Source of the DNA: Sutterella wadsworthensis 2_1_59BFAA
GTDB taxonomy: Bacteria > Pseudomonadota > Gammaproteobacteria > Burkholderiales > Burkholderiaceae_F
Direction of reading: 5' to 3'
Assembly (NCBI RefSeq): GCF_000297775.1
Contig: NZ_JH815515.1
Location: 287,407 to 351,406 of the forward strand
Length of the DNA stretch: 64,000 bases
Numbering within the stretch: the first letter of the stretch is position 1; the number at the start of each line of letters is the position of its first letter. The position numbers and the translations under genes are program-made. Positions 1 to 64,000 of this stretch are shown here, piece by piece. The notes below the pieces were generated by a model that was not told where the DNA came from, did no database searches, and saw nothing but the letters and a program-made list of their open reading frames with translations.

Positions 1-274
1 GTGATGATCGGTAGATTGATGATGAAGGATTTCGTGCTCATGGGAGTACCTTAGCACAGGGGGTGGAAAGACACACGCCTTTCATCGGGGACAACCAAAT
101 AGATCGGAAGAGAGAGGTTTGCCGCATTCCTCCATCCGAATGAATTCGGAGGCTTCCTGCGGCTGTTTCTGTGAAGCGAGCGCTCAGGTTGAAGGAACTT
201 TGACCGTCGCAGCGGTCATGCCAGGCGGCTGGGGAAAACGCCTCGGCTTCTCCTCCATCGCCATCACTGCCGCA

Positions 275-313
275 CAAAAAGAACCGCCCGCCGGGCGCGA
301 GCCTCGGCGGGCG
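275..313 (-). terminator. Rho-independent terminator of the dipeptidase gene
   Basis: A 9-bp GC stem (285-293 with 305-313) is followed, on the minus strand, by a run of U (275-280). It lies about 45 bases past the stop of the pepE-like gene. The 274 bases before it hold no convincing gene. Confidence 0.8.
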
Positions 314-355
314 TTTCCCGAAGTCACTGACTTCGGACTCAGAGCGTCATGCGTT

Positions 356-1234
356 TCAGAGCTTGCCGCCCGGGACGATCTTGCGAAGGTCGAACTTCGT
401 GCCGAGCGCGATGCGCTCGAGCCTCATGCCCATCTCGGCCTGGCGGAACCAGTAAAGGGCTTCGGCGTCCTTCGGACCGATGACTTCGCAGTCATGTTCG
501 CCGGTCACGAAGAGAGCGGTGCCTTCGGGCAAACCGATGACTTCCTCGTCCTTGTTGTACCACAGGAACTCTTCAAGACGGTCTTCGCGCGTTTCGTTGT
601 TGAGGCCGGACGTGCCCGCAGCGGAGATGAAGTGCGGGTTCGTCTGGAACGGGATGAACCCGAAGGTGTTGAAGGACGGCGGTTCGGCGATCGGCATGTC
701 GTTCGTCGTGCGCAACGTCGGGCAGGCGACGTTGCCGCCGGCGGACCAGCCGCAGTACGGGATGCCGCCGTTGACACGGTCGCGGATCAGGTCGATGATG
801 CCGGCCTCGTACATGCGGGTGACGAGCGCCCACGTGTTGCCGCCGCCCACCGCGATGGCGGACGCTTCGCGAACGGCCTTCTGCGGATCCTTGAAGCGAT
901 GGATCGAGACGATCTTGTGGCCGAAGGGCTTGAAGGCGTCCTGAACCTGCTTTTCATACCCGTCGTAAGTGCCCGCAACCTTGGCATAGGGGATGAAGAG
1001 AATCTCGTACTTCGTGCTGCCGTAGAGCTGCTCGTACTGCTCGCCCGCGAAGTCGAGGTAGCCCGACGTGTGGTAGTGGGAGCTCGACTGGATGAGGACG
1101 CGGCGCTTTTCGCTCACCTTCTGAGCGGGAAGCGGCTTCTTGATCTTGGCTTGGGCGGAACCCGCAGCGCCCGCAAGGGCGGCGACGGAGCCGAGAACGG
1201 CGGTCTGCATGAGCGAACGGCGTGACAGCGACAT
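356..1234 (-). CDS. pepE: Exported dipeptidase E (peptidase family S51)
   Basis: Predicted alpha-aspartyl dipeptidase, 292 aa, hydrolysing dipeptides with N-terminal Asp. The body follows the E. coli PepE pattern: AVGGGNTWAL, the nucleophile motif GWSAGGN, CPTLRTTNDMPI, QTNPHF and GLPEGTAL. Unlike classical PepE, which is cytoplasmic, it has a twin-arginine-like leader (SRRSLMQTAV, then a hydrophobic Ala-rich stretch ending AQA), so it is probably exported by Tat. The start at 1234 was chosen because AAGGAGAG sits 4 bases before this ATG; a longer reading frame from 1309 would put 25 residues before the Tat motif. It is transcribed alone and ends at a strong terminator. The family call is firm; the periplasmic location is inferred from the leader. 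Confidence 0.9.
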   Translation of the reverse strand: MSLSRRSLMQTAVLGSVAALAGAAGSAQAKIKKPLPAQKVSEKRRVLIQSSSHYHTSGYLDFAGEQYEQLYGSTKYEILFIPYAKVAGTYDGYEKQVQDAFKPFGHKIVSIHRFKDPQKAVREASAIAVGGGNTWALVTRMYEAGIIDLIRDRVNGGIPYCGWSAGGNVACPTLRTTNDMPIAEPPSFNTFGFIPFQTNPHFISAAGTSGLNNETREDRLEEFLWYNKDEEVIGLPEGTALFVTGEHDCEVIGPKDAEALYWFRQAEMGMRLERIALGTKFDLRKIVPGGKL

Positions 1235-1596
1235 GATTCTCTCCTTCATGTCGAAAAGGTCTCCGGATTCTGGTCGGAAATCCGGACTGATGGTCACCGT
1301 GTCCGACACGCTGCACGCATTCGGGCGGCCCCTGTCGAAGCACGTGCGTTGAGTCTACGTTGAGACCCCAGGCCCCGACACCACGGGAAATCCTTACCGC
1401 TCATGGTGTTATCCATGATTGTGCATTACATCTCTTACACTTTCCAAAACGCCTGTCCGCGAAGAGCTTGCGGCGCAACGCCGTCGAAAGGCGACACGTT
1501 GCCCGCGTTTTCCCGATGCCTGAAAAGGTCGGCAACAACTTGCGGGAAAATCCCGACTGGGGGATCCCGCCCGAAAGCGGGCGAAAGAAGAACGTC
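1235..1596. other. Intergenic region upstream of pepE
   Basis: About 360 bases without a supported gene. On the minus strand it must carry the pepE promoter. A TGTAAT -10-like hexamer lies near 1425-1430 but has no good -35 partner. Small reading frames here look like chance openings in GC-rich DNA. Confidence 0.4.
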
Positions 1597-1632
1597 AAAA
1601 AGGGCGCCCGTTCCGATGAGAACGGACGCCCC
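1597..1632 (-). terminator. Terminator of the D-amino-acid enzyme gene
   Basis: A long stem with one mismatch (gggcg-t-ccgttc on the minus strand paired with gaacgg-g-cgccc) is followed by UUUUU. It lies 50 bases past the stop of the gene at 1683. Confidence 0.8.
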
Positions 1633-1682
1633 GAAGGCTGCGCGGGCGGTGGCCCGCGCCTCAAGACGACGAAAAGAAGGCG

Positions 1683-2858
1683 TCACCAGCCGCGAACGTG
1701 ATCTAGCGCGGCCGTCACGCGTCCCTCCTCATTGACGAGAAGGAGCTTTTCATAGGGCGCCGCGGTCGGGCAGGCGTGGTTGGGCATGATGCGAAGGCGC
1801 GTGCCGACGGGCAGGTCCTCGGGCTTGAGTCGGTCGCCTGCGGCGGCCTCGATGATGCCGTGTTCCTGATTGGCGCCCGTCATGCGGATGTCGCAGCCGC
1901 GAAGCGGCCTGCCGTCAACGTCGCAGACGAGGCCGTAGCCGAAGTCGCAGTGCTGGCGGGCGGTGCCGCGGTCGCGGGACATGGCCATCCAGCCCGCGTC
2001 GACGATCACCTGGCCCTTTTCAGGCTGGTGGCCGATGACGGTGCAGAGCACCGTGCCTGCAATGCGGTCCATCGGCACGACGCCGAGATTCATCATGAAG
2101 AGGTCGCCGAGCGCATAGACGCCCGCGCGGATTTCGGTCACGCCCGTCTCGTCCTCGGCATGGGTCATGGTGGGCGTCGAGCCGATCGAGACGATGCGCA
2201 CTTCAAAGCCCGCCTCCCTCAGGCGGTTCGCGGCCGTCACGATCCCGTCGCGTTCATTGGCAGCGGCCCTGCGGATGACGGCGAGGTTTTCGACGTCGTA
2301 GCTTGCGCCCGCATGCGTGAAAACGCCCGCGAGCTCGGCGCCGTCCGTGAGGGCGCGCGCGATCTCGATGAGGAGTTCGCTTTCGGGCCTGACGCCCGAG
2401 CGGTGGCCGTCGCAGTCGACCTCAATGAGGACGGGAATCGTGACGTCGCGCCCGGCACAGAAGGCGCTGACGGCCTTCGCGGCCGCGACGTTGTCGAGGA
2501 TGATCTTCAGATCGCACCCGGCTTCGCGGATGGCGGCGACGTCGGCGAGCTTCTGCGGGGCGATGCCCACGGCGTAGATCAGGTCCTTCACGCCGTTTTC
2601 GGCGAAGTAGCGGGCCTCGGCGAGCGTGGAGACGGTGGCGGGTCCTTCGGGCGAAAGCATCTGGCGGCGGGCGATCTCGATCGACTTGTGGGTCTTGAGA
2701 TGCGGGCGCAGGGTCACGCCGAGACGGGCGGCCTTCTCTTTTGCGCAGTCAAGGTTCACCTGCAGCTTCGCGTCGTCGATGACGAAGGCGGGGGTAGCGA
2801 CTTCGGGGTCGGTAAGCAGACGGCCGACGGGGTCGGCGGGACGGAGACAGTTGGTCAT
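1683..2858 (-). CDS. PLP-dependent D-serine dehydratase / D-threonine aldolase-like enzyme
   Basis: 391 aa, fold type III (alanine-racemase-like) PLP enzyme of the DSD1/DTA family. The N-terminal barrel has RPHLKTHKS, where the first Lys is the expected Schiff-base residue. The C-terminal domain ends with PNHACPTAAPYEKLL, the His-x-Cys metal-binding pattern of eukaryote-type D-serine dehydratase, D-threonine aldolase and 3-hydroxy-D-aspartate aldolase. It should act on a beta-hydroxy or beta-amino D-amino acid with Zn or Mn; the exact substrate cannot be read from the sequence. GGAGAG precedes the ATG by about 8 bases. It appears monocistronic, 170 bases downstream of mdh. The nearby plus-strand genes at 8250-10511 also look like amino-acid catabolism. 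Confidence 0.8.
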   Translation of the reverse strand: MTNCLRPADPVGRLLTDPEVATPAFVIDDAKLQVNLDCAKEKAARLGVTLRPHLKTHKSIEIARRQMLSPEGPATVSTLAEARYFAENGVKDLIYAVGIAPQKLADVAAIREAGCDLKIILDNVAAAKAVSAFCAGRDVTIPVLIEVDCDGHRSGVRPESELLIEIARALTDGAELAGVFTHAGASYDVENLAVIRRAAANERDGIVTAANRLREAGFEVRIVSIGSTPTMTHAEDETGVTEIRAGVYALGDLFMMNLGVVPMDRIAGTVLCTVIGHQPEKGQVIVDAGWMAMSRDRGTARQHCDFGYGLVCDVDGRPLRGCDIRMTGANQEHGIIEAAAGDRLKPEDLPVGTRLRIMPNHACPTAAPYEKLLLVNEEGRVTAALDHVRGW

Positions 2859-3028
2859 GGATTAACTCTCCTCAAGGCTGTGGGCTGTGTCCTGCGAAGG
2901 TGGTCGGCCTGCGCGGGGATCCTGCAGATGTGATCAAGCCCACCGTACGCCTCGCGGGCGTCCGATGGGCTCGGAACGGAACTCGCCGCAGGCGCCTGCA
3001 GGTGCGTGCGTCGGCGGCGGAGCGTCGA

Positions 3029-4018
3029 TCAGTTCGGGATGAAGGCGGCGACGGCCTGCTGTTCACCCTGAAGTTCGGCGACGTTCTTCGCGATGCGGGC
3101 CTTCGTGTCCTCGGTGAGTTCGAGACCCTTGACGATTTCGTACGAGCCGTCCTCCTTCACGATGCAGGGGAAGCCGAAGACCATGCCTTCGGGGACGCCG
3201 TAGGAGCCGTCGGACGGAACGCCCATCGTGACCCAGCGGCCTTCGGAGCCGCAGAACCAGTCGTGGATGTGGTCGATGGCGGCACTGCCGGCGGAAGCGG
3301 CGGAGCTCGCGCCGCGGGCGGCGATGATGGCGGAGCCGCGCTTGGCGACGGTCGGCATGAAGTCGTTCTTCACCCATTCGTCATCGACGAGGGACGGAGC
3401 GGCCTTGCCTTCGACCGTGGCGAACGTGATGTCGGGAACCATGGCCGGGGAATGGTTGCCCCAGACGGCCATGTGCTCGATCGAGGCGACGGGGGCGCCC
3501 GTCTTTTCGGCGAACTGCGACATGGCGCGGTTCTGGTCGAGGCGGAGCATAGCGGAGAAGCACTTCGGATCAAGATCCGGGGCGTTCTTCATGGCGATCC
3601 AGGCATTGGTGTTGCACGGATTGCCGACGACGAGCACCTTGACGTTGCGGCTGGCGGCGACGTTGAGGGCCTGGCCCTGCTGGCGGAAGATGGCGGCGTT
3701 GGCCTCGAGCAGGTCCGCGCGTTCCATGCCGGGACCGCGCGGACGGGCGCCGATGAGGAGCGCGACCTCGCAGTCGCGGAAGGCCTCGACGGGATCCTGA
3801 ACGGCGCGCATGCCGGCCAGAAGCGGGAAGGCGCAGTCGGAGAGCTCCATCATCACGCCCTTGAGGGCGGCGGCGGAGGTCGGGTTGGCGCGTTCGAGCA
3901 GCGTGAGGAACACGGGCTGGTCCGGGCCAAACATGGCGCCGGAGGCGATGCGGAAGAGCGTGGCGTAGCCGATCTGGCCGGCGGGGCCGGTCACCGTCAC
4001 GCGAACGGGTGCTTTCAT
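3029..4018 (-). CDS. mdh: NAD-dependent malate dehydrogenase
   Basis: 329 aa, the usual length of the lactate-like MDH of Burkholderiales. It interconverts malate and oxaloacetate with NAD(H) in the cytoplasm. Visible signatures are the nucleotide-binding start [13 protein letters not shown], the substrate loop [18 protein letters not shown] with its arginines, [17 protein letters not shown], and the catalytic His region [12 protein letters not shown]. The start at 4018 has AAGGAGAAG 6 bases upstream; the in-frame start nine codons earlier is less likely. It lies 122 bases downstream of the hydrogenase gene, with a hairpin between them, so it is probably a separate unit. In an anaerobe it would serve the reductive (oxaloacetate to malate to fumarate) branch. 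Confidence 0.95.
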
Positions 4019-4033
4019 GGTTTCTTCTCCTTG

Positions 4034-4052
4034 ATCCTGAAGCATTCAGGAT
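4034..4052 (-). promoter_or_regulatory. Palindrome just before the mdh ribosome-binding site
   Basis: Perfect 8-bp arms (ATCCTGAA / TTCAGGAT) around a 3-base centre, ending about 15 bases before the mdh start. It could be an operator or an mRNA hairpin. Only the symmetry is seen; the function is inferred. Confidence 0.4.
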
Positions 4053-4102
4053 GAAAATGAATTCGGATGTTTAACCGGATTGTCTGCTTATTATGCACGG
4101 CC

Positions 4103-4124
4103 CCGCAGGCGGATGCGCCTGCGG
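4103..4124 (-). terminator. Strong hairpin after the hydrogenase operon
   Basis: A perfect 9-bp GC stem (ccgcaggcg / cgcctgcgg) with a 4-base loop, 17 bases past the hydrogenase stop. No U-run follows, so it may end transcription weakly or only stabilise the 3' end. Confidence 0.45.
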
Positions 4125-4140
4125 ACGCCCTGCTCGGAAA

Positions 4141-5958
4141 TCAAACGCTGGCGAGCTCGACGGCCGACTCGATGGTGCGGTAGTCGGGCTTTTCGGAGCG
4201 GCGTTCGCGCTCCCTGTATTCACAATGCAGAAGCTCGTGCGCAAGCGGGCTGCCGGGCTCGCCGAGGAAGTCCCTGTAGAGCCTCACGACGTCCTCGTTT
4301 TCGTGCGACGTGCGCAGCTTCATCGAGGCGTCGGTGCTGTAGACGGCGTTCTGCCTGCGCTCGAGCGTGCTGCGCCAGACGATGCCGCGCACCGTTCCGC
4401 CGCCGCCCACGCAGCCGCCGGGACAGGCCATGACCTCGACGAAGTGGTAGGGTGAGCGACCCTCGCGCACCATCCTGATCACCTCGTCGGCCGCGCGCAT
4501 GCCGTGCACGACCGCGATCCTCAGTTTGCCGAAGGCCTCCGTCTCGACTTCGGCCTCCTTGAAGGTCGCAAGCCCCCTGACGGGCTCGAAGGCGATACGG
4601 CCGAGATCAGGCCCGCCCGCAAGCGCCGAAACCGTCCTGAGCGCGGCCTCCATCACGCCGCCCGTCGTCGCGAAGAGCTGCGCGGCGCCCGAACCCTCGC
4701 TCATGAAGGGCGAGTCGAATTCGGCGGGCTCGAGGCTCATGAGGTCGATCCCGCGACGGTCGAGCATGGCCGCAAACTCCTGGACCGTGAGCACGAGATC
4801 CACGTCCTGTTCGCCACCGTGCTTGAGAAGCTCGCGCGCGGCCTCGTCCTTCTTCGCCGTGCAGGGCATGATCGAGATCGATCGAATGCGCTCCGCGGGA
4901 ATGCCGAGCGTCTTCGGCAGCCAGGTCTTGGCGAGCGCGCCGAAGATCGCCTGCGGACTCCTCGTCGAGGAGATGTGCGGGATCATGTCGGGGCAGTTCT
5001 TCTCGATGTGGTTGATCCAGCCCGGACAGCAGGAGGTGAACATCGTGTCGGGATGCCCGTGCAGCGTCCCCTCCTCCTTCTGCCTGAGAAGGCGTTCGAG
5101 CAGCTCGGTTCCCTCTTCCATGATCGTCACGTCGGCGGACCAGCGCGTATCCATCACGCAGTCGGCGCCGAGCTTTCTGAGCGCGGCGACGATCCTGCCC
5201 TGCAGGTTTTCGCCCGGACGCGCGCCGATGCTCTCACCGATCGTCACGCGCACGGCGGGCGCGAACTGCACGACGGTCGTGACTGCGGGATCGTCGAACC
5301 AGTCGAGCGCGCAGTCGGTCTGATCCTTGACGGCCAGGGCGCCGGTCGGGCATACGAGCGCGCACTGGCCGCACTGGATGCAGGTCTCGGACTCGCCCCA
5401 GGGGCCACCGAAGCTCACCGCGGCGTTGGTACCCGTATGGTCGAGCTTGATGACGCCGATGCCCTGCACCTGGCGGCAGGCCTCGATGCAGCGAAGGCAG
5501 CGGATGCACTTGTCGGGCGTGAAGACGAGGCCGTTGGCCGAGGCGTCCGTCTCGACGGGACGCGTTGCGAGGCGGCCCGAAAGGCGCGTGACGTCAAGGC
5601 CCACGACGCGGGCGACCTTCTGCAGCTCGCAGGCGCCGTGGCGCGCGCAGCCCGAGCAGGTCTCGCAGTGGTCCGAGAAGAGGAGCTCCGCCTGGAGCTT
5701 CTGCATGCGGCGGACCTTGTGCGAGTAGGTGTCGACGACGTCGCCCTCGACAAGACGGGTCTCGCAGGCCGTCACCACGCGGCTCGTGCCGTCGGCGCGG
5801 GTGACCTCGACGAGGCACATGCGGCAAGTGCCCGGACGGTGATTGAGCGCCGCAAATTCGCAAAGCGTCGGAATGAAGGTGCCCGTGCGCCGGGCGACTT
5901 CTAGAATGGTTTCGCCCTCGGTGAACTCGACGGGCTGTAGATTGATCGTGGCCAGCAT
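4141..5958 (-). CDS. hydA: [FeFe] hydrogenase catalytic subunit
   Basis: 605 aa, modular [FeFe] hydrogenase. Domains in order: a 2Fe-2S ferredoxin (Cys 33, 45, 48, 65); a NuoG-type His-ligated 4Fe-4S site (His97, Cys101, 104, 110); two 4Fe-4S motifs (Cys 151-161 and 193-203); and the H-cluster domain with all three signatures, TSCCPGW (about 308), MPCTAKKDEA (364) and EVMACPGGCVGGGG (508). The proton-relay Cys and all H-cluster ligands are present, so it should be active once matured. HydEFG maturases are not in this window. The ATG at 5958 follows GGAG; an in-frame GTG six codons earlier is less likely. It is 22 bases downstream of the NAD(P)H-module gene, clearly one operon. Such enzymes are uncommon in Betaproteobacteria. 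Confidence 0.93.
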   Translation of the reverse strand: MLATINLQPVEFTEGETILEVARRTGTFIPTLCEFAALNHRPGTCRMCLVEVTRADGTSRVVTACETRLVEGDVVDTYSHKVRRMQKLQAELLFSDHCETCSGCARHGACELQKVARVVGLDVTRLSGRLATRPVETDASANGLVFTPDKCIRCLRCIEACRQVQGIGVIKLDHTGTNAAVSFGGPWGESETCIQCGQCALVCPTGALAVKDQTDCALDWFDDPAVTTVVQFAPAVRVTIGESIGARPGENLQGRIVAALRKLGADCVMDTRWSADVTIMEEGTELLERLLRQKEEGTLHGHPDTMFTSCCPGWINHIEKNCPDMIPHISSTRSPQAIFGALAKTWLPKTLGIPAERIRSISIMPCTAKKDEAARELLKHGGEQDVDLVLTVQEFAAMLDRRGIDLMSLEPAEFDSPFMSEGSGAAQLFATTGGVMEAALRTVSALAGGPDLGRIAFEPVRGLATFKEAEVETEAFGKLRIAVVHGMRAADEVIRMVREGRSPYHFVEVMACPGGCVGGGGTVRGIVWRSTLERRQNAVYSTDASMKLRTSHENEDVVRLYRDFLGEPGSPLAHELLHCEYRERERRSEKPDYRTIESAVELASV

Positions 5959-5980
5959 TCTGGAGGTCTCCTTCACGCGA

Positions 5981-7984
5981 TCAGAGTTCGTCCATGGCGC
6001 TCTTGCCGGGGATCGGGAAGAGCGTCTTCACGCCGAAGAGGCGGTAGCAGCGCAGGCAGCGCTTCGCCTCCTCACGGGCGTCGGACTCGGTGAGTCCGTG
6101 CTCGACTTCCTCCCAGTTGCCCACGCGCTCGGCGGCGGACAGCATGCCGATCTCCCTGCGGGGCCTGAAGACGACGGGACGGTCGGGCACGCACTTGCCG
6201 AGAAGGTCGGCCTTCCTGATGAGGTCCGCAAAGCGCAGGCGCGGATTGAACCCCGGTGCGTCGGTCATCAGGTACTCGTGGATCGCCATGGCGGCGTTCT
6301 GGCCCTGGGCCATGCCCCAGATGAGGGACGTCGGGCCCGAGGAGGCGTCGCCGCCCGCGAAGACGCCTTCGCGCGAAGTGCGCAGCGACTCGTCGACCTC
6401 GATGGTGCCGCGCTTCGTGAGTCGGATGCCGTCGGCCTCGCAGAAGATCGACGTGTCGAGCTTCTGGCCGATGGCGGCAATCACATAGCGGCACGGCACG
6501 ACGAATTCGCTCCCCTCGACGGGCCTGACGGAACGGCGGCCCGAGGCGTCGGGCTCGCCTTCGGCCATGCGCACGAGGCGGATGCCCGTGACGCGGCCGT
6601 CCTCGACGATCACCTCAACGGGCGCCGTCAGGAATTCGAATCCGATGTCCTCCTCCATGGCGGCCTTGATCTCCTCGGGGTCCGCGGGGGCGGAAGCGCG
6701 GGTGCGCCTGTAGGAGACCGTCACCCTGCCGCCCTTCATCAGGCGGCGGGCCGTGCGGCAGCAGTCCATGGCGACGTTGCCGCAGCCAACGACCACGACG
6801 TCGCCGTCAAGCTCGATCGGCTCGCCGCGGCTCTGGTGGCCCTCGACGTCGACGAGGAAGTCGAGCCCCTTGAGGTAGCCGTCGGCGGACTTGTCCTCGC
6901 CCGGCAGGTTGAGGTACTGGCCGAGCGCGCAGCCCACGCCGAGGAAGACCGCGTTGTAGCCGCGTCTGAAGAGCGAGTCGAGCGTGAAGTCGCGCCCGAA
7001 GCGGCTGTTGAAGAAGTACTGGCCGCCCATGCGCTCGATCGCGGTCGTCTCCGTCTCGAGAAGCGAGTTCGGCAGACGGTAGGCGGGAATGCCGAGGCGA
7101 GCCATGCCGCCCGCGCCCGCATGCTCTTCATAAATGTCGACCATGTGGCCGCGGCGAAGCAGATGGTAGGCGCAGTTGATGCCGGCGGGACCCGCGCCGA
7201 TCACGGCGACGCGCTTCGAGACGGGCGTGGGCTCCACGCGCTCGTTCCTGAAGAGCGCCTCGATCGTCTGGCCGCAGTAGTCGGCCGCATAGCGCTTGAG
7301 GTCCTTGATCGCGACGGGGCGGTCGACGTGGTTGCGCGCGCAGGCCGTCTCGCAGGGGCGCACGCACACGCGGCCGCAGGAGCCGACGAGCGGATAATGG
7401 CGTAGCAACACGCCCGTGGCGAGCTCGGGGTGGCCGTCGCGGATGTAGTCGATGTAGCGCGGCACGTTCACCTTCGCGGGACAGGCCTCAATGCAGGGGG
7501 CCGTCGCCACGCTGATGAAGTCGCGCTGGGTGGCGGGCATGACGGGCGCGTTGACGAGAAGCTCGGGAAAGTGCTCGAGCGCGCCGAGAATGGGCTCGGG
7601 CGTCGTGAGGCCTATGCCGCAGAGGCTCGTCTCCTTCATCTGAAGGGCAATGTCGCGGATGCGCTCCCAGTCGACTTCGGATCCCCTGCCCTCGCAGGCG
7701 GCTTCAAGCGCCTCGACGATCATCACGCCGCCCGCACGGCACGGCGTGCAGCGGCCGCAGGCGAGCTCCCTGACGCGCTTGTAATAGGAAAGCAGCACGT
7801 CCGCGAGCGTCACGCGATTGTCGAACATCAGGAAGCCCTGGGGACCGGCAAAGCCCGCAACGGGATTGCCGCTGTTGAAGGCGAGGAATTCGCTCAGCGG
7901 AAGGCCCTCGGGCGCCTTTCCGTCGATCGTGCGGCGGTTGTCGTACGCGCGTCCCTTCCAGACGCCGTAAATCAGCTCGTCCAT
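5981..7984 (-). CDS. NuoF C-terminal Fe-S domain fused to GltD-type NAD(P)H oxidoreductase
   Basis: 667 aa. Residues 60-145 match only the C-terminal 4Fe-4S part of NuoF/HndC (CGRCTPCRAGG at 76-86, SLCGIG at 120-125). The FMN/NADH-binding Rossmann part of NuoF is missing, and residues 1-60 are not recognised. From about 160 it is a glutamate-synthase small-subunit (GltD/NfnB) type module: Cys pairs at 164/168 and 203-215, GAGPAG for FAD at 263, a second nucleotide site VVVGCGNVAMD, and FAGGD near the end. It probably passes electrons between NAD(P)H and the hydrogenase encoded 22 bases downstream. As recalled, this arrangement resembles the glutamate-synthase-linked [FeFe] hydrogenases (HydDB group A2). 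Start chosen at 7984 (GAGAGG upstream). Electron bifurcation is possible but unproven. Confidence 0.85.
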   Translation of the reverse strand: MDELIYGVWKGRAYDNRRTIDGKAPEGLPLSEFLAFNSGNPVAGFAGPQGFLMFDNRVTLADVLLSYYKRVRELACGRCTPCRAGGVMIVEALEAACEGRGSEVDWERIRDIALQMKETSLCGIGLTTPEPILGALEHFPELLVNAPVMPATQRDFISVATAPCIEACPAKVNVPRYIDYIRDGHPELATGVLLRHYPLVGSCGRVCVRPCETACARNHVDRPVAIKDLKRYAADYCGQTIEALFRNERVEPTPVSKRVAVIGAGPAGINCAYHLLRRGHMVDIYEEHAGAGGMARLGIPAYRLPNSLLETETTAIERMGGQYFFNSRFGRDFTLDSLFRRGYNAVFLGVGCALGQYLNLPGEDKSADGYLKGLDFLVDVEGHQSRGEPIELDGDVVVVGCGNVAMDCCRTARRLMKGGRVTVSYRRTRASAPADPEEIKAAMEEDIGFEFLTAPVEVIVEDGRVTGIRLVRMAEGEPDASGRRSVRPVEGSEFVVPCRYVIAAIGQKLDTSIFCEADGIRLTKRGTIEVDESLRTSREGVFAGGDASSGPTSLIWGMAQGQNAAMAIHEYLMTDAPGFNPRLRFADLIRKADLLGKCVPDRPVVFRPRREIGMLSAAERVGNWEEVEHGLTESDAREEAKRCLRCYRLFGVKTLFPIPGKSAMDEL

Positions 7985-8049
7985 ATGAAAACATCCTCTC
8001 AAGCAGGATTCGGCCGGGCGCGCCTTTTCATGCGCGGACCGGGAGTTTC

Positions 8050-8077
8050 AGCATAAAAGTCTACGGGAACCCGTCAA
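8050..8077 (-). promoter_or_regulatory. Sigma-70-like promoter of the hydrogenase operon
   Basis: On the minus strand TTGACG (-35) and TATGCT (-10) are separated by 16 bases, placing the transcript start near 8043 and giving a leader of about 60 bases before 7984. Confidence 0.6.
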
Positions 8078-8215
8078 GTGTATAGTTTTTTATAGACGCA
8101 GAGGAGCCGCCACTGTATGATGGGGTCTAGCGGTTCTCAGCACCGTCCCGACGCGGCCTTCAGCCGGCGTTCAGGCAAGGGTTCCCGTCGGGAGGAAATT
8201 ATAGCTAGAAAAATT

Positions 8216-8244
8216 TTTACAAGCAATAAATTTTTTTATATATC
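8216..8244 (+). promoter_or_regulatory. Promoter of the YheO-type regulator, very close to its start codon
   Basis: TTTACA (8216-8221), a 17-base AT-rich spacer, then TATATC (8239-8244). The expected transcript start falls on or next to the ATG at 8250, and no Shine-Dalgarno sequence is visible, so the mRNA may be leaderless. Confidence 0.55.
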
Positions 8245-8249
8245 CACTT

Positions 8250-8909
8250 ATGAAGCCCATACTCGCCCCGTACGTTCCGATTGCCGACCTTGTTGCCAAG
8301 ACCTTCGGCGAAGACGTTGAAGTCGTTCTTCACGACCTGTCGGATCCGCAGCATTCGGTCGTCTACGTCGCCAACAACAAGGTGACGGGCCGCCAGGTGG
8401 GCGAAAGCTTCCGTCATCTGATCACGAAGGCGATCCATTCGCCGGGCGAATCGGGCGACGTCAACCCGAACTTCTACTTCCGCCACGAGGGGCGCCTCAT
8501 CCGCAGCTCCTCCTCGATCATCCGTGACGAGAACGGGCACATTGCGGGTGCGTTCTGCATCAACGTCGACACGACGCGCATCACCCGCCAGATCGACATG
8601 CTCGCTCAGATGCTCCCCGGGATCGACAAGGGCGTACTTCCGCTCCTGCCCGACGAGGAAAACGAGGACGTCTGTCCCGTCGACACGAACCGCACCGTGA
8701 TGGAGATCATGACGGACCTCGTCGACAACATCACGGGCGACATTCCCTCGGGCTCGATGACGCGAGAAAAGAGGATCGAGCTCATCCGCTTCATGGACCA
8801 GCGCGGCGTCTTCCTCGTGAAGGGCGCCATCGACCGCGTCGCCGAAAAGCTCGGCATCTCGAAGGTGACCGTCTACTCCTACCTCGACGAAGTCCGCGGC
8901 AAGCGCTGA
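8250..8909 (+). CDS. YheO/DauR-type transcriptional regulator (PAS-like plus HTH)
   Basis: 219 aa. The N-terminal PAS-like domain shows the YheO signature (IADLVAKTFGEDVEVVLHDLSD, shortened here to its core VEVVLHDLSD). The C-terminal HTH contains LGISKVTVYSYLDEVRG. DauR of this family represses D-arginine catabolism; other members act near RidA and amino-acid enzymes. It lies 81 bases before ridA, on the same strand and divergent from the hydrogenase operon. It probably senses an amino acid or its imine product and controls the two genes that follow; this is inference from position. The start is fixed by the conserved N-terminus, although no ribosome-binding site precedes it. Confidence 0.85.
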   Translation: MKPILAPYVPIADLVAKTFGEDVEVVLHDLSDPQHSVVYVANNKVTGRQVGESFRHLITKAIHSPGESGDVNPNFYFRHEGRLIRSSSSIIRDENGHIAGAFCINVDTTRITRQIDMLAQMLPGIDKGVLPLLPDEENEDVCPVDTNRTVMEIMTDLVDNITGDIPSGSMTREKRIELIRFMDQRGVFLVKGAIDRVAEKLGISKVTVYSYLDEVRGKR

Positions 8910-8924
8910 CCGCCACCTGTTTCT

Positions 8925-8957
8925 CGCCCCGAACCGCGTGACCTGCGGTCCGGGGCG
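8925..8957 (+). terminator. Intercistronic hairpin between regulator and ridA
   Basis: A stem of 7 plus 5 bp (CGCCCCG-aACCGC paired with GCGGT-c-CGGGGCG). Only a weak T-rich tail follows (ttctgcattc), so it may be a partial terminator or a processing site that sets different levels for the regulator and the enzymes. Confidence 0.5.
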
Positions 8958-8990
8958 TTCTGCATTCACAGACCAGACAAGGAGACTCTG

Positions 8991-9374
8991 ATGAAATTCG
9001 TCCAACCCCCGTTCAAGGGTGAAAACAAGGGCCACTACACGCCGGGCATCATCTCGAAGGGCATGCTCTACGTCTCGGGCCAGCTCTCGATCGATCCCGA
9101 CACGCGCGAGGTCTGCCGGGGCGACATCCGCGCCCATGCGCGCCTTGCGCTCGGCAACGTCGACCGCGTGCTCAAGGAGGCCGGCGTGCGCCGCGACCAG
9201 GTCGTCTACTGCCGTGTCTTCACCACGAAGGGCGAGTACTGGGGCCCGATCAACGAGGTCTACGCCGAATTCTTCGGCGCGCACAAGCCCGGCCGCCTCG
9301 TCGCCACCGTGCCCGAGCTGCACTTCGGCTGCCTCGTCGAGATCGAGGCCGTGGCCGAGCTCGACGAGAACTGA
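8991..9374 (+). CDS. ridA: RidA/YjgF family enamine/imine deaminase
   Basis: 127 aa, one RidA domain. It hydrolyses reactive 2-aminoacrylate-type enamines and imines released by PLP enzymes to 2-keto acids and ammonia. Visible features are KGMLYVSGQLSIDPDT and the C-terminal GRLVATVPELHFGCLVEIEAVA region carrying the conserved Arg and Glu of the active site. AAGGAGA precedes the ATG by about 7 bases. It is 30 bases upstream of a PLP-dependent lyase-like gene, the type of enzyme whose by-products RidA removes, so the pair likely works together. Confidence 0.9.
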   Translation: MKFVQPPFKGENKGHYTPGIISKGMLYVSGQLSIDPDTREVCRGDIRAHARLALGNVDRVLKEAGVRRDQVVYCRVFTTKGEYWGPINEVYAEFFGAHKPGRLVATVPELHFGCLVEIEAVAELDEN

Positions 9375-9404
9375 TCCGCATCTCTTTTTCTGGGAGACAG
9401 CCAC

Positions 9405-10511
9405 ATGACCTCCGGCTACGTCTGCACCTCCTGCGGCGCCGCATGCGCCGCCGACACCCATGAACCCAAGTGCCGCTGCGGCGGCCTCTTCGAGCTCGAC
9501 TTCACGCCACCCGCGTGGGATCCCGCCCGCATCGACCGCTCCGAATGGAGCATCTTCCGCTACCGCGACTTCATGGCCGTGGACGGCGACATCTGGCGCT
9601 CCGTCACGATGGGCGAAGGCATGACGCCCGTGATCGAGATGGACGGCAGAAACGGCGTCCTGCTCAAGATGGACTACGCCATGCCCACGCTCTCCTTCAA
9701 GGACCGCGGCGCGGCGACGCTCGTGAGCCACATGCTGGCGATCGGCGTCAGGACCTGCGTGCAGGACTCCTCGGGCAACGCGGGCAACTCCGTCGCGGCC
9801 TACGCGGCCCGCGCCGGGATCGCATGCGAGATCTACGTACCCGAAGGCACGAGCCCCAAGAAGATCACGATGATCGAGTCCCACGGCGCCAAGGTGCACG
9901 TGGTGCCGGGCACGCGCGACCACTGCGCGGACGTCTGCCGCGCGCAGGTGGCCGAACGCGGCGCGTACTACGCCAACCACGTCTACAACCCGTACTTCTA
10001 CGAAGGCATGAAGGCCTACGTCTACGAGACCTTCGAGCAGCTCGGCCGTATCCCGGCCAACATCGTGATTCCCGTCGGCAACGGCACGCTCTTCATCGGC
10101 GCCGTCAAGGCGCTCGAGCATCTGCACGCCTCGGGGGCAATCGAGCGCTTCCCCAACATCATCGCGCTCCAGAGCGAGAAGTGCGATCCGCTCTACCGCG
10201 CCCGCGAGGCGGGGCTTGAGGATCCTGCACGCGTCACGCCCGCGCCCACGATGGCCGAGGGCATCGCCATCGGCGTTCCGATGCGCGGCCGCGAGATCCT
10301 TGACATGATGAAGCGCCACGACATCAGGGTCGTGCACGCTCCTGAGGACCGCATCCTCGAGGCCCGAGCCCTGCTCGCCCGCCGCGGCATCTACTGCGAG
10401 CACACCACGGCCGCCAACTACGCCGCCTGGGGCCGCTACTGCGAGCTCTACGGCCCCACGCCCGACACGCTCATCACCATGTGCGGCGCAGGCATCAAGT
10501 CCGACCACTGA
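9405..10511 (+). CDS. Threonine-synthase-like PLP-dependent lyase
   Basis: 368 aa, fold type II PLP enzyme. The N-terminus has a zinc-ribbon-like start (CTSCGAAC and CRCGGLFELD) typical of long threonine synthases. The Schiff-base Lys lies in LSFKDRGA, and the phosphate-binding loop is SSGNAGNS. The C-terminal region contains GNGTLFIGAVKAL and MAEGIAIGVPMRG. It could be a threonine synthase, but the pairing with ridA and a YheO-type regulator, and the lack of hom/thrB next to it, favour a catabolic ammonia-lyase or dehydratase. GGGAGA precedes the ATG. The hairpin that once followed it has been interrupted by the insertion sequence at 10549. Confidence 0.8.
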   Translation: MTSGYVCTSCGAACAADTHEPKCRCGGLFELDFTPPAWDPARIDRSEWSIFRYRDFMAVDGDIWRSVTMGEGMTPVIEMDGRNGVLLKMDYAMPTLSFKDRGAATLVSHMLAIGVRTCVQDSSGNAGNSVAAYAARAGIACEIYVPEGTSPKKITMIESHGAKVHVVPGTRDHCADVCRAQVAERGAYYANHVYNPYFYEGMKAYVYETFEQLGRIPANIVIPVGNGTLFIGAVKALEHLHASGAIERFPNIIALQSEKCDPLYRAREAGLEDPARVTPAPTMAEGIAIGVPMRGREILDMMKRHDIRVVHAPEDRILEARALLARRGIYCEHTTAANYAAWGRYCELYGPTPDTLITMCGAGIKSDH

Positions 10512-10525
10512 CCCGCACGCTCAGC

Positions 10526-10541
10526 CGTTGCGGCTCCCTGC
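10526..10541 (+). terminator. Left half of a hairpin split by the insertion sequence
   Basis: CGTTGCGG-c-TCCCTG here pairs with CAGGGA-a-CCGCAACG at 12436-12450. Without the element and one copy of its 7-bp duplication, the two halves form a near-perfect hairpin 15 bases after the PLP-enzyme stop. No U-run follows it. Confidence 0.6.
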
Positions 10542-10548
10542 ACCTCAG
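10542..10548. repeat. Target-site duplication, left copy
   Basis: ACCTCAG directly abuts the left inverted repeat; an identical copy abuts the right one at 12432-12438. Confidence 0.85.
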
Positions 10549-10608
10549 CCTAAAAGTCGTCGAAAGACCCCACGAAACCCTGTTGGGAGTAGGTCTTTTA
10601 AACTAAAA

Positions 10609-10632
10609 GTCCGTGAAACACACGGACTTTTT
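10609..10632 (+). terminator. Terminator inside the left end of the insertion sequence
   Basis: A 7-bp stem (GTCCGTG / CACGGAC) followed by TTTTT, upstream of the transposase promoter. It would block outside transcription from entering the transposase gene, a common self-limiting feature of insertion sequences. Confidence 0.75.
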
Positions 10633-10633
10633 A

Positions 10634-10663
10634 TTGACTCCAATAGTGCACCTATAATATAAT
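10634..10663 (+). promoter_or_regulatory. Transposase promoter
   Basis: TTGACT at 10634-10639 and a perfect TATAAT at 10658-10663, with an 18-base spacer, about 25 bases before the transposase start. Confidence 0.6.
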
Positions 10664-10687
10664 ACAGGTACACCATTGGAGCAGATT

Positions 10688-12403
10688 ATGGGACGTCCTC
10701 TCACTGGAAAAAAGCATGTTGGAATTCGTCGTGACACCCGCCCGAATGGCGATGTTTACGTGTATGAACGCGTCACCGGATATGACGCCAAGACGCAGAA
10801 AACCAAGACGATCTCTACCCGACTTCTTGGAAAAATCCTGGCCGGAACGACGGAAATGATCCCGACTCGCCCCAAAAAATCGCGTTCTGAGGTTGTAGAG
10901 CCTCCGGTTGAAGCTGTGCGCACGCATGTCGGACTGCAGACAATTCTCGAATGGGCCGGAAAGGAATCGGGCATCGATGAGGATCTGAAGACATGCTTCG
11001 AGATTGGGGAGGCTCAGAAATTGAGTTCAATCGCCCGATATTGGGTTGCCACTGATGGTGATACGCTGCCTCGCATGGAGACGTGGCAGATGATGAATCC
11101 GTTGCCTTACGAGTACCCCATCACGCAGGATGTGTACGGCAAGCTTTTTGCGTCTGTCGGACGTAATGAGTCAGGCGTGCAAGCCTATTTTCGAAGCCGT
11201 GCTCAAAGAGTTTCCTCGTCGGGCTTGAATTTGGCTCTGGACACAACGACCTTTTCTACATATTCGAAGAATCAAATCGAAGCGCGTCAGGGATTCAACA
11301 AGGATGGCGACGGACTGGATACGATCAAGCTTCTGGTCCTGTATTCAGTTGAGAATCGAGAACCGGTAGCTTTCAGCAAGCAGCCGGGAAACATTCCGGA
11401 CAAGATCTCGCTGGCAAATTCTCTACGGCAGCTTGAGGTGCTGGGTCTCTCTGCACCGGTTATCGTGGCTGACAACGGCTTTTACTGTCAGGCCAACATG
11501 ACGTACCTCGCGCGGGAGCACGTGAAGTTCCTGATGCTCGCCAACAGCACCGACAAATGGGTTCGTGAAGAAATTGATGCTGTTCGCGAAGAGATTGGCG
11601 CTTTCGAAAATTCCTGTCCGTTTGATGTCGGTGTCAATGCCGTCATGCGTCGTCGCCAGCACGATTTCAGCATCGTTCGTCAGCGCACGCGCGGCAACTA
11701 CGAAGCAGGACAGACTGAAACATTCACCCGGCGATTGTATGTTCATGTTTGTTACAAGCCGGAAGCAGCTCCGATTCAAGAAAGACGTCTCAAGGAGAGC
11801 CTTTTTTCAATCAAGAAAGATTTGGAAGATGGTGTTGAAGAATTCCGACCTGCCGCCCAGAAGCTGATCGACAACTTCCTCATCGTGAAGCGCACAAGCA
11901 AAGGCGTCAAGGTTTCCTTCAAGAATGAAAAGATCGAAGAAGCCAAGCGATACTGGGGGTACTTTGTCCTCGTGAGCAACGAAATTTGCGATCCCTTTGA
12001 AGCTCTGAAAGCATACCGCTCCCGCGAAAAGATTGAAGAGTTGTTCGCGACCTACAAGGACAGCTTCGACGGACGCAAGCCCAGAACGTGGTATCCGGAA
12101 AACCTTTACGGCAGACAATTCGCACAATTCGTCGGGCTGGGCTATCACTGCTTCCTGACGAAGAGAATTCAGGATGTGAAAAAGGGGCTTGCCCAAAAGA
12201 GCACTGAAAAGAAAACGAAGGAAGAGTTGAATCTCGAAGAAAAGCTGCTTGCTTGGCTCGATCAGCACTCACTGATTCAAATTCTTGATTGGTTCCGTTG
12301 CGTCGACTACGTTGCTACGACAGGTAACGACAGCGCTTCCAAATGGGCCACGGAAACAACCAAACGCGATCAGCTATTCCTCAAGCTGCTTGGTGTCAGT
12401 TGA
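10688..12403 (+). CDS. IS1634/IS4-type DDE transposase
   Basis: 571 aa transposase that cuts and pastes the surrounding element. Candidate catalytic residues are Asp in LALDTTTF, Asp in VIVADNGFY and Glu in the YREK-like motif YRSREKIEELF. Length and the long insertion before the last motif fit the IS1634 branch of the IS4 superfamily. The ATG at 10688 has GGAG 6 bases upstream; an in-frame TTG four codons earlier is less likely. No frameshift or stop interrupts it. A fragment of a related transposase C-terminus (TETTARDQMFLELF versus TETTKRDQLFLKLL here) lies at 50056-50136. Confidence 0.9.
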   Translation: MGRPLTGKKHVGIRRDTRPNGDVYVYERVTGYDAKTQKTKTISTRLLGKILAGTTEMIPTRPKKSRSEVVEPPVEAVRTHVGLQTILEWAGKESGIDEDLKTCFEIGEAQKLSSIARYWVATDGDTLPRMETWQMMNPLPYEYPITQDVYGKLFASVGRNESGVQAYFRSRAQRVSSSGLNLALDTTTFSTYSKNQIEARQGFNKDGDGLDTIKLLVLYSVENREPVAFSKQPGNIPDKISLANSLRQLEVLGLSAPVIVADNGFYCQANMTYLAREHVKFLMLANSTDKWVREEIDAVREEIGAFENSCPFDVGVNAVMRRRQHDFSIVRQRTRGNYEAGQTETFTRRLYVHVCYKPEAAPIQERRLKESLFSIKKDLEDGVEEFRPAAQKLIDNFLIVKRTSKGVKVSFKNEKIEEAKRYWGYFVLVSNEICDPFEALKAYRSREKIEELFATYKDSFDGRKPRTWYPENLYGRQFAQFVGLGYHCFLTKRIQDVKKGLAQKSTEKKTKEELNLEEKLLAWLDQHSLIQILDWFRCVDYVATTGNDSASKWATETTKRDQLFLKLLGVS

Positions 12404-12431
12404 ATCGTGGCCGCATTAGACGACTTTTAGG

Positions 12432-12438
12432 ACCTCAG
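12432..12438. repeat. Target-site duplication, right copy
   Basis: ACCTCAG, identical to 10542-10548. The bases that follow (12436-12450) complete the split hairpin. Confidence 0.85.
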
Positions 12439-12450
12439 GGAACCGCAACG

Positions 12451-12738
12451 CGCATCCGCCCCCTTCACCATCCTCCCTGCGGCCTCCTCCCGCCTTCCCA
12501 TCCTGCTTCCTGATGCCTCGGACACCGCCTTCAAGTGCTGACGGAGAGCACGTTCCCCGAGTATTTTGACTCAAGACAAAACCCTGTCCCACGAAGGGAA
12601 TACGCCGTAGGCAAAACGCCTTAGGGCTGTCATTTATAAGAGACGTGAAATTTCAGTTGAATTGCAAACCCTCTTTGACGGCTTGACGCAGGCCACAAGA
12701 CGGCGTTTTGACGTCCGAATCCGTCCTCGAGCAGGCAC
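12451..12738. other. Non-coding stretch before the transporter pseudogene
   Basis: About 290 bases with C-rich then AT-richer segments and no supported gene. It should hold the old promoter of the pseudogene and the place where its first coding part was lost. No recognisable transporter N-terminus could be read in any frame. Confidence 0.4.
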
Positions 12739-14043
12739 ATGATTGAATGGCGCGGGCCCCTCGCCCGCACACCCGAACGCGCTTCGAGCGCCGCCGCCTT
12801 CCTGTCGCTCACGCTATGCGCCTTCTTCGGCATTCTGAAGACGAAGGGCGCGCTGATGGGCTTCGGCAACGGCACGATCTAGCTCATCGTCTGCGCGTTC
12901 TTCCTCTCGCGCGGCTTCATCAAGATGAGGCTCGGCCGCCGCATTGCGTTTCGCATCATTCAGGCGATCGGCAGGAGCGCCACGTCGCTCGGCTATTCGA
13001 TCTGTCTCGCAGAACTCATCATCTCTCCCGCCATGCCGTCGGCCACGACCCGAGGAGGAGGCGGCGTCTTCTATCCGATCGTCCAGTCGCTCTCGAGCGC
13101 CTTCGACTCCGAACCCGACCCCACCGCAGGCCGCATCGGCAAGTACCTGATGCAGGTCGGCTTCCATGCCGACGCCGTGACCTGCATAATGTCCCTCACC
13201 TCGATGGCCGGCAACCCGCTCTGCGTGGGTCTGGCCGCGAGCGCCATCGGCGTCGAGCTCACCTGAATGCAGTGGGCGGTCGCCGCCATCGTACCGGGCC
13301 TCGTCTGCCTGCTCCTCGTGCCGCTCGTCCTCCTCAGGATTGCGCCGCCCGAAATCAGGCAGATTCCGAATGCACGTCAGATCGCGCGTGACGAACTCGA
13401 GAAGATGGGGCCGATGTCCTGCGACGAACTCGTGCTCTCCTTCGTCTTCCTGATGTGCCTCGTGCTCTGGGCCACGGGCAGCCTCACGGGTCTGGGTGCC
13501 ACGTCGATCGCGATGCTCGCGGTCTCCATCATGCTCATCGCCGGCGTCCTCACCTGGAAGGACATCCTCGCCGAAAAGGGCGCCTGGGACGCGATGTTCT
13601 GGATGGGCGGGCTGATGGCGCTCGCCACGGTCCTCGCCAAATCCGGCTTCATCAAGTGGGCCGCTGCCTTCATTGCGGACGGCATCGCGGACGCGCACAT
13701 GGGCTGGATCTCCTCCTTCCTGATCATCTCGCTCATCTACATCTACTCGCACTACTGCTTCGCTTCGGTGACGGCCAGCATCTCCGCCATGTATGCCGCC
13801 TTCGTCGCCGTCGCGGCGGCCTGCGGCGCCCCCGCCCTGATGGTCGCGGTCGCCTTCGGCATCTTCGCCAACCTTCCCATCTCGCTCACCCACTACGGCA
13901 ACGGCGCCGTCCCCGTCTATTTCGGCACAGGCTACGTGAGCCAGAGCGACTGGTGGCGCAACGGCTTCATCGTCTGCACGGTCAACACCGTCGTGTGGCT
14001 CACCGTCGGCATGACCTGGTGGAAACTCATCGGCCTCTGGTGA
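12739..14043 (+). pseudogene. DASS/CitT-type dicarboxylate or anion transporter, inactivated
   Basis: One frame reads through 12739-14043 as a divalent anion:sodium symporter (SLC13-like) with two in-frame stops: TAG at 12880-12882 and TGA at 13264-13266. Matching family positions are GFGN-T-I(stop)LIVCAFFLSRGFIK, PAMPSATTRGGG, MAGNPLC, GVELT(stop)MQW and IVPGLVCLLLVPLVLL. At both stops the family has Trp, so each is a single G-to-A change of TGG. Later parts keep good transporter sequence (VLTWKDILAEKGAWDAMFWMGGLM, GNGAVPVYFGTGY; shortened). The first 50 or so residues of a normal member are absent. No frameshift is seen, so decay looks recent. It would have imported C4-dicarboxylates or tartrate-like acids. 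Confidence 0.88.
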
Positions 14044-14069
14044 CCGGAGCTTGATCAAACGGCCCGATC

Positions 14070-14102
14070 GGTCCGCATCCCTCGGGGATGCGGACCTTTT
14101 TC
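14070..14102 (+). terminator. Terminator of the transporter pseudogene
   Basis: A perfect 12-bp stem (14070-14081 with 14085-14096) followed by six T. It is intact although the gene it serves is broken. Confidence 0.9.
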
Positions 14103-14130
14103 GTCATGGACCGTACGGTTCGATGAGGCA

Positions 14131-14673
14131 TCAGCGGCGCCTGTCGGCAATGAATTCAAGGCCCCTCGCGGCGCACCAGGCGCAGCAGAGCCCGAGCAGG
14201 ATGCCTGCCATGACGTCCGTAGGGAAGTGCACGAAGAGATAGAGGCGGGAGAAGGCGATGAGGGCCGCCAGCACGAGGGCGGGCCGGAAGAAGGCCGAGC
14301 GGCGCAGCCACAGCACGGCGGCCGACGCAAAGGAGGCGGCCGTGTGGCCCGAGGGGAAGGAAGGATCGGGCGGACACGCGGGCAGAAGCGTGAAGCCCAT
14401 GATGTCGCAGGGACGAAGTCGATCAAAGAGCGGCTTGAGTCCCATGTTGCCGACAAGTGCGACCAGAGTGAGCGCGAGAAGGATTGCGGCTCCCGTGAGC
14501 CTCGTTCTGCGAAAGAGGAGAAGAGCGACGCCGAGCGCGATCCAGACGGCGCCATGATCGCCCAGCGCGGTGACCGCACGCATCCAGCCGTCCCAGGTGC
14601 CCGACTCGAAGGCCTCCCTGATGGCGAGAAGCACGGGAAAGTCGAAGTGACGGTTGAAGAGATCGACGGCCAT
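14131..14673 (-). CDS. PAP2-family membrane phosphatase
   Basis: 180 aa, several hydrophobic segments. All three PAP2 motifs are present: KPLFDRLRP, PSFPSGHT and SRLYLFVHFPTDV (catalytic His and Arg residues visible). It probably dephosphorylates a lipid phosphate or undecaprenyl diphosphate at the outer face of the inner membrane, recycling the lipid carrier; the exact substrate is unknown. It begins 8 bases after the nrdG stop, so it is likely co-transcribed with nrdDG although functionally unrelated. The ribosome-binding site is weak. Confidence 0.87.
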   Translation of the reverse strand: MAVDLFNRHFDFPVLLAIREAFESGTWDGWMRAVTALGDHGAVWIALGVALLLFRRTRLTGAAILLALTLVALVGNMGLKPLFDRLRPCDIMGFTLLPACPPDPSFPSGHTAASFASAAVLWLRRSAFFRPALVLAALIAFSRLYLFVHFPTDVMAGILLGLCCAWCAARGLEFIADRRR

Positions 14674-14681
14674 GGAACGAA

Positions 14682-15149
14682 TCAGCCAGCGGGATGAAGG
14701 GGAATGACGCGCTGGTTGGAGCTTCCGAACCAGCAGCCCTTTTCATGCACCTTGAGCTTTTCGACGTAGGGACCGTCGACGAGCACGTCGACGTACTCGA
14801 GCACGGGGCAGTCCGCCACCTTCTCGTGGCGGCGGCCCGTCCAGAGCCAGATGGTCTTCGTGCTGCCGAACCTTTCGCGCACGGCCCTGACGATCCTCAG
14901 GACCTCGTCCCGATTCTCGGGTTCTAGCGGATCGCCGCCGAGCAGGCTGAGGCCCTCGACGAAGTCCTCCTCGAGCGCCTTGAGAAGCGTCGCGAGGGTT
15001 TCGTCGGTGAAGGGCCTCCCGGCTCCGAAGTCCCAGCTCTCCTCGTTGAAGCAGCCGGGACAGTGTAGCGTGCACCCCGAGCAGAAGAGCGAGACGCGCA
15101 CGCCGGGGCCGTTGGCCGTGTCGCAGGTGCTCAAGCCGATGTAGTTCAT
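14682..15149 (-). CDS. nrdG: Anaerobic ribonucleotide reductase activating protein
   Basis: 155 aa radical-SAM enzyme that installs the glycyl radical on NrdD. The 4Fe-4S binding motif is CSGCTLHCPGC (Cys-x3-Cys-x2-Cys), followed by FNEESWDF and the SAM-binding GGDPLEPEN region. Length is normal for NrdG. It lies 10 bases downstream of nrdD on the same strand, the standard operon order. Confidence 0.95.
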   Translation of the reverse strand: MNYIGLSTCDTANGPGVRVSLFCSGCTLHCPGCFNEESWDFGAGRPFTDETLATLLKALEEDFVEGLSLLGGDPLEPENRDEVLRIVRAVRERFGSTKTIWLWTGRRHEKVADCPVLEYVDVLVDGPYVEKLKVHEKGCWFGSSNQRVIPLHPAG

Positions 15150-15159
15150 CGGAGGATCC

Positions 15160-17322
15160 TTACATGCTCTTGCGGTTGCGGATTTCGGCCATCTTGCCGT
15201 CGTTCATGCGGGACATGCCGTTGACGTTGGAGTAGCCGAGGTAGCCGCAGACGCGGGAGATGACGGAGAGGTTCGCGCTGCCGCAGTGCGGGCACTTGAA
15301 GAGCACGTTCGTGCTGTGCCTGCCGCAGTCGCCGCAGTAGGCGCTGTCGAAGTTGACGCCCTGATAGAAGCCCTTCTTCATGCCGCGGCGGATGACCGCC
15401 TTGACGGCCTCGAAGTTCTCGGGGTTGTCGAGGCGCACGTACTGGATGTGGCCGCCTTCGCAGAGATGGAAGTCCGTGAACTCGCGGTCCTGCTTCTCAA
15501 AGGGCGTGATGTCCTCCGTCACGTTGACGTGGAAGGAGTTCGTGAAGTACTCGGGGCTGTAGTGCTCGGTCGAGCGGAACACGTTCTCGACGCCTTCGTC
15601 GCGGCAGAAGCGGTCGTACTGACGGGCCTGCGTGGCGCAGAGCGACTCGGCCGGCGTGCCGTAGATGGCGTAGAGGTGGCCGTCCTCCTTCTTGAACTGC
15701 GCGAGCTTTTCCTTGAGGTGGCGAAGCACGGAGGCGGAGAAGTCGCCGCCCTCTTCGACGAGGCGCCTGCCGCTCCAGAGATAGGTGGCTTCGTCAAGGG
15801 CCGTGATGCCGAACGAGGCCGTCATGTAGCGCACGAGGTCGCCCACGCGGTCGTCGGGGCTCTTCGTGCCCTCGTAGAAGCCGCCCTGCGTGAAGGCGAG
15901 CGGGTTGCTCGAGCACTTCTGGTTGCGGATGATGTCGTAGCGCTTCTTGAAGAAGGAGCGGATGAATTCGAGACGCTCGTCGAGAATGCGCCAGAAGTCA
16001 TTGCGCCAGGTGTCGGGATGACGGAGCTGGGCGAGCTTGAGGATGATCGGCAGGTTGAGCGAGACGGCGCCGATGTTGCAGCGCCCGACCGTGACGGCCC
16101 TGCCCTCTTCATTGCACCAGAGCGAGAGGAAGGCGCGGCAGCCCATGGGCGACGTGATGGCGCCGTACTGCTGGAAGATCTCGGAGACGCTGCCGTTCTC
16201 GGACGAAAGGCTCAGGTAGTCCGGGTACATGCACTCGGAGGAGGTCCTGACGGCCTCGTCGAAGAGCTGGGCGGACCACTTGTCGGCCTCGATCTGGCGC
16301 TCGTCATAGAGATAGACAAGCTTCGGGAAGACGACGGGCTTGCCGTCCTTGCCGTGGCCGTTGCGGCGGACCTGGAGCATGATGCGGCTGATCGTCATGA
16401 GCCACTCGCGCTCCTCCTCGGTGAAGAGCTCGGGATTCCACTGACCGAAAGTGATCGTCGTGAAGGCGAAATCGCCGCGGCTGCACGGCACGGTGTTGAG
16501 CTTCAATTCGAGGGACTGGAAGCCCTGCTCGAGCTCGCGCACGACGTCGCGCGAGGCGACGCGCTCGACGGTATCCTCGTCAAGGCCGAGGTCGCGGTAC
16601 TTGGCGCGGGCGGCAGCGAGGCTCTTCTCGACATAGGGCAGGAGCACCTTGTCAAGCTCGGGCAGCGTGAAGCCGCCGAACTGCTGGGCGGTCGCCACAA
16701 GCGTGATGTCACCGATCACCTGAAGAGCGGAAAGCACGGACTTGGGCTCGGAATACTGGACGTTCGACATCTCGAAGCCGCCCTTGAGGACGTGGCCGAT
16801 GTCGAAGAGGCAGCAGTTGATGCAGCCGAGGATCATGTCGCGCAGGTCGTGGATGTAGATGTCGCCGCGCTCGATCAGGGCCTTCTCCTTGCCCGAAAGA
16901 TAGAACTGCTTGTAGAGGCTCTTCGTGAGGTAGCCCTTGATCAGGGAGCCCTTCGTGGAGACGAGCGAGCTGTCGTAGTTAGCGTTCTCGCGGTCGCCGA
17001 GGCGCAGCACGTCGTCGGCATCCTGACGGAGCTGCTCGAACGTGCGGGCGTACGTCGTTTTGTAGTAGCGGTATTCGGCATAGGCCTCCGCCACCTGCTT
17101 GTGCTGCTGGGCGGAGAGAACGGCGATGACAAGCTCGTGAAGCTCAAGCACGGACACCTCGTCGCGGCCCTCAAGGCGCGAACGGACCTCACTGACGATG
17201 CGGGCGAGACCCTCGTCGTCGATGAGCGTGTCGCAGCGGAAGGCCGCCTTCTTCACCGCGTCAACGATCTTCTCGTCAATGAATTCTTCGGTCGTGTTGT
17301 CCTTCTTGATAACCGTCAGCAT
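15160..17322 (-). CDS. nrdD: Anaerobic (class III) ribonucleoside-triphosphate reductase
   Basis: 720 aa, makes dNTPs under anoxia. The N-terminal ATP-cone (VIKKDNTTEEF, VSVLELHELV) senses ATP/dATP. The body has FNINLVAT-type segments replaced here by DITLVATAQQFGGF, and PCSRGDFAFTTITFG. The C-terminus has a zinc site of two Cys pairs (CGDCG, CPHCG) and the glycyl-radical loop RVCGYLGY. AAGGA lies about 7 bases before the ATG. A leader of more than 300 bases precedes it, with two NrdR boxes at 17675-17722 and a terminator-like hairpin at 17386-17416, so both repression by NrdR and attenuation are plausible. No class I reductase was seen in the window. Confidence 0.96.
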   Translation of the reverse strand: MLTVIKKDNTTEEFIDEKIVDAVKKAAFRCDTLIDDEGLARIVSEVRSRLEGRDEVSVLELHELVIAVLSAQQHKQVAEAYAEYRYYKTTYARTFEQLRQDADDVLRLGDRENANYDSSLVSTKGSLIKGYLTKSLYKQFYLSGKEKALIERGDIYIHDLRDMILGCINCCLFDIGHVLKGGFEMSNVQYSEPKSVLSALQVIGDITLVATAQQFGGFTLPELDKVLLPYVEKSLAAARAKYRDLGLDEDTVERVASRDVVRELEQGFQSLELKLNTVPCSRGDFAFTTITFGQWNPELFTEEEREWLMTISRIMLQVRRNGHGKDGKPVVFPKLVYLYDERQIEADKWSAQLFDEAVRTSSECMYPDYLSLSSENGSVSEIFQQYGAITSPMGCRAFLSLWCNEEGRAVTVGRCNIGAVSLNLPIILKLAQLRHPDTWRNDFWRILDERLEFIRSFFKKRYDIIRNQKCSSNPLAFTQGGFYEGTKSPDDRVGDLVRYMTASFGITALDEATYLWSGRRLVEEGGDFSASVLRHLKEKLAQFKKEDGHLYAIYGTPAESLCATQARQYDRFCRDEGVENVFRSTEHYSPEYFTNSFHVNVTEDITPFEKQDREFTDFHLCEGGHIQYVRLDNPENFEAVKAVIRRGMKKGFYQGVNFDSAYCGDCGRHSTNVLFKCPHCGSANLSVISRVCGYLGYSNVNGMSRMNDGKMAEIRNRKSM

Positions 17323-17385
17323 GTCGTCGTCCTTCTTTTAATCCTTCTCAACAGCGGCCGTCATTGAAACCAACGGACGGACCCG

Positions 17386-17416
17386 AAAAAACGAACTGCC
17401 GCCCCATGGGCGGCAG
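17386..17416 (-). terminator. Terminator-like hairpin in the nrdD leader (possible attenuator)
   Basis: An 8-bp stem (ctgccgcc / ggcggcag) followed by a U-run on the minus strand (17386-17391), about 65 bases before the nrdD start and downstream of the NrdR boxes. It would stop transcription before nrdD unless overridden. No known riboswitch consensus was recognised in the leader. Confidence 0.65.
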
Positions 17417-17494
17417 GGACTTAATCTTATGGAAAAGCCCCGAGAATCTCAACACTCTTTTCTTCGTCAAACGGATGTTTGCGGTATTGACAAA

Positions 17495-17614
17495 CCTGCG
17501 CAAAAGTGCTTCCTCAAAACATCCCCGGCGGCCCGGAACGCCTCCCCGCATCCGCTCCTCCTTAGAGGGAGGCGCGTTTGAAGTCCCTCCCCCGGCGGTC
17601 CGAACCGCCTTTTT
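17495..17614 (+). ncRNA. Candidate plus-strand small RNA antisense to the nrdD leader
   Basis: On the plus strand a perfect 8-bp stem (CGCCTCCC / GGGAGGCG) holds a C-rich loop with CCGCTCCTCCTT, which is complementary to a Shine-Dalgarno sequence. It is followed by a C-rich single strand and a terminator (ggcggt-ccga-accgcc then TTTTT, 17594-17614). TTGACA occurs at 17487-17492 but with a poor -10. Ends are approximate; transcription is not shown. Confidence 0.35.
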
Positions 17615-17674
17615 CCATCCATTCTTTTTTTTCTATGAGAAGCATCGGCACCATACAATCGGACGCCGAAAAAG

Positions 17675-17690
17675 TCACTACATCATGTGG
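17675..17690 (-). promoter_or_regulatory. NrdR box 2 (weaker)
   Basis: tcactacatcatgtgg agrees with the NrdR consensus at 11 of 16 positions. Its start is exactly 32 bases from that of the stronger box, the spacing expected for three helical turns. Confidence 0.6.
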
Positions 17691-17706
17691 TTTGACGACA
17701 CCACAA

Positions 17707-17722
17707 CCACAATATCTTGTGT
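17707..17722 (-). promoter_or_regulatory. NrdR box 1
   Basis: ccacaatatcttgtgt matches the NrdR consensus acaCwAtATaTwGtgt at 14 of 16 positions. With the second box it marks the promoter region of nrdDG about 350-400 bases before nrdD. Confidence 0.8.
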
Positions 17723-17898
17723 TTTGCACAGATTTCACTCCAGAGAAATGACGCCCCGAACAACGGTCGAAAGCAATGGGGGAGAGGGTTTTACAAGCGG
17801 GTGAAGGAGGAGGCAGCCGAACTCGGGGAGGTGCGCCGGCACAAGATGTGGGAAAGGGCGTCCGACGGCGTGCGCGGGCGGCGGCGAAGACGGATGTG

Positions 17899-17936
17899 AA
17901 AAAGGCCGCGCCTTCACGTGAGGAAAGTGCGCGGCC
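17899..17936 (-). terminator. Terminator of the alcohol dehydrogenase gene
   Basis: A perfect 8-bp stem (ggccgcgc / gcgcggcc) followed by UUUUU on the minus strand, 49 bases past the stop at 17985. From here to the NrdR boxes no gene is supported. Confidence 0.88.
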
Positions 17937-17984
17937 CGTTGCCCCGGATTCAGCCTGAACCTCGGGAGGTTCGAAGCATCAGCT

Positions 17985-19145
17985 TCAGAAGGCGTTCTTC
18001 AGGATCGCCTCGACGTCGGACGCCTCAAGCGGCAGGAGGCGGCCCACGGGGCCGCGGCGGCAGCAGTGGCGCGCGAGCGACTCGACGGGGCATTCGTCGG
18101 CGCCGAGCTCGCCCATGCGGGTCGGCATGCCGAGGGACTTGTAGAAGGCGACGAGCGCCTCGATACCCTTCTTCGCAGCCTCGGCGTCGTCGGCCTCGAC
18201 GATGCCGAAGACGTTGCGGGCGAACTGCGCCAAGCGCGCGGGCGTGCGTTCAGAGACGTAGCGCATCCAGGCGGGGATCACGACGGAGAGGCCCATGCCG
18301 TGGGTGATGGCCTCGTTCCAGCCGGAGATTTCATGCTCGATGGCGTGACAGGCCCAGTCCTCCTCGCGGCCCAGACCGAAGTAGCCGTTGTGCGCGAAGC
18401 TGCCGACCATGCCGATCTGGCACCAGGAATCGTAGTCGCGGGCATCCGCCCAGACCTTCGGGCCGAATTCGATCGCGGTGCGCATGGCAGCCTCGGACTG
18501 CGCGTCGACGTAGGCCGTCGCGGTCGTGCGCGTGAAATAGCGCTCCATGATGTGGGAGATCATGTCGACGACGCCGGCGGCGACCTGATGGCGCGGCAGC
18601 GTCATGAAGCATTCGGGATTGACGATGGCCGCGGCGGGGCGCAGGCATTCGGCGCCGATACCGGCCTTCGTGCCGTGGTGCGAGATCACGCACCGCACGG
18701 ACTGCTCGGAACCCGCGGCGGGGATCGTCAGCACGGCGAGCACGGGCAGGGCCTTTTCGGGAACGGCGTGGCCGTCGAAGAAGTCCCAGCAGTCGCCCTC
18801 GTACTCGAGGCCAAGGGCAATGCACTTGGCGGTGTCGATCACGGAGCCGCCGCCCACGGCGACGACAAGACCCACGCCCTGATCGCGCATCCAGTCGACC
18901 GTCTCGCGCACGAAGCACAGGCGGGGGTTGGGATGGACGCCGCCCTTTTCAATCACCGTCATGCCTGCGGCCTCGAGGCTCTTCCTCACCGAGGCGAGAA
19001 GGCCGGAACGGACGACGGAGCCGCCGCCGTAGACCACAAGGCACTTGTGGGTGCGGGCAACGGTTTCAGCCAGACGACCGGCTTCATTTTCGGCGCCGCG
19101 TCCGAAGACGAGGCGGACAGGATTGTGGTAGGCAAAGTTCAGCAT
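17985..19145 (-). CDS. Iron-containing NAD(P)H-dependent alcohol dehydrogenase
   Basis: 386 aa, group III (BDH/YqhD-like) dehydrogenase that reduces aldehydes to alcohols in the cytoplasm. The nucleotide-binding part has VVYGGGSVVRSG and VAVGGGSVIDTAK. Metal ligands fall where YqhD has them: Asp194 and His198 (GVVDMISHIMERYF), His267 (ACHAIEHE) and His282 (ITHGMGLSVVIP). Substrate range is not readable, but the role is probably disposal of electrons or detoxification of aldehydes. It is a single gene with its own terminator. No good Shine-Dalgarno sequence precedes the ATG; a 13-codon frame starting 38 bases upstream overlaps this start. Confidence 0.9.
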   Translation of the reverse strand: MLNFAYHNPVRLVFGRGAENEAGRLAETVARTHKCLVVYGGGSVVRSGLLASVRKSLEAAGMTVIEKGGVHPNPRLCFVRETVDWMRDQGVGLVVAVGGGSVIDTAKCIALGLEYEGDCWDFFDGHAVPEKALPVLAVLTIPAAGSEQSVRCVISHHGTKAGIGAECLRPAAAIVNPECFMTLPRHQVAAGVVDMISHIMERYFTRTTATAYVDAQSEAAMRTAIEFGPKVWADARDYDSWCQIGMVGSFAHNGYFGLGREEDWACHAIEHEISGWNEAITHGMGLSVVIPAWMRYVSERTPARLAQFARNVFGIVEADDAEAAKKGIEALVAFYKSLGMPTRMGELGADECPVESLARHCCRRGPVGRLLPLEASDVEAILKNAF

Positions 19146-19220
19146 GCTTGTGAGGCGGGCCTCCGTCCCCTCCTCTTCATGCCGGGAGGGACGGCGGCCG
19201 GCGGCCTTGTGTTTTTTTTT

Positions 19221-19264
19221 CCGAAAAAAATAAACGCCGGGGTCTGCGCTCCTGGCACTCCCGG
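19221..19264 (-). terminator. Terminator upstream of the alcohol dehydrogenase gene
   Basis: On the minus strand cgccggg ... cccggcg encloses a 17-base loop and is followed by a long U-rich run. It ends transcription coming from the rnhB/methyltransferase side, 250 bases past that gene. Confidence 0.7.
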
Positions 19265-19510
19265 CGACGTCAGGTGCGCAGTTTATCCGTTTGACGGCCG
19301 CCCTGCATGAAAAATTCGGGTTTTTCTTTAGGGATTTTCTCCTATATGCAACACCCGCTTTCTTCGCGGAAAAGGCATCACGACCGCAGATCCAGCCGCC
19401 CGAAAAGCCCCGTGCGGGAGGCGTGCAGGCGTCGGAAGACGCGTTCGCACGACACCCTGCGAGGGCGAAGGAGCACCCGGTCCCCCACCCTTCACCGCAT
19501 CACGCGAGCG
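19265..19510 (-). other. Long 3' region between the SpoU methyltransferase and its terminator
   Basis: About 246 bases with no supported gene. It may be an unusually long 3' untranslated region or encode a small RNA that ends at 19221-19264. The only AT-rich block (around 19330-19365) could be a promoter, but no clear -35/-10 pair was found. Confidence 0.3.
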
Positions 19511-20326
19511 TCAGGCGCCCCTGCGCGCAAAGCGCCTGCGGCGGGTGTCGAAGAGGCAGACGGCGGCCGCGGCGCCCACGTTGAGGCTTTCGCACGCGGC
19601 CTCGATCGGAATGTAGAAGCGACGGTCGGCAGCCTCAAGGCCCGCATCGGAGACGCCTGGTCCCTCGGCGCCCATCAGCCAGCAAACGGGGCCCTCGGCA
19701 ACGTCGTCCGCCGCGAGGAAGAGATCCTCGCCGCCGCGGGCGTCGGCCGCGTAGATGCGGCCGCGATAGGCCCTGCGGAAGGCCTCGGGCGTGATGTTCT
19801 CGATGAAGACGGCGCCGAAGTGCGCGCCCATGCCGGCGCGCATCACCTTCGGGGACCAGAGGGTTGCGGCGACGGGACTTGCCGCCACGACGCGAACGCC
19901 TGCGGCGACCGCAGTGCGGATCAGCGTGCCCGCGTTGCCCGCGTCCTGCACACCGTCGAGATAGAGCGCGTCGGCGGACTTCCAGGCGTCGTCGGCGGGC
20001 GCGGGCGGAACGGCCGCCTCGCACATGACGCCGACGCCGTGCTCGACGGGCGAAAGCTGGTCGTAGAGGGCGGGCGAGAGCGCAAAGAGGTCTGCGCCGC
20101 TCTTCCTGCAGAGCTCAAGGGCGAGTTCGCGGGCCTCGCGCGAGGCGCGGTCCGCATCGATCAGAACGGCGTTGACGCGGCAGCCGGATTCGAGCGCCAC
20201 CTGCATCAGATGGATGCCCTCCATCAGGGTGGCCCTCTCCTTTCTCACGGCGCGCGCGTCGCGCGCGAGCTTTTTCCAACGCTTGAACTTCGCGTTGGCC
20301 TCGCTTTCAATGAACTTTTCAATCAT
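19511..20326 (-). CDS. TrmH/SpoU-family rRNA 2'-O-methyltransferase (RlmB-like)
   Basis: 271 aa SAM-dependent ribose methyltransferase with a trefoil knot. The N-terminal substrate-binding part has [12 protein letters not shown]. The three SpoU motifs are [17 protein letters not shown] (motif 1), [10 protein letters not shown] (motif 2) and [25 protein letters not shown] (motif 3, given in part). The RNA target is not certain. Its start overlaps the rnhB stop by 8 bases, so the two are translationally linked, as in other Burkholderiales. Confidence 0.9.
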
Positions 20327-20996
20327 TCTCGTTCTCCTTGGCTGCCTTGCCGGCGATCATGGACTTGACGGGCTCGAAAGAGCGGCGGTGCTCGGGCGTG
20401 ATGCCGAGCGTGCGGATCGCCTCGACGTGCCTTGCGGTGCCGTAGCCCGCATGAGCGGCGAAGCCGTAGCCCGGATAGATCTTGTCGAGTTCGGCCATGC
20501 GGGCGTCTCGTGCGGTCTTCGCGAGGATCGAGGCGGCCGAGATGGCGGCGACCCTGGCGTCGCCCTTCACGACGGCGGAGGTGGGAGCGGGCAGCCCCTG
20601 GGGCGTGCGGTTGCCGTCGACGAGGATGAGCTCGGGCCTGACGCCGAGCCCCTCAACGGCGCGCTTCATGGCGAGCATCGTCGCCTGAAGGATGTTCAGC
20701 GTGTCGATCTCGTGGACGTCGGCCCAGGCGACGCACCAAGCGAGCGCGCGCTCGCGAATGAGCGGCGCGAGCGCCTCGCGCCTCGCGGCCGAGAGCTTCT
20801 TCGAGTCGTTGAGGCCCTCGACAGGACGGTCGGGATCAAGAATCACGGCCGCCGCGCAGACGGGGCCCGCGAGCGGGCCGCGGCCCGCCTCGTCGACCCC
20901 TGCGACGAGCGTCGATGAAAAGAGCGGATCCTCCGAACCGAAGAGGCTCGGCAGGTCGGTGGTGGGCTGCGTTTTGGAAGCGGCGGATTTGGCCAC
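20319..20996 (-). CDS. rnhB: Ribonuclease HII
   Basis: 225 aa, removes ribonucleotides and RNA from RNA-DNA hybrids. The signature [15 protein letters not shown] (catalytic Asp-Glu) begins about residue 33, and later acidic residues appear in [12 protein letters not shown] and [13 protein letters not shown] is the probable start, with GGA about 9 bases before it. The N-terminal 30 residues are a variable extension. It follows lpxB, but a terminator (21022-21062) lies between them. Confidence 0.95.
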
Positions 20997-21021
20997 GGTC
21001 AGGTCCTGGTGAATGAATGGG

Positions 21022-21062
21022 AAAAAGAAAAGGCGCTCCGCGGAACCGGCCGGCGAAGCGCC
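21022..21062 (-). terminator. Terminator after lpxB
   Basis: Stem GGCGCT / AGCGCC on the minus strand with an inner GC-rich stem, followed by UUUUCUUUUU. It separates lpxAB from rnhB. Confidence 0.75.
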
Positions 21063-21099
21063 CCTGCGGGCTTGCCCTCTCTCAGAGCTCTCGAGCCCC

Positions 21100-22275
21100 T
21101 CAGGATCTTGCGACGCTCATGATGACGTCGGCGGCGAGAGCGGGCGTGTCAGCGATGAGGCTCTCGTGCATGGCCGAGAAGCGTTCCTCGAGCATCCTGC
21201 GGCGGGCTTCGTTCTGAAGCGCGTCCTCAAGCGCGTAGGAGATCGGATCGGGCTCGCAGAAGAACTGCAGGAACTCGGGCACGACGTTTTCGCCGAGCAG
21301 GATGTTCGGCAGGGAAACGCAGTGGATGAGCGCCTTCTTCTGCATGATCATGCCCGTGAGGGCGGGCATCTTGTAGCCCACGACCATCGGCTTCTTGTAG
21401 AGCGCGCACTCGAGCGCGGCCGTGCCGGAGGCGACGAGCACCGCGTCGGCGGCCTCGATCGTGCGATGGCTTTCACCCGTGACGATCTGCATCGCCTGGG
21501 CAAGGCGCGGGTACATGCTCGCCACCTGCAGGATGCGGGTACGGACCTGCTCGTCGACGGCGGGAATCAGGACGTGGGCGCCGCCGTTGCGGGCGAGAAG
21601 ACGCTCGACGGCGTTGAAGAAGACCGGAGCACAGCCCTTGAGCTCGTCGACGCGCGAGCCGGGCATCACGGTGATGACGGGCAGGCCGTCGTCACCAATG
21701 CCGAAGCTCCTGCGGGCGCCCGCCGTGTCGGGCGTCATCGGGATGATGCCCGCGAGCGGATGGCCGACGAAGGTGGCGGGCACGCCGGCCTTGCGGTAGA
21801 TCTCCTGCTCGAACGGGAAGACGAGCAGCATGTGGTCGACGGCGCGGCGGATCGTCTGGATGCGCTCGGGACGCCAAGCCCAGATCGAGGGGCTCACGAA
21901 GTGAACGGTCGGAACGCCGCGGCGGCGCAACTTCTCCTCGACGGCGAGGTTGAAGTCGGGAGCGTCGACGCCCACAAACACCTGCGGCATCGAGTCGCCG
22001 AAGCGGGTGATGAGGTCCTTGCGGAAGCTCAGCAGGCGCGGCAGGTGCGTGAGCACTTCGACATAGCCGCGCACGGAAAGCTCGCGCGAGTCGTACCAGG
22101 CGCGAAAGCCCGCGGCGCGCATCTTGTCGCCGCCCACGCCGTACTGCGGAGCACCGCCCATGCGTGCGGCCACCTCAGGAATCACAAGGCTGGCGATGAA
22201 GTCGCCGCTCGCCTCGCCGGCAAGCCAGACGGCGCCGTTGCGTTCAAGCGTCGGAATGGAAGACTGAATGCCCAT
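21100..22275 (-). CDS. lpxB: Lipid-A-disaccharide synthase
   Basis: 391 aa GT19 enzyme that joins UDP-2,3-diacylglucosamine and lipid X in lipid A synthesis at the inner membrane. Visible are the N-terminal [26 protein letters not shown], the central [14 protein letters not shown] and [22 protein letters not shown], all diagnostic. GAGGGG precedes the ATG. It starts 58 bases after lpxA and forms a unit with it. Confidence 0.97.
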
Positions 22276-22333
22276 GAGTTTCCCCTCGTTGATGGTACGG
22301 TTCGTAGTGGTGAGAATGAATGCGCCGGGCGGA

Positions 22334-23122
22334 TCAGCGGATCACGCCGCGCGGGCTGCTGCCGATGAATTCGATGAAGCGGGTGAGCTGCTCGACGGCG
22401 TCCGGGAAGTCGGCCTTGAGGGCCTCGATCTTCACGAGCGCCTCCTTGACGATGAGGCCCTCGCGGTACATCAGGCGGTAGGCCTGGTGCAGCGCGCGCA
22501 CCTGCGTGTCGGAGTAGCCGAAGCGGCGCAGGCCCACGGTGTTGAGGCCGTGAGGCGCACAGGGGTTGTCGGAGCAGATCACGTAGGGCGGAACGTCGCG
22601 CAGAACGGCGGAGGCGCCGCCCACCATGGCGTGCTCGCCGATGCGCACGAACTGATGCACGCCCGTCTGACCGCCCACGATTGCCCAGTCGTCGACGCGG
22701 ACGTGGCCCGCGAGCGCGACGTTGTTGGCGATGATCGTGTGGCTGCCGACGCGGCAGTCGTGTGCCACGTGGACGTTGGCCATGAAGAGGTTGTCGCTGC
22801 CGACCGTCGTGACGCCCTCGTCCTGAATCGTGCCGATCGAGAACGTGCAGTTTTCGCGGATCACGTTGTTGTCGCCCACGACGAGCACCGTGTCCTCGCC
22901 CGCATACTTCTTGTCCTGCGGATCGCAGCCGATCGAAGCGCCCGCGTAGATCACGTTGCCGCTGCCGATCGTCGTGCGGCCCTCGACGCAGACGTGGCTG
23001 CGCAGGTGAGTGCCCGCACCGATCCGAACCTTCGGCCCGACGAGGCAGAAGGGGCCGACGACGACGTCGGCGGCGAGCACGGCATCGGGATGAACGATGG
23101 AGGACGGATGAATTTGAGCCAT
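22334..23122 (-). CDS. lpxA: UDP-N-acetylglucosamine acyltransferase
   Basis: 262 aa, exactly the usual LpxA length; first step of lipid A synthesis. It is a left-handed beta-helix with hexapeptide repeats, including the catalytic-His region VHVAHDC and VAGHVRVDD-like turns, and the C-terminal helical tail from GLNTVGLRRFGYS on. AGGA lies 8 bases before the ATG at 23122; the frame stays open far upstream, but that extension covers non-coding repeat DNA. Normally preceded by fabZ, it is here separated from it by about 2.6 kb and has its own promoter near 23274. Confidence 0.97.
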   Translation of the reverse strand: MAQIHPSSIVHPDAVLAADVVVGPFCLVGPKVRIGAGTHLRSHVCVEGRTTIGSGNVIYAGASIGCDPQDKKYAGEDTVLVVGDNNVIRENCTFSIGTIQDEGVTTVGSDNLFMANVHVAHDCRVGSHTIIANNVALAGHVRVDDWAIVGGQTGVHQFVRIGEHAMVGGASAVLRDVPPYVICSDNPCAPHGLNTVGLRRFGYSDTQVRALHQAYRLMYREGLIVKEALVKIEALKADFPDAVEQLTRFIEFIGSSPRGVIR

Positions 23123-23273
23123 GACAATTCCTTTTTTGACCTTGTTCGCGCGCCTTCTTCGGAAATTTCGCGGCATCCCGCCGCCCGCCGTGCATCTGAC
23201 GTTCTCGTGAAACGGAGCACGGGCGCCCGTGCGCGCAGGCTCCCGCAGGGGCGGAAGCCGAGCAATCCCAATA

Positions 23274-23279
23274 TTATAG
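23274..23279 (-). promoter_or_regulatory. -10 element of the lpxA promoter
   Basis: Perfect TATAAT on the minus strand, 150 bases before lpxA. The -35 region is poor. It implies lpxA-lpxB are expressed independently of fabZ. Confidence 0.5.
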
Positions 23280-23403
23280 ATTAGACTGCCCGTGCGCCGA
23301 GAAGACGGATCGCGCCCCGGCGAGGAGCCTCCCGCCGAAAATGCCATACGCAGCTTGCGTTTCAGGGCGTTCCTCCTCAGGAACACGCGTGCAGGGCGAA
23401 CGC

Positions 23404-23556
23404 AAAAAAAGAGGCCAGCGGTCCTTGGGACTGCGAGCTGAAGTTTTCCAACCAAAAGGAGCGGAGGACTCATGCATTGCTGCGGCGTTCTCCATGCCCT
23501 CCATGAGCCGAATCCCGCCCGCCATCCGTTTCGAACTTCCCGGGAGATGTAACAAG
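23404..23556 (-). ncRNA. Repeat-family small RNA, copy A
   Basis: Minus-strand unit of about 150 bases. In order: GTTACA (complement of 23549-23554), GAAAC (23528-23533), GAGAACG (23486-23492), a small stem GCA-GCAA-TGC with a GNRA loop (23474-23483), the invariant 20-mer CCTCCGCTCCTTTTGGTTGG (23448-23467), and a terminator hairpin ending in seven U (23404-23410). The 20-mer can pair with AAAAGGAG-type ribosome-binding sites. It reads open as protein only by running through its terminator, so it is probably non-coding. Confidence 0.65.
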
Positions 23557-23690
23557 AGGTCGGAACGAAACACTTCGAGCATCTCGGAACAACCCCTTGA
23601 AACGCCTCTGCAGGAGACGCCCCGCATGACTTTGAGCGAAGAACGCCCCACAGGATTCTTGCATCTCGTTGCAAGCGCCCCGCCGAGGTC

Positions 23691-23832
23691 AAAAACAAGG
23701 CCTGCAGTCGTTTTCCTGCAGGCCGAAATCATGTTCTTGAAGTCTCCGGAGGGCAGCTTCGCCTTCCTGATGCATTGACTGTACCTGAAGGGCCTCCCGG
23801 TGCTGTTTCGTCATTGGGCCTTCTGTAACAGA
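23691..23832 (-). ncRNA. Repeat-family small RNA, divergent copy B
   Basis: It shares the upstream GTTACA (23825-23830) and GAAAC (23805-23810) with the same 17-18 base spacing as the other copies and ends in a strong terminator (ggcctgcagg stem, 23699-23724, then a U-rich run). It lacks the 20-mer; a related CTCCGGAG segment follows a small stem instead. Likely a decayed or diverged sibling. Confidence 0.45.
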
Positions 23833-24008
23833 GCTTCCTGCCGCGCCGCTCCGCCTCCCTGCCCTCCGCACACAAGACGCCTCGTGCAGAGGGATATATC
23901 GCCCGACGGCGCTGCACGGCCTCGTGGAACGCACTTGCATTCTGACGCATTTTGGCGGGATTCCGCCGCAGCCCGACGAAGCAGGCAAACCCGAGGCTCC
24001 GAAGAAGC

Positions 24009-24164
24009 AAAAAAAGAGGCCCGCGGGCAACGCCTGCAGGCCTGAAGCTTTCCAACCAAAAGGAGCGGAGGTCCTCCGTGCTCGTCGCACTTCGTTCTCC
24101 ATGTCTCGTACTTTAGGGCATGTCGCTTCGCGAGCTGTTTCGACTTCCCGGCGGACGTAACAGA
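24009..24164 (-). ncRNA. Repeat-family small RNA, copy C
   Basis: Same order as copy A: GTTACG (24157-24162), GAAAC (24137-24142), GAGAACG (24093-24099), stem GTGC-GACGA-GCAC (24078-24090), the 20-mer (24052-24071), then a terminator with seven U (24009-24015). The small stem differs from copies A and D in sequence but not in position, which is covariation expected of a folded RNA. Confidence 0.65.
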
Positions 24165-24370
24165 GCGCAGGACGAAACCTCGCCCGCGAACCTAGGGTTA
24201 ACCCTCCAGACGCTACTGCGAGAGGTCTTTTCAGTTGCGGGCGCAGGCGAAAGGCTCGCGGCGACTTTTGCATTCCGTAGCATCTCAGGCGCCTTTCTTA
24301 CGGGTTCTCGGAAGGAAAATTCCTCCGAAAACCCCTGCGGCACTGCATAACGGCATGCTAGAATGCGCTC

Positions 24371-24535
24371 CGCACTCTTCAGGGGAGTAGCTCGGGCGGC
24401 CGCAACGGCCGCCGTCCTGCGTCAACATGCTTGAAGCGCCTTGCTTTATGGCGCAGGAATGCGAGCCTCGGGGACTCATCGTTCCCGGCGCGGCATGAGC
24501 AAGACCTGCGGTGTGTCCTCTTCCGGATAAACCGC
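24371..24535 (+). promoter_or_regulatory. yybP-ykoY-type manganese riboswitch
   Basis: The two invariant Mn-binding loop strings are present: TTCAGGGGAGTAGC (24378-24391) and GAGCAAGACCTGC (24497-24509), with GTCAACA and GCGAGCC between them. The CAGG/CCTG pair closes the four-way junction. This class raises expression of Mn exporters when Mn2+ is bound, and the next gene is an UPF0016-type transporter, a known partner. Aptamer borders are approximate. Confidence 0.85.
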
Positions 24536-24589
24536 AAGGACGCCCAGGACGCGCCCGGGCCGGCGCATCGGGCAGGAAGAGGATGCGCC
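24517..24589 (+). promoter_or_regulatory. Alternative pairings of the riboswitch expression platform
   Basis: CCTCTTCC (24517-24524), at the 3' edge of the aptamer, is perfectly complementary to GGAAGAGG (24575-24582). That second segment lies in the loop and stem of another hairpin (GGCGCATC 24562-24569 / GATGCGCC 24582-24589). The two folds exclude each other, as expected of a switch. No U-run follows, so control may be on translation. Confidence 0.5.
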
Positions 24590-24636
24590 CGCAGTTTCTT
24601 AACACATGCCCCACGCGCCGTCCCCGACAATCCCCC

Positions 24637-25218
24637 ATGCTTGAAGCTCTTCAGACTCTTCTTCTCTCCACCGGCGTCGTCACCGCAAGCGAAATCGGCG
24701 ACAAGACCATGCTCATGGCCATCTGCCTCGCCGCCAGATTCCGCAGGCCTGCTCCCATCATCTGGGGCATCCTCGTCGCCACGGTCCTCAACCACGCGAT
24801 GGCGGGCGGCGTGGGCGCCATGCTCGCCACCCTCATCACGCCCGAAATCCTCCGCTGGATCCTGATCGTCTCGTTCGCCGCCATGGCCGCCTGGATGCTC
24901 GTCCCCGACAAGCTCGACGACGAGGAGACGGACGAGGGCCGCATGAAGCGCTTCGGCGTCTTCGGCACCACCGTCGTGCTCTTCTTCCTCGCCGAAATGG
25001 GCGACAAGACCCAGCTCGCCACCGTGGCGCTCGCCGCGAAGTTCCCCGCCGAGGCCCTCTGGGTCATCTCGGGCACGACGCTCGGCATGATGATCGCCGA
25101 CGCGCCCGCCGTCTTCATCGGCAACAAGCTCGCCGAGCGCCTCTCTATGAAGCTCATGCGCCGGATCGCCGCCGCGGTCTTCGCCATCCTCGCCGTTGCC
25201 GCCTGGCTCGGCTGCTGA
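24637..25218 (+). CDS. UPF0016/Gdt1 (TMEM165)-family manganese/calcium exporter
   Basis: 193 aa membrane protein with two repeats of three helices. Each repeat carries the family motif: SEIGDKTML near residue 18 and AEMGDKTQL near 122. The Asp/Glu of these motifs bind the cation. Members export Mn2+ or Ca2+ in exchange for protons and protect against Mn overload. A Mn riboswitch just upstream supports Mn as substrate. The start at 24637 fits the family N-terminus (MLEALQTLLLS), but no Shine-Dalgarno sequence is seen, and C-rich sequence (tcccccatg) lies there instead. It is transcribed against the surrounding lipid A genes and sits among the repeat-family RNAs. Confidence 0.9.
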   Translation: MLEALQTLLLSTGVVTASEIGDKTMLMAICLAARFRRPAPIIWGILVATVLNHAMAGGVGAMLATLITPEILRWILIVSFAAMAAWMLVPDKLDDEETDEGRMKRFGVFGTTVVLFFLAEMGDKTQLATVALAAKFPAEALWVISGTTLGMMIADAPAVFIGNKLAERLSMKLMRRIAAAVFAILAVAAWLGC

Positions 25219-25266
25219 TCCTGCCGCACTCACCCCGCCGCCACGGCGGCAGGGGCCTGAAGCCTC

Positions 25267-25428
25267 GAAAAAAAATAAAAAAAGCCCGCGGTCTCAGTGA
25301 CAGCGGGCGAATAAATCCAACCAAAAGGAGCGGAGGACTCGTCGCCTTCCGGCGTCGTTCTCCGATGAGCTAACTTTACCTGACGAGCTCTCCGCCAAGT
25401 TTTCAGACGTCGGGGCAAATGTAACAAG
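25267..25428 (-). ncRNA. Repeat-family small RNA, copy D
   Basis: Same layout as A and C: GTTACA (25421-25426), GAAAAC (25399-25404), GAGAACG (25356-25362), stem CGCC-GGAA-GGCG with a GNRA loop (25343-25354), the 20-mer (25317-25336) and a terminator (gcccgc / gcgggc) with a long U-rich tail (25267-25283). It is separated from copy C by the Mn riboswitch and transporter. Confidence 0.65.
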
Positions 25429-25632
25429 TCTTCAGGAAAAACCCTAGGTCGATTAGTAGTTACCCTGCCTCCCTCCCGCTCTTGCCCGTCACCACAGGCG
25501 AATTCAAACTTCACAAGAAAGGCCTAGGCAGTTTGTACTAGATGCATTTTGTTGCATTTCTAGGGGTTTCTTCGTCCCTTCAGGTGCCTTTCGAGCCCTT
25601 TGGCAAGGCTTTTTTCCCTGTTCGCGCTTCCC
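25429..25632. other. Spacer between copy D and the fabZ terminator
   Basis: About 200 bases with no supported gene. The promoter of copy D must be here; a conserved GTTTCGTCC-like segment upstream of GTTAC in copies A and C has a counterpart GGTTTTTCCT here. Confidence 0.35.
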
Positions 25633-25670
25633 AAAAAAATCCTGCGCGGAGAGGATTCTCCTGCGCAGGA
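25633..25670 (-). terminator. Terminator of lpxD-fabZ transcription
   Basis: A perfect 8-bp stem (TCCTGCGC / GCGCAGGA) followed by seven U on the minus strand, 55 bases past the fabZ stop. Confidence 0.88.
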
Positions 25671-25724
25671 CTTCTGCTACCGCCGGCTTTGACAAGCTTC
25701 AGGCGCGTCGGGACTTCAGGGCCC

Positions 25725-26207
25725 TTAGGCCTGCTTGCCGGCGTCGGACGTCTTGGGCGCGACGGGGCGGTAGGCGCACATCATCTCAGCCTGGGCGACG
25801 ACCTTGCCGTCGACGCGGGCGACGGCCTCGAAGATGCCGAGACCGAGCTTGGAGCGGATGAACTTGCCTTCGATCATGAGCTGATCGCCGGGCTGCACGA
25901 CCTGCTTGAAGCGGGCCTTGTCGATGCCTGCGAAGTAGAAGAGCGAGTTCTTGCGGTCCGTGCCTTCGGGAAGGCGGGAGAGCGCGATGATCGCGCAGGC
26001 CTGGGCCATCGCCTCGATGATCAGAACGCCGGGCATGACGGGCACGCCGGGGAAGTGTCCCGTGAACTGCGGCTCGTTGGCAGTGACGTTCTTGAGCGCA
26101 ACCACGCGGCCGGCCTCCGTGTCGAGTTCGACGATGCGGTCGATGAGAAGGAACGGATAACGGTGCGGAAGCATGTCCATGATGTCACGGATGTCGAGCG
26201 TACTCAT
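25725..26207 (-). CDS. fabZ: 3-hydroxyacyl-ACP dehydratase FabZ
   Basis: 160 aa hot-dog-fold dehydratase of fatty acid elongation. The signature LPHRYPFLLIDRI starts at residue 14. The active-site His is in FTGHFPGVPVMPGVL and the catalytic Glu in IEAMAQA. It follows lpxD by 98 bases. Elsewhere in this group it is directly followed by lpxA, but here its transcript ends at a terminator. Confidence 0.97.
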   Translation of the reverse strand: MSTLDIRDIMDMLPHRYPFLLIDRIVELDTEAGRVVALKNVTANEPQFTGHFPGVPVMPGVLIIEAMAQACAIIALSRLPEGTDRKNSLFYFAGIDKARFKQVVQPGDQLMIEGKFIRSKLGLGIFEAVARVDGKVVAQAEMMCAYRPVAPKTSDAGKQA

Positions 26208-26305
26208 ATTGGAACGTAACCTCTATTGAAAAATGGGGCCTTGGCGTGCGGCGGGACGCCGCCGCTCTCCGGGGGCATCCTCTTATTGTCGCGCCTTTTG
26301 AAAAA

Positions 26306-27403
26306 TTATTCTTCGGCAGAACGGATTAACGCCTCGAGTTCGGCCATGCGGCGGACAAGGGCCTTGAGCTCCTTGCGCATGGCGGGAAGACGCGAGATCG
26401 TGGCGCTGACGAGTTGGAAGTCGCGGCCCTCCAGGGCGGGGAAGAAGCCGGTCTTCTGGGCGGGTTCCTTGCCCCAGCCCGTGATGGCCGTTCCCGGACC
26501 GATGCCGGAGCCTGCGGGGATGTTGATGTGGCCGTTGATCATGGCCGCGCCGCCCACCATGCAGTGGTCGCCCACGGTGGTCGAACCCGCGATGCCCACG
26601 CAAGCGGCCATCACGACGTGGCGGCCGATGCGGTCGTTGTGGCCAAGTTGGATCTGGTTGTCGAGCTTGGTGCCGTCGCCGATCACGGTGTCCTCGAGGG
26701 CGCCGCGGTCGACCGTCGTGCCCGCGCCGATCTCGACGTCGTCGCCGATCACCACGCGGCCCACCTGCGGGATCTTGACCCACTCGCCCTTGAAGGGCGC
26801 AAAGCCGAAGCCGTCGCCGCCGATCACGCAGCCGGGCTGGAAGATGCAGCGGTTGCCGACGACCGTGCCGCGTTCAAGCACGCAGTTCGGGTAAAGAATG
26901 CAGTCCTCGCCCACGACCGTGTCCTCACCCACGACGGCGCCCGTCTTGATGACGGTGCGTGCGCCAACGCGCGCGCCGCGGCGCACGACGGCGAGCGCCT
27001 CGACCGTTGCGCTCGGATCCACCTCGGCGCCCTCTTCAACGAAGGCGCGCGGATGAATGCCCGCAGGCGTTTCGACGTGGAAGAGAATCTGGGAGGCGAA
27101 TGCAAAGAAGGCGTACGGATTGTCGCAGACGAGCACGGCGCGGCCGGGTTCGTCCGAACCGAAGAGCGCCTCGACATCCTGCTCGCGCATGATGAGGAGC
27201 GAGGCCCTCGAAGCCTTCATCGCCTCGGCGTAGGCGGCGTTCGTGAGAAAGGCCATGTCGCCTTCGCCCGCAGTCTGGGGCGGCATGAAGCGGGAGACTT
27301 CGGCGCATTCGCCCAGAAGGCGCATTTCAAGCCTTCCGCGGCTCATTCCGGACACGCGGGCAATCAGATCGGTAACGGCATAACGCGGCAGATTTTCGGC
27401 CAT
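26306..27403 (-). CDS. lpxD: UDP-3-O-(3-hydroxyacyl)glucosamine N-acyltransferase
   Basis: 365 aa, third step of lipid A synthesis. The N-terminal uridine-binding domain has [11 protein letters not shown]-type sequence. The central left-handed helix of hexapeptide repeats includes GGDGFGFAP and the catalytic-His region QLGHNDRIG, and a C-terminal helix follows. GAGGAG precedes the ATG. It lies between skp and fabZ as usual. Confidence 0.97.
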
Positions 27404-27447
27404 GACGGCTCCTCAGTAAGTTGTGGTTTCGTTGTTGCATGACGGCG

Positions 27448-27466
27448 AACGGGCCTCAGGCCCGTT
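27448..27466 (-). other. Intercistronic hairpin between skp and lpxD
   Basis: A perfect 8-bp palindrome (AACGGGCC-tca-GGCCCGTT) without a U-run; probably mRNA processing or partial attenuation within the bam-lpx transcript. Confidence 0.4.
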
Positions 27467-27487
27467 CATGCCGCTTTGCTTTTTCCA

Positions 27488-28018
27488 TTATTTTTTCTTC
27501 TTCGCAGGCTTGACGTCGGCGTCAAGCGCCTTCATCACGCGGTCCGTGATGTCGACCTTGGGACTGGCATAGAAGAACTCGTAGAACACCAGATCGAACT
27601 TCTCGGTCTCGGCGATCTGCTGGATGATGCGTCCTGCGCGTCCCTGCAGCAGGAGCACCTCCTCGTTGCGTCGCTGATTGAACTCGTCGCGGGCCTCGCG
27701 GCTGCGGCGCGCAACGTCGCGCTCCATCTCGGCGAGCTCCCTGCGCTCGGTGACGCGCTCGCTCTCGCTCATGTCGGAGGCGCCCTTCTCGAAGCGCTCG
27801 AGACGCTGCTTGAAGCGCTTGGTGAGCGCATCAATCTCCTCCTGACGGCGCATGCCCTCGGCATTGAGGCGCTCGCCCGCTTGGGCGGCGGAGAGAGAGT
27901 CGCGCAGAATGCGCTCCATGTTGACGACGCCGATGCGAAGATCCGCGGCGCCCACGGGCGCGAGCATGGCGAGGCCGAGCACGGCGGCCGAGAGAACGGA
28001 GGGCAGAAGCTTTTTCAC
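27488..28018 (-). CDS. skp: Periplasmic chaperone Skp/OmpH
   Basis: 176 aa. It has an N-terminal signal peptide (KKLLPSVLSAAVLGLAML, cleaved about AAD), then the OmpH start LRIGVVNMERILRDS, and a long charged coiled coil (about residues 45-120) forming the tentacles that hold unfolded outer-membrane proteins. GTG start at 28018 with AAGGTG upstream; earlier in-frame codons would spoil the signal peptide. It follows bamA, as usual, with a TAAAAT -10-like box between them. The C-terminal Lys run is unremarkable. Confidence 0.93.
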   Translation of the reverse strand: MKKLLPSVLSAAVLGLAMLAPVGAADLRIGVVNMERILRDSLSAAQAGERLNAEGMRRQEEIDALTKRFKQRLERFEKGASDMSESERVTERRELAEMERDVARRSREARDEFNQRRNEEVLLLQGRAGRIIQQIAETEKFDLVFYEFFYASPKVDITDRVMKALDADVKPAKKKK

Positions 28019-28088
28019 GGTGTTCACCTTTGGGCTTGAAAAAAACGGGGCGCCCGATTTGGGCAGCCCCGTCTGCAGGCATTTTCGT

Positions 28089-28094
28089 ATTTTA
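28089..28094 (-). promoter_or_regulatory. Possible -10 box for skp
   Basis: TAAAAT on the minus strand, 70 bases before skp; no good -35. One of six such boxes ahead of genes in this cluster. Confidence 0.3.
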
Positions 28095-28142
28095 CCGCCG
28101 CGCACGGCCCGACGACGGGCCGCCCGCGCGGCTCGGCAGGTC

Positions 28143-30476
28143 TTAGAAGCCCGTGCCGATCTGGAACTGGAAGCGCTGCGTCTTGTCGCCTTCCTTCTCG
28201 TTGAGCGGGAAGGCCAGCGAGAACTTCAGCGGGCCGAGCGGAGAGATCCAGGCCACGCCGATACCGGTCGAGTAGCGCAGGTCGCTCATGCTGAATTCCT
28301 GACGCCTGTAGTCGGCATGGCCGTTGGCGTTGACGAAGCCTTCGTAGCCCCAGGCGTAGCCGGCGTCGAGGAAGCCGAAGATACGCAGCGTGCGGTCGCC
28401 GCCCGGCAGCGGGGCGAGGAGTTCAAGCGAGGCATTGACCATGCGGTCGCCGCCCAGATTGTCCGCGTCGTCGTTCATCTTGTTCGTGCTGTCCTTCGGA
28501 CCGAGCGTGCCGGATTCGAAGCCGCGCACCGAGCCGATGCCGCCCACGTAGAAGTTCTTGAAGAACGGGAACATGTCGGTCTGGCCGTAGACGTCGCCGT
28601 AGCCCACTTCGCCGTTGAAGGCCAGCGTCCACGTCCTCGAGAGCGGGAAGTAGTGCTGGTACTGGTAGGTGAACTTGTAGTACTCGATGTCCATGCCCGG
28701 CAGGCCGACTTCACCGTTGAGTCGCTGGTACACGCCGCGCGTCGGAGCGAGCGAGTTGTCGCGGGAGTCGCGGGACCAGCCGACCGTGGCGGCCACGGAC
28801 ACGGGATCGGCGCCGTAGCGGTTCACGTAGTCCTGATAGCGCTGCGGGGAGTTGCTGTTGGCGTCAACCTTCGTGGATTCGATCTTGCCGCCGAGGAACA
28901 CGCGGTCGTTTTCCGTGAACGGGATGCCGAACGCGAGCGAGGCGCCGCGGGTTTCGTATTCCACGTCGGCGACGTCGAGCTCTTCAAGGTCGACGCGGCG
29001 GTCATAGACTTCCCACGAGCGGCTGATGCCCTCGGGCGTGATGTACGGTTCGACGACGGAGAGCGCGTAGGTGCGCTGGGACTTCGACGTGTTGACGTCG
29101 ACGGACACGGACTTGCCGGTACCGAAGACGTTGTTCTGCGCGAAGCCCGCCGAAAGGATGATGCCGTCGGACGTGGAGTAGCCCGCACCGAGCGAGACGG
29201 AGCCGGTCGGACGCTCCTTCACCTTGATGTCGACGTCGACCTGGTCGCGCGTGCCGGGCACGGGCACCGGGTCGGCCGTCACGGACTCGAAGTAGCCGAG
29301 ACGGTCGATGCGGTCGCGCGAGAGCTTGACCTTGGAGCTGTCGAACCAAGCGGATTCGTACTGGCGGACTTCACGGCGGATCACCTCGTCCTTCGTGCGG
29401 TTGTTGCCCGTGATGTTCACGCGGCGAACATAGGCGCGGCGGCCCGGGTCGATTGTGTAGACGACCTCGACCGTGCGGTTCTCGCGATCGGCGATCGGAT
29501 TGGGCGTCGCGGTCGCAAAGGCGTAGCCGAGCGTGGAGAGCTTGTCGACGAGCGCCGTGGAGACGTTGTTGACCTGCTCGGCACTGTAGATCTCGCCCGC
29601 CTTGAGCGTCAGGAGCTTGTTGAGCTCCTCGTCGATGCCGAGAAGGTCGCCCGTGAGCTTGGCGCCGGCGATCGTGTACTTCTCGCCCTCGGTCATGTTG
29701 ATCGTGATGTAGACGTCGGACTTGTTGGGCGCGATGGAAACCTGGACGGAGTCGATCTTGAAGTCGAGGTAGCCCTGATTCATGTAGAAGGAGCGGATCG
29801 TCTCAAGGTCGGCCGCAAGCTTTTCACGGCTGTAGAGATCGCGCTTCGTGTACCAGCTGAACCAGTTCGGCATGCCGAGCTGCATCTGGTCGAGCAGCTC
29901 GTCGGCATCGAAGAGGCGGTTGCCCGTGAAGCGGATCGAGGCGATCGACGAGGCACGGCCTTCGTCGACGTTGATCGTGATGCGCACGCGATTGCGTTCG
30001 AGCGGCGTGGCGATCGTCTTGATCTTCACGCCGTAATAGCCGCGGGCGAGGTACTGGCGGCGCAGCTCCTGGTCGGCGCGGTCAAGCGTCGCCTGGTCGA
30101 AGATGCGGCCCTCGGCCATGCCGACGTCGCGCAGGCTGGTCTCGACAGCGTCCTTGTCGAAGGCCTTGATGCCGTGCGTCTCAATGGTCGCCACGGCGGG
30201 ACGCTCGACGATGTGCACGACGAGCACGTCGCCGTCCTGAGAGAGCGACACGTCCTTGAAGAGGCCGGAGCGGTAGAGCGAGTGGATGGCGCGGGTGCCC
30301 ATGTCGGGCGTGTACTCGTCGCCTGTGCGGAACGGAAGATGCGAAAAGACCGTACCGGGTTCGGTACGCATCAGGCCTTCAACTCGAATGTCGGAAATGA
30401 CAAAAGCCGAGGCCCCCTCGGCGCACACCATGGCCGCAATGACAGCGGCGGCCGTCTTCGTCAGATTGGCAGACAA
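28143..30476 (-). CDS. bamA: Outer membrane protein assembly factor BamA
   Basis: 777 aa Omp85 protein, core of the BAM complex. It has a short signal peptide (AAAVIAAMVCAEGASA), five POTRA domains (about residues 25-420; FVISDIRVEGLMRTEPGTVF begins the first, cited in part), and a 16-strand barrel with the conserved loop-6 region (GGIGSVRGFESGTLGP). It ends in Phe, as barrel proteins do. The start is TTG with GAGAG upstream; no ATG is available before the signal peptide. It lies between rseP and skp, the canonical place. Confidence 0.97.
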   Translation of the reverse strand: MSANLTKTAAAVIAAMVCAEGASAFVISDIRVEGLMRTEPGTVFSHLPFRTGDEYTPDMGTRAIHSLYRSGLFKDVSLSQDGDVLVVHIVERPAVATIETHGIKAFDKDAVETSLRDVGMAEGRIFDQATLDRADQELRRQYLARGYYGVKIKTIATPLERNRVRITINVDEGRASSIASIRFTGNRLFDADELLDQMQLGMPNWFSWYTKRDLYSREKLAADLETIRSFYMNQGYLDFKIDSVQVSIAPNKSDVYITINMTEGEKYTIAGAKLTGDLLGIDEELNKLLTLKAGEIYSAEQVNNVSTALVDKLSTLGYAFATATPNPIADRENRTVEVVYTIDPGRRAYVRRVNITGNNRTKDEVIRREVRQYESAWFDSSKVKLSRDRIDRLGYFESVTADPVPVPGTRDQVDVDIKVKERPTGSVSLGAGYSTSDGIILSAGFAQNNVFGTGKSVSVDVNTSKSQRTYALSVVEPYITPEGISRSWEVYDRRVDLEELDVADVEYETRGASLAFGIPFTENDRVFLGGKIESTKVDANSNSPQRYQDYVNRYGADPVSVAATVGWSRDSRDNSLAPTRGVYQRLNGEVGLPGMDIEYYKFTYQYQHYFPLSRTWTLAFNGEVGYGDVYGQTDMFPFFKNFYVGGIGSVRGFESGTLGPKDSTNKMNDDADNLGGDRMVNASLELLAPLPGGDRTLRIFGFLDAGYAWGYEGFVNANGHADYRRQEFSMSDLRYSTGIGVAWISPLGPLKFSLAFPLNEKEGDKTQRFQFQIGTGF

Positions 30477-30700
30477 AATGAATTCTCTCTATATCGTCAC
30501 GGGTCACGCCCTCCGCCCTTGCACGGTCTGCTTCAGGTTCATCCCCGAAGACGACCGCAAACGGCGGCGGCAAATTTGTGTAAGGTTACCAAATCTTGAG
30601 GCTCTCCGTTAGCGGGCGGCGGGACCTCTTTCACGACAGAACGGGTAATCCCTGTCTTCGAGGCCGCATTCACGCGCCGCCCGACTCCCGCCGAGCCCCG

Positions 30701-32038
30701 TCACACGCCCTCGAACAGGCGCGTGAGGTCGTTGTTCATTGCAAAGGCAAAGACGACGAGCATCAGGCCGAAGCCCGCCTTGCCGATCCAGTTCTTCGTC
30801 CTTTCGGAAAAGTCCCGGCCGCGCAGGCCCTCGAGGCCAAGCACCACGAGCTGTCCGCCGTCGAGCACCGGCACGGGGATCAGGTTCATGAAGCCGATCG
30901 CGATCGAGATGAGCGCAAGATATTCAAGGAAGGGCACGAAGCCACCGCGAACGGCGTCGCCCGCCATGTCGGCAATGCCGATCGGGCCCGTCAGGTTCTT
31001 CGTGCAGGCCTCGCCCGTGGCCATCTGGCTAACGCCTCTGGCCTGAAGGGTGGTGATGCTTTTCACCTTGCGCCAACCCGCGGCGACTGCGTCAACAGGC
31101 GAGAGCCTCACGACGACCATCTCGGGAAGCGCCCTGATGCGGATGCCGACAACCGTGCGGCCCTCGGACGTCACGGGCATGATCTCCACCACGCGCTCGG
31201 TCTCGGGCGTCCTGATGTTCGAAAGCGTCAGCCTCACGGGCGAGCCCGCGGGCGTCGCGCCTATGGCCTCAACCGCCTCCTGGACCGAGCTCACCCCTGC
31301 GCCGTTGACGGCCAGAATCCTGTCGCCGCTCGCAAGCCCCGCCTTTTCGGCGGGCGAATCCTTCACCGTTCCCGCCACGACGGGGTCCCTGAGCCAGGGC
31401 ACGAGGCCGAGATGGATGACGGGCGGGCGCCCGCTCATGTCGTCAAGGCTCACGCCTGCGAGCGAGAAATGCCTGACGAAGGTCTCATCACCGCGGGAGA
31501 ACCTGACGGGAATGTCGGCGCTGCCCGCCAGACCGAAAAGCTCGACGTTCATGTCCGTGATGCCGAGAACCGGCGCACCGTTGACGGACAGCACGCGGTC
31601 GCCCTGCCTCACGTTCTCGCTCGCCGCCTGCGTGCCTGCGGGCGGCGTGCCCATGACGGCCGCGAAGTCGGGCGTTCCGATCGCGCCGACCATCACGTAG
31701 AGAAAAAAGGCGAGGATGAAGTTCGTGGCAGGACCCGCAAAGAGCACGAGGCCGCGCTTCCAGCGGGCCTGACGGGTGTAGAGCCTGCTGCGGTCCTCTT
31801 CAGTGAGATCCGCATCCGCCTCGTCGGCCATCCTCACGTAGCCGCCGAGCGGCAGGGCCGAGAAGCAGTATTCAGTCTCCCCCTTTCTCCTTCGCCAGAG
31901 CACGGGTCCCATGCCGAAGGAGAATCGCGTCACCTTGATGTTGAAGAACTTGGCCGTGAAGAAATGCCCGCCCTCGTGAACGATGACGATGATGCCGATG
32001 GTGAGTAGAAAGCCTGCGAGGCCCAGAAGAAAGCTCAT
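30701..32038 (-). CDS. rseP: RseP intramembrane site-2 zinc metalloprotease
   Basis: 445 aa. It cleaves anti-sigma factor RseA and remnant signal peptides in the inner membrane. The zinc motif is VHEGGHFFTAK at residue 19 in the first helix, with the third ligand in PVPVLDGGQL near the end. Two PDZ domains lie between (about 110-210 and 215-300). The start at 32038 is set by the family N-terminus (MSFLLGLAGFLL); no clear Shine-Dalgarno sequence precedes it, and a GTG 14 codons upstream is possible. It follows two ABC exporter genes rather than dxr directly. Confidence 0.94.
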   Translation of the reverse strand: MSFLLGLAGFLLTIGIIVIVHEGGHFFTAKFFNIKVTRFSFGMGPVLWRRRKGETEYCFSALPLGGYVRMADEADADLTEEDRSRLYTRQARWKRGLVLFAGPATNFILAFFLYVMVGAIGTPDFAAVMGTPPAGTQAASENVRQGDRVLSVNGAPVLGITDMNVELFGLAGSADIPVRFSRGDETFVRHFSLAGVSLDDMSGRPPVIHLGLVPWLRDPVVAGTVKDSPAEKAGLASGDRILAVNGAGVSSVQEAVEAIGATPAGSPVRLTLSNIRTPETERVVEIMPVTSEGRTVVGIRIRALPEMVVVRLSPVDAVAAGWRKVKSITTLQARGVSQMATGEACTKNLTGPIGIADMAGDAVRGGFVPFLEYLALISIAIGFMNLIPVPVLDGGQLVVLGLEGLRGRDFSERTKNWIGKAGFGLMLVVFAFAMNNDLTRLFEGV

Positions 32039-32155
32039 GATCAGATGCGGGAGATTGGAGTCGGACCCAACAAGATACACGGTTTGAGCCGCGCACGCGC
32101 GGCTCCTCCGCGCCCTGCGGACGATTGGTTACGCTTTTGCTCGGGAGGATCCGCC

Positions 32156-33895
32156 TCAGGCCGTCTGCAGCTCGACGAGACGCGCGAAGGCGCCCTGTGC
32201 GGCCATCAGCTCGTTGTAGGAGCCGATTTCGATGATGCAGCCGTCCTTCATCACGACGATGCGGTCCGCGTCGGCGATGGTCGAGAGCCTGTGCGCGACG
32301 ACGAGGCACGTGCGACCCGAGCGCAGTCGGCCCATGGCCTCGGAGACGTGCTTCTCGGTCTTGCTGTCGAGCGCGCTCGTCGCCTCATCCATGATGAGGA
32401 TCGGCGCGTTGCGCAGGAACGCTCTGGCGATCGAGATGCGCTGCTTCTGACCGCCAGAGAAGAGGCTGCCGCCGTCGCCCGTGCGGGTGTCGAGCCCGTC
32501 GGGAAGCTCCGCCACCATCTCGGTCAGCGAGGCCGCCTCAAGCGCCTCCCTGATCTGCTCGTCGGTGACGTTCTCAAGGCCGTAGGTCAGATTGTTCCTC
32601 AGCGTGTCGTCGAAGATCACGACGTCCTGAGTAACGAAGGCGATGCGGCTTCGCAGGCTGCCGAGCCTGAAGTCGCGGATGTCGCGCCCGTCGATCATGA
32701 CGCGGCCCGACTCGGGCTCGAGGAAGCGCGGCAGAAGATTGATGAGGGTCGTCTTGCCCGAGCCCGACTGGCCCACGACCGCGATGCACTCGCCCGGCCT
32801 GACCGTGAGGCTGAAGTCCCTGACGGCGGGAACGTCCTTGCCGGGATAGCGGACGACGACGTGCTCGAACTCGATGCGTCCCTCGCCCGGACCTATCTCA
32901 AGCTCCTCCGTGCCCTCGGTCTCTACGGGCGAGTCTAGCGTCTCGAAGATGCTCTCCGCCGCGACCGAGATGCCCGCGAACGTGCCGCTCAGGCCCGAGA
33001 GATGCTGGATCGGCGCCTTGATGAGCAGCAGGGCCGAAAGGAAGGTGACGAACTCGCCGATCGTGAGCATGCCATGCTGCGCCTGATAGAGCGCAACGCC
33101 GACGACGCATGCGATGGCAACGAGCGTGAGGATCTGCGTGACGGGCGTCGTGACCGCGCTGAGCTTGAGCGACTTGAGGCTAAGCCTGCGGATGCCGTCG
33201 TTGACGTCCGCAAAGCGCCTTTCCTCGAAGTCGTAGGCGTTGCTTACCTTGACGAGGCGCTCGGCCTCGTAGGTTTCCTGCACGCGCGAGATCATGCCGC
33301 CGAGAAGCTCCTGGCTTTCTCCGACGATCTTTCGGATGCGCGTCGAGATGAAGCGAAGGGTGACGGCCAGACCGGGAATGATGACAAACGTGACAAGCGT
33401 GAGCTTCCAGTCCTGCCAAAAGAGGACGACAAGAAGCGCGGCGACCTGCACGGAGTCGCGCACGAGAACGGTGAACGAGCCGACGGCGCCCGAAAGGGCC
33501 GAAGCCGCCTCGTTAACGAACTTGGAGCTCATGCGGCCCGACGTGTGCTTCTGGAATTCGCTTTCGGGCCAGTGAAGGATGTGCTCGAAGAGCAGACCTC
33601 GCATGGTGAGGAGGACCGACTGGCTCACCTGCGCCATCAGGTAGGCGCTCATCACGGTGCAGAAGGCGAAGCCCACCGTGACGGCGATGAGCGCGACCGG
33701 CGCCGCATAGATCATCCAGCTTTCCTGCTGATAGAAGCCCAAGTCGGCCATCTTGCCGAGCAGCGTGGCCGTGATGGACGACATGCTTGCGGACCCCATC
33801 AGAAAGACGCACGCAAAGCCGAGCCTCCACTTGTAGGGCATGAAGTAGCGGTAGAGCCTGATCAGGTTGGGATCAATCATCTTGAAGGTCTTCAT
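32156..33895 (-). CDS. MsbA-like ABC exporter, half-transporter 2
   Basis: 579 aa: six-helix membrane domain (about 1-320), then an ATPase domain with Walker A GQSGSGKTT, signature FSGGQKQR (Phe where Leu is usual), Walker B ILIMDEATS and an H-loop VVAHRLST. It resembles MsbA/lipid flippases. Its ATG overlaps the stop of the preceding, similar gene by 4 bases, so the two are coupled and may form a heterodimer. Position beside dxr, lpx and bam genes suggests export of lipid A core or another envelope lipid. It is not obviously degenerate at either ATP site. Confidence 0.88.
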   Translation of the reverse strand: MKTFKMIDPNLIRLYRYFMPYKWRLGFACVFLMGSASMSSITATLLGKMADLGFYQQESWMIYAAPVALIAVTVGFAFCTVMSAYLMAQVSQSVLLTMRGLLFEHILHWPESEFQKHTSGRMSSKFVNEAASALSGAVGSFTVLVRDSVQVAALLVVLFWQDWKLTLVTFVIIPGLAVTLRFISTRIRKIVGESQELLGGMISRVQETYEAERLVKVSNAYDFEERRFADVNDGIRRLSLKSLKLSAVTTPVTQILTLVAIACVVGVALYQAQHGMLTIGEFVTFLSALLLIKAPIQHLSGLSGTFAGISVAAESIFETLDSPVETEGTEELEIGPGEGRIEFEHVVVRYPGKDVPAVRDFSLTVRPGECIAVVGQSGSGKTTLINLLPRFLEPESGRVMIDGRDIRDFRLGSLRSRIAFVTQDVVIFDDTLRNNLTYGLENVTDEQIREALEAASLTEMVAELPDGLDTRTGDGGSLFSGGQKQRISIARAFLRNAPILIMDEATSALDSKTEKHVSEAMGRLRSGRTCLVVAHRLSTIADADRIVVMKDGCIIEIGSYNELMAAQGAFARLVELQTA

Positions 33896-35697
33896 GCCTG
33901 CACCTCCGTGGCGGTCTCGGCAGGTGCATCCGAAAAGTCCCCTGGATGCTCGAGCGCCTGGAGCCTGGAGAGCTCGGCGAAAAGGCCGTTCTTCACGAGA
34001 AGCTCCTCGCGGGTGCCCGTTTCCTGAACGACGCCGTCGGCCATCGCGACGATCTGCGTGGCGTGCTCGATCGTCGAGAAGCGGTGCGCGACCATGAAGG
34101 TCGTGCGACCCTTCATCAGTTCGATCAGGGCGTCCTTGATCTTCTCCTCGCTCTCGCTGTCGAGCGCGCTCGTCGCCTCGTCGAGAATGAGGACGGGCGT
34201 GTCGCGCAGGAACGCGCGCGCAATCGAGACGCGCTGCTTCTGGCCGCCCGACAGGAGGCCGCCGTGCTCGCCCACGGGCGTGTCGAGCCCTTCGGGGAGC
34301 GAGCGCACGAAGTCGCCGAGCGCAGCCATGTCGAGCGCCTTCCAGATTTCCTCCTCGGTCGCGTCGGGAGAGCCGTAGGTCACGTTGCCGCGGATCGTGT
34401 CGTTGAAGAGCCTCACGTCCTGAGAAACCGTCGCAATATTGGCGCGAAGCGAGTCAAGCGTGTATTTCTGAGAGTCGACGCCGTCGATCAGGATGCGGCC
34501 CGAGGTTGGATTCCAGAAGCGCGGGATCATGTGCACGAGCGAGCTCTTGCCCGAACCCGAAAGACCAACGAAGGCGACGCATTCGCCCGGCCTGACGGTG
34601 AGCGAGAGGTCGTGGACCGCGTCCCTCTCCGTTCCGGGGTAGCGGAGCGAAACATGTTCGAAGACGAATTCGCCGCGGCAGTCCCTGAGCTCGATCGTGC
34701 CCTCGTCCGCCTCATCAGGCTCGTCGAGCAGGCCGAAGATGCTTTCGGCCGCAACGCCCATCTGCGCAAAGCCCGTGTTGACGCCCGCGAGGTTGCGAAG
34801 CGGCGGCATCAGCAGAAGAAGCGCGGCGAGGAAGGTGACGAAGTCACCCATCGTCAGGAGCCCGAGGCTCGTCTGGTACATGGCGAAGGCCAGCACGACG
34901 GCGACGCCCGACATGCAGATCACCTGCGTGAGCGGCGTTCCGAGCGAGGAGACCTTCGTCATTTCGAGCAGCATCCTGCGCATCGTGTCGTTGATGCTGT
35001 GGAAGCGCCCGAGTTCGTATTCGTAGGTGTCGGAGAGCTTGACGAGCCTGTGGCCGTCGTACACCTGTTTGATGCGGCCCAGCACTTCGGCGAAGGACTC
35101 CTGACAGTGCTTCATCAGCACCTTGACGCGGGACGAGATGAATCGCAGAAGCTTGACGATCAGGGGCGCGAGCAGGAGGCTCACGAGGGCGAGCATCCAG
35201 TTGTTCCAGAGAAGCACGCACACGAGCGCGACCACCTGGCAGGTGTCGCGCACGAGAATGATGCTCGACTTGGCTGCGCTCGAAAGCGCCACGTTTGATT
35301 CGTAGATGAACTTCGAGGTGACGGCTCCCGTGGGATAGCCCTGATAGGTGGCGGCAGGCCAGCGCAGGAGCTTCCTGAAGATCTCGCCGCGCAGCTGCAC
35401 GAGAACGCTCTGCGTCGTCTTGCCGAGCAGGTAGTTGCTCATGAACATGCTGCCGCCGTGCAGGAAGGCGATGAAGATGAGCGCCGCAGGCGCGCCGAGC
35501 ACGATCCACTCCTCCTGGTCATAGAAGCCCACGTCGGTGAGCTTGCCCAGAAGCAGCGCAATGAGCGAGGAGCCCGCGCCCGCCCCGATCATGAAGAAGA
35601 CGGACATGAGGAGCTTTCCCTTGTGCGGCTTCAGGTAGGCAAGGAGCCTGACGAGGTTGGGATTGAGCTTGGACTGGAGGCGTTGGATAAGTGGCAT
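33892..35697 (-). CDS. MsbA-like ABC exporter, half-transporter 1
   Basis: 601 aa with the same architecture as its downstream neighbour: membrane domain (about 1-340), Walker A GLSGSGKSS, signature LLSGGQKQR, Walker B VLILDEATS and H-loop MVAHRFST. The start at 35697 is the ATG closest to the membrane domain (MPLIQRLQSKLNPNLVRLL, shortened); a 25-residue upstream extension has no support. Both copies share the membrane-domain segments NPNLVRLL / DPNLIRLY and LGTPLTQ / VTTPVTQ, so the pair arose by duplication. Either one alone could be the MsbA flippase; a heterodimer is also possible. Confidence 0.88.
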   Translation of the reverse strand: MPLIQRLQSKLNPNLVRLLAYLKPHKGKLLMSVFFMIGAGAGSSLIALLLGKLTDVGFYDQEEWIVLGAPAALIFIAFLHGGSMFMSNYLLGKTTQSVLVQLRGEIFRKLLRWPAATYQGYPTGAVTSKFIYESNVALSSAAKSSIILVRDTCQVVALVCVLLWNNWMLALVSLLLAPLIVKLLRFISSRVKVLMKHCQESFAEVLGRIKQVYDGHRLVKLSDTYEYELGRFHSINDTMRRMLLEMTKVSSLGTPLTQVICMSGVAVVLAFAMYQTSLGLLTMGDFVTFLAALLLLMPPLRNLAGVNTGFAQMGVAAESIFGLLDEPDEADEGTIELRDCRGEFVFEHVSLRYPGTERDAVHDLSLTVRPGECVAFVGLSGSGKSSLVHMIPRFWNPTSGRILIDGVDSQKYTLDSLRANIATVSQDVRLFNDTIRGNVTYGSPDATEEEIWKALDMAALGDFVRSLPEGLDTPVGEHGGLLSGGQKQRVSIARAFLRDTPVLILDEATSALDSESEEKIKDALIELMKGRTTFMVAHRFSTIEHATQIVAMADGVVQETGTREELLVKNGLFAELSRLQALEHPGDFSDAPAETATEVQA

Positions 35698-35798
35698 GCA
35701 GTGAGGTGTGCAGACGGTGGGTCCTGCGCGTTGTGCGGATGCGTCTCGCCTGCGGTGCGGGCGGGACGGCACGGAACGCGATTTCCGTGCCTGCCGCT

Positions 35799-35804
35799 AT
35801 TTTA
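35799..35804 (-). promoter_or_regulatory. Possible -10 box for the ABC exporter pair
   Basis: TAAAAT on the minus strand, about 100 bases before 35697, in the gap after dxr. Confidence 0.3.
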
Positions 35805-35883
35805 CAGAGGCGATGCGCGCGGGCAAATCGGGAAACGCATTGTTTCGCTCCCGATGCCCGGCCGGTCAGAAGATCGAGCGGAT

Positions 35884-37050
35884 TCAGCGAACCGCGAGGC
35901 GTTCGCGGGTCTTGGCGCGAACGGCGCGGTCGAGCTCAATGATCTCGTCGACCGAACCGGGAAGCGGCGCCAAAATGCTCTCGAGCATGCCGCGCACCGT
36001 GCTGAAGATGTCGGTGAAGCCGATGCGGCCCTCGAGGAAGGCCTCGACGGCGATTTCATTGGCGGCGTTGAGGACGATGGTCGCGCCGTTGTCGGCGGCC
36101 AGCGCATCGTAGGCGGCCTGAAGAAGCGGGAAGGTCTTCGTGTCGGGCTCCTCGAAGGTCAGCCGACCGATTTCGGCAAGGCTCAGGCGCTTCGCGCAGC
36201 CGTCAAGCCTTTCGGGCCAGCCGAGGGAGTAGGCAATCGGCGTGCGCATGTCAGCCGAACCCAGCTGCGCGATGACCGCGCCGTCCTCGAACTCGACCGC
36301 CGAGTGTACGATGCTCTCGGGGTGGACCACGACCTTGATGCGCCCGGGCTCGAAGTCGAAGAGCCAGCGCGCCTCGATCACCTCAAGGCCCTTGTTCATG
36401 AGGCTCGCGGAGTCGACGCTGATCTTGCGGCCCATGGACCACTTCGGATGAGCGACGGCCTGCTCAGGCGTGATGCCCTCAAGATTCGTGCGACCGCGGA
36501 ACGGGCCGCCGGAGGCCGTAAGGACGATCCTCGCCCCCGCCCTCGCCTTTTCAGTCGCGCCCGCGAGGCACTGGAAGATCGCATTGTGCTCGCTGTCGAC
36601 GGGCAGAAGCTCGCAACCTGAATTCCTGACGGTCTCCATCAGAAGACGGCCGCCGCAGACGACGCTCTCCTTGTTGGCAAGAAGAAGGCGCTTGCCCGCG
36701 CGAGCGGCCGCAAAGGTGGGCGCAACACCCGCGGCGCCGACCACGGCCTGCACGACGACGTCCGTGTCGGGATCATCCGCGAGGCGGGAGACGGCCTCGG
36801 GGCCGCCGAGCACCTCGATGTCACCGAGGCCGACCGTGCAGAGGGCCTGTTCAAGCTCCACCACCTTCGAGGCATCCGCAATGACGGCGCGCTTCGGACG
36901 TGCAGAGAGGCAGACGTCCACCAGCGGCTCCACGCGGGAGCCGCCCGCCACGGCGTGAACGCTGAAGCGCTCGGGATAGCGCGAGACGACGTCAAGCGTC
37001 GAACGGCCGATGCTGCCCGTTGCGCCGAGAATCGTGATGGACTGTGTCAT
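35884..37050 (-). CDS. dxr: 1-deoxy-D-xylulose 5-phosphate reductoisomerase
   Basis: 388 aa, NADPH-dependent second step of the MEP isoprenoid pathway. N-terminal Rossmann motif GATGSIGRSTLDV, then LLLANKESVVCGG, the metal site PVDSEHNAIFQCL and KWSMGRKISVDSASLMNKGLE (cited in part) are all diagnostic. AAGGGG precedes the ATG. It lies between the phosphoesterase gene and the ABC pair; in most relatives it sits directly between cdsA and rseP. Confidence 0.97.
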   Translation of the reverse strand: MTQSITILGATGSIGRSTLDVVSRYPERFSVHAVAGGSRVEPLVDVCLSARPKRAVIADASKVVELEQALCTVGLGDIEVLGGPEAVSRLADDPDTDVVVQAVVGAAGVAPTFAAARAGKRLLLANKESVVCGGRLLMETVRNSGCELLPVDSEHNAIFQCLAGATEKARAGARIVLTASGGPFRGRTNLEGITPEQAVAHPKWSMGRKISVDSASLMNKGLEVIEARWLFDFEPGRIKVVVHPESIVHSAVEFEDGAVIAQLGSADMRTPIAYSLGWPERLDGCAKRLSLAEIGRLTFEEPDTKTFPLLQAAYDALAADNGATIVLNAANEIAVEAFLEGRIGFTDIFSTVRGMLESILAPLPGSVDEIIELDRAVRAKTRERLAVR

Positions 37051-37135
37051 GTTGCCCCTTGTCAGTTGTTGGTTCGATTGTTCCTGTCGGTCGGCCTGCG
37101 GTCCTTGCCGTCAGGCTTCCATTGTTCTGCGCAGT

Positions 37136-37141
37136 ATTTTA
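37136..37141 (-). promoter_or_regulatory. Possible -10 box for dxr
   Basis: TAAAAT on the minus strand, 86 bases before dxr; no convincing -35. Confidence 0.3.
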
Positions 37142-37170
37142 CCCGCGGCCGAACGCCCGGGCCTTAAGCC

Positions 37171-38313
37171 TTAGACCTTTCGGGATAGCGTGAAGACGGC
37201 GATCTCGCTTGGCACCCCGACGCGCACGGGGAATCCGTTCCAGACGCCCGAGCCCGAATGCACGTAGAGCCTCGCATGCTTAAGCGCATACCAGCCCCGC
37301 ACGAAGGCCGCGTTGAGGATCGCCACCAGCTCGGTGAGCGCAAAGAGCTGCCCGCCATGGGTGTGCCCCGAAAGCAGCAGGTCAAAACGCACAGCCTCGT
37401 CGTACTTTCGGGCGTGCTTGGGCTGATGGGAAAGAAGAATTCTCGGTCCTTTTTCGGGTGCGCCCGCAAAGGCCTTGATGGGATCGGGCAGCTCGCGTCC
37501 GAAGCGCCTTGCCCAAGGATCCGTCACGCCGCCCACGACAAGGGTGGCCCCGTTGTGCTCGACGGCCCTCCACTCGTTTCTCAGAAGCCTTATGCCGAGC
37601 GACGGAATCTTCTTCATCCAACCTTCGTAGTCAAGGTAGTGCTCGTGATTGCCCTCGACCGCGATGACGCCGTGCCGTGCACGAAGTTCCGCGAGCGGAG
37701 CAACGTCCTCGGACCTGACGTCCACCTCGCCGTCGACGAGATCGCCCGTGATGACGACGAGATCGGGCGAGAGGCTGTTGACGCTTGCCACGAGATCCTT
37801 CATGTGGGGCGCGCGCAGAAGCGCCGACGCATGCAGGTCGGAGAGTTGCACGATCCTCATGCCCTCAAGTCCCGCAGGCAGGTCCTCGATCGAAACCGTC
37901 ATCTCCTTGACGCAGGGAACCCTGAGTCCCTGCCGAAGACCGAAGGCCGAAATGCCGACGGCCGCGGCCGTCATGCCGATCGCCACGCGCCTGTCCTTCT
38001 GCACGAAGCGATGCATGCGCTCTCCCGAACGGCCGGCCAGAACGGACAGAAAGATGACGACCTCGCGAAGCAGCGTGAGGCCTGCAAGCACGGTGAGCGC
38101 GAAGACGCAGCCGTTGCCGGCGGCCAGCACCCAGGCGGGCAGCTCGGGGCTAACGAGCCCGCCGAAGAACGTGGCGGTGACGGCGGGAAAGGCGGCGATG
38201 AGAAGCGTCACAACAAAGCCCGCGACCTTCACCGCCCGCGGTGCATTCATCGGAAGCCAGAAGCGCCAGAGCACCCAGAGCGCACAGACGGCATGAAAAA
38301 TTGCAAAACGCAC
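37171..38313 (-). CDS. Membrane-anchored metallophosphoesterase (YaeI-like)
   Basis: 380 aa. The first 130 residues contain four hydrophobic segments. The catalytic domain follows with the five metallophosphoesterase motifs: QLSDLHAS, ITGDLVDG, GNHEH, LLSHQPKHA and SGHTHGGQL. It binds two metal ions; relatives include YaeI and UDP-2,3-diacylglucosamine pyrophosphatase LpxG-like proteins. Since no lpxH is seen in the window, a role in lipid A synthesis is possible but speculative. GTG is the likely start (GGA about 10 bases before). Confidence 0.85.
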   Translation of the reverse strand: MRFAIFHAVCALWVLWRFWLPMNAPRAVKVAGFVVTLLIAAFPAVTATFFGGLVSPELPAWVLAAGNGCVFALTVLAGLTLLREVVIFLSVLAGRSGERMHRFVQKDRRVAIGMTAAAVGISAFGLRQGLRVPCVKEMTVSIEDLPAGLEGMRIVQLSDLHASALLRAPHMKDLVASVNSLSPDLVVITGDLVDGEVDVRSEDVAPLAELRARHGVIAVEGNHEHYLDYEGWMKKIPSLGIRLLRNEWRAVEHNGATLVVGGVTDPWARRFGRELPDPIKAFAGAPEKGPRILLSHQPKHARKYDEAVRFDLLLSGHTHGGQLFALTELVAILNAAFVRGWYALKHARLYVHSGSGVWNGFPVRVGVPSEIAVFTLSRKV

Positions 38314-38494
38314 GGCGAACCAATCCTCTCGTCCTGTTTAGGCCTTGCGGCCGGCAAATCCTGCAGGGCGAACTGCCCATGATCCCATTCTAGACCGCTA
38401 TGTTTTCACGCGATCCTTCTCTTGCGAAGACTTGCAGCCTGACAGATGCAGTCACATTCATGGGATCCCCCCGGGCTTGAATCTCCCTGAGGAC

Positions 38495-39127
38495 CTACTC
38501 CTCGTCAATCGGATCGATGAGCGCTTCGCCCGCCGTGGCCTCCAACAGGCGCTCGACGAAGGCGTCCGCCTCGTCCGACGGGACGAGCACCTCGAAGGTT
38601 GCGTCAAAGCGGAAGTCCGACGACTGCACGCGTCCCCTCGCCTCGGCGAGAAAGTGCTGGAAGTCCGAAACCTGATGGGGTTCGATCGAAACCACGAAGC
38701 GGCGCATGTCCTCGCGAAGCGTGACGGGAAGGCCCTCAAGTCCGAGCTTGACCGAACCCTGATACGCCCTGACAAGACCGCCAGTACCGAGCAGGATGCC
38801 GCCGAAGTAGCGCGTCACGACGGCCGCCACCTCACCCACGTCACTGTGCAGGAGTGCGGTGAGCATGGGACGTCCCGCCGTGCCCTTTGGCTCTCCGTCG
38901 TCGCTCGCGCCCACCTGAGCCGTGTCGCCGGGTGCGCCTGCGTTGTAGGCCCAGCAGTTGTGAGTGGCGCCCGCGTGCTCCTCTCGGATGCGGTCGATGA
39001 AGGCCTTCGCCTCCTCGGGACTCGAAACCCTCGCCATCGTCACAATGAAGCGGGAGCGGCGCACGGTCTCTTCAGCCCGGTGAAAGGCGCCGGGCGCAAG
39101 GTCGGGGACTTTGTAGGCGTCGGTCAT
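38495..39127 (-). CDS. yigZ: YigZ/IMPACT family protein (UPF0029)
   Basis: 210 aa. The N-terminal UPF0029 domain shows SRFIVTMARV, HNCWAYN, SDDGEPKGTAGRPML and VVTRYFGGILLGTGGLVRAY, all signature strings. The C-terminal ferredoxin-like domain (about 140-205) is DUF1949. The family is linked to translation stress and nucleic-acid binding; no precise reaction is known. It lies between cdsA and the phosphoesterase, after a terminator-like hairpin. Confidence 0.9.
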   Translation of the reverse strand: MTDAYKVPDLAPGAFHRAEETVRRSRFIVTMARVSSPEEAKAFIDRIREEHAGATHNCWAYNAGAPGDTAQVGASDDGEPKGTAGRPMLTALLHSDVGEVAAVVTRYFGGILLGTGGLVRAYQGSVKLGLEGLPVTLREDMRRFVVSIEPHQVSDFQHFLAEARGRVQSSDFRFDATFEVLVPSDEADAFVERLLEATAGEALIDPIDEE

Positions 39128-39138
39128 GAATCAGGGTC

Positions 39139-39181
39139 CAAAATAAGAACGGGCGCGGGCCGAGTTGTCGGTACCGCGCCC
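39139..39181 (-). terminator. Terminator after cdsA
   Basis: Stem GGGCGCGG / CCGCGCCC on the minus strand with a 15-base loop, then a U-rich stretch (guucuuauuuu). Confidence 0.6.
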
Positions 39182-39204
39182 TCTGCATGATCCTCAGTTC
39201 AGGC

Positions 39205-40053
39205 TTAGTGAACGATCAGTTGGATCCACAGCATGATGAAGGCCGTGGCAGGCAGAACGGGGAGCGAGGCGTCCATGCGGTCGAAGAAGCCGCCGTGGCC
39301 GGGCAGCAGGTTAGAAGAGTCCTTGATTCCGACAAGGCGCTTGAGCATCGACTCCCAGAGGTCGCCGGCAATCGAGAGCGCAACGAGCATCGCGAGCACG
39401 CCGACGCCCCACAGGAAGCCCGCATTGTCGAAAAGGTAGTTCGTGAAGACGTTCTGCTGCACGCAGAAGACGTACGTGAGCGCGAAGAAGACGATCACGA
39501 TCACGTAGGCGCCGATCGCGCCCTCGAAGGTCTTCTTGGGCGAAATGGCGGGCGCCATGCGGTGCTTGCCCCAGGCGCGACCGCAGAAGTAGGCGGAGAT
39601 GTCGGCGCCCCAGACGATAAGGAGCACGGAGAGGACGAGCACCCAGTCCCCCTGTTCAAAGAGCCAGAGAAGCGACAGGTAGGCGGCGGGCACGAAGGTC
39701 ACGGCGGACCAGAGGCACTGGCGCTGCGAGACCTTGAAGCCGTTTTCACGATGGAAGAGTTCCGCAAAGAAGATCACGAACCAGGCCAGCATCACGCAGC
39801 CGTTCATGAGCATCAGGAACCAGTTCATGCGGTCAAGCGCACCCGCCCAGTAGAGCGAAAGCTGGACTACCATTTCGACGGCGGCGACGAGAAGAGCGGG
39901 ACGGGGACCGAGGCCGCCGATGCGCAGCCACTCATAGAGCGTGGCGCCGAAGGCAATGGCCATGACGCTTGCAAAGGCAAACGGACCAATGTAGATCGAG
40001 AGCGTCAGAACGGCCAGCAGCACGGCTGCGGTGATCACGCGCGTAAGCAACAT
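39205..40053 (-). CDS. cdsA: Phosphatidate cytidylyltransferase
   Basis: 282 aa, eight or so hydrophobic segments. It makes CDP-diacylglycerol, the precursor of membrane phospholipids. The CdsA signature is clear: SPKKTFEGAIGA, then SIAGDLWESMLKRLVGIKDSS (cited in part) and LPGHGGFFDRMDA. The ATG at 40053 follows GGAGG by 10 bases; an upstream open stretch of 43 codons is rejected. It is 355 bases from uppS, whereas the two usually touch. Confidence 0.95.
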   Translation of the reverse strand: MLLTRVITAAVLLAVLTLSIYIGPFAFASVMAIAFGATLYEWLRIGGLGPRPALLVAAVEMVVQLSLYWAGALDRMNWFLMLMNGCVMLAWFVIFFAELFHRENGFKVSQRQCLWSAVTFVPAAYLSLLWLFEQGDWVLVLSVLLIVWGADISAYFCGRAWGKHRMAPAISPKKTFEGAIGAYVIVIVFFALTYVFCVQQNVFTNYLFDNAGFLWGVGVLAMLVALSIAGDLWESMLKRLVGIKDSSNLLPGHGGFFDRMDASLPVLPATAFIMLWIQLIVH

Positions 40054-40141
40054 GATGAAGGAACCTCCGGCCGGTTCTCGTGACCGGCGCGTTGTATGTC
40101 TATGGGGGTGTCGCCTTTCATATAAAGGCCAGCATCCTGCC

Positions 40142-40147
40142 ATTTTA
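40142..40147 (-). promoter_or_regulatory. Possible -10 box for cdsA
   Basis: TAAAAT on the minus strand, 89 bases before cdsA; no clear -35. Confidence 0.3.
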
Positions 40148-40408
40148 GCCAATGCAGGACCTCGCGTGGCCGAATTCCTCAAAGGGGCGCGTTGAAAACA
40201 CCGTCTTGTTCAGGCCTGCGCCCGCTCCTCACTGCAGGCCTCATGTCCTGCATCCGAAACCCAGAAAGCCGAAAACGCGGCTGCATTCAGGCGAAGACGA
40301 GCACTCCCGTTCTTCCGCCTCTTCGGTTGGAGCGCACAAGAAAGTCCCGCTGAAAGGCAGGCCGTCTCTACATCCATGTTGTCGGAAAGTCGGAAAGCTC
40401 CCCTGACT
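40148..40408. other. Intergenic spacer between uppS and cdsA
   Basis: No supported gene. An 8-bp palindrome (AGGCCTGC / GCAGGCCT, about 40211-40240) encloses a C-rich 14-base loop containing GCTCCTC, but lacks a U-run. It might be another small regulatory structure or just a 5' leader of cdsA. Confidence 0.3.
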
Positions 40409-41110
40409 TCAGCCGCCGTTCCTGAGCTGTTCGCTCGTGCGACCGAAGCGGCGCTCGCGCCCCTCATACCAGCGAAGAGCCTCCTTCAAGTCGTCCTCGC
40501 CGAAGTCGGGCCAGAGCGCATCGGTGAAGTAGATTTCCGCGTAAGCACTCTGCCACAAAAGAAAGTTGGAAATCCTGCATTCGCCGCCCGTACGAATCAA
40601 AAGATCGACATCAGGCACGCTCATGAACCTTCCGATATTCTCGGGCGTCATCTCAAGCCCTGCCGCGGCGCATTCGGACGCCGCCTGACAGCAGTCCCAG
40701 CGTCCGCCGTAGTTCGCCGCAATGACGAGCTCCATCTTCGTGCCACCCGCAGTGGCAGCTTCATTTTCAGCGATGGCCTCGCGAACCGTATCGGAAAAGG
40801 CCGTCCTGTCTCCGATGACTCGAAGCCTGACGCCCGCCTCGGCGAGCGGCTCGCACCAGCGGCGGAGCGCCTGTGCGAAAAGCTTCATGAGCATCGAGAC
40901 CTCTGCGGCGGGCCTGCGCCAGTTTTCGCTCGAAAAGGCGAATACCGTCAGGCGTTCGATGCCTGCCCTGGCGGCCGCCTCCACCACGCGGTTGAGCGCC
41001 TCGACGCCCTGCCTGTGCCCCTCTGTCCTCGGACGCAGACGCGACTTGGCCCAGCGGCCGTTGCCGTCCATGATGATCGCGACGTGATGGGGAATGTGGG
41101 AGGCGGACAT
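40409..41110 (-). CDS. uppS: Undecaprenyl diphosphate synthase
   Basis: 233 aa cis-prenyltransferase that makes the C55 lipid carrier for peptidoglycan and O-antigen. Signature strings are IIMDGNGRWA (catalytic Asp), FAFSSENWRRP, and the C-terminal DVDLLIRTGGECRISNFLLWQ (cited in part) with AYAEIYFTDALWPDF. The start at 41110 gives the family-typical N-terminus; the 44-codon extension upstream is rejected, though no strong ribosome-binding site is seen. It normally follows frr directly; here about 17 kb of accessory DNA lies between. Confidence 0.96.
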   Translation of the reverse strand: MSASHIPHHVAIIMDGNGRWAKSRLRPRTEGHRQGVEALNRVVEAAARAGIERLTVFAFSSENWRRPAAEVSMLMKLFAQALRRWCEPLAEAGVRLRVIGDRTAFSDTVREAIAENEAATAGGTKMELVIAANYGGRWDCCQAASECAAAGLEMTPENIGRFMSVPDVDLLIRTGGECRISNFLLWQSAYAEIYFTDALWPDFGEDDLKEALRWYEGRERRFGRTSEQLRNGG

Positions 41111-41150
41111 GAGAAAGGAGCAGGAAAAGCGGTGTTTGTACAAGGCAGGC

Positions 41151-41156
41151 ATTTTA
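41151..41156 (-). promoter_or_regulatory. Possible -10 box for uppS
   Basis: TAAAAT on the minus strand, 41 bases before uppS; -35 not clear. Confidence 0.3.
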
Positions 41157-41278
41157 CACGCCGAGGCGCTGAGAACAGCCCCGGAACGCATCCCGTAACG
41201 TATTTGTCCGCTAGCCAAAACAAACATCCGGCAGACCCGCAAGCCTGCCGGATGCCGCTGTTCTTCCGGAGAGAGGAA

Positions 41279-41740
41279 TTACCGAGCCGCAGGAGTGCCA
41301 CCCGCCTCAGCATTCTTCTTGAGCGCCGCTGCAAACTCGACCGCATACTGCGCGACCTGCTGCAGGTTCACCTGGTTGTTTTCAACGGGAGCGTTGGCGG
41401 CAAGCTCAGGCTGACCGTTCTTGAAGCTCTGGAAGACGAAGGCCTTCACGCCGTCGCGCTTCTCGTTGAGCATGAGGCCGTAGAGCACACAATGATCACA
41501 GGCGTCGGTCTTGGCGTCTTCGGGCAGGACCTTGACTTCATAGCCCGCAGTCTTCAACCCCGCGGACACGGCCTCAAGCAGCTGCGGGGTCGGCGTGCGC
41601 GGAATTACGCAGAGCTGGTTGTCTGCGGACGCGGCAACCTCCTCGGACTGGGCGCCTCCGCCCAGAGTTGCACCGCAGCCCGTCAGGCCCAGGGCCAAAA
41701 GCGCCGCAGCGCCGGTCATGGCGATAGTCTTCTTGAACAT
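41279..41740 (-). CDS. Small lipoprotein with a Fur-like operator
   Basis: 153 aa. Signal peptide with lipobox LGLTGC (lipidated Cys near residue 22), so it is anchored to a membrane from the periplasmic side. The mature part has a CDHC pair near residue 80, is mostly mixed alpha/beta in appearance and ends in a charged Ala-rich helix. No family was recognised with confidence; it loosely recalls Sbal_3080-type lipoproteins. GGAGAG precedes the ATG at 41740. The promoter overlaps a Fur-box-like site at 41821-41835, suggesting iron control. Function unknown. Confidence 0.8.
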   Translation of the reverse strand: MFKKTIAMTGAAALLALGLTGCGATLGGGAQSEEVAASADNQLCVIPRTPTPQLLEAVSAGLKTAGYEVKVLPEDAKTDACDHCVLYGLMLNEKRDGVKAFVFQSFKNGQPELAANAPVENNQVNLQQVAQYAVEFAAALKKNAEAGGTPAAR

Positions 41741-41796
41741 TCTTTTGTCTCTCCGCAAATGGTTCAGTCAACCCTCCGACTGGAGGCCGTTCTTCA

Positions 41797-41826
41797 ATCA
41801 TACGCGAACACTTAGGCCAATGACAA
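41797..41826 (-). promoter_or_regulatory. Promoter of the lipoprotein gene
   Basis: TTGTCA (-35) and TATGAT (-10) on the minus strand with an 18-base spacer. Each matches the sigma-70 consensus at five of six positions. Confidence 0.65.
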
Positions 41827-41835
41827 TGATTCTGA
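41821..41835 (-). promoter_or_regulatory. Fur-box-like operator over the -35 of the lipoprotein promoter
   Basis: TGACAATGATTCTGA matches the 7-1-7 Fur motif TGATAATnATTATCA at 11 of the 14 specified positions (the centre base is free) and overlaps the -35 element. Confidence 0.5.
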
Positions 41836-41885
41836 TTTAGAAATCCTGCAAATCGCCGTCCACAAAACTGGGAGCATCAGGCAAC

Positions 41886-41918
41886 AAGGGGACTCCTCTT
41901 TTGCAAAGGAGTCCCCTT
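41886..41918 (-). terminator. Hairpin after the second flavin reductase
   Basis: A perfect 12-bp stem (aaggggactcct / aggagtcccctt) 73 bases past the stop; the tail is only partly U-rich (uuguug). Confidence 0.65.
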
Positions 41919-41990
41919 TACGAGAGCGGCATGCTTGCGCTCATCTCAAGAGCAACAGCCGCTGTGGCAGCTCAGTTCATCAGAAGCCGG

Positions 41991-43475
41991 TCATTTGCCG
42001 GCGGGAGTCTTGGCCGCCTTGACAAAATCGGCGACCACGATGCCGTACACCGCCGCACTCGTAAGCTGGGCGCCGCCAATGTAGTTGTCGTAGAAGAGAC
42101 CGCCCGCAGCGTTGCCAATGGCGAACAAACCATCGATAACGTGGTTTTCCGTATCGAGCACCTGCCCCTTGACGTTGATGAGCGGACCGCCGAAAGTAGC
42201 CGTCATGCCCCCCTGGAAGGGAACGATATAGAACGGTGCCTTTTCAACCGTGCGTGCCTTCGGCAGGGTGTTGACCGGCGTCAGGGTCTTGCCCTTGCCC
42301 GCAGCGATCGCCTCGTTGTAAGCCTTGACAGTGGCCTTGACGGCGTCAACGGGAAGACCTGCCTTTTCGGCCGCTTCGTCAAGCGTCTGACCGACGTACA
42401 CGGGAGCCTTGGTGCGTTTGTAGGATTCCCAGTCATTGGCAAGAATCGGCACGTCATGTCCCGTCTGGTCGACGATCATGTACGCCCAGTTGGCCTTGGT
42501 CATGGCCGCAACGTCTCGAGACATCTGCACGTAGGTCTGGCCTTCGTCCGTGAAGCGTTCGCCCTTGTCATTGACGCAGATGCCGTTATTGACAATGTTG
42601 AGCGGGTTCGCGCCGGTCGGACCGTAGATCGGACCGCAGTGGTATTGGTCAACGTTGACGATCTTCGGCATGAACGGGAGCGCAAGATTGATGTTCTCAC
42701 CTGCGATGATGCGCGAACCGCGGATCGGCATCTTGGCCCCACCCGAACCGATGTACTGCGTGACCATGGCCTGATTGGCGGAGAAGCCGCCCGTGGCCAA
42801 CACGACGCCGAACTTCGAATGAATTTCGGAGAGGCCTTCCTTCGTCTTGACGCGCACGCCGTTCACGGCGCCCGTCTTTTCATCGGAAAGCAGTGCCACG
42901 GCCTTCGTATTGAAGCGGATCTCGACACCAAGCTCCTTGGCCTTCTTCATGAGCGTCAGGGCCAGCTCGCCGCCACCCGGCTTGTGTTCGCCAACAACGA
43001 GATGTGCGCGGGAAAGCATCGGCCAGACAAGCTTGGAACCAGCCGCAAAGTTGATGCCGCAATAACCGTGAAGCCATTCAAGGGTGGCATCGGCGTTTTC
43101 GCAAACAACACGAGCGAGCTTTTCATCAGCCTTGCCCTGCGTGACCTTCATCCAGTCCTTGAGGAACTGTTCGGCGGAATCGCCCTGAACATTCTTGGCC
43201 TTCTGGAAGGAGGTGTTGACGCCAAGGAGGAAGCCCGCAGCATAAATCGTGTTGCCCGCAGGCATGGCCATCTTTTCAAGAAGAAGCGGCTTGAGGCCGT
43301 TTTCAGCCGCGCGCACGGCACAGGTGAGGCCGCCACAACCAGCGCCCAAAATGATGATGTCGTACTTGGAGGGGGCCGCAGCCTTGGCTTCAGCGGCAAC
43401 CGTGCCGAATGCAGCACCTGCACCAACCGCTCCCATGGCGGCGGTCTTGAAGAATTCACGACGAGAGGTAGTCAT
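41991..43475 (-). CDS. Tat-exported FAD-dependent fumarate-reductase-like flavoprotein
   Basis: 494 aa. A Tat signal (SRREFFKTAAMGAVGAG, cleaved near AKA) is followed by an FAD_binding_2 domain: IIILGAGCGGLTCAVRAAENG (cited in part) for FAD, GVVLATGGFSAN, and the C-terminal NVKGQVLDTENHVIDGLFAIGNAAGG region. It belongs to the flavocytochrome c / urocanate reductase superfamily but has no haem motif (no CxxCH), so it needs a separate electron donor. It probably reduces an alpha,beta-unsaturated acid in the periplasm as terminal electron acceptor. The substrate is not readable. It is downstream of a second reductase and a TtrSR-like pair and has its own promoter at 43540. Confidence 0.85.
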   Translation of the reverse strand: MTTSRREFFKTAAMGAVGAGAAFGTVAAEAKAAAPSKYDIIILGAGCGGLTCAVRAAENGLKPLLLEKMAMPAGNTIYAAGFLLGVNTSFQKAKNVQGDSAEQFLKDWMKVTQGKADEKLARVVCENADATLEWLHGYCGINFAAGSKLVWPMLSRAHLVVGEHKPGGGELALTLMKKAKELGVEIRFNTKAVALLSDEKTGAVNGVRVKTKEGLSEIHSKFGVVLATGGFSANQAMVTQYIGSGGAKMPIRGSRIIAGENINLALPFMPKIVNVDQYHCGPIYGPTGANPLNIVNNGICVNDKGERFTDEGQTYVQMSRDVAAMTKANWAYMIVDQTGHDVPILANDWESYKRTKAPVYVGQTLDEAAEKAGLPVDAVKATVKAYNEAIAAGKGKTLTPVNTLPKARTVEKAPFYIVPFQGGMTATFGGPLINVKGQVLDTENHVIDGLFAIGNAAGGLFYDNYIGGAQLTSAAVYGIVVADFVKAAKTPAGK

Positions 43476-43539
43476 TTACCTGTTCTCCATTAGTCTTTAT
43501 GGTCCCGATGCGGTTGTGCTCCCGCATCGCTTGAAATCG

Positions 43540-43568
43540 ACTATAGGCTCCTCCCGACGGAATCTAAA
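43540..43568 (-). promoter_or_regulatory. Promoter of the second flavin reductase
   Basis: TTTAGA, 17-base spacer, TATAGT on the minus strand. A 7-bp hairpin (GATGCGG / CCGCATC, 43507-43529) lies in the leader between promoter and start. Confidence 0.5.
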
Positions 43569-43606
43569 GCACATCGGGATCTTGACAAGACTGACAAAAA
43601 GTGATC

Positions 43607-45040
43607 TCAACGCTTGAGAACCGCCGTCCTTCCCGCAATCCGACCGAAAGTCAGCGCATCGGCGATGCCATTGCCGCCCATGCGGTTTTCACCGTGCACG
43701 CTTCCTGTGATCTCCCCGGCTGCAAAGAGTCCGGTCACCGGCTTGCCGTCGAGTCCAACAACCTGTGCGTCAGGCGTAATGACGAGTCCTCCCATCGTCG
43801 TGTGAATATTGAGGACGACTCTTGACGCCCAATAGGGCGGCTCCGACAGCTGCAGGCAGCGTACACGTGCGCACTTGCCGCCGCCCATGCCTGCTTCGAC
43901 GTTGAAAACACGGACACTGTCCTTGAGCGCATCTGCATCGACCCCCATCAGTAGAGCCAATGCGTCCCAGGAATCGGCACGGAGCGCGTCGCCCGTCTGC
44001 AACCCTCTGTAGACGTCCTTTCTGCTGATAAGATCCATGGCTTTGACCGCGCCATCGTCTGTCACCATCCAGACGGACCCTCTGGGTCTGGCGAGTATCG
44101 CCTTCGCGAGTCCGTCACGCGAGCCGTCCTCGTCAATAAAGCGGCGTCCTCCGCCATCCACCATCAGAACACGGCCCGCGTCCAGATCAAGTCTCACCTG
44201 GAAGCCCCGTCCTTCAGGGGCGCCTGGCACGCACTGAATGCATTCGAGCGCGTTCGAAGCGGCACCAGCCCTTATCGCCTCAAGCATGACCTCGCCCGTA
44301 CTCCCTGGATTGTTGTCCGTAGGAATGCCAGCAAGGTCAGCCCTGTAGCTTTCCACCAGTTCAGGATTCGCCGCAAAGCCTCCCGCCGTCAGAATGACGG
44401 CCTTTCTGGCATGAAAGATCATCTTGTCCTTCCCTCTTCCGGAGGAAAGATCCTCGACTTCGATGCTTGCTGCTCGGCCGTTCTTCATTAGAAGCCTCGT
44501 CATGGCACATCTTGTGCGGATCTTTACGCCACGCCTTATGCACTCCGAGGAAAGCGTCCGGATGTAGGCCTGCCCCCTCGGTTGCGTGGGCTTGTGGCCG
44601 CGCGGCCATTCTGCGCCCCAGGTGGCGACAGTTTCGGGCATGAATCGAACGCCAAGAGACTCAAGCCACTTCAAGGTTGGCAACGCTTCGCACACGAAGC
44701 GCCTCACAACAGCCGGGTCGTTTCGGCCGTGTCCTGACGCCATCGTCTGTTCATAGTGCCAGGAAGGGGAGTCCGTGATACCCATCGGCTCCTGACGGGC
44801 AGGATCAGACGCATTGAACAGACCGCTTGCACGCAACGTGTTGCCGCCGATCGCCGCCATCTTCTCGACAAGCAGCACCGACGCTCCTTGCTCGGCGGCT
44901 GAAAGTGCGGCGGCAAGCCCCGCACCGCCAGCCCCCGCCACCACGACGTCAAATTCGTCTTCCGCGAACGAAAACGCGCTCACAGGGATAGGAGTCATCA
45001 TGGCAAGCGCGCTCGCCGCGCACAAAGTCCGCCTCCTCAT
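43607..45040 (-). CDS. Exported FAD-dependent reductase of the fumarate reductase superfamily
   Basis: 477 aa. The N-terminus RRRTLCAASALAMMTPIPVSAFS is signal-like (cited in part; RRR then hydrophobic, weak Tat or Sec). The FAD motif is VVVAGAGGAGLAAALSAAEQG (in part). A fumarate-reductase-type active site is suggested by GGRRFIDEDGSRD and GSVHGENRMGGNGIADALTFGRIAG (in part). No haem motif. The ATG overlaps the stop of the response regulator gene by 4 bases (ATGA), so it belongs to the same operon and is the likeliest target enzyme of that sensor. Substrate unknown; candidates are unsaturated dicarboxylates or aromatic acrylates. Confidence 0.85.
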   Translation of the reverse strand: MRRRTLCAASALAMMTPIPVSAFSFAEDEFDVVVAGAGGAGLAAALSAAEQGASVLLVEKMAAIGGNTLRASGLFNASDPARQEPMGITDSPSWHYEQTMASGHGRNDPAVVRRFVCEALPTLKWLESLGVRFMPETVATWGAEWPRGHKPTQPRGQAYIRTLSSECIRRGVKIRTRCAMTRLLMKNGRAASIEVEDLSSGRGKDKMIFHARKAVILTAGGFAANPELVESYRADLAGIPTDNNPGSTGEVMLEAIRAGAASNALECIQCVPGAPEGRGFQVRLDLDAGRVLMVDGGGRRFIDEDGSRDGLAKAILARPRGSVWMVTDDGAVKAMDLISRKDVYRGLQTGDALRADSWDALALLMGVDADALKDSVRVFNVEAGMGGGKCARVRCLQLSEPPYWASRVVLNIHTTMGGLVITPDAQVVGLDGKPVTGLFAAGEITGSVHGENRMGGNGIADALTFGRIAGRTAVLKR

Positions 45041-45681
45041 TCTGCCGTCCTCCACCAGTGTGCCTCAGTTCTGAGCTCCGCCATGTCATGCAGAAACTCA
45101 GAGAGTTCTGCTGCATTGTGAAGCTCAAGCTTTCCGAACACTGACGCCCTTCGGCTTCTGACGGTGTCCTCCGAAAGGCCCAGAATTTCAGCCGCCTGCC
45201 GGTTGGGGAGCCCCTTGGCGACAAGCTCTGCCGTCCGCCGTTCCGCATCAGTGAGTTCGTTCCAGAGAACCTCAGCCCGCTTCAGATCCCTTGCGACAGC
45301 CCTTCTCCGCCTATGAAGTTCACACCCTCGTGCGAGAAGCGGCAGAAGCGCTTCGGCATCGACAGGCTTTTCGAGAAAGTCGAGGGCCCCTGCCTGCACG
45401 GCCTCCACCGCCATGCGGACTTCGCCGTGAGCCGTCAGAAAGATGATCGGCAGATCACACTTCATCTTCGCGAGTCTTGTCTGAAGCTCGGGACCGGACA
45501 GCCCAGACATGCGCACGTCGAGAAGCATGCAGCCTTCGCGGGTAGGATCATCACCGTCAAGAAACTCAGTTGCGGATTCATAGGTCCTCACCTGATAGCC
45601 CACGGCCTCAAGCACAAATCTGAAGGATGCTCCCACGCTAGGATCGTCGTCAACGATGCGAATCAAAGGCACCTGCTTCAT
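45037..45681 (-). CDS. FixJ/TtrR-type response regulator
   Basis: 214 aa. The receiver domain (1-120) has the acidic pair IVDDDPS, phospho-acceptor Asp in LLDVRMSG, Thr in LTAHG and Lys in LEKPVD. A LuxR-type HTH (about 145-205) contains LTDAERRTAELVAKGLPNRQAA (in part) and LSEDTVRSRRASVFGKL. It should activate the reductase genes downstream when phosphorylated. Its start lies inside the 3' end of the kinase gene (32-base overlap, different frame) behind GGAATGGAAAC, and its stop overlaps the next ATG. Confidence 0.93.
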   Translation of the reverse strand: MKQVPLIRIVDDDPSVGASFRFVLEAVGYQVRTYESATEFLDGDDPTREGCMLLDVRMSGLSGPELQTRLAKMKCDLPIIFLTAHGEVRMAVEAVQAGALDFLEKPVDAEALLPLLARGCELHRRRRAVARDLKRAEVLWNELTDAERRTAELVAKGLPNRQAAEILGLSEDTVRSRRASVFGKLELHNAAELSEFLHDMAELRTEAHWWRTAE

Positions 45682-47506
45682 GTTTCCATTCCTGATTGTT
45701 GATGTTGAGCTCCCGCAGTCGCGGGAGCACGAGCGAGGCCTTCAGCCCCTGGGGAGTTCTGCGCGCAAAGGCGAGATGGCCCCGATGCATCTCGGCAATA
45801 GAGGATGCAATGAAAAGTCCGAACCCAAGTCCTTCCTTGCTAACGCTTTTCGTAAGTTTGCCCAGCGCTCCGAACACCTCATCGGAGACGGCAGGTCCTT
45901 CGTCGAGAACGCTCACCTCAACGATCTCGTTCTGACAGAGGACCTCAACGACAATCGAGCTCCGAGAGGGAAGATCCGCAACCGCCCTGACCGCATTCTT
46001 GAGGAAGTTCACAACCACGAGCTCCAGTTCAAGCGCATCCCCCTTCACCAGTACCTCTTCGTCAGGAAACACGGTCTTTACGTCGACCACCTCGGACAAG
46101 TGCCCCGCATGCTTCAGCGCCTCACCGACAAGCCCCCGTACGTCGACGGGCTCGAATCCAGGCGTTTCCTTTCGAAGAACCGTGCGAACGCGCTCGATGA
46201 TGTCCGCCGCCCTGTGCGTCTCGTGCTCGGCTGCCGACAGAGCCTCGGTCCACTTGGGAACATCAAAGTTTCCCATTTTCATCATCAACCTGATACCCGT
46301 CAGATAGTTGGCGATGCTCGTCAGAGGCTGCTTGATCTCGTGTGCAAACATGGCGGCGAGTTGAGAGGCCATGCCTGCACGCTCAACAAGCGCGAGGTTC
46401 TCCTGACTGGCCCTAAGGGCTTCGGCGGCCGCTCCTCTCGCACTCTCCTCAGCCCTGAGTTCTGCCGTCCTGCGCTTGAGAAGACGATTGACGCGCCAGT
46501 GATGCACAAGCAGAAGAAGCAGAACCAGCCCCATGACCGCAAGCTCATTGCACCAACGGAGCGCAAGTGCCGTGATCGAATTGTCCCTCAGATAGGCGTA
46601 TGGACCGATTTTCAGCCGAACAAGAAGTGCCTCCCCCCCCTGCATGCGAGTGTTTGACAGCCAGTCAAGACCGTTGGCATCGGCGGGCATCGAAAGAAGG
46701 GCCACAGTTACCGCCTTCACCACATCGGGATCCGCCGATGGGGAAGAGGCGAACATTAGGTCGGGATAGAGTTCAGTCGAAGTTGCACAGCCGCCTGCCG
46801 CCCTTTCGGGACGTTCGCCGACGATCCTCACATCCTCGGCCTGTATAACGCCTGTTCTGACCGCCTGCTCAAGCTCACACGCAGGAAGCACGCCCGCATC
46901 GCTCATGCCCGTCACCACAAGCGTGAGCACATCGGGAAAGTTCCATTCTGTGAAAGTCACTTCACGAAAGAAGTCCTCGGGATCGAACCCACGTCTGGCG
47001 ATCTCTCCTTGAGGAATGAGCCACCCCTCAAAAGACCAAGGTGCCGTCGCGGCCACCCTGCGGCCCCGCAGGTCTTCGATCGTCTGCACGGGACTTCCCG
47101 CCGGTACGAGAAAGACTGCGCCTACACTGCGGCTAACATCTGCACATCGACTCTTGCGAAGCGTTGCAATCTGCTGGAGCCCCGCACGCGAAAGCATGCG
47201 CGCTCCTCCACTAGACACGATGACGAAGTCGATGTTCTCCACAGACTCGGGCTTCATTGCATCGGCATGAGAAATCTCCTTCGTCTCGAACCTGTACTGC
47301 GGCAGTCTGGCCTTGAGCGACTCGATAAGCGGCGTATAGACGTCAATATAAAAGCTCGGTGTAAAGGTGTCGACAAGTCCAACACGCACAACACCTGAAG
47401 CGTCCCCGGAGGGTGCGACCATCCCCGTCTCAGCGGCAATTGCGGCGGAGGCGCCAAAAAGAAATGCCAGACATGTCGCTTTAAGGCGGACGGGAAATGC
47501 AGTCAC
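45650..47506 (-). CDS. TtrS-like sensor histidine kinase with periplasmic PhnD-type domain
   Basis: About 618 aa. After a signal or anchor helix (residues 10-25) comes a periplasmic ligand-binding domain of the PhnD/TtrS type (about 40-290; VRVGLVDTFTPSFYID and DLRGRRVAATAPWSFEGWL, cited in part). One membrane helix follows at about 320-336, then a kinase core with H-box FAHEIKQPLTS (His389), N-box NFLKNAVRA, and G-boxes DEGPAVSDE and GLGFGLFIAS. In TtrS this layout senses tetrathionate; the ligand here is unknown and may be the substrate of the neighbouring reductases. GTG at 47506 is the chosen start; a TTG six codons earlier is possible. Confidence 0.88.
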   Translation of the reverse strand: MTAFPVRLKATCLAFLFGASAAIAAETGMVAPSGDASGVVRVGLVDTFTPSFYIDVYTPLIESLKARLPQYRFETKEISHADAMKPESVENIDFVIVSSGGARMLSRAGLQQIATLRKSRCADVSRSVGAVFLVPAGSPVQTIEDLRGRRVAATAPWSFEGWLIPQGEIARRGFDPEDFFREVTFTEWNFPDVLTLVVTGMSDAGVLPACELEQAVRTGVIQAEDVRIVGERPERAAGGCATSTELYPDLMFASSPSADPDVVKAVTVALLSMPADANGLDWLSNTRMQGGEALLVRLKIGPYAYLRDNSITALALRWCNELAVMGLVLLLLLVHHWRVNRLLKRRTAELRAEESARGAAAEALRASQENLALVERAGMASQLAAMFAHEIKQPLTSIANYLTGIRLMMKMGNFDVPKWTEALSAAEHETHRAADIIERVRTVLRKETPGFEPVDVRGLVGEALKHAGHLSEVVDVKTVFPDEEVLVKGDALELELVVVNFLKNAVRAVADLPSRSSIVVEVLCQNEIVEVSVLDEGPAVSDEVFGALGKLTKSVSKEGLGFGLFIASSIAEMHRGHLAFARRTPQGLKASLVLPRLRELNINNQEWKHEAGAFDSHR

Positions 47507-47542
47507 GACGTACAGTGTCCTCAAGTTCGCTTCGGATAATTC

Positions 47543-47560
47543 TAAAAGCTTCAGCTTTTA
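47543..47560 (-). promoter_or_regulatory. Palindrome upstream of the sensor kinase
   Basis: TAAAAGCT-tc-AGCTTTTA, perfect 8-bp arms, 37 bases before the kinase start. It could be an operator or a hairpin in the leader. Confidence 0.35.
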
Positions 47561-47594
47561 CTGAGGCTCCTCATCGTTCACGTCTGATCTTCAG

Positions 47595-48767
47595 TCAGGG
47601 TAGACACGCACATTTACGCCGAGGCGCGCCATCCGTTGCATCAGGTCTTCCCGCAACAAGCCACGCCACCACGCACCACATGAGCACGAGGATCATGAGA
47701 AGCACGGGCATGCGGCCGAATCCGAAGGCCGAAGCCCAGGCGCCCGCCATCATGGGTGCAAGGCCGGCCAGCAGGTAACCGCCGCACTGAACGAGCCCCG
47801 TCACGCGAAGAATGTCAGCTTCCGGCGTCTTCTTCGTCACGGCGGTCAGCGAAATCGTCACGAATGCTCCCTGCAGCACGCCCATTACAAGCGCCGCTCC
47901 CATGAGGCCTGCGAATCCTCCGACCCCCTCCATCCAGATCCAGAGCCCCGTCAGATAAACGGCGCCGACCACAGGATAGATTGTTCTCGCCACAGGCAGA
48001 AAGCCGCACCCGAGAGATCCGGCAAACATGGCGCCAAGGTAGAACGTCACGGCATTGACCGCATCAGGTCTGGAAAAGCCCGCAACCTCAAGCCCTGAGG
48101 GCATCATCGACGCAACGGTGAAGGTGAGCCCCGCCTGAATAGCAACGAACCACACGAGAAGTGCAACGGGAGCTCCGCTCTTCTCGAGACGCTTTTCCTT
48201 CCGTTCTGGAACGGGCAGAGGAACGCCTCCAAAACCCACTGCCCAGACAAGCGGCGCAAGAGCCGCCAATCCCCAGACTGCAAAAGGACCCCACCAGACG
48301 CCGCCCGCCTCCAGAGCCGGCATGACCGAGGCCGTACCCAGCAGGCCGCTGATGCTGAGCACCGCCGTATAGACGCCCATCACCTGAGACTGGCGGTCAT
48401 GAAAGACCACCTTGATGACAGAGGGAACCCAGACGTTCAGGCCCGCGATTGAAACGCTCAGAATCAGCGTTCCGAGAAAGAGAGCGGGCATCCACTCGAT
48501 GCATCGGACGAAGGATCCGAGTGCGGCTCCGGTCAGAGCAGCGACGGCGAAGGTTCTACTTCCGAATCCGGCCACAAGCGGCAGGACAGCGAGGCTACAG
48601 AGTCCAAAGGCCATGGTCGGAATGCCTGCGAGTACGCCGAAAGCCTCCCACGGCAGATCGAAGACATCGCGAACGACGGGCGCCATCGGACCCACTGCAT
48701 TGATGGGCCCGCGCATGACAAGTGCGGCAAGGACGATCATGAGGAGAATTTGCTTTTGGCTGTGCAT
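47595..48767 (-). CDS. MFS permease of the CynX/NimT type
   Basis: 390 aa with about twelve hydrophobic segments. The start MRGPINAVGPMAPVVRDVFDL (in part) and the loop GAGSR-like GFGSRTFAV fit the CynX/NimT (cyanate, nitroimidazole) branch of the major facilitator superfamily. It probably moves a small organic anion. It is upstream of the sensor kinase on the same strand with an 88-base gap, so it may import or export the reductase substrate or product; that link is inference. The C-terminus is a short basic tail. Confidence 0.8.
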   Translation of the reverse strand: MHSQKQILLMIVLAALVMRGPINAVGPMAPVVRDVFDLPWEAFGVLAGIPTMAFGLCSLAVLPLVAGFGSRTFAVAALTGAALGSFVRCIEWMPALFLGTLILSVSIAGLNVWVPSVIKVVFHDRQSQVMGVYTAVLSISGLLGTASVMPALEAGGVWWGPFAVWGLAALAPLVWAVGFGGVPLPVPERKEKRLEKSGAPVALLVWFVAIQAGLTFTVASMMPSGLEVAGFSRPDAVNAVTFYLGAMFAGSLGCGFLPVARTIYPVVGAVYLTGLWIWMEGVGGFAGLMGAALVMGVLQGAFVTISLTAVTKKTPEADILRVTGLVQCGGYLLAGLAPMMAGAWASAFGFGRMPVLLMILVLMWCVVAWLVAGRPDATDGAPRRKCACLP

Positions 48768-48993
48768 CAGAAGCCTTCGGAAAAGTGATTACTGAAAAGG
48801 CTATCCCTTCGTGTGTGCCTTGACCAGATTGGTTTTCCCGAACAGAGGGTTTTCGCCACCGCTCGCGGCCACCTCCCACGAGCCGTATCGGCGTTCGGAT
48901 TAGTTCTTTAGGATGAAGGACATGCTTAGGGCGCGGGGCCGGACACGGTCCCTGGAGGGCGCCTCAACCATATCAACCAAGGAGAAAAACATC

Positions 48994-49893
48994 ATGCTTT
49001 CGAATCGCCGCCGCTTCCTTCAGGGTGCCGCCTCCGCGAAGGTCGCCCCCGTCACGCTCCAGGACCGCAGCTACGAGCCACTGAAGCTTCCGCGTCCGAT
49101 CAGTCTGGCCGCCCTCACCATTCTCGACGTCTCTCCCGCCAATCAGGTGCTCTGCGCCGTCAAGGCGGGCTACAGCCACGTCGGCATCCGCCTCGTGCCC
49201 GCCACCCCGACCGAAACGCAGTACGACATGATCGGCAACACGCCCATGATCCGTGAAGTCGAAGCCAATCTGAAGGCCACCGGCATCAAGGTCCTCGACA
49301 TCGAAATTCTCCGCATCAAGCCCGACACTCGTGCCGTAAACTGGAAGGCCTTCTTCGAAACCGGCACCCGCCTCGGCGCCACTCAGGTGCTCTGCGCAGG
49401 CAACGACCCCGACATCAACCGCCTGACGGACAACTACGCCGAACTCTGCGAGCTCGCCCATCCGTACGGCCTCAACCTCAGCATCGAGCCGATGCCCTGA
49501 TGCAACGTCTCGACCATCAAGCAGCACGGTGAGATCCTCCGCAAGATCAACCGTCCGAACGCAGGCTGCCTCGTCGACCCGATCCATTTCTACCGCGCCA
49601 AGAACGACTACAAGGACATCGACAACCTGCCCGCCGGCTCGCTCAAGTACTGCCAGATGTGCGCCATCACGGCCGAAATGCCCGACACGATGGACGGCAT
49701 CCTCTATCAGGCCCGCAACTTCCGCCTGTCTTCGGGCACCGGCGCTGCCTACCTCGTGCAGCTTCTCAAGCACCTGCCGATCTCCATCGAGGTCTGCAAC
49801 GCGAACCTTGCCCTGACGATGTCTCCGCTTGACCGCGCCCGCATGTACCTCGAGGACATGGTCGCCGTGCTCAACGCCGCAGGCGAACACTGA
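48994..49893 (+). pseudogene. Sugar-phosphate isomerase/epimerase-type TIM barrel, inactivated
   Basis: One frame reads 48994-49893 as a xylose-isomerase-like TIM-barrel protein, but TGA at 49498-49500 interrupts it after LSIEPMP, where the family typically has Trp (EFMPW-type motif). The rest continues cleanly: NRPNAGCLVDPIHFYRAKND (metal-site region), LKYCQMCAI and a normal C-terminus. The N-terminus keeps the twin-arginine motif SNRRRFLQGA but then jumps to AKVAPVTLQDRSYEPL, so most of the hydrophobic part of the signal is missing. Two independent lesions therefore support a pseudogene. AAGGAG precedes the ATG, and a terminator follows. Confidence 0.87.
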
Positions 49894-49942
49894 TCCTCAC
49901 AAGGTCTCTCAGCAAGTTCTCCCATTTCGTGCATTCCGCACA

Positions 49943-49975
49943 GGCGGATTCCTTCCGGAATCCGCCGCTTTTTTT
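49943..49975 (+). terminator. Terminator of the isomerase pseudogene
   Basis: A perfect 10-bp stem (GGCGGATTCC / GGAATCCGCC) with a 4-base loop and a run of seven T. Confidence 0.9.
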
Positions 49976-49998
49976 GTGGGATTGATCCCTGAAAAAAA

Positions 49999-50028
49999 GG
50001 TTCATCTCGGAAGTCCGTGGAACGCGGC
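49999..50028 (+). repeat. Left copy of a 30-bp inverted repeat bounding the island
   Basis: It begins GGTTCATCTCGG and ends GTGGAACGCGGC. The exact reverse complement, 30 of 30 bases, is at 58227-58256. It lies 24 bases after a terminator T-run, as does its partner on the frr side. Confidence 0.9.
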
Positions 50029-50055
50029 GTGGAAAGAGTCGAGGTGAGGAACAGG

Positions 50056-50136
50056 GTGGCTCAGTACCGTTGGTCTACGGAGACGACGGCCAGAGACCAG
50101 ATGTTCCTCGAGCTCTTCTTCGACGAATCTGACTGA
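50056..50136 (+). pseudogene. 3' remnant of an IS1634-type transposase
   Basis: The last 26 codons of a transposase (YRWSTETTARDQMFLELFF, then stop) resemble the end of the intact transposase at 10688-12403. Nothing upstream of the inverted repeat continues it, so only the tail survives. Confidence 0.7.
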
Positions 50137-50159
50137 GTGTAGATTCCACGGTTTTCAGG

Positions 50160-50624
50160 TTGAAGAGCCTCCAACGCAACTCTTCAGGGAGCGAAACGCG
50201 CGATTTGTCGGAATGGGTTAACGCCATTAATGCCAATGAGGAAGCCAGGGGCATGCTGCGTAGCGTCTCGAACCAAATAACGGGCGAGGCTGCAGTTCAA
50301 CGTAACAAAATGGCGGAAGAATTCAAGCGTCAGGGCTATCGGGCCGATGTTGCCTACGATATGGCGAACTTCCAAATTATTGGCCATCATCAACACTTGG
50401 GCGGCGAAGCCATGAAAGCCCAGATCGCGGCGACTTCGACGGGTATCAGCGGTATGGACGGTCTGGCGGCACCTGTCAAACAGGATTATCTCGAAAAAGG
50501 ACCGGAGACCATTTCACATGACGGTCTGAAATCCCAGATTGTTGGTGCGGATTATGACGACAGGCGCCACGAACTGGGTATGAATGAGCCATCTGAGGAA
50601 GCTCTTCAAAACCCCCATCTCTGA
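50160..50624 (+). CDS. Hypothetical hydrophilic protein or fragment
   Basis: 154 aa from a TTG, no domain recognised. The sequence is hydrophilic with polar, Gly/Gln-rich stretches (EEFKRQGYRADVAYDMANFQ and GGEAMKAQIAATSTG) and ends NPHL. Such sequence recalls the C-terminal tails of TraG-like conjugation proteins, but this is only an impression. The lack of a ribosome-binding site and the transposase remnant just before it suggest a fragment of a larger gene. Its base composition is lower in GC than the backbone. Confidence 0.3.
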   Translation: MKSLQRNSSGSETRDLSEWVNAINANEEARGMLRSVSNQITGEAAVQRNKMAEEFKRQGYRADVAYDMANFQIIGHHQHLGGEAMKAQIAATSTGISGMDGLAAPVKQDYLEKGPETISHDGLKSQIVGADYDDRRHELGMNEPSEEALQNPHL

Positions 50625-50834
50625 ACGATGGGGGAAGCAGATTTGTTTAAACGAGTGACTTTTGCCCAGGTGTTGAAAAGCGTCGAAAGTTCCCGTGAAC
50701 GTTAGTCGTTCGATTTTTCCGAATAATGCTGAAACAACTCGATATTTGCCTAAAAATTGGGCAAATACCGTTTTCAAGAGTCGGCAAGGCCCCATGGCAC
50801 TCGAGACGAAGCGCGCACCAGAGTTTCGGGGTAA

Positions 50835-51740
50835 TCAGCAAGGTAGCCTTGGCGGAGCGCACCATTTGCGCAAGCGGTTGCAGTTGTAGAGAGCAAACAA
50901 CGTGAGCGCTCGACTGTGATTTTTCGCCAACCCGCGATAACGAACCTTGGCATAGCCATAAATCCTCTTCAGCCAGAGGAAGCTCCACTCAATCGAGCAT
51001 CGCACCGATGCTTTCGCATGCTCCAAATGCCGTCTTACGTTCACGCATTCGACGAGCGCTTGACCAAGTTCGCCTCCGAAATTCTTACTGATTGACAATT
51101 CCTTCTTCCATGCACTTGGTTTGGCTGCTATGTACCAGGACACATCCTTGAAAGGAATCGCCTGAATTTCAGCGCGCTTGGGGCAACCGATGTAGCCGGA
51201 ATCAAGGAAGACCATCTTCTCAAGGCCCTTCAGAAGATCGCCCAGATGAGTAATGTCATGTTCATTGGCCGGTGCGGCGACCGTGCCGTAGATGATCCCT
51301 GATTCGGTGCAGGCTACAATGTGCTCCTTCATCCCGAAATGCCAGGTGTTGGCCTTCTTGCCCGAAGCCATCTCAGGATCTCGAGCGTGAGCCTGGTTCT
51401 TCGTTGACGACGGCGCTTCGATAAAGGTGCCGTCAGCGGCAACCATTTCAAAAGAACAAGCTCCGGCCTCTACGGCCAGATTTACCGTGCGCTCGAGGAA
51501 TTTTTGAGCAAACCCATATTGGTCAATGAAATACCTGAAGCGCAGTATCGTCGAGTCTGAGATGAACAGACGTGTGCTGGACACGCGGCAGAAGTTGCGA
51601 GCCACCATGTCGCTCGCCAAATATGACTCCATCTCTGGATCAGACAGGTTGAGAGAGACCTGAAGCAGGTGAACCCGAACCATCGTTGATTGCGGCATGG
51701 AAGCTTCGGCCTCCGGCTTAATCCCGGAAAGTCTGAGCAT
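50835..51740 (-). pseudogene. IS5-family transposase, 5'-truncated
   Basis: 301 codons with a good IS5-type catalytic core: Asp in VAADGTFIEAPSSTKN, Asp in VFLDSGYIGCPKR, and Glu in SIEWSFLWLKRIYG, plus WHFGMKEHI. The usual first 40-50 residues are missing: the frame begins only just before the segment MVRVHLLQVSLNLSD, which in IS5 proteins lies about 60 residues in. The truncated end lies 24 bases from the left direct repeat of the ATPase cassette, which may have disrupted it. Terminal inverted repeats were not found. Confidence 0.75.
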
Positions 51741-51763
51741 CAGCGTGTCAACGGTCCCGGACG

Positions 51764-51838
51764 TTCAATTTTGGCAAATTCTGGTACCATATTCCCAAAA
51801 TTACACGCCCTTTTGGGAATATAATCCCAAAATGTTCC
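51764..51838 (+). repeat. 75-bp direct repeat, left of the DUF4143 ATPase
   Basis: It starts TTCAATTTTGGCAAATTC and ends with a near-palindrome (TTTTGGGAATA / TAATCCCAAAA) and TGTTCC. The copy at 53054-53128 has the same length; the last 28 bases differ at one position. Confidence 0.85.
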
Positions 51839-51859
51839 AAACCTGCAGGTTAGCTCATC

Positions 51860-53035
51860 ATGTTCAACTTTCCCTACATTCGCCGCGAGCTCGAAGCCCC
51901 CATCTTAAGAGGCACACTCCGCAATCGAGCGGAGCTGATTCTCGGTCCTCGACAGGTAGGTAAAAGTACAATGCTCGATCATCTTGTACAGAACCAGCGT
52001 TTCATTAAGCTCACCGGAGAAGATGAGGACGACCTGAGCATCCTTGCAGATCCGAAGACATTTCTCACGCTAACGCAACAATTCCCAAATGTCATCATTG
52101 ACGAAGCGCAGTTTGTACCGAACATTGGCCGCGTGATCAAGCGCTTAGTCGATAACAACACAACGGACTCGCGCATCTTCGTAACCGGTTCCAGCGCCCT
52201 GGACCTTGGTGGCCATCTCAAAGAATCTGCTGCCGGCCGCTTCAATTCGTACAACCTTTGGCCTCTTTCTCTGGAAGAACTTGCCGAACACAGCAGCTGG
52301 ATCGAAGTCAAGCGTCAAATCAATGATCGCATGATCTATGGTTGCCATCCTGATGTAATCAATGATCCGGCCCATGCCAAAGAGTATCTTCTCGACTTCA
52401 CGGATTCCATTTTGTACAAGGACCTGTTCAAACTGGCTGAAGTCCGGAAGCCTACCGATCTCACGAAGTTGGTTACGTTCCTTGCAGCTAACGTTGGCTC
52501 CGAAATCCGCTACGGCTCCATCGCTTCCGAACTTGGCATTCAAAACAAGACTATCGAACGCTATGTCGATTTATTGGCCTCCTGTTTCATCTTGAAGGTT
52601 GTTCCTTCGTGGTCGAGAAACCCAACGGCAGAGCTCAAACTCAGTAAGAAAATCTATTTCTACGACAATGGAATTCGCAATGCGCTATTGAAGAACTTCG
52701 CGCCTGTGCCTGCACGCGAAGACAAGGGCGCTCTTTGGGAAAACCTGTTCTTCACCGAACGCTTAAAGCTCCATGCCTTCAGGCGAGACGGCGGAGAAAT
52801 CTATTTCTGGCGAACCAAAAAGCAGCATGAGATGGACTTTATCGAGATTGTGAACGGCACCATTGCTGCCTTTGAGTGCAAGGCTGGCAACAAAATCAAC
52901 TCCACCTCAATCAAAGCATTCTCTCGCGCCTATCCGAACATTCCGGTGACAGTTGTCTCCCCTGACAATATTGACCAAGAGCCGGCGGAGCCTGCGAGCT
53001 TAGCAAATGCATTTGACGCCCCTCCAAATCCCTGA
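51860..53035 (+). CDS. AAA-type ATPase with DUF4143 domain
   Basis: 391 aa. The N-terminal ATPase (AAA_14) has Walker A GPRQVGKST (residue 29) and Walker B NVIIDEAQF, then sensor-like FVTGSSALDLG. A middle winged-helix-like region contains LGIQNKTIERYVDLL. The C-terminal DUF4143 nuclease-like part has ERLKLHAFRRDGGEIYFWRT and FECKAG, recalling the E-x-K of PD-(D/E)XK folds. Function of the family is not established; members are common, patchily distributed and often near mobile DNA. It is bracketed by direct repeats with operator-like palindromes, so it may be self-regulated or part of a mobile cassette. Its AT-richer sequence supports transfer. Confidence 0.85.
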   Translation: MFNFPYIRRELEAPILRGTLRNRAELILGPRQVGKSTMLDHLVQNQRFIKLTGEDEDDLSILADPKTFLTLTQQFPNVIIDEAQFVPNIGRVIKRLVDNNTTDSRIFVTGSSALDLGGHLKESAAGRFNSYNLWPLSLEELAEHSSWIEVKRQINDRMIYGCHPDVINDPAHAKEYLLDFTDSILYKDLFKLAEVRKPTDLTKLVTFLAANVGSEIRYGSIASELGIQNKTIERYVDLLASCFILKVVPSWSRNPTAELKLSKKIYFYDNGIRNALLKNFAPVPAREDKGALWENLFFTERLKLHAFRRDGGEIYFWRTKKQHEMDFIEIVNGTIAAFECKAGNKINSTSIKAFSRAYPNIPVTVVSPDNIDQEPAEPASLANAFDAPPNP

Positions 53036-53053
53036 CCGTCCCGACGGTAAGTC

Positions 53054-53128
53054 TTCAATTTGGCAAATATTGGGATTATATTCCCAGAATGTTCGGCTTT
53101 TTTTGGGATTATAATCCCAAAATGTTCC
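53054..53128 (+). repeat. 75-bp direct repeat, right of the DUF4143 ATPase
   Basis: Same orientation as 51764-51838. It contains a perfect 22-bp palindrome at 53101-53122 (TTTTGGGATTA and its mirror) and a second, partial TTGGGATTATATTCCC copy near 53079-53095. It begins 18 bases after the ATPase stop. Confidence 0.85.
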
Positions 53129-53320
53129 GTTGATAGTCTGATCAGGCCGGGCTTTTGACTTTCTCCCAGCGTCTGATCTCTGGACCACCCTAGCCTTTCT
53201 AGCTCTTCGGGGATATCTGTGGGTAAAGGATATCCCCGCTGTCAAGCAATACTCAGGTTCCCGGCGCCGGCGCAACTCAACGAAATGGATCTTTCGTTGA
53301 AACTCTTGTATCGGGCGGAG
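53129..53320. other. Hairpin-rich spacer right of the ATPase cassette
   Basis: Two perfect 9-bp hairpins: ggggatatc / gatatcccc (53209-53237) and TCAACGAAA / TTTCGTTGA (53277-53300). Neither has a clear U-run. They could be ends of lost elements or 3' structures of the uptake operon. Confidence 0.4.
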
Positions 53321-53413
53321 CTAGGAAACGCGCGGTTCTCGCTTGGCTGCCTCAGGCAGTAGCTTCAACACCGTTGCAATATCATGGTCGAGATCACGCA
53401 CTCGATTGATCAT
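53321..53413 (-). CDS. Possible 30-aa small protein after the binding-protein gene
   Basis: A short frame from ATG 53413 starts 21 bases after the stop of the binding-protein gene and reads a protein-like sequence (VRDLDHDIATVLKLLPEAAK). It could be a real small operon member or the tail of a lost gene. No ribosome-binding site was seen. Confidence 0.25.
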   Translation of the reverse strand: MINRVRDLDHDIATVLKLLPEAAKREPRVS

Positions 53414-53434
53414 GAGGTGCAGAGTCTTTGCCAA

Positions 53435-54292
53435 TTAAAGCATCAACGCGTCTGCCCAACGTTCGAGAATCATGGGTGCCTGCCATTCAAGGGGACGACA
53501 GTAGTACGGGACCCCGACGATTCGTCCTTCTCTCAGAGCTCTGTATGATTGCAGTTCAGGATGAGCCTTTACGGCTTTTCGAATCACGGCTCCCCCCGCC
53601 GCAGTATCGCCTGCGATGGCTATGACGTCTGGATTCTTCATCAAAAGTTCCGAAATGTCGCCAAGAGGCTGAATGCCTTCGATCTGATCGAGCTCTCTCG
53701 AAGATTCGAATAGATTGATCACGTCCCATTGCTCGGCAAGAAGTTGTGACAGTTCGCTATGAGCTGCAACGCGGAATACATAGCTTTCGTGCCTGATAGG
53801 ACTCCGAATGGCGAGAAGGATGACGGCGGTCTGTCCCTTCGGCACCTCAAGTTTTGAGAGGGCTTCAAGGCGCTCGCTTCTCTCACGAATCACGCGCTCA
53901 GCCTGTCGCTGTTCTCCAAACAGTTCACCTGCTCGTCTAAGCACCTCTTCGGGCGTTCCATTAACATCCAGCACCTTAACAGGGATGCCCATTTCAACCA
54001 AGCGCCCTTCTGCGGTACTCGGATCGAATCCAGCCTTTCCGTTGGCTTCAAGCAGGACAAAATCTGCCCCGATCTTTCTGACGGCAGGCGCAAGAATCTG
54101 CTCCGGATGATTCAAAAAGCACGAAATGCACTCCAGATGCTTTTCGTTGGGATGACGCAGCTCCATCGAAGGCACTTCGCCTCCTATGAGTCCCTTGCCG
54201 AAGATTCTCAGAGCTCCGAGAATTTCGGTTGCCGTGTCGCCAACAATGATGATGTTTTCATTGCGTGGAAAGGGAATGAATGGATTGCCCAT
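53435..54292 (-). CDS. TroA/BtuF-type substrate-binding protein without signal peptide
   Basis: 285 aa with the two-lobe pattern of class III binding proteins for haem, siderophore or cobalamin: IIIVGDTATEILGALRIFG (first strand and helix), LAPAVRKIGADFVLLEANGK, then LGDISELLMKNPDVIAIAGD and REGRIVGVPYYCRPLEWQAP (each cited in part). No signal peptide or lipobox is present, and an in-frame stop lies four codons before the ATG, so none can be added. GGAG sits 6 bases upstream, so the start is real. It overlaps the end of the ABC transporter gene by 35 bases. Either it acts in the cytoplasm or it has lost its export signal. Confidence 0.8.
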   Translation of the reverse strand: MGNPFIPFPRNENIIIVGDTATEILGALRIFGKGLIGGEVPSMELRHPNEKHLECISCFLNHPEQILAPAVRKIGADFVLLEANGKAGFDPSTAEGRLVEMGIPVKVLDVNGTPEEVLRRAGELFGEQRQAERVIRERSERLEALSKLEVPKGQTAVILLAIRSPIRHESYVFRVAAHSELSQLLAEQWDVINLFESSRELDQIEGIQPLGDISELLMKNPDVIAIAGDTAAGGAVIRKAVKAHPELQSYRALREGRIVGVPYYCRPLEWQAPMILERWADALML

Positions 54293-55985
54293 GAGTATCT
54301 CCGTTTAGCGTGATGACGACATCCGCTAGCGCGCGAACGGCGTCTTGATGTGAAACCATCAGAATGGCAGTATTTGGAAGCCGGCGTCGCAGGAGTCGGA
54401 TCATTCTTCCAACTTCAGGCTCGTCGAGACCGCTTGTCATTTCATCTGCAAGCAGTACGTCAGGCGAAGCCAAAACAGCTCTTAGAAGTGAGCATCGCTG
54501 CTGCTCTCCGCCGGACAAAAGCGTCATCCAGTCAGCTGTTTCCTCAAGCTTTCCAACAAGATGCGCCAGTCCAGCATCGGCGAGCAGCTGCCGAACAGAA
54601 TCGCCTGGCACATCGCCTGGGGCCATCGGATACGTGAGCGCCGCCTTGAGCGTCCCCTTCGGAAGATAGGTTCGTTGAGGGAGCCAAAATATTCTTCCGC
54701 GTGAGGCTATGTCTCCCTGAAAGCCGCCGCGAAAGCCTGCAAGCACCTGTAGAAGCGTGCTTTTACCTATGCCTGAAGGACCTGTCACCAGGGTGATCGT
54801 TCCAGGGCTGAGCTTCAGGTCGACGCCAACCGTTCGGATTTTGTCTCCAAACGGGACGCTCAGCGTCATATCTGCAGCCAATGGCACGTCCGAAGCTATA
54901 CGCGCCGCGGCGAGCGAGCAATGAGTTTCGTCTGCATCTGTAAGACCTTGCTCCAATCTTTGAAGACGTTCGTATGCAGCGGCGAGCCGCATCAAATCGT
55001 CATAGGCCATGATGAACCAGGACAATGATCGGGCGACATCGTTGAAGGCTCCCCGTATCTGCATCAGGCCGCCGAGCTGAATGGAACCTGACAAAAATGA
55101 AGGAAGCGCGAAAAAGATCGGAGCCAGATGCGTAAACTGCCCAACGCTAACAGTAAAAAGGTCGAGATCCCTCTTCCGCTTAAGCAGCGCTATCTGCACA
55201 TCCACCAGATAAACGAGACGATCCTTCAATCCCGCTACCTCGACGCTTTCAGCGCGAGCACCCGCAATTGAATCCGAATGCCTATGCTTTTCGATGAGAG
55301 CGGCACGGAGGTTGGCCTCGCGATGTTGCGCCTCAATGTTGAGAGGCTTAAGTTTGCGTCCGATGAAATGCGTGATAGCCGTTGCGATCAGCGTGTAAAT
55401 AATGCATGTCCAGAACATGTAGCCGGGAATCGTGAAGCCGAACAGGACTGCAGATCCCGACAGATTCCATAGGATCACCGAAAAGCTACCGATGGTTAGA
55501 AGTGAGTCGTAGAAGCTTACGGCAAGGCTCACTGCATAGGCCACCAGTGTCTTGACATCTTCAGTGATTCGCTGGTCGGGGTTGTCGGGCTCGCGTCCAC
55601 TTTCCCTTAGCAAGTAATGCGCGCTGTCTGGTGATAGCCACCGGTTGAAGAAGAGTGACGTCAAGTCTCGGCGAAGCGCGAGCGTAAGGCGGTCCTTGAG
55701 ATATCCAGCCCAGACCAAAAGCAGGATAATGACGGCGGCAAGTCCGATGAAGTAGAGAAGCTCACGAAAGATGCCGTCGCTGTCCACTGCCTGCAAGGCG
55801 TTGAAGAAGCGCCCATTCCAATCGTTGTAGAGAACCGCAAGCTTGATGTTGAAGGCATAGGCCGCCAGAACGACGCCAAAAAGAAGCCACAGCCTCCAAC
55901 GAACCCGATTGAACAGATAAGCGAGAAGAAGTCGCTTCAGGCCTCCGTTAGTCGTCCGAATCATGTTAAAAAATCGGCGGAGCAT
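54258..55985 (-). CDS. YddA/SbmA-BacA-type ABC transporter with fused ATPase
   Basis: 575 aa. The membrane part (1-350) resembles YddA/ABCD proteins: YNDWNGRFFNALQ, YLKDRLTLALRRDLTSLFFNRWL (in part), NPDQRITEDV and the EEIAFL-like helix replaced by SIAGARAESVE. The ATPase has Walker A GPSGIGKST, signature LLSGGEQQR and Walker B VLLADEMTS. This family includes B12 and peptide importers (Rv1819c, BacA-like) rather than classical BtuCD permeases. It lies 37 bases after a TonB receptor and overlaps a binding protein gene, which makes it the probable inner-membrane step of the same uptake route. Confidence 0.85.
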   Translation of the reverse strand: MLRRFFNMIRTTNGGLKRLLLAYLFNRVRWRLWLLFGVVLAAYAFNIKLAVLYNDWNGRFFNALQAVDSDGIFRELLYFIGLAAVIILLLVWAGYLKDRLTLALRRDLTSLFFNRWLSPDSAHYLLRESGREPDNPDQRITEDVKTLVAYAVSLAVSFYDSLLTIGSFSVILWNLSGSAVLFGFTIPGYMFWTCIIYTLIATAITHFIGRKLKPLNIEAQHREANLRAALIEKHRHSDSIAGARAESVEVAGLKDRLVYLVDVQIALLKRKRDLDLFTVSVGQFTHLAPIFFALPSFLSGSIQLGGLMQIRGAFNDVARSLSWFIMAYDDLMRLAAAYERLQRLEQGLTDADETHCSLAAARIASDVPLAADMTLSVPFGDKIRTVGVDLKLSPGTITLVTGPSGIGKSTLLQVLAGFRGGFQGDIASRGRIFWLPQRTYLPKGTLKAALTYPMAPGDVPGDSVRQLLADAGLAHLVGKLEETADWMTLLSGGEQQRCSLLRAVLASPDVLLADEMTSGLDEPEVGRMIRLLRRRLPNTAILMVSHQDAVRALADVVITLNGDTHGQSIHSLSTQ

Positions 55986-56022
55986 CCGCTTGAAGAGACG
56001 CTCCGCCCGCAGTCAGAAATGA

Positions 56023-58047
56023 TCAAAACTGAGCCGAGAGCCACGCGCGGAACGAACGGGCGTAGCCGTAGGAATCCGTTACCGAGACATATTTCTTGTT
56101 TGTGAGATTGTCGACGGCAATGCCGGCTCTCACGGTGTAGAAGTTCGGAATCTTCGGCGTCCAGGTCAGGCCGACGGAATGCGTAGCATAGCCGCCCTGA
56201 TATTTATCCTGGGAAGTCCAACCGCCCTTGGCGCAATGAAGCTTGTACCAGGGTTCGAGCTGAACTTCCTCAAATCTGTAGCCGGTGCGTAAATTGGCGG
56301 ACTGAGGCGTGACGCCGGTCACGCGCTCGTTCGTATCCTTGTTCTCCGACTTGAGGTAGCCGTAGGATGCCGACACTTTGAAGCTGTCAATTACATACGA
56401 AGCCGAAAGCTCGATGCCCTTGTTCACGACGTGGCCCAGATTCTTCGCACGGTAGGTGAATACCGGCAAACTGCCGCTGTTGTCAGGTTCCACTTCCACG
56501 TTGATGAAGTCCTTCACATCATCGTAGAAGACAGAAGCGCGAGCCGTGAACCGATCGCCAACACCGCTAAGGTTCTTAAAGTCAAGGCTAGTGCCGATTT
56601 CGTAGTTGACGGACTTTTCAGGCTTGAGATCCGGATTTGGGATGACCACTGATTGGATTCCCCAGCTCGAATAGTCCATACGGTAATACATCTCGTCAAG
56701 AATCGGCGGACGATAGCCTGTCGTGACGGAGCCCCAGAACATCACCTCTTCTATCGACGTGAGCTTGACCGTGACACCGGGCGTGAGCTTGCTGTCCGAC
56801 AGGGACGGATAATCTGCGTTAGACTGGCGCTTGAAGTACGACCAGCGTAGCTGGGGCGCGATGGCGAGGTAATTTGTCAGCTTGTACTGATCCTCGATAA
56901 AAACACCTGCGTCCAGGCCTTCGGCATCAGGGCGCGAAGTGTCATCCGCCCATTCGCCTGAATTTTTAGTTAACCCGCTTTGCTCCGTGCGGGAAAAGTC
57001 TAAACCGTAGGTTAGGTCGTGTCGACCGAACAATTCAAAACGGCTCGTGTTCTGAAAGTTTCCGCTGAACGACTCAAACTTGTCCTTAAAGATACGGGGA
57101 ACATTGTTTTCAAAATTGAAATTCGACTGAGCGTACTGAAGGCCGGTCTTGAGATTAATGAACTCGTCTAATTCGTACTCCCACTGGCCGATGATGCGGT
57201 GTTGCTCATAGCGGTAACTGTCGAACCGAGTCCCCTTTTCACTGTCGTTGTGCGCGATGTCATAGGCATAGGAAAGCGTAGCTGCATTGTTGTCAGTCGG
57301 AGAAAGCGTGGCCTTGATAAAGACGGACGTCGAATCATTGTCCACGTCCGCCGTGGAGCGCAGTCCCTTATATGACGTTTTAGCCGCACCAGAATCTCTG
57401 CGTGTTACGCCGGCTACAACGTCCCACATATCGCTGCGTCCAAACGCATAGGCACTTTTCGACCATGAGATGGAATCAGAACCGTAGCCGACCTTGACGA
57501 GAGCGCCGAAGTCCTTGTCCGAGTCGGCCAGAAAATCAGCGGCCGATTTCGTTTCCAGAGCAAGCGTGCCGCCGATGCCGCCGTTGCCGTACAGCGCGCT
57601 GCCGCCGCCGTTTCGAACCTCCACCTGCTTAAGGATTTCAGGGTCGGCAAAGACGCCCATCGGACGGTTGCCGCCCATCGTCAAGTCGTCCTGACGCATG
57701 CCGTCAATCAGATATGTTATCTGATTGGGTTGAGAGCCTCGAATAGACACGCGGTTATACATCACCGAAGTTGAGGACGTCGTATCTACGTTCGGAATCG
57801 TATCCAGAATTTCGGCAAACGTCAGAGGCTGAGTTTGCGCGATCTCCTTTTCCGACACAACCGTTATAGAACTGGCCGCCTCGGACAGCGGCTGGTTCAC
57901 ACGGGTGGCTGTTACGACCACTGTCTCAACCGATTGAACAGTTTCAGCTACGGACAACGTGGAAATGGCGGAAAGAATCGCTAGCGTAACGGGAGCAACA
58001 AGAGGTTGCGCTGGAAAGCTAGTTGCGAATTGGTTGGATTTCTTCAT
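56023..58047 (-). CDS. TonB-dependent outer membrane receptor (haem/siderophore type)
   Basis: 674 aa. It has a signal peptide (to about AETVQ), a TonB box ETVVVTATR, a plug domain with VSIRGSQPNQITYLIDG and VEVRNGGGSALYGNGGIGG (in part), and a 22-strand barrel ending in Phe. The segment TTGYRPPILDEMYY ... PNPDLKPEKSVNYEIG matches the FRAP-NPNL region of haem/haemoglobin receptors, so haem is a reasonable guess; a siderophore or cobalamin is possible. The start at 58047 gives a normal signal peptide. A Fur box lies 37 bases upstream over the promoter. It is the first gene of the uptake operon. Confidence 0.9.
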   Translation of the reverse strand: MKKSNQFATSFPAQPLVAPVTLAILSAISTLSVAETVQSVETVVVTATRVNQPLSEAASSITVVSEKEIAQTQPLTFAEILDTIPNVDTTSSTSVMYNRVSIRGSQPNQITYLIDGMRQDDLTMGGNRPMGVFADPEILKQVEVRNGGGSALYGNGGIGGTLALETKSAADFLADSDKDFGALVKVGYGSDSISWSKSAYAFGRSDMWDVVAGVTRRDSGAAKTSYKGLRSTADVDNDSTSVFIKATLSPTDNNAATLSYAYDIAHNDSEKGTRFDSYRYEQHRIIGQWEYELDEFINLKTGLQYAQSNFNFENNVPRIFKDKFESFSGNFQNTSRFELFGRHDLTYGLDFSRTEQSGLTKNSGEWADDTSRPDAEGLDAGVFIEDQYKLTNYLAIAPQLRWSYFKRQSNADYPSLSDSKLTPGVTVKLTSIEEVMFWGSVTTGYRPPILDEMYYRMDYSSWGIQSVVIPNPDLKPEKSVNYEIGTSLDFKNLSGVGDRFTARASVFYDDVKDFINVEVEPDNSGSLPVFTYRAKNLGHVVNKGIELSASYVIDSFKVSASYGYLKSENKDTNERVTGVTPQSANLRTGYRFEEVQLEPWYKLHCAKGGWTSQDKYQGGYATHSVGLTWTPKIPNFYTVRAGIAVDNLTNKKYVSVTDSYGYARSFRAWLSAQF

Positions 58048-58083
58048 ATTTTCGTCTCGCAAGCAGTTGAAATGCTCATGCAC

Positions 58084-58102
58084 AATGAGAATGCTTCTCA
58101 TT
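58084..58102 (-). promoter_or_regulatory. Fur box of the TonB receptor operon
   Basis: AATGAGAA-tgc-TTCTCATT is a perfect palindrome and a strong Fur-type site. It overlaps a CATAAT -10-like element (58100-58105), so iron-loaded Fur should block the promoter. Confidence 0.85.
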
Positions 58103-58226
58103 ATGCCATCAAACTAAATGGTGCGATGATACGGGTTTTCCCGCTCTTTCCGAGAACTCCAGTTTGTCGCATCCCTCTTCTTTTTTTCTTGGAGGGAGCC
58201 GACCAGACTTTTTCTTAAAAGTCAAG

Positions 58227-58256
58227 GCCGCGTTCCACGGACTTCCGAGATGAACC
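58227..58256 (-). repeat. Right copy of the 30-bp inverted repeat
   Basis: The exact reverse complement of 49999-50028. It directly follows the frr terminator, just as the left copy follows the isomerase terminator. Confidence 0.9.
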
Positions 58257-58257
58257 G

Positions 58258-58295
58258 AAAAAAAGCCTGCAGAACTGGGTTCTGCAGGCTTTTTC
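58258..58295 (-). terminator. Bidirectional terminator of frr
   Basis: A perfect 12-bp stem (agcctgcagaac / gttctgcaggct), with a U-run on the minus strand (58258-58264) and T5 on the plus strand. Confidence 0.92.
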
Positions 58296-58332
58296 GTCAA
58301 TCGCACTTGTTCGAACTGACTCGAGCGGACGG

Positions 58333-58893
58333 TTAGACCGTCATGATTTCCTTGTCCTTCTCGGCAACGACCTTGTCGACTTCGCCGATGAAGCGGTCGG
58401 TGATCTTCTGGATTTCGGTTTCGGCGCGGCGCTGGTCGTCCTCGCTGATTTCCTTGTCCTTGCAGAGACGGTCAACGTGGGTGTTGGCGTCGCGGCGGAG
58501 GTTGCGGACGGCAACCTTGGCGTCTTCGCCCATGCCCTTGACGACCTTCGTGAGTTCGCGGCGGCGCTCTTCGGTGAGCGGGGGCAGCGGAACGCGGATC
58601 ACCATGCCGCTCGTGGCGGGGTTGAGGCCGAGGTCGGAGTTGCGGATGGCCTTTTCAACGACGGCGACCATGTTCTTCTCCCACGGCTGGACCGTGAGCG
58701 TACGGGCGTCGCCGACGCCGAGCTGGGCGACCTGCGTGAGCGGGGTCGGGCAGCCGTAGTAGTCGACCATGATGTGTTCGAGAAGACCCGTGGAGGCACG
58801 GCCCGTACGGATCTTCGTGAAGTCTTCGCGAAGCGTTTCGATGGTGCGTCCCATCTTGTGCTGGGTCTGGCTGATGATGTCAGCAACAGTCAT
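58333..58893 (-). CDS. frr: Ribosome recycling factor
   Basis: 186 aa, normal length. It releases post-termination ribosomes with EF-G. The helical domain starts [21 protein letters not shown] (in part), with [21 protein letters not shown], then [21 protein letters not shown] and the C-terminal [15 protein letters not shown] precedes the ATG at 58893. It follows pyrH by 156 bases. The island begins 76 bases past its stop, after the terminator. Confidence 0.97.
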
Positions 58894-59035
58894 TTTTAGC
58901 TCCTGATTGGATTTCCGCACGGTCCCTCGCGGACGGGCAGAAACGCGGCGCCCGACATAGGCGGACGACGCTAGGGGATTGAATCAATTGAAGAGCCTGC
59001 GGGCCGTCAGGTCTGCAGGCTCACGTCATACTGAT

Positions 59036-59041
59036 ATTTTA
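59036..59041 (-). promoter_or_regulatory. Possible -10 box for frr
   Basis: TAAAAT on the minus strand between pyrH and frr, about 145 bases before frr. Confidence 0.3.
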
Positions 59042-59049
59042 GCCAAATA

Positions 59050-59787
59050 TCAGGAATGCACGAGCGTGCCTTCCTGTTCGCCGAGAATGACGCGGCGCAG
59101 GGCGCCCTTCTTGTTGATGTTGAAGACCTTGATCGGCAGGCCCTGTTCGCGGCAGAGCGCGAAGGCGGTGGCGTCCATCACCTTGAGGTTGGAGCGGAGC
59201 GCGTCGTCGAAGGTGATTTCGTCGAACATCGTGGCGGTCGGATCCTTCTTCGGGTCGGCCGTGTAGATGCCGTCGACCTTCGTGGCCTTGATCACGATCT
59301 CGGCGCCGATTTCGGCACCGCGCAGGGCGGCCGTCGTGTCGGTCGTCATGAAGGGGTTGCCCGTGCCGGCGGCGAAGATCACCACGCGGCCGAGACGCAG
59401 ATGACGGAGGGCCTTGCCGCGGATGTACGGCTCGGCGACCTGCTCGATGTTGAGGGCGGACTGAACGCGGGCCTCGACGCCGTTGTTGCGGCAGGCGTCC
59501 TGGAGAGCCATGGCGTTCATGACCGTGGCGAGCATGCCCATGTAGTCGCCCGTGGCGCGGTCCATGCCGGTGGCGCCGAGCGCGACGCCGCGGAAGATGT
59601 TGCCGCCGCCCACGACGATGCCGACCTGAACGCCGAGCTCGACGACGCTCTTGATTTCCTCAACCATGCGGGCAAGAACCGTACGATTGATGCCGAAGCT
59701 GTCTTCGCCCATCAGGGCCTCGCCGGAAAGCTTGAGAAGAATGCGCTTGTAGGCGGGCTTGGCCGCCGTTTCCGCCGTCTGATCCAT
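59050..59787 (-). CDS. pyrH: UMP kinase
   Basis: 245 aa, phosphorylates UMP for pyrimidine nucleotide supply. Amino-acid-kinase fold with [39 protein letters not shown] and the C-terminal [13 protein letters not shown], all typical of PyrH. The first 13 residues are a short variable extension. It has its own promoter at 59877-59904 behind the tsf terminator. Confidence 0.97.
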
Positions 59788-59876
59788 GTCGTCACTCCGA
59801 AAGTCAAACTGTAATTTGTGCTGTCAACCATGCCTGCAGGGCGCCGAAAAGTACGCCCCGTAGGCAAAATTACCTA

Positions 59877-59904
59877 ATTATAAGCTAGCCCGATTTTTAC
59901 GCAA
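59877..59904 (-). promoter_or_regulatory. pyrH promoter
   Basis: A perfect TATAAT (-10) and TTGCGT (-35) on the minus strand with 16-base spacing; leader about 83 bases. Confidence 0.65.
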
Positions 59905-60000
59905 ACAATATTTTCAGAGGCCCTGACGAGACTCAGACAAAGCCTGCGAGACACTGCACACGAGCCGTTTCGGCACGGTTTGTGCTTGCCTGACCGCCAT

Positions 60001-60036
60001 AAAAAAACGGGATGTCCCGCAACAGGGCATCCCGTT
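60001..60036 (-). terminator. Terminator of tsf
   Basis: A 7-bp stem (cgggatg / catcccg) extended by an inner CCC/GGG, followed by seven U on the minus strand. Confidence 0.9.
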
Positions 60037-60086
60037 TTCACTTGAGGCTGAATCAGCCGCAGGGGCCGATTCGTGCACGCGTCAGA

Positions 60087-60971
60087 TTAGGCCTTGGCGG
60101 CGGCAACCTGGGCGGCGACTTCAGCGGCGAAGTCGTCAACGCGCTTTTCGATGCCTTCACCGACGACGAAGAGCGTGTAGCCGCCGATCTGAGCGCCGGC
60201 AGCCTTCACGAGTTCGCCGACGGACTTCTTGTCGTCCTTGACGAACGGCTGGTTGACGAGCGTGACTTCCTTGAGGAACTTCTTGACCGTACCTTCGGCG
60301 ATGCGTTCGAGCATGGCTTCCGGCTTGCCGGCTTCGCGGGCCTTTTCGATGGCGATGCGGCGTTCGGCTTCGATCTGGGCCTGGTCAACGCCGGTCTCGT
60401 CGAGAGCCTTCGGCTTGGCGGCGGCGATGTGCATGGCCACGTCGTGGGAGAGTTCGGCATTGCCGCCGATCACGTCGACGATGACGCCGATCTTGGAGCC
60501 GTGGATGTAGGAGTTGAGCTCGCCCTTGGCTTCAACGCGCGTGAAGCGACGGAACGTCATGTTTTCACCGATCTTGCCGACGAGGCCCTTGCGGACTTCT
60601 TCGAGCGTGGCGTCGCCGATCTTGCAGGCGGCGAGAGCTTCGATGTCGGCCGGGTTCTGTTCGGCGACGGCGCGGACGGCGTCAGCAGCCATCTGCAGGA
60701 ATTCCGGGTTCTTGGCAACGAAGTCCGTTTCGGAGTTGACTTCGAGGATGGCGCCGAGCTTGCGATCGTCGGAAAGGTAGACAGCGACGACGCCTTCGGC
60801 AGCGATGCGGGCGGCGGCCTTCGTGGCCTTGTTGCCGAGCTTGACGCGAAGGATTTCCTCAGCCTTGGCCATGTCGCCGTCGGCTTCCGTGAGGGCCTTC
60901 TTGCATTCCATCATCGGGGCGTCCGTCTTGACGCGCAGTTCCTTGACCATCGCGGCGGTAATAGCAGCCAT
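60087..60971 (-). CDS. tsf: Elongation factor Ts
   Basis: 294 aa, nucleotide exchange factor for EF-Tu. The N-terminal module has [19 protein letters not shown] (in part), followed by the TDFVAKN motif that contacts EF-Tu. The C-terminal coiled-coil region ends VAAAKA. GGAGAG precedes the ATG at 60971. It lies 221 bases downstream of rpsB, with a terminator between the two, so expression may partly depend on read-through. Confidence 0.97.
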
Positions 60972-61020
60972 GTTCACTCTCCTAGAGTATCAGTAGAAAA
61001 TTTTAGAATTCAGAATCACG

Positions 61021-61049
61021 AAAAAAGGGGGTGACATGATGTCGCCCCC
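61021..61049 (-). terminator. Terminator between rpsB and tsf
   Basis: Stem GGGGG-UGAC / GUC-G-CCCCC with a 5-base loop and six U on the minus strand. Confidence 0.85.
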
Positions 61050-61135
61050 TTTCTTCAGCCGGAGACCTGAGGGGCAGAAGTAATTCGGCCTGCCAGAGGC
61101 TCCAGCTTAAGGACAGAGTCGCGGTTCTCTGCGAA

Positions 61136-61163
61136 CGGTCGACATTGTAATGTATGTCGACCG
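61136..61163 (-). promoter_or_regulatory. Palindrome just after rpsB
   Basis: CGGTCGACAT and its complement enclose 8 bases, 30 bases past the rpsB stop and before the terminator. It may be an extra hairpin, an RNase site or a protein-binding site. Confidence 0.4.
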
Positions 61164-61192
61164 CCGGTGCAGGGAATCCGCTTCAACCGAAA

Positions 61193-61951
61193 TTAGGCAG
61201 CGGGCTGTTCTTCGGCTTCAGCAGCCACTTCGACGAATTCTTCGTCAGCGGCGGCTTCAACGATTTCCGTCTGGCTGTCGGCACGGCCGGCCAGAACGGC
61301 GTCAGCGATGCCGCGGGCGTAGATGGCGACAGCCTTGGAGGAGTCGTCATTGCCCGGAACAACGTAGTCAACGCCATCCGGAGAGTGGTTCGTGTCGACG
61401 ATGCCGATGACCGGGATGCCAAGCTTGTTGGCTTCCTGGATGGCGATCTTGTGGTAGCCAACGTCAACGATGAAGAGAGCGTCCGGAAGAGCGGACATTT
61501 CCTTGATGCCGCCGATGGACTTGTTGAGCTTTTCAACGTTGCGCTGGAAGTCGAGGGCTTCCTTCTTCGTCAGGTTGGCAGCAGAGCCGTCTTCGAGCTG
61601 CTGTTCCATGTCCTTGAGACGCTTGATCGTGCCGCGCACCGTCTTGAAGTTGGTGAGCGTACCGCCGAGCCAGCGCTGGTCAACCCAGCAGCTGCCGCAA
61701 CGCTGGGCTTCGGCGGCGATGATTTCGCGACCGCCGCGCTTGGCGTCGACGAAGAGGATCTTGCCGCCCTGAGCGGAGAGCTGGCGGGCGAACTTGCAGG
61801 CTTCTTCGAACTTGGCAACCGTCTTTTCGAGGTTGATGATGTGAATCTTGTTGCGGGCGCCAAAGATGTACTGACCCATCTTCGGGTTCCAGAAACGGGT
61901 CTGGTGACCGAAATGGCAACCAGCTTCAAGCATTTCACGCATGCTGACCAT
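61193..61951 (-). CDS. rpsB: Ribosomal protein S2
   Basis: 252 aa, small-subunit protein uS2. [22 protein letters not shown] (in part), [25 protein letters not shown] and the [21 protein letters not shown] region (in part) are diagnostic. The C-terminus is a short acidic tail ([16 protein letters not shown]). GGAG precedes the ATG at 61951. The leader of about 165 bases could carry the S2 autoregulatory fold known in other proteobacteria. Confidence 0.98.
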
Positions 61952-62122
61952 GATTAATTCTCCAAGGTTTAGAGTCTGACACGTCCTGATAAGTTGAGCG
62001 CAGGACAAGCCTGCACAGCACCTCGGAACAGAACGTGCGCTGATTTCACCCGGGACCGACCAAGGTTCACCGGGCAGGATGAAAAACTCCGGGGCACGAG
62101 GCTCCGGATCTGAAAGCGCACG

Positions 62123-62152
62123 ATTATACGTGAGGGCTGAACGGCGTTGCAA
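62123..62152 (-). promoter_or_regulatory. rpsB promoter
   Basis: TTGCAA (-35) and a perfect TATAAT (-10) on the minus strand, spacer 18; transcript start expected near 62116. Confidence 0.7.
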
Positions 62153-62331
62153 GCGTCGCGAGCAATTTTCTTCGGTCCATCACGCGCCTCCCGTCCGCCC
62201 TCGGGGCGTCCGCCTGCAGTTGCCCCCGTCGAATTGGTGTACTATCGCCGATAAGGACCGCCCGCCGCCCCGACAGCAGGGGCCGCCTGCGGTCATGCAA
62301 CACTATTAAACAGCAACAAATTCCGCACATC

Positions 62332-63156
62332 ATGGCCATCCACATCAAAACGCCGGAGGAGATTGCGGGCCTGCGCATCGCCGGCCGCCTCGCCTCCGAA
62401 CTTCTCGACTACCTGACGCCCTTCGTCAAGCCGGGCATCACCACGGGCGAACTCGACAAGCTCGCCTACGACTACACGGTCAACGTCCAGAAGTGCATCC
62501 CCGCCTGCCTCGGCTACCAGCCCGAAGGCATGACGCCGTATCCCGCCACCACCTGCATCTCGATCAACCACGTGGTCTGCCACGGCATTCCGGGTGAAAA
62601 GAAGCTCAAGCACGGCGACATCGTCAACATCGACGTCACGAGCATCAAGGACGGCTTCCACGGCGACACGTCCCGCATGTTCGTCGTCGGCAAGCCGACC
62701 ATCGCGGGCAAGCGCCTCTGCGACCTCGCCTTCAAGACGATGTGGGCGGGCATCGAGGCCGTGCGTCCTGGCGGCATGTTCAACGACATCGGCGTCGCCT
62801 GTCAGGCCTTTGCCGACAAGAACGGCATCTCCGTCGTGCGCGACTACGGCGGCCACGGCATCGGCCGCGGCTTCCACGAGGAACCCCACGTCCACCACTT
62901 CCCGATCAACCACCCGACGCCGAAGTTCGTCCCAGGCATGGTCTTCACGATCGAACCCATGGTGAACGCCGGCCGCTACGGCGTCACGATGCTCGGCGAC
63001 GGCTGGACCGTCGTCACGCGCGACCGCTCGCTCTCCGCACAGTGGGAGCACATGGTCCTCGTCACCGAAACGGGCTACGACATCCTGACGTGCTCCGCGG
63101 GCACACCCGAGCCGCCCGACTTCGTCAAGGGCTGGAAGAAGCCCGAGGGCCTCTGA
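62332..63156 (+). CDS. map: Methionine aminopeptidase type I
   Basis: 274 aa, removes the N-terminal Met from new proteins. Metal ligands are Asp in VNIDVT and GDTSRMF, His in GGHGIGRGFHEEP, Glu in FTIEPMVN and Glu in QWEHMVL. The substrate His lies in NHVVCHGIPG. It is divergent from rpsB, as in many proteobacteria. The C-terminal tail runs some 15 residues past the last conserved motif. No strong ribosome-binding site precedes the ATG. Confidence 0.97.
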   Translation: MAIHIKTPEEIAGLRIAGRLASELLDYLTPFVKPGITTGELDKLAYDYTVNVQKCIPACLGYQPEGMTPYPATTCISINHVVCHGIPGEKKLKHGDIVNIDVTSIKDGFHGDTSRMFVVGKPTIAGKRLCDLAFKTMWAGIEAVRPGGMFNDIGVACQAFADKNGISVVRDYGGHGIGRGFHEEPHVHHFPINHPTPKFVPGMVFTIEPMVNAGRYGVTMLGDGWTVVTRDRSLSAQWEHMVLVTETGYDILTCSAGTPEPPDFVKGWKKPEGL

Positions 63157-63168
63157 GCCTGAACCTCC

Positions 63169-63191
63169 GCAGGCCGTCTCCGACGGCCTGC
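63169..63191 (+). terminator. Hairpin after map
   Basis: A perfect 9-bp stem (gcaggccgt / acggcctgc) 13 bases past the stop, without a T-run; weak terminator or processing site. Confidence 0.45.
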
Positions 63192-63248
63192 ACCGCATCC
63201 TGAACGGCCCAGTCCGCGCAGGAGCCCCGCCCCCGTGGGAGTTTCCGC

Positions 63249-64000
63249 ATGCCCGCAGAACCCGCCGCATACAGGCCGGTCATCGTGATCCCGGTCTACA
63301 ACCATCCCGCCACGGTGGAGGACGTCGTCAGACGCCTGCTCTCCACGGGCACTCCCGTCCTTCTCGTCGACGACGCCTCCGACCCGCCCGCGCAGGAAGC
63401 CTGCGAACGATGCAGGGCCATGGGCGCCGGCCTCGTCCGCCGTCAGTCGACGGGCGGCAGGGGCGCCTCCATCCTCACGGGCTTCAAGGCCGCAAGGCAG
63501 GCGGGCTTCACGCACGCGCTCGTCTTCGACGCAGGCGGCAGGCATGATCCCGCCGCCGTCGGCAGCTTTCTCGAACTCTCCCGCAAGCATCCCAACGACC
63601 TCGTCTGCGGCTATGCCCGCACGTCGAGCGCCTATCCCGCCCGCGCACGTCTCGCACGCCGCATGGCCGACGCAGGTGCATGTTTGGCCGCACTCAGCCT
63701 TGCTCCCAAGGACGTCATGTGCCGCCTGCGCGTCTACCCGCTCGCCGCCGTCTCGCAGCTCTCCGCCTGCATCGGACTCGGCAGGCGCGCCGAATTCGAA
63801 TTCGAGTCACTCGTGCGCCTCATGTGGATGGGACTTCGCCTGCGCGAACTTCCCGTCGATCCCAGACCGCCCGCCGACGGCGTCTCCCATTACCAGCCCG
63901 TGCGCGACACGCTCCGCATCGCAGGCATGAGCGCCAAGCTCTTCATCATCATGCTCACGAGGCTCCCCGCCGTGCTGATCTCCCGTTCCACGGGCTGGTC
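63249..64000 (+). CDS. Glycosyltransferase family 2 protein (cut by the window end)
   Basis: The first 250 codons are present; the gene runs past the window. PVIVIPVYNHPATVEDVV and VLLVDDASDPP are the GT2 N-terminal strand-loop motifs. The middle (GGRGASILTGFKAARQAGFTHAL, in part) and MCRLRVYPL, GLGRRAEFEFE resemble the glycosyltransferase found in aryl-polyene gene clusters. Where those have DADGQHD, this one has DAGGRHD (residues 94-100), so the DxD metal site is altered; activity may differ or be lost. The C-terminal visible part becomes hydrophobic, pointing to membrane attachment. It follows map by 92 bases. Confidence 0.75.
   Translation, partial: MPAEPAAYRPVIVIPVYNHPATVEDVVRRLLSTGTPVLLVDDASDPPAQEACERCRAMGAGLVRRQSTGGRGASILTGFKAARQAGFTHALVFDAGGRHDPAAVGSFLELSRKHPNDLVCGYARTSSAYPARARLARRMADAGACLAALSLAPKDVMCRLRVYPLAAVSQLSACIGLGRRAEFEFESLVRLMWMGLRLRELPVDPRPPADGVSHYQPVRDTLRIAGMSAKLFIIMLTRLPAVLISRSTGW

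Follow-up and report, generated by a model that had tools for sequence, protein, structure and literature searches.

We examined the gap between the genes for a FabZ-like and an LpxA-like protein in Sutterella wadsworthensis 2_1_59BFAA, where related short elements lie in tandem. The window referred to below is the whole stretch of 64,000 nucleotides that was analysed, and positions are counted from its first letter. An initial annotation of this DNA had placed three minus-strand units at 23404-23556, 24009-24164 and 25267-25428, and units 1, 2 and 3 were found exactly there. It had also described a fourth unit as two boxes and a terminator with the 20-mer of the other three absent, and unit 4 (about 23691-23831) indeed has this form. 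The view of the fabZ-lpxA gap as an array of small RNAs holds in that all four minus-strand units are present, but the gap also houses a plus-strand gene for a GDT1-family transporter (24637-25218, PF01169) between units 2 and 3. In our main reading, to which we assign a probability of about 0.68, the units are four short, independent small RNA genes that share one promoter, probably activator-dependent, and the type-A RNAs of units 1-3 would block Shine-Dalgarno sites. The features of the array are listed here with the evidence for each.

23404-23496, minus strand: unit 1, predicted small RNA of type A with the terminator at its 3' end (R1 model match)
23448-23467, minus strand: unit 1, anti-Shine-Dalgarno 20-mer (repeat search)
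23528-23553, minus strand: unit 1, boxes GTTAC-N16-GAAAC with a degenerate -10 position, TCATGG (pattern and alignment)
23691-23774, minus strand: unit 4, predicted small RNA, hairpin and strong terminator without the 20-mer (fold z -3.73)
23778-23829, minus strand: unit 4, predicted promoter GTTAC-N15-GAAAC-N21-TACAGT, 0 mismatches (pattern search)
24009-24103, minus strand: unit 2, predicted small RNA of type A (R1 model match)
24052-24071, minus strand: unit 2, anti-Shine-Dalgarno 20-mer (repeat search)
24110-24161, minus strand: unit 2, predicted promoter GTTAC-N15-GAAAC-N21-TAAAGT, 0 mismatches (pattern search)
25274-25367, minus strand: unit 3, predicted small RNA of type A, with a T-rich end that runs on to 25267 (R1 model match, fold z -2.26)
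25317-25336, minus strand: unit 3, anti-Shine-Dalgarno 20-mer (repeat search)
25373-25425, minus strand: unit 3, predicted promoter GTTAC-N16-GAAAA-N21-TAAAGT, 1 mismatch (pattern search)

The R1 model was built from units 1, 2 and 3 themselves together with two RNAs of the relative G058 (G058_2 and G058_3), so that the matches of these units to it are not independent. On the plus strand, directly upstream of the GDT1-family divalent-cation transporter gene, we observed a weak match to the RF00080 manganese riboswitch at 24377-24496 (24.7 bits where gathering requires 45; E 3e-4 with 2551 bases searched), which is plausibly a divergent manganese riboswitch.

The 20-mer, CCTCCGCTCCTTTTGGTTGG, is letter-identical in units 1, 2 and 3. 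A repeat search of the window returned it as a family of three copies, alongside a GTTAC family of three copies. When a 21-letter version of the core was searched for with up to 3 mismatches, the 2.72-Mb genome contained three matches, all of them in units 1-3, and none to the reversed pattern; the invariance reported earlier was thus borne out, and the core occurs nowhere else in this genome. The exact 20-mer had no match in a wider collection of genome contigs. A 14-mer core followed by a T-run was found there in 71 stretches, of which one Sutterella record (LR994475.1) was counted as real and one other match came from Burkholderiales (Aquabacterium, L176); the other 69, from many phyla and judged by title, were taken as chance. 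In the type-A RNAs the core, CCUCCGCUCCUUUUGGUUGG, lies between the 5' hairpin and the terminator, and its proposed complementarity to Shine-Dalgarno-type sites was supported, which makes it a putative anti-Shine-Dalgarno core.

The upstream boxes behaved differently from the core. TGTTAC-N13-17-GAAAC matched three times in the genome, at units 1, 4 and 2, and its reversed form twice, so it is the clustering of the box pair that is unusual, while the pair alone is not rare. We aligned nine promoters, chosen by hand, which followed the pattern GTTAC-N15/16-GAAAC-N21-TA(A/C)A(G/T)T, with 20-21 bp from GTTAC to GAAAC and 21 nt from GAAAC to the -10-like hexamer. The hexamer stood at this fixed spacing in eight of the nine, unit 1 having TCATGG instead. 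Box variants were GAAAA (GAAAAC) in unit 3, GACAC in G058_2 and GTAAC in G058_3; a third GTTAC-like pair from a second relative, G056, had no -10 at the spacing and was left out. Because GTTAC and GAAAC keep a constant 21 nt ahead of the -10-like TA(A/C)AGT of units 2, 3 and 4, we read them as promoter. The common order of boxes described previously is present, but these two look like promoter elements and not like part of the RNA. With two of the three upstream boxes apparently belonging to a shared promoter, unit 4 would be a sibling by regulation and not by RNA, and the same would apply to three units of relatives, which likewise have no 20-mer.

How specific this promoter pattern is depends on the mismatches allowed. 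With the 16-nt spacing and up to 2 mismatches it matched in 31 of 67 genomes of the family, where reversed controls were at least as common, so 2-mismatch matches carry no meaning. At 0-1 mismatch the same spacing gave nine matches, six being the fabZ-lpxA clusters and three lying in other genera (G023, G026, G063); the reversed controls of this search were counted without division by mismatch number. In 12 genomes of the genus, the 15-nt spacing gave two matches with 0 mismatches, which were units 2 and 4, and all the rest had 2. Pooled over both spacings, eight of the 11 matches with 0-1 mismatch belonged to the fabZ-lpxA clusters, here and in two relatives. On the promoter reading the second box would fall at about -38 to -34 and overlap the -35 region. 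AraC/XylS-type activation involves a pair of direct half-sites spaced by about 21 bp, with the second one in contact with the -35 region, and the geometry of the boxes resembles that arrangement. Four of the nine promoters have GGGTT still further upstream, at -44 to -41 relative to GTTAC; unit 2 and G058_3 read GGGTTAACCC here. The distance to the proposed starts is about 100-115 nt, which puts the word at about 24200-24214 in unit 2. This word was spotted after the fact; it was equalled in 0 of 20000 shuffles, and the best of any word reached four in 2 of 500. About ten bases upstream of it lies GGCGT, present in four promoters and the best word of the real set. GGGTT and GGCGT are perhaps further activator sites.

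Under the promoter reading, the predicted RNAs start near CATGGAGAACG (CATGG), end each at a terminator of their own, and measure about 84-95 nt, in place of the transcripts of about 100-150 nt that had been expected. Fold z-scores were 0.17, -1.24, -2.26 and -3.73 for units 1, 2, 3 and 4, with 0 of 200 shuffles as stable as unit 4, and -2.44, -1.87, -2.01 and -2.51 for G058_2, G058_1, G056_3 and G056_1. Unit 1 is the weakest of the array, with TCATGG at the -10 position and a fold that does not exceed shuffled sequence in stability. All five type-A RNAs carry a small stem in the stretch that separates the 5' box from the core, always at the same position and with differing sequence. Singly, 144, 15, 17, 70 and 129 of 1000 shuffles were as stable as the stems of units 1, 2, 3, G058_2 and G058_3. 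Taken together, in stretches cut by hand between the fixed boxes, the five had a summed minimum free energy of -26.9; shuffles averaged -12.2, and 0 of 1000 reached the real value. The initial annotation was therefore right that the small stems change sequence yet stay paired, and both of its GNRA loops were recovered (GCAA in unit 1, GGAA in unit 3). Its claim of covariation stands in a modest form, with stems that differ but pair in five sequences and inner stems of 3-6 pairs. An RNAalifold structure on a plain MAFFT alignment of the type-A RNAs contained no compensatory pairs; MAFFT fails to bring the variable stems into register, and the case for covariation thus rests on the shuffle test and on the stems read directly.

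The predicted features of a type-A RNA are CCUCC and CUCCUUUU as candidate anti-Shine-Dalgarno stretches, a 5' hairpin, a weak middle hairpin and the terminator, with competing folds. In the best fold the outer stem is CGGAG/CUCCG in unit 3 and, in other letters, GGCGUU/AACGCU in G058_3. GGAG/CUCC could form in units 1 and 2, but the best folds of these two, like that of G058_2, favour other pairs. For each of the five RNAs the fold prediction leaves the U's 3' of CUCC mostly unpaired (probability 0.67 or more) but puts the CC of CUCC into pairs (probability of being unpaired at most 0.22), and the core is therefore not just an open stretch. The five type-A units show no conserved reading frame, and coding by them is unlikely. 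The own terminators, the anti-Shine-Dalgarno core and the changing paired stems partly support the earlier suggestion of sibling RNAs that bind Shine-Dalgarno regions, except that unit 4 belongs by its promoter only. Judged from these features, the units are very probably real small RNA genes of the sibling anti-Shine-Dalgarno kind, new as a family.

We compared the region 3' of fabZ at 12 loci of relatives, 11 of them within the same genus and one in a different genus. Two loci have the exact box pair, those of G058 and G056, whose FabZ proteins are 89% and 84% identical to that of S. wadsworthensis; the figure is 74-80% in nine other same-genus relatives. Eight of the ten other loci were viewed in part, by eye and over 600 bases each: an lpxA-like start follows close behind fabZ in G057, G055, G052 and G062, and the remaining four have different sequence after fabZ. 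The last two (L051, L052) were covered by the pattern scan only. G058 has three units, two of them of the 20-mer type (G058_2, G058_3), and G056 has two units in addition to its incomplete pair. Between units 2 and 3 of G058 (L121) we noted, by eye, transposase-like frames and a gene for a 1134-aa protein resembling autotransporter serine proteases; with these insertions, the fabZ-lpxA gap seems to be a place that collects them. In the 67 family genomes, the R1 model (E up to 0.1, strict filters) found the five RNAs from which it was made and a match in G014 (26.2 bits, E 0.046), which was rejected since it looked like a bare terminator. A shallow search of 399 genomes of the order, strictly filtered and limited to 10 scored candidates in each, matched only the genome studied here; G058 cannot have been among the 399, because it would have matched. 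Among the genomes searched, type A occurs only in this species and one relative, and the promoter is common to three genomes.

These results allow several other explanations of the array to be weighed. GTTAC and GAAAC might be the -35 and -10 elements of an ECF-sigma promoter, in which case the RNAs would start about 23-26 nt further upstream and be about 107-121 nt long. A spacer of 15-16 nt would suit such a promoter, and in this genome the exact box pair occurs only at the array; if this were the correct assignment, however, the TA(A/C)A(G/T)T that follows GAAAC at exactly 21 nt in eight of nine units would be left unexplained, and we consider it unlikely. The narrow distribution and the degraded unit 1 would be expected of decaying repeats, that is, duplicates of one element with no current function. 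We regard decay as very unlikely, given that the core, the promoter spacing and the stems were kept while the rest diverged, also between species. Small protein genes are hardly credible. Units 1 and 2 do read MEN...SAPFGWK from an ATG at the proposed start, but MEN and SAPFGWK are common to just these two of the five units; an ATG is missing at this place in unit 3, the frame of G058_2 ends after five codons, the peptide of G058_3 is unrelated, and the frames of units 1, 2 and G058_3 pass through the terminator.

A further alternative concerns the class of the RNAs and accepts that they are real. No Rfam family reached its gathering threshold in the window, as the statement that the units match no recognised class would have it, but their logic and layout are like those of NmsR and RF02278. 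The type-A units could be divergent true members of RF02278 that have gained a hairpin at the 5' end; this family, Betaproteobacteria toxic sRNA, comprises the Burkholderia double-hairpin RNAs, and its RNAs are expected to inhibit growth when overexpressed. Unit 3 matched weakly over the whole RF02278 model at a loose threshold, scoring 18.6 bits where gathering requires 50, and a CU-rich core, a short linker and a terminator follow each other in the same order, by eye. In RF02278 the CU-rich anti-RBS sequence lies unpaired ahead of the terminator hairpin; type A has a core of this kind, with its U's predicted to be mostly unpaired and its CC to be paired. Genome-wide, however, unit 3 had an E of 0.36 and units 1 and 2 were not listed, and at E up to 1 the family matched in 47 of 67 family genomes but also in 8 of 14 controls. 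We therefore counted only the members over the cut-off, found in 2 of the 67 genomes, both of other genera. Neither the exact boxes nor the full GTTAC/GAAAC promoter pattern with up to 2 mismatches occurred at any of 30 loci from the RF02278 search. Membership is in our estimate improbable. A match to RF02278 on contig 5 of the S. wadsworthensis genome looked like a bare terminator and was set aside. At one locus of another genus (L080; G044, genus g15) we saw, by eye, a hairpin with the loop GCTCCTTTAA closed by ACAC/GTGT, followed by a T-rich linker and a GCCCG terminator; this could represent an intermediate form linking RF02278 to type A.

If type-A RNAs pair with Shine-Dalgarno sites, candidate targets should be found among start regions. 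AAAAGGAG-N4-9-ATG occurs at 20 sites in the genome against 1 for the reversed control, and 2 of the 20 open no frame of more than 14 codons. Pfam placed five of the products (amidohydrolase, FAD-binding, Fe-S, arginase-family and HypC-family proteins), the rest being judged by eye. The 20 sites do not prove targeting, AAAAGGAG being an ordinary Shine-Dalgarno sequence. Nor was there a broad enrichment of CCAAAAGGAG-N3-10-ATG in the carriers of type A, with 1 site outside the cluster in this genome, 4 in G058 and 0-5 in each of ten others. The best candidate is the amidohydrolase gene at G000:C1:22138, in whose leader CCGACCAAAAGGAG could pair with CTCCTTTTGGTTGG over 14 nt, G-U allowed. The G058 leader would pair over 15 nt on the same terms, and ten leaders of nine genomes that lack type A over 7-10 nt, some of these ten copies (53-55% identity) being possible paralogues and the G054 start being ATT. 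Predicted duplex energies were -23.7 and -18.8 kcal/mol for the carriers and -8.3 to -15.0 kcal/mol for the ten other leaders. The pairing block is kept between the two carriers, and the rest of the leader aligns poorly; the carriers are also closest to each other at the amidohydrolase gene itself (84% identity). This comparison covers one gene, and L233 (G058) and L234 (G052), at 43% identity, and lower-listed matches were left out of it. If the amidohydrolase is truly targeted, leaders are expected to retain GACCAAAAGGAG only alongside type A.

The mechanism that we propose for the four small RNA genes would begin with a dedicated activator, perhaps of AraC/XylS-like geometry, that binds GTTAC and GAAAC and turns the cluster on, the GAAAC box overlapping the -35 region. 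A short RNA of about 84-95 nt would follow the -10-like hexamer and end in the terminator. In type A, CCUCCGCUCCUUUUGGUUGG would then pair with Shine-Dalgarno sequences of the AAAAGGAG type that continue with CC or GACC, and would block translation initiation of metabolic enzymes, the amidohydrolase first among them. A more far-reaching version is doubtful, and we offer it tentatively: a lineage-specific regulon consisting of small RNAs only, in which one dedicated activator drives 2-4 cassettes at the fabZ-lpxA gap, the RNA payload changes by exchange or rewriting under a constant promoter, and target leaders, such as that of the amidohydrolase, co-evolve with the payload. The exact box site lies only within the array in this genome, and the payloads are either type A or unrelated hairpin RNAs. 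If real, the array would be a compact case of sibling anti-Shine-Dalgarno RNAs evolving under one conserved promoter, and would supply a first concrete target for such Sutterella RNAs, with predictions at the level of sequence. It would also bear on whether RNAs such as NmsR and RF02278 share descent or arose repeatedly.

A literature search for small RNAs in Sutterella found nothing, and the comparison turns to other bacteria. CcsR1-4 of Rhodobacter sphaeroides are homologous neighbouring small RNAs with C-rich, anti-Shine-Dalgarno-like loops, transcribed together with the gene of a small protein from a single promoter, whereas each Sutterella unit has its own boxes. LhrC1-5 of Listeria monocytogenes are laid out in tandem, and their CU-rich motifs have a role in their action. 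The literature on LhrC1-5 describes such CU-rich motifs and a multicopy small RNA under one regulator, LisR (PMC4132741, PMC5880928); the organism is unrelated, and the regulator is known for Listeria. The Burkholderia double-hairpin RNAs ncS03/05/27/62 (RF02278) have a CU-rich anti-RBS core, a hairpin and a terminator, and there are three to five homologues per genome, with lengths of 57-67 nt (ncS27, 92 nt) and a common upstream motif in three of the four B. cenocepacia copies (PMC5688073). Bordetella S17 has been described as homologous to them (PMC11722255, preprint). The Burkholderia loci are scattered over the genome, in contrast to the tandem Sutterella units, which fall below the Rfam threshold; in having a CU-rich putative anti-RBS core, a hairpin and a terminator, several copies and an upstream motif of their own that recurs among the copies, the Sutterella units resemble them. 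NmsRA and NmsRB of Neisseria meningitidis are tandem siblings in one intergenic region, with three predicted stem-loops, UC-rich anti-Shine-Dalgarno stretches both between SL1 and SL2 and within the loop of SL2, and metabolic targets in the TCA cycle (PMC5362039). The NmsRA promoter is sigma70-like (TTGACA/GATAAT), that of NmsRB is weaker, and RelA exerts control; the passages on the Neisseria RNAs mention no GTTAC/GAAAC boxes (PMC5362039). Compared by description, the tandem layout and the placement of the putative anti-Shine-Dalgarno stretches are alike, and on the best reading the Sutterella RNAs would act like NmsR or RF02278.
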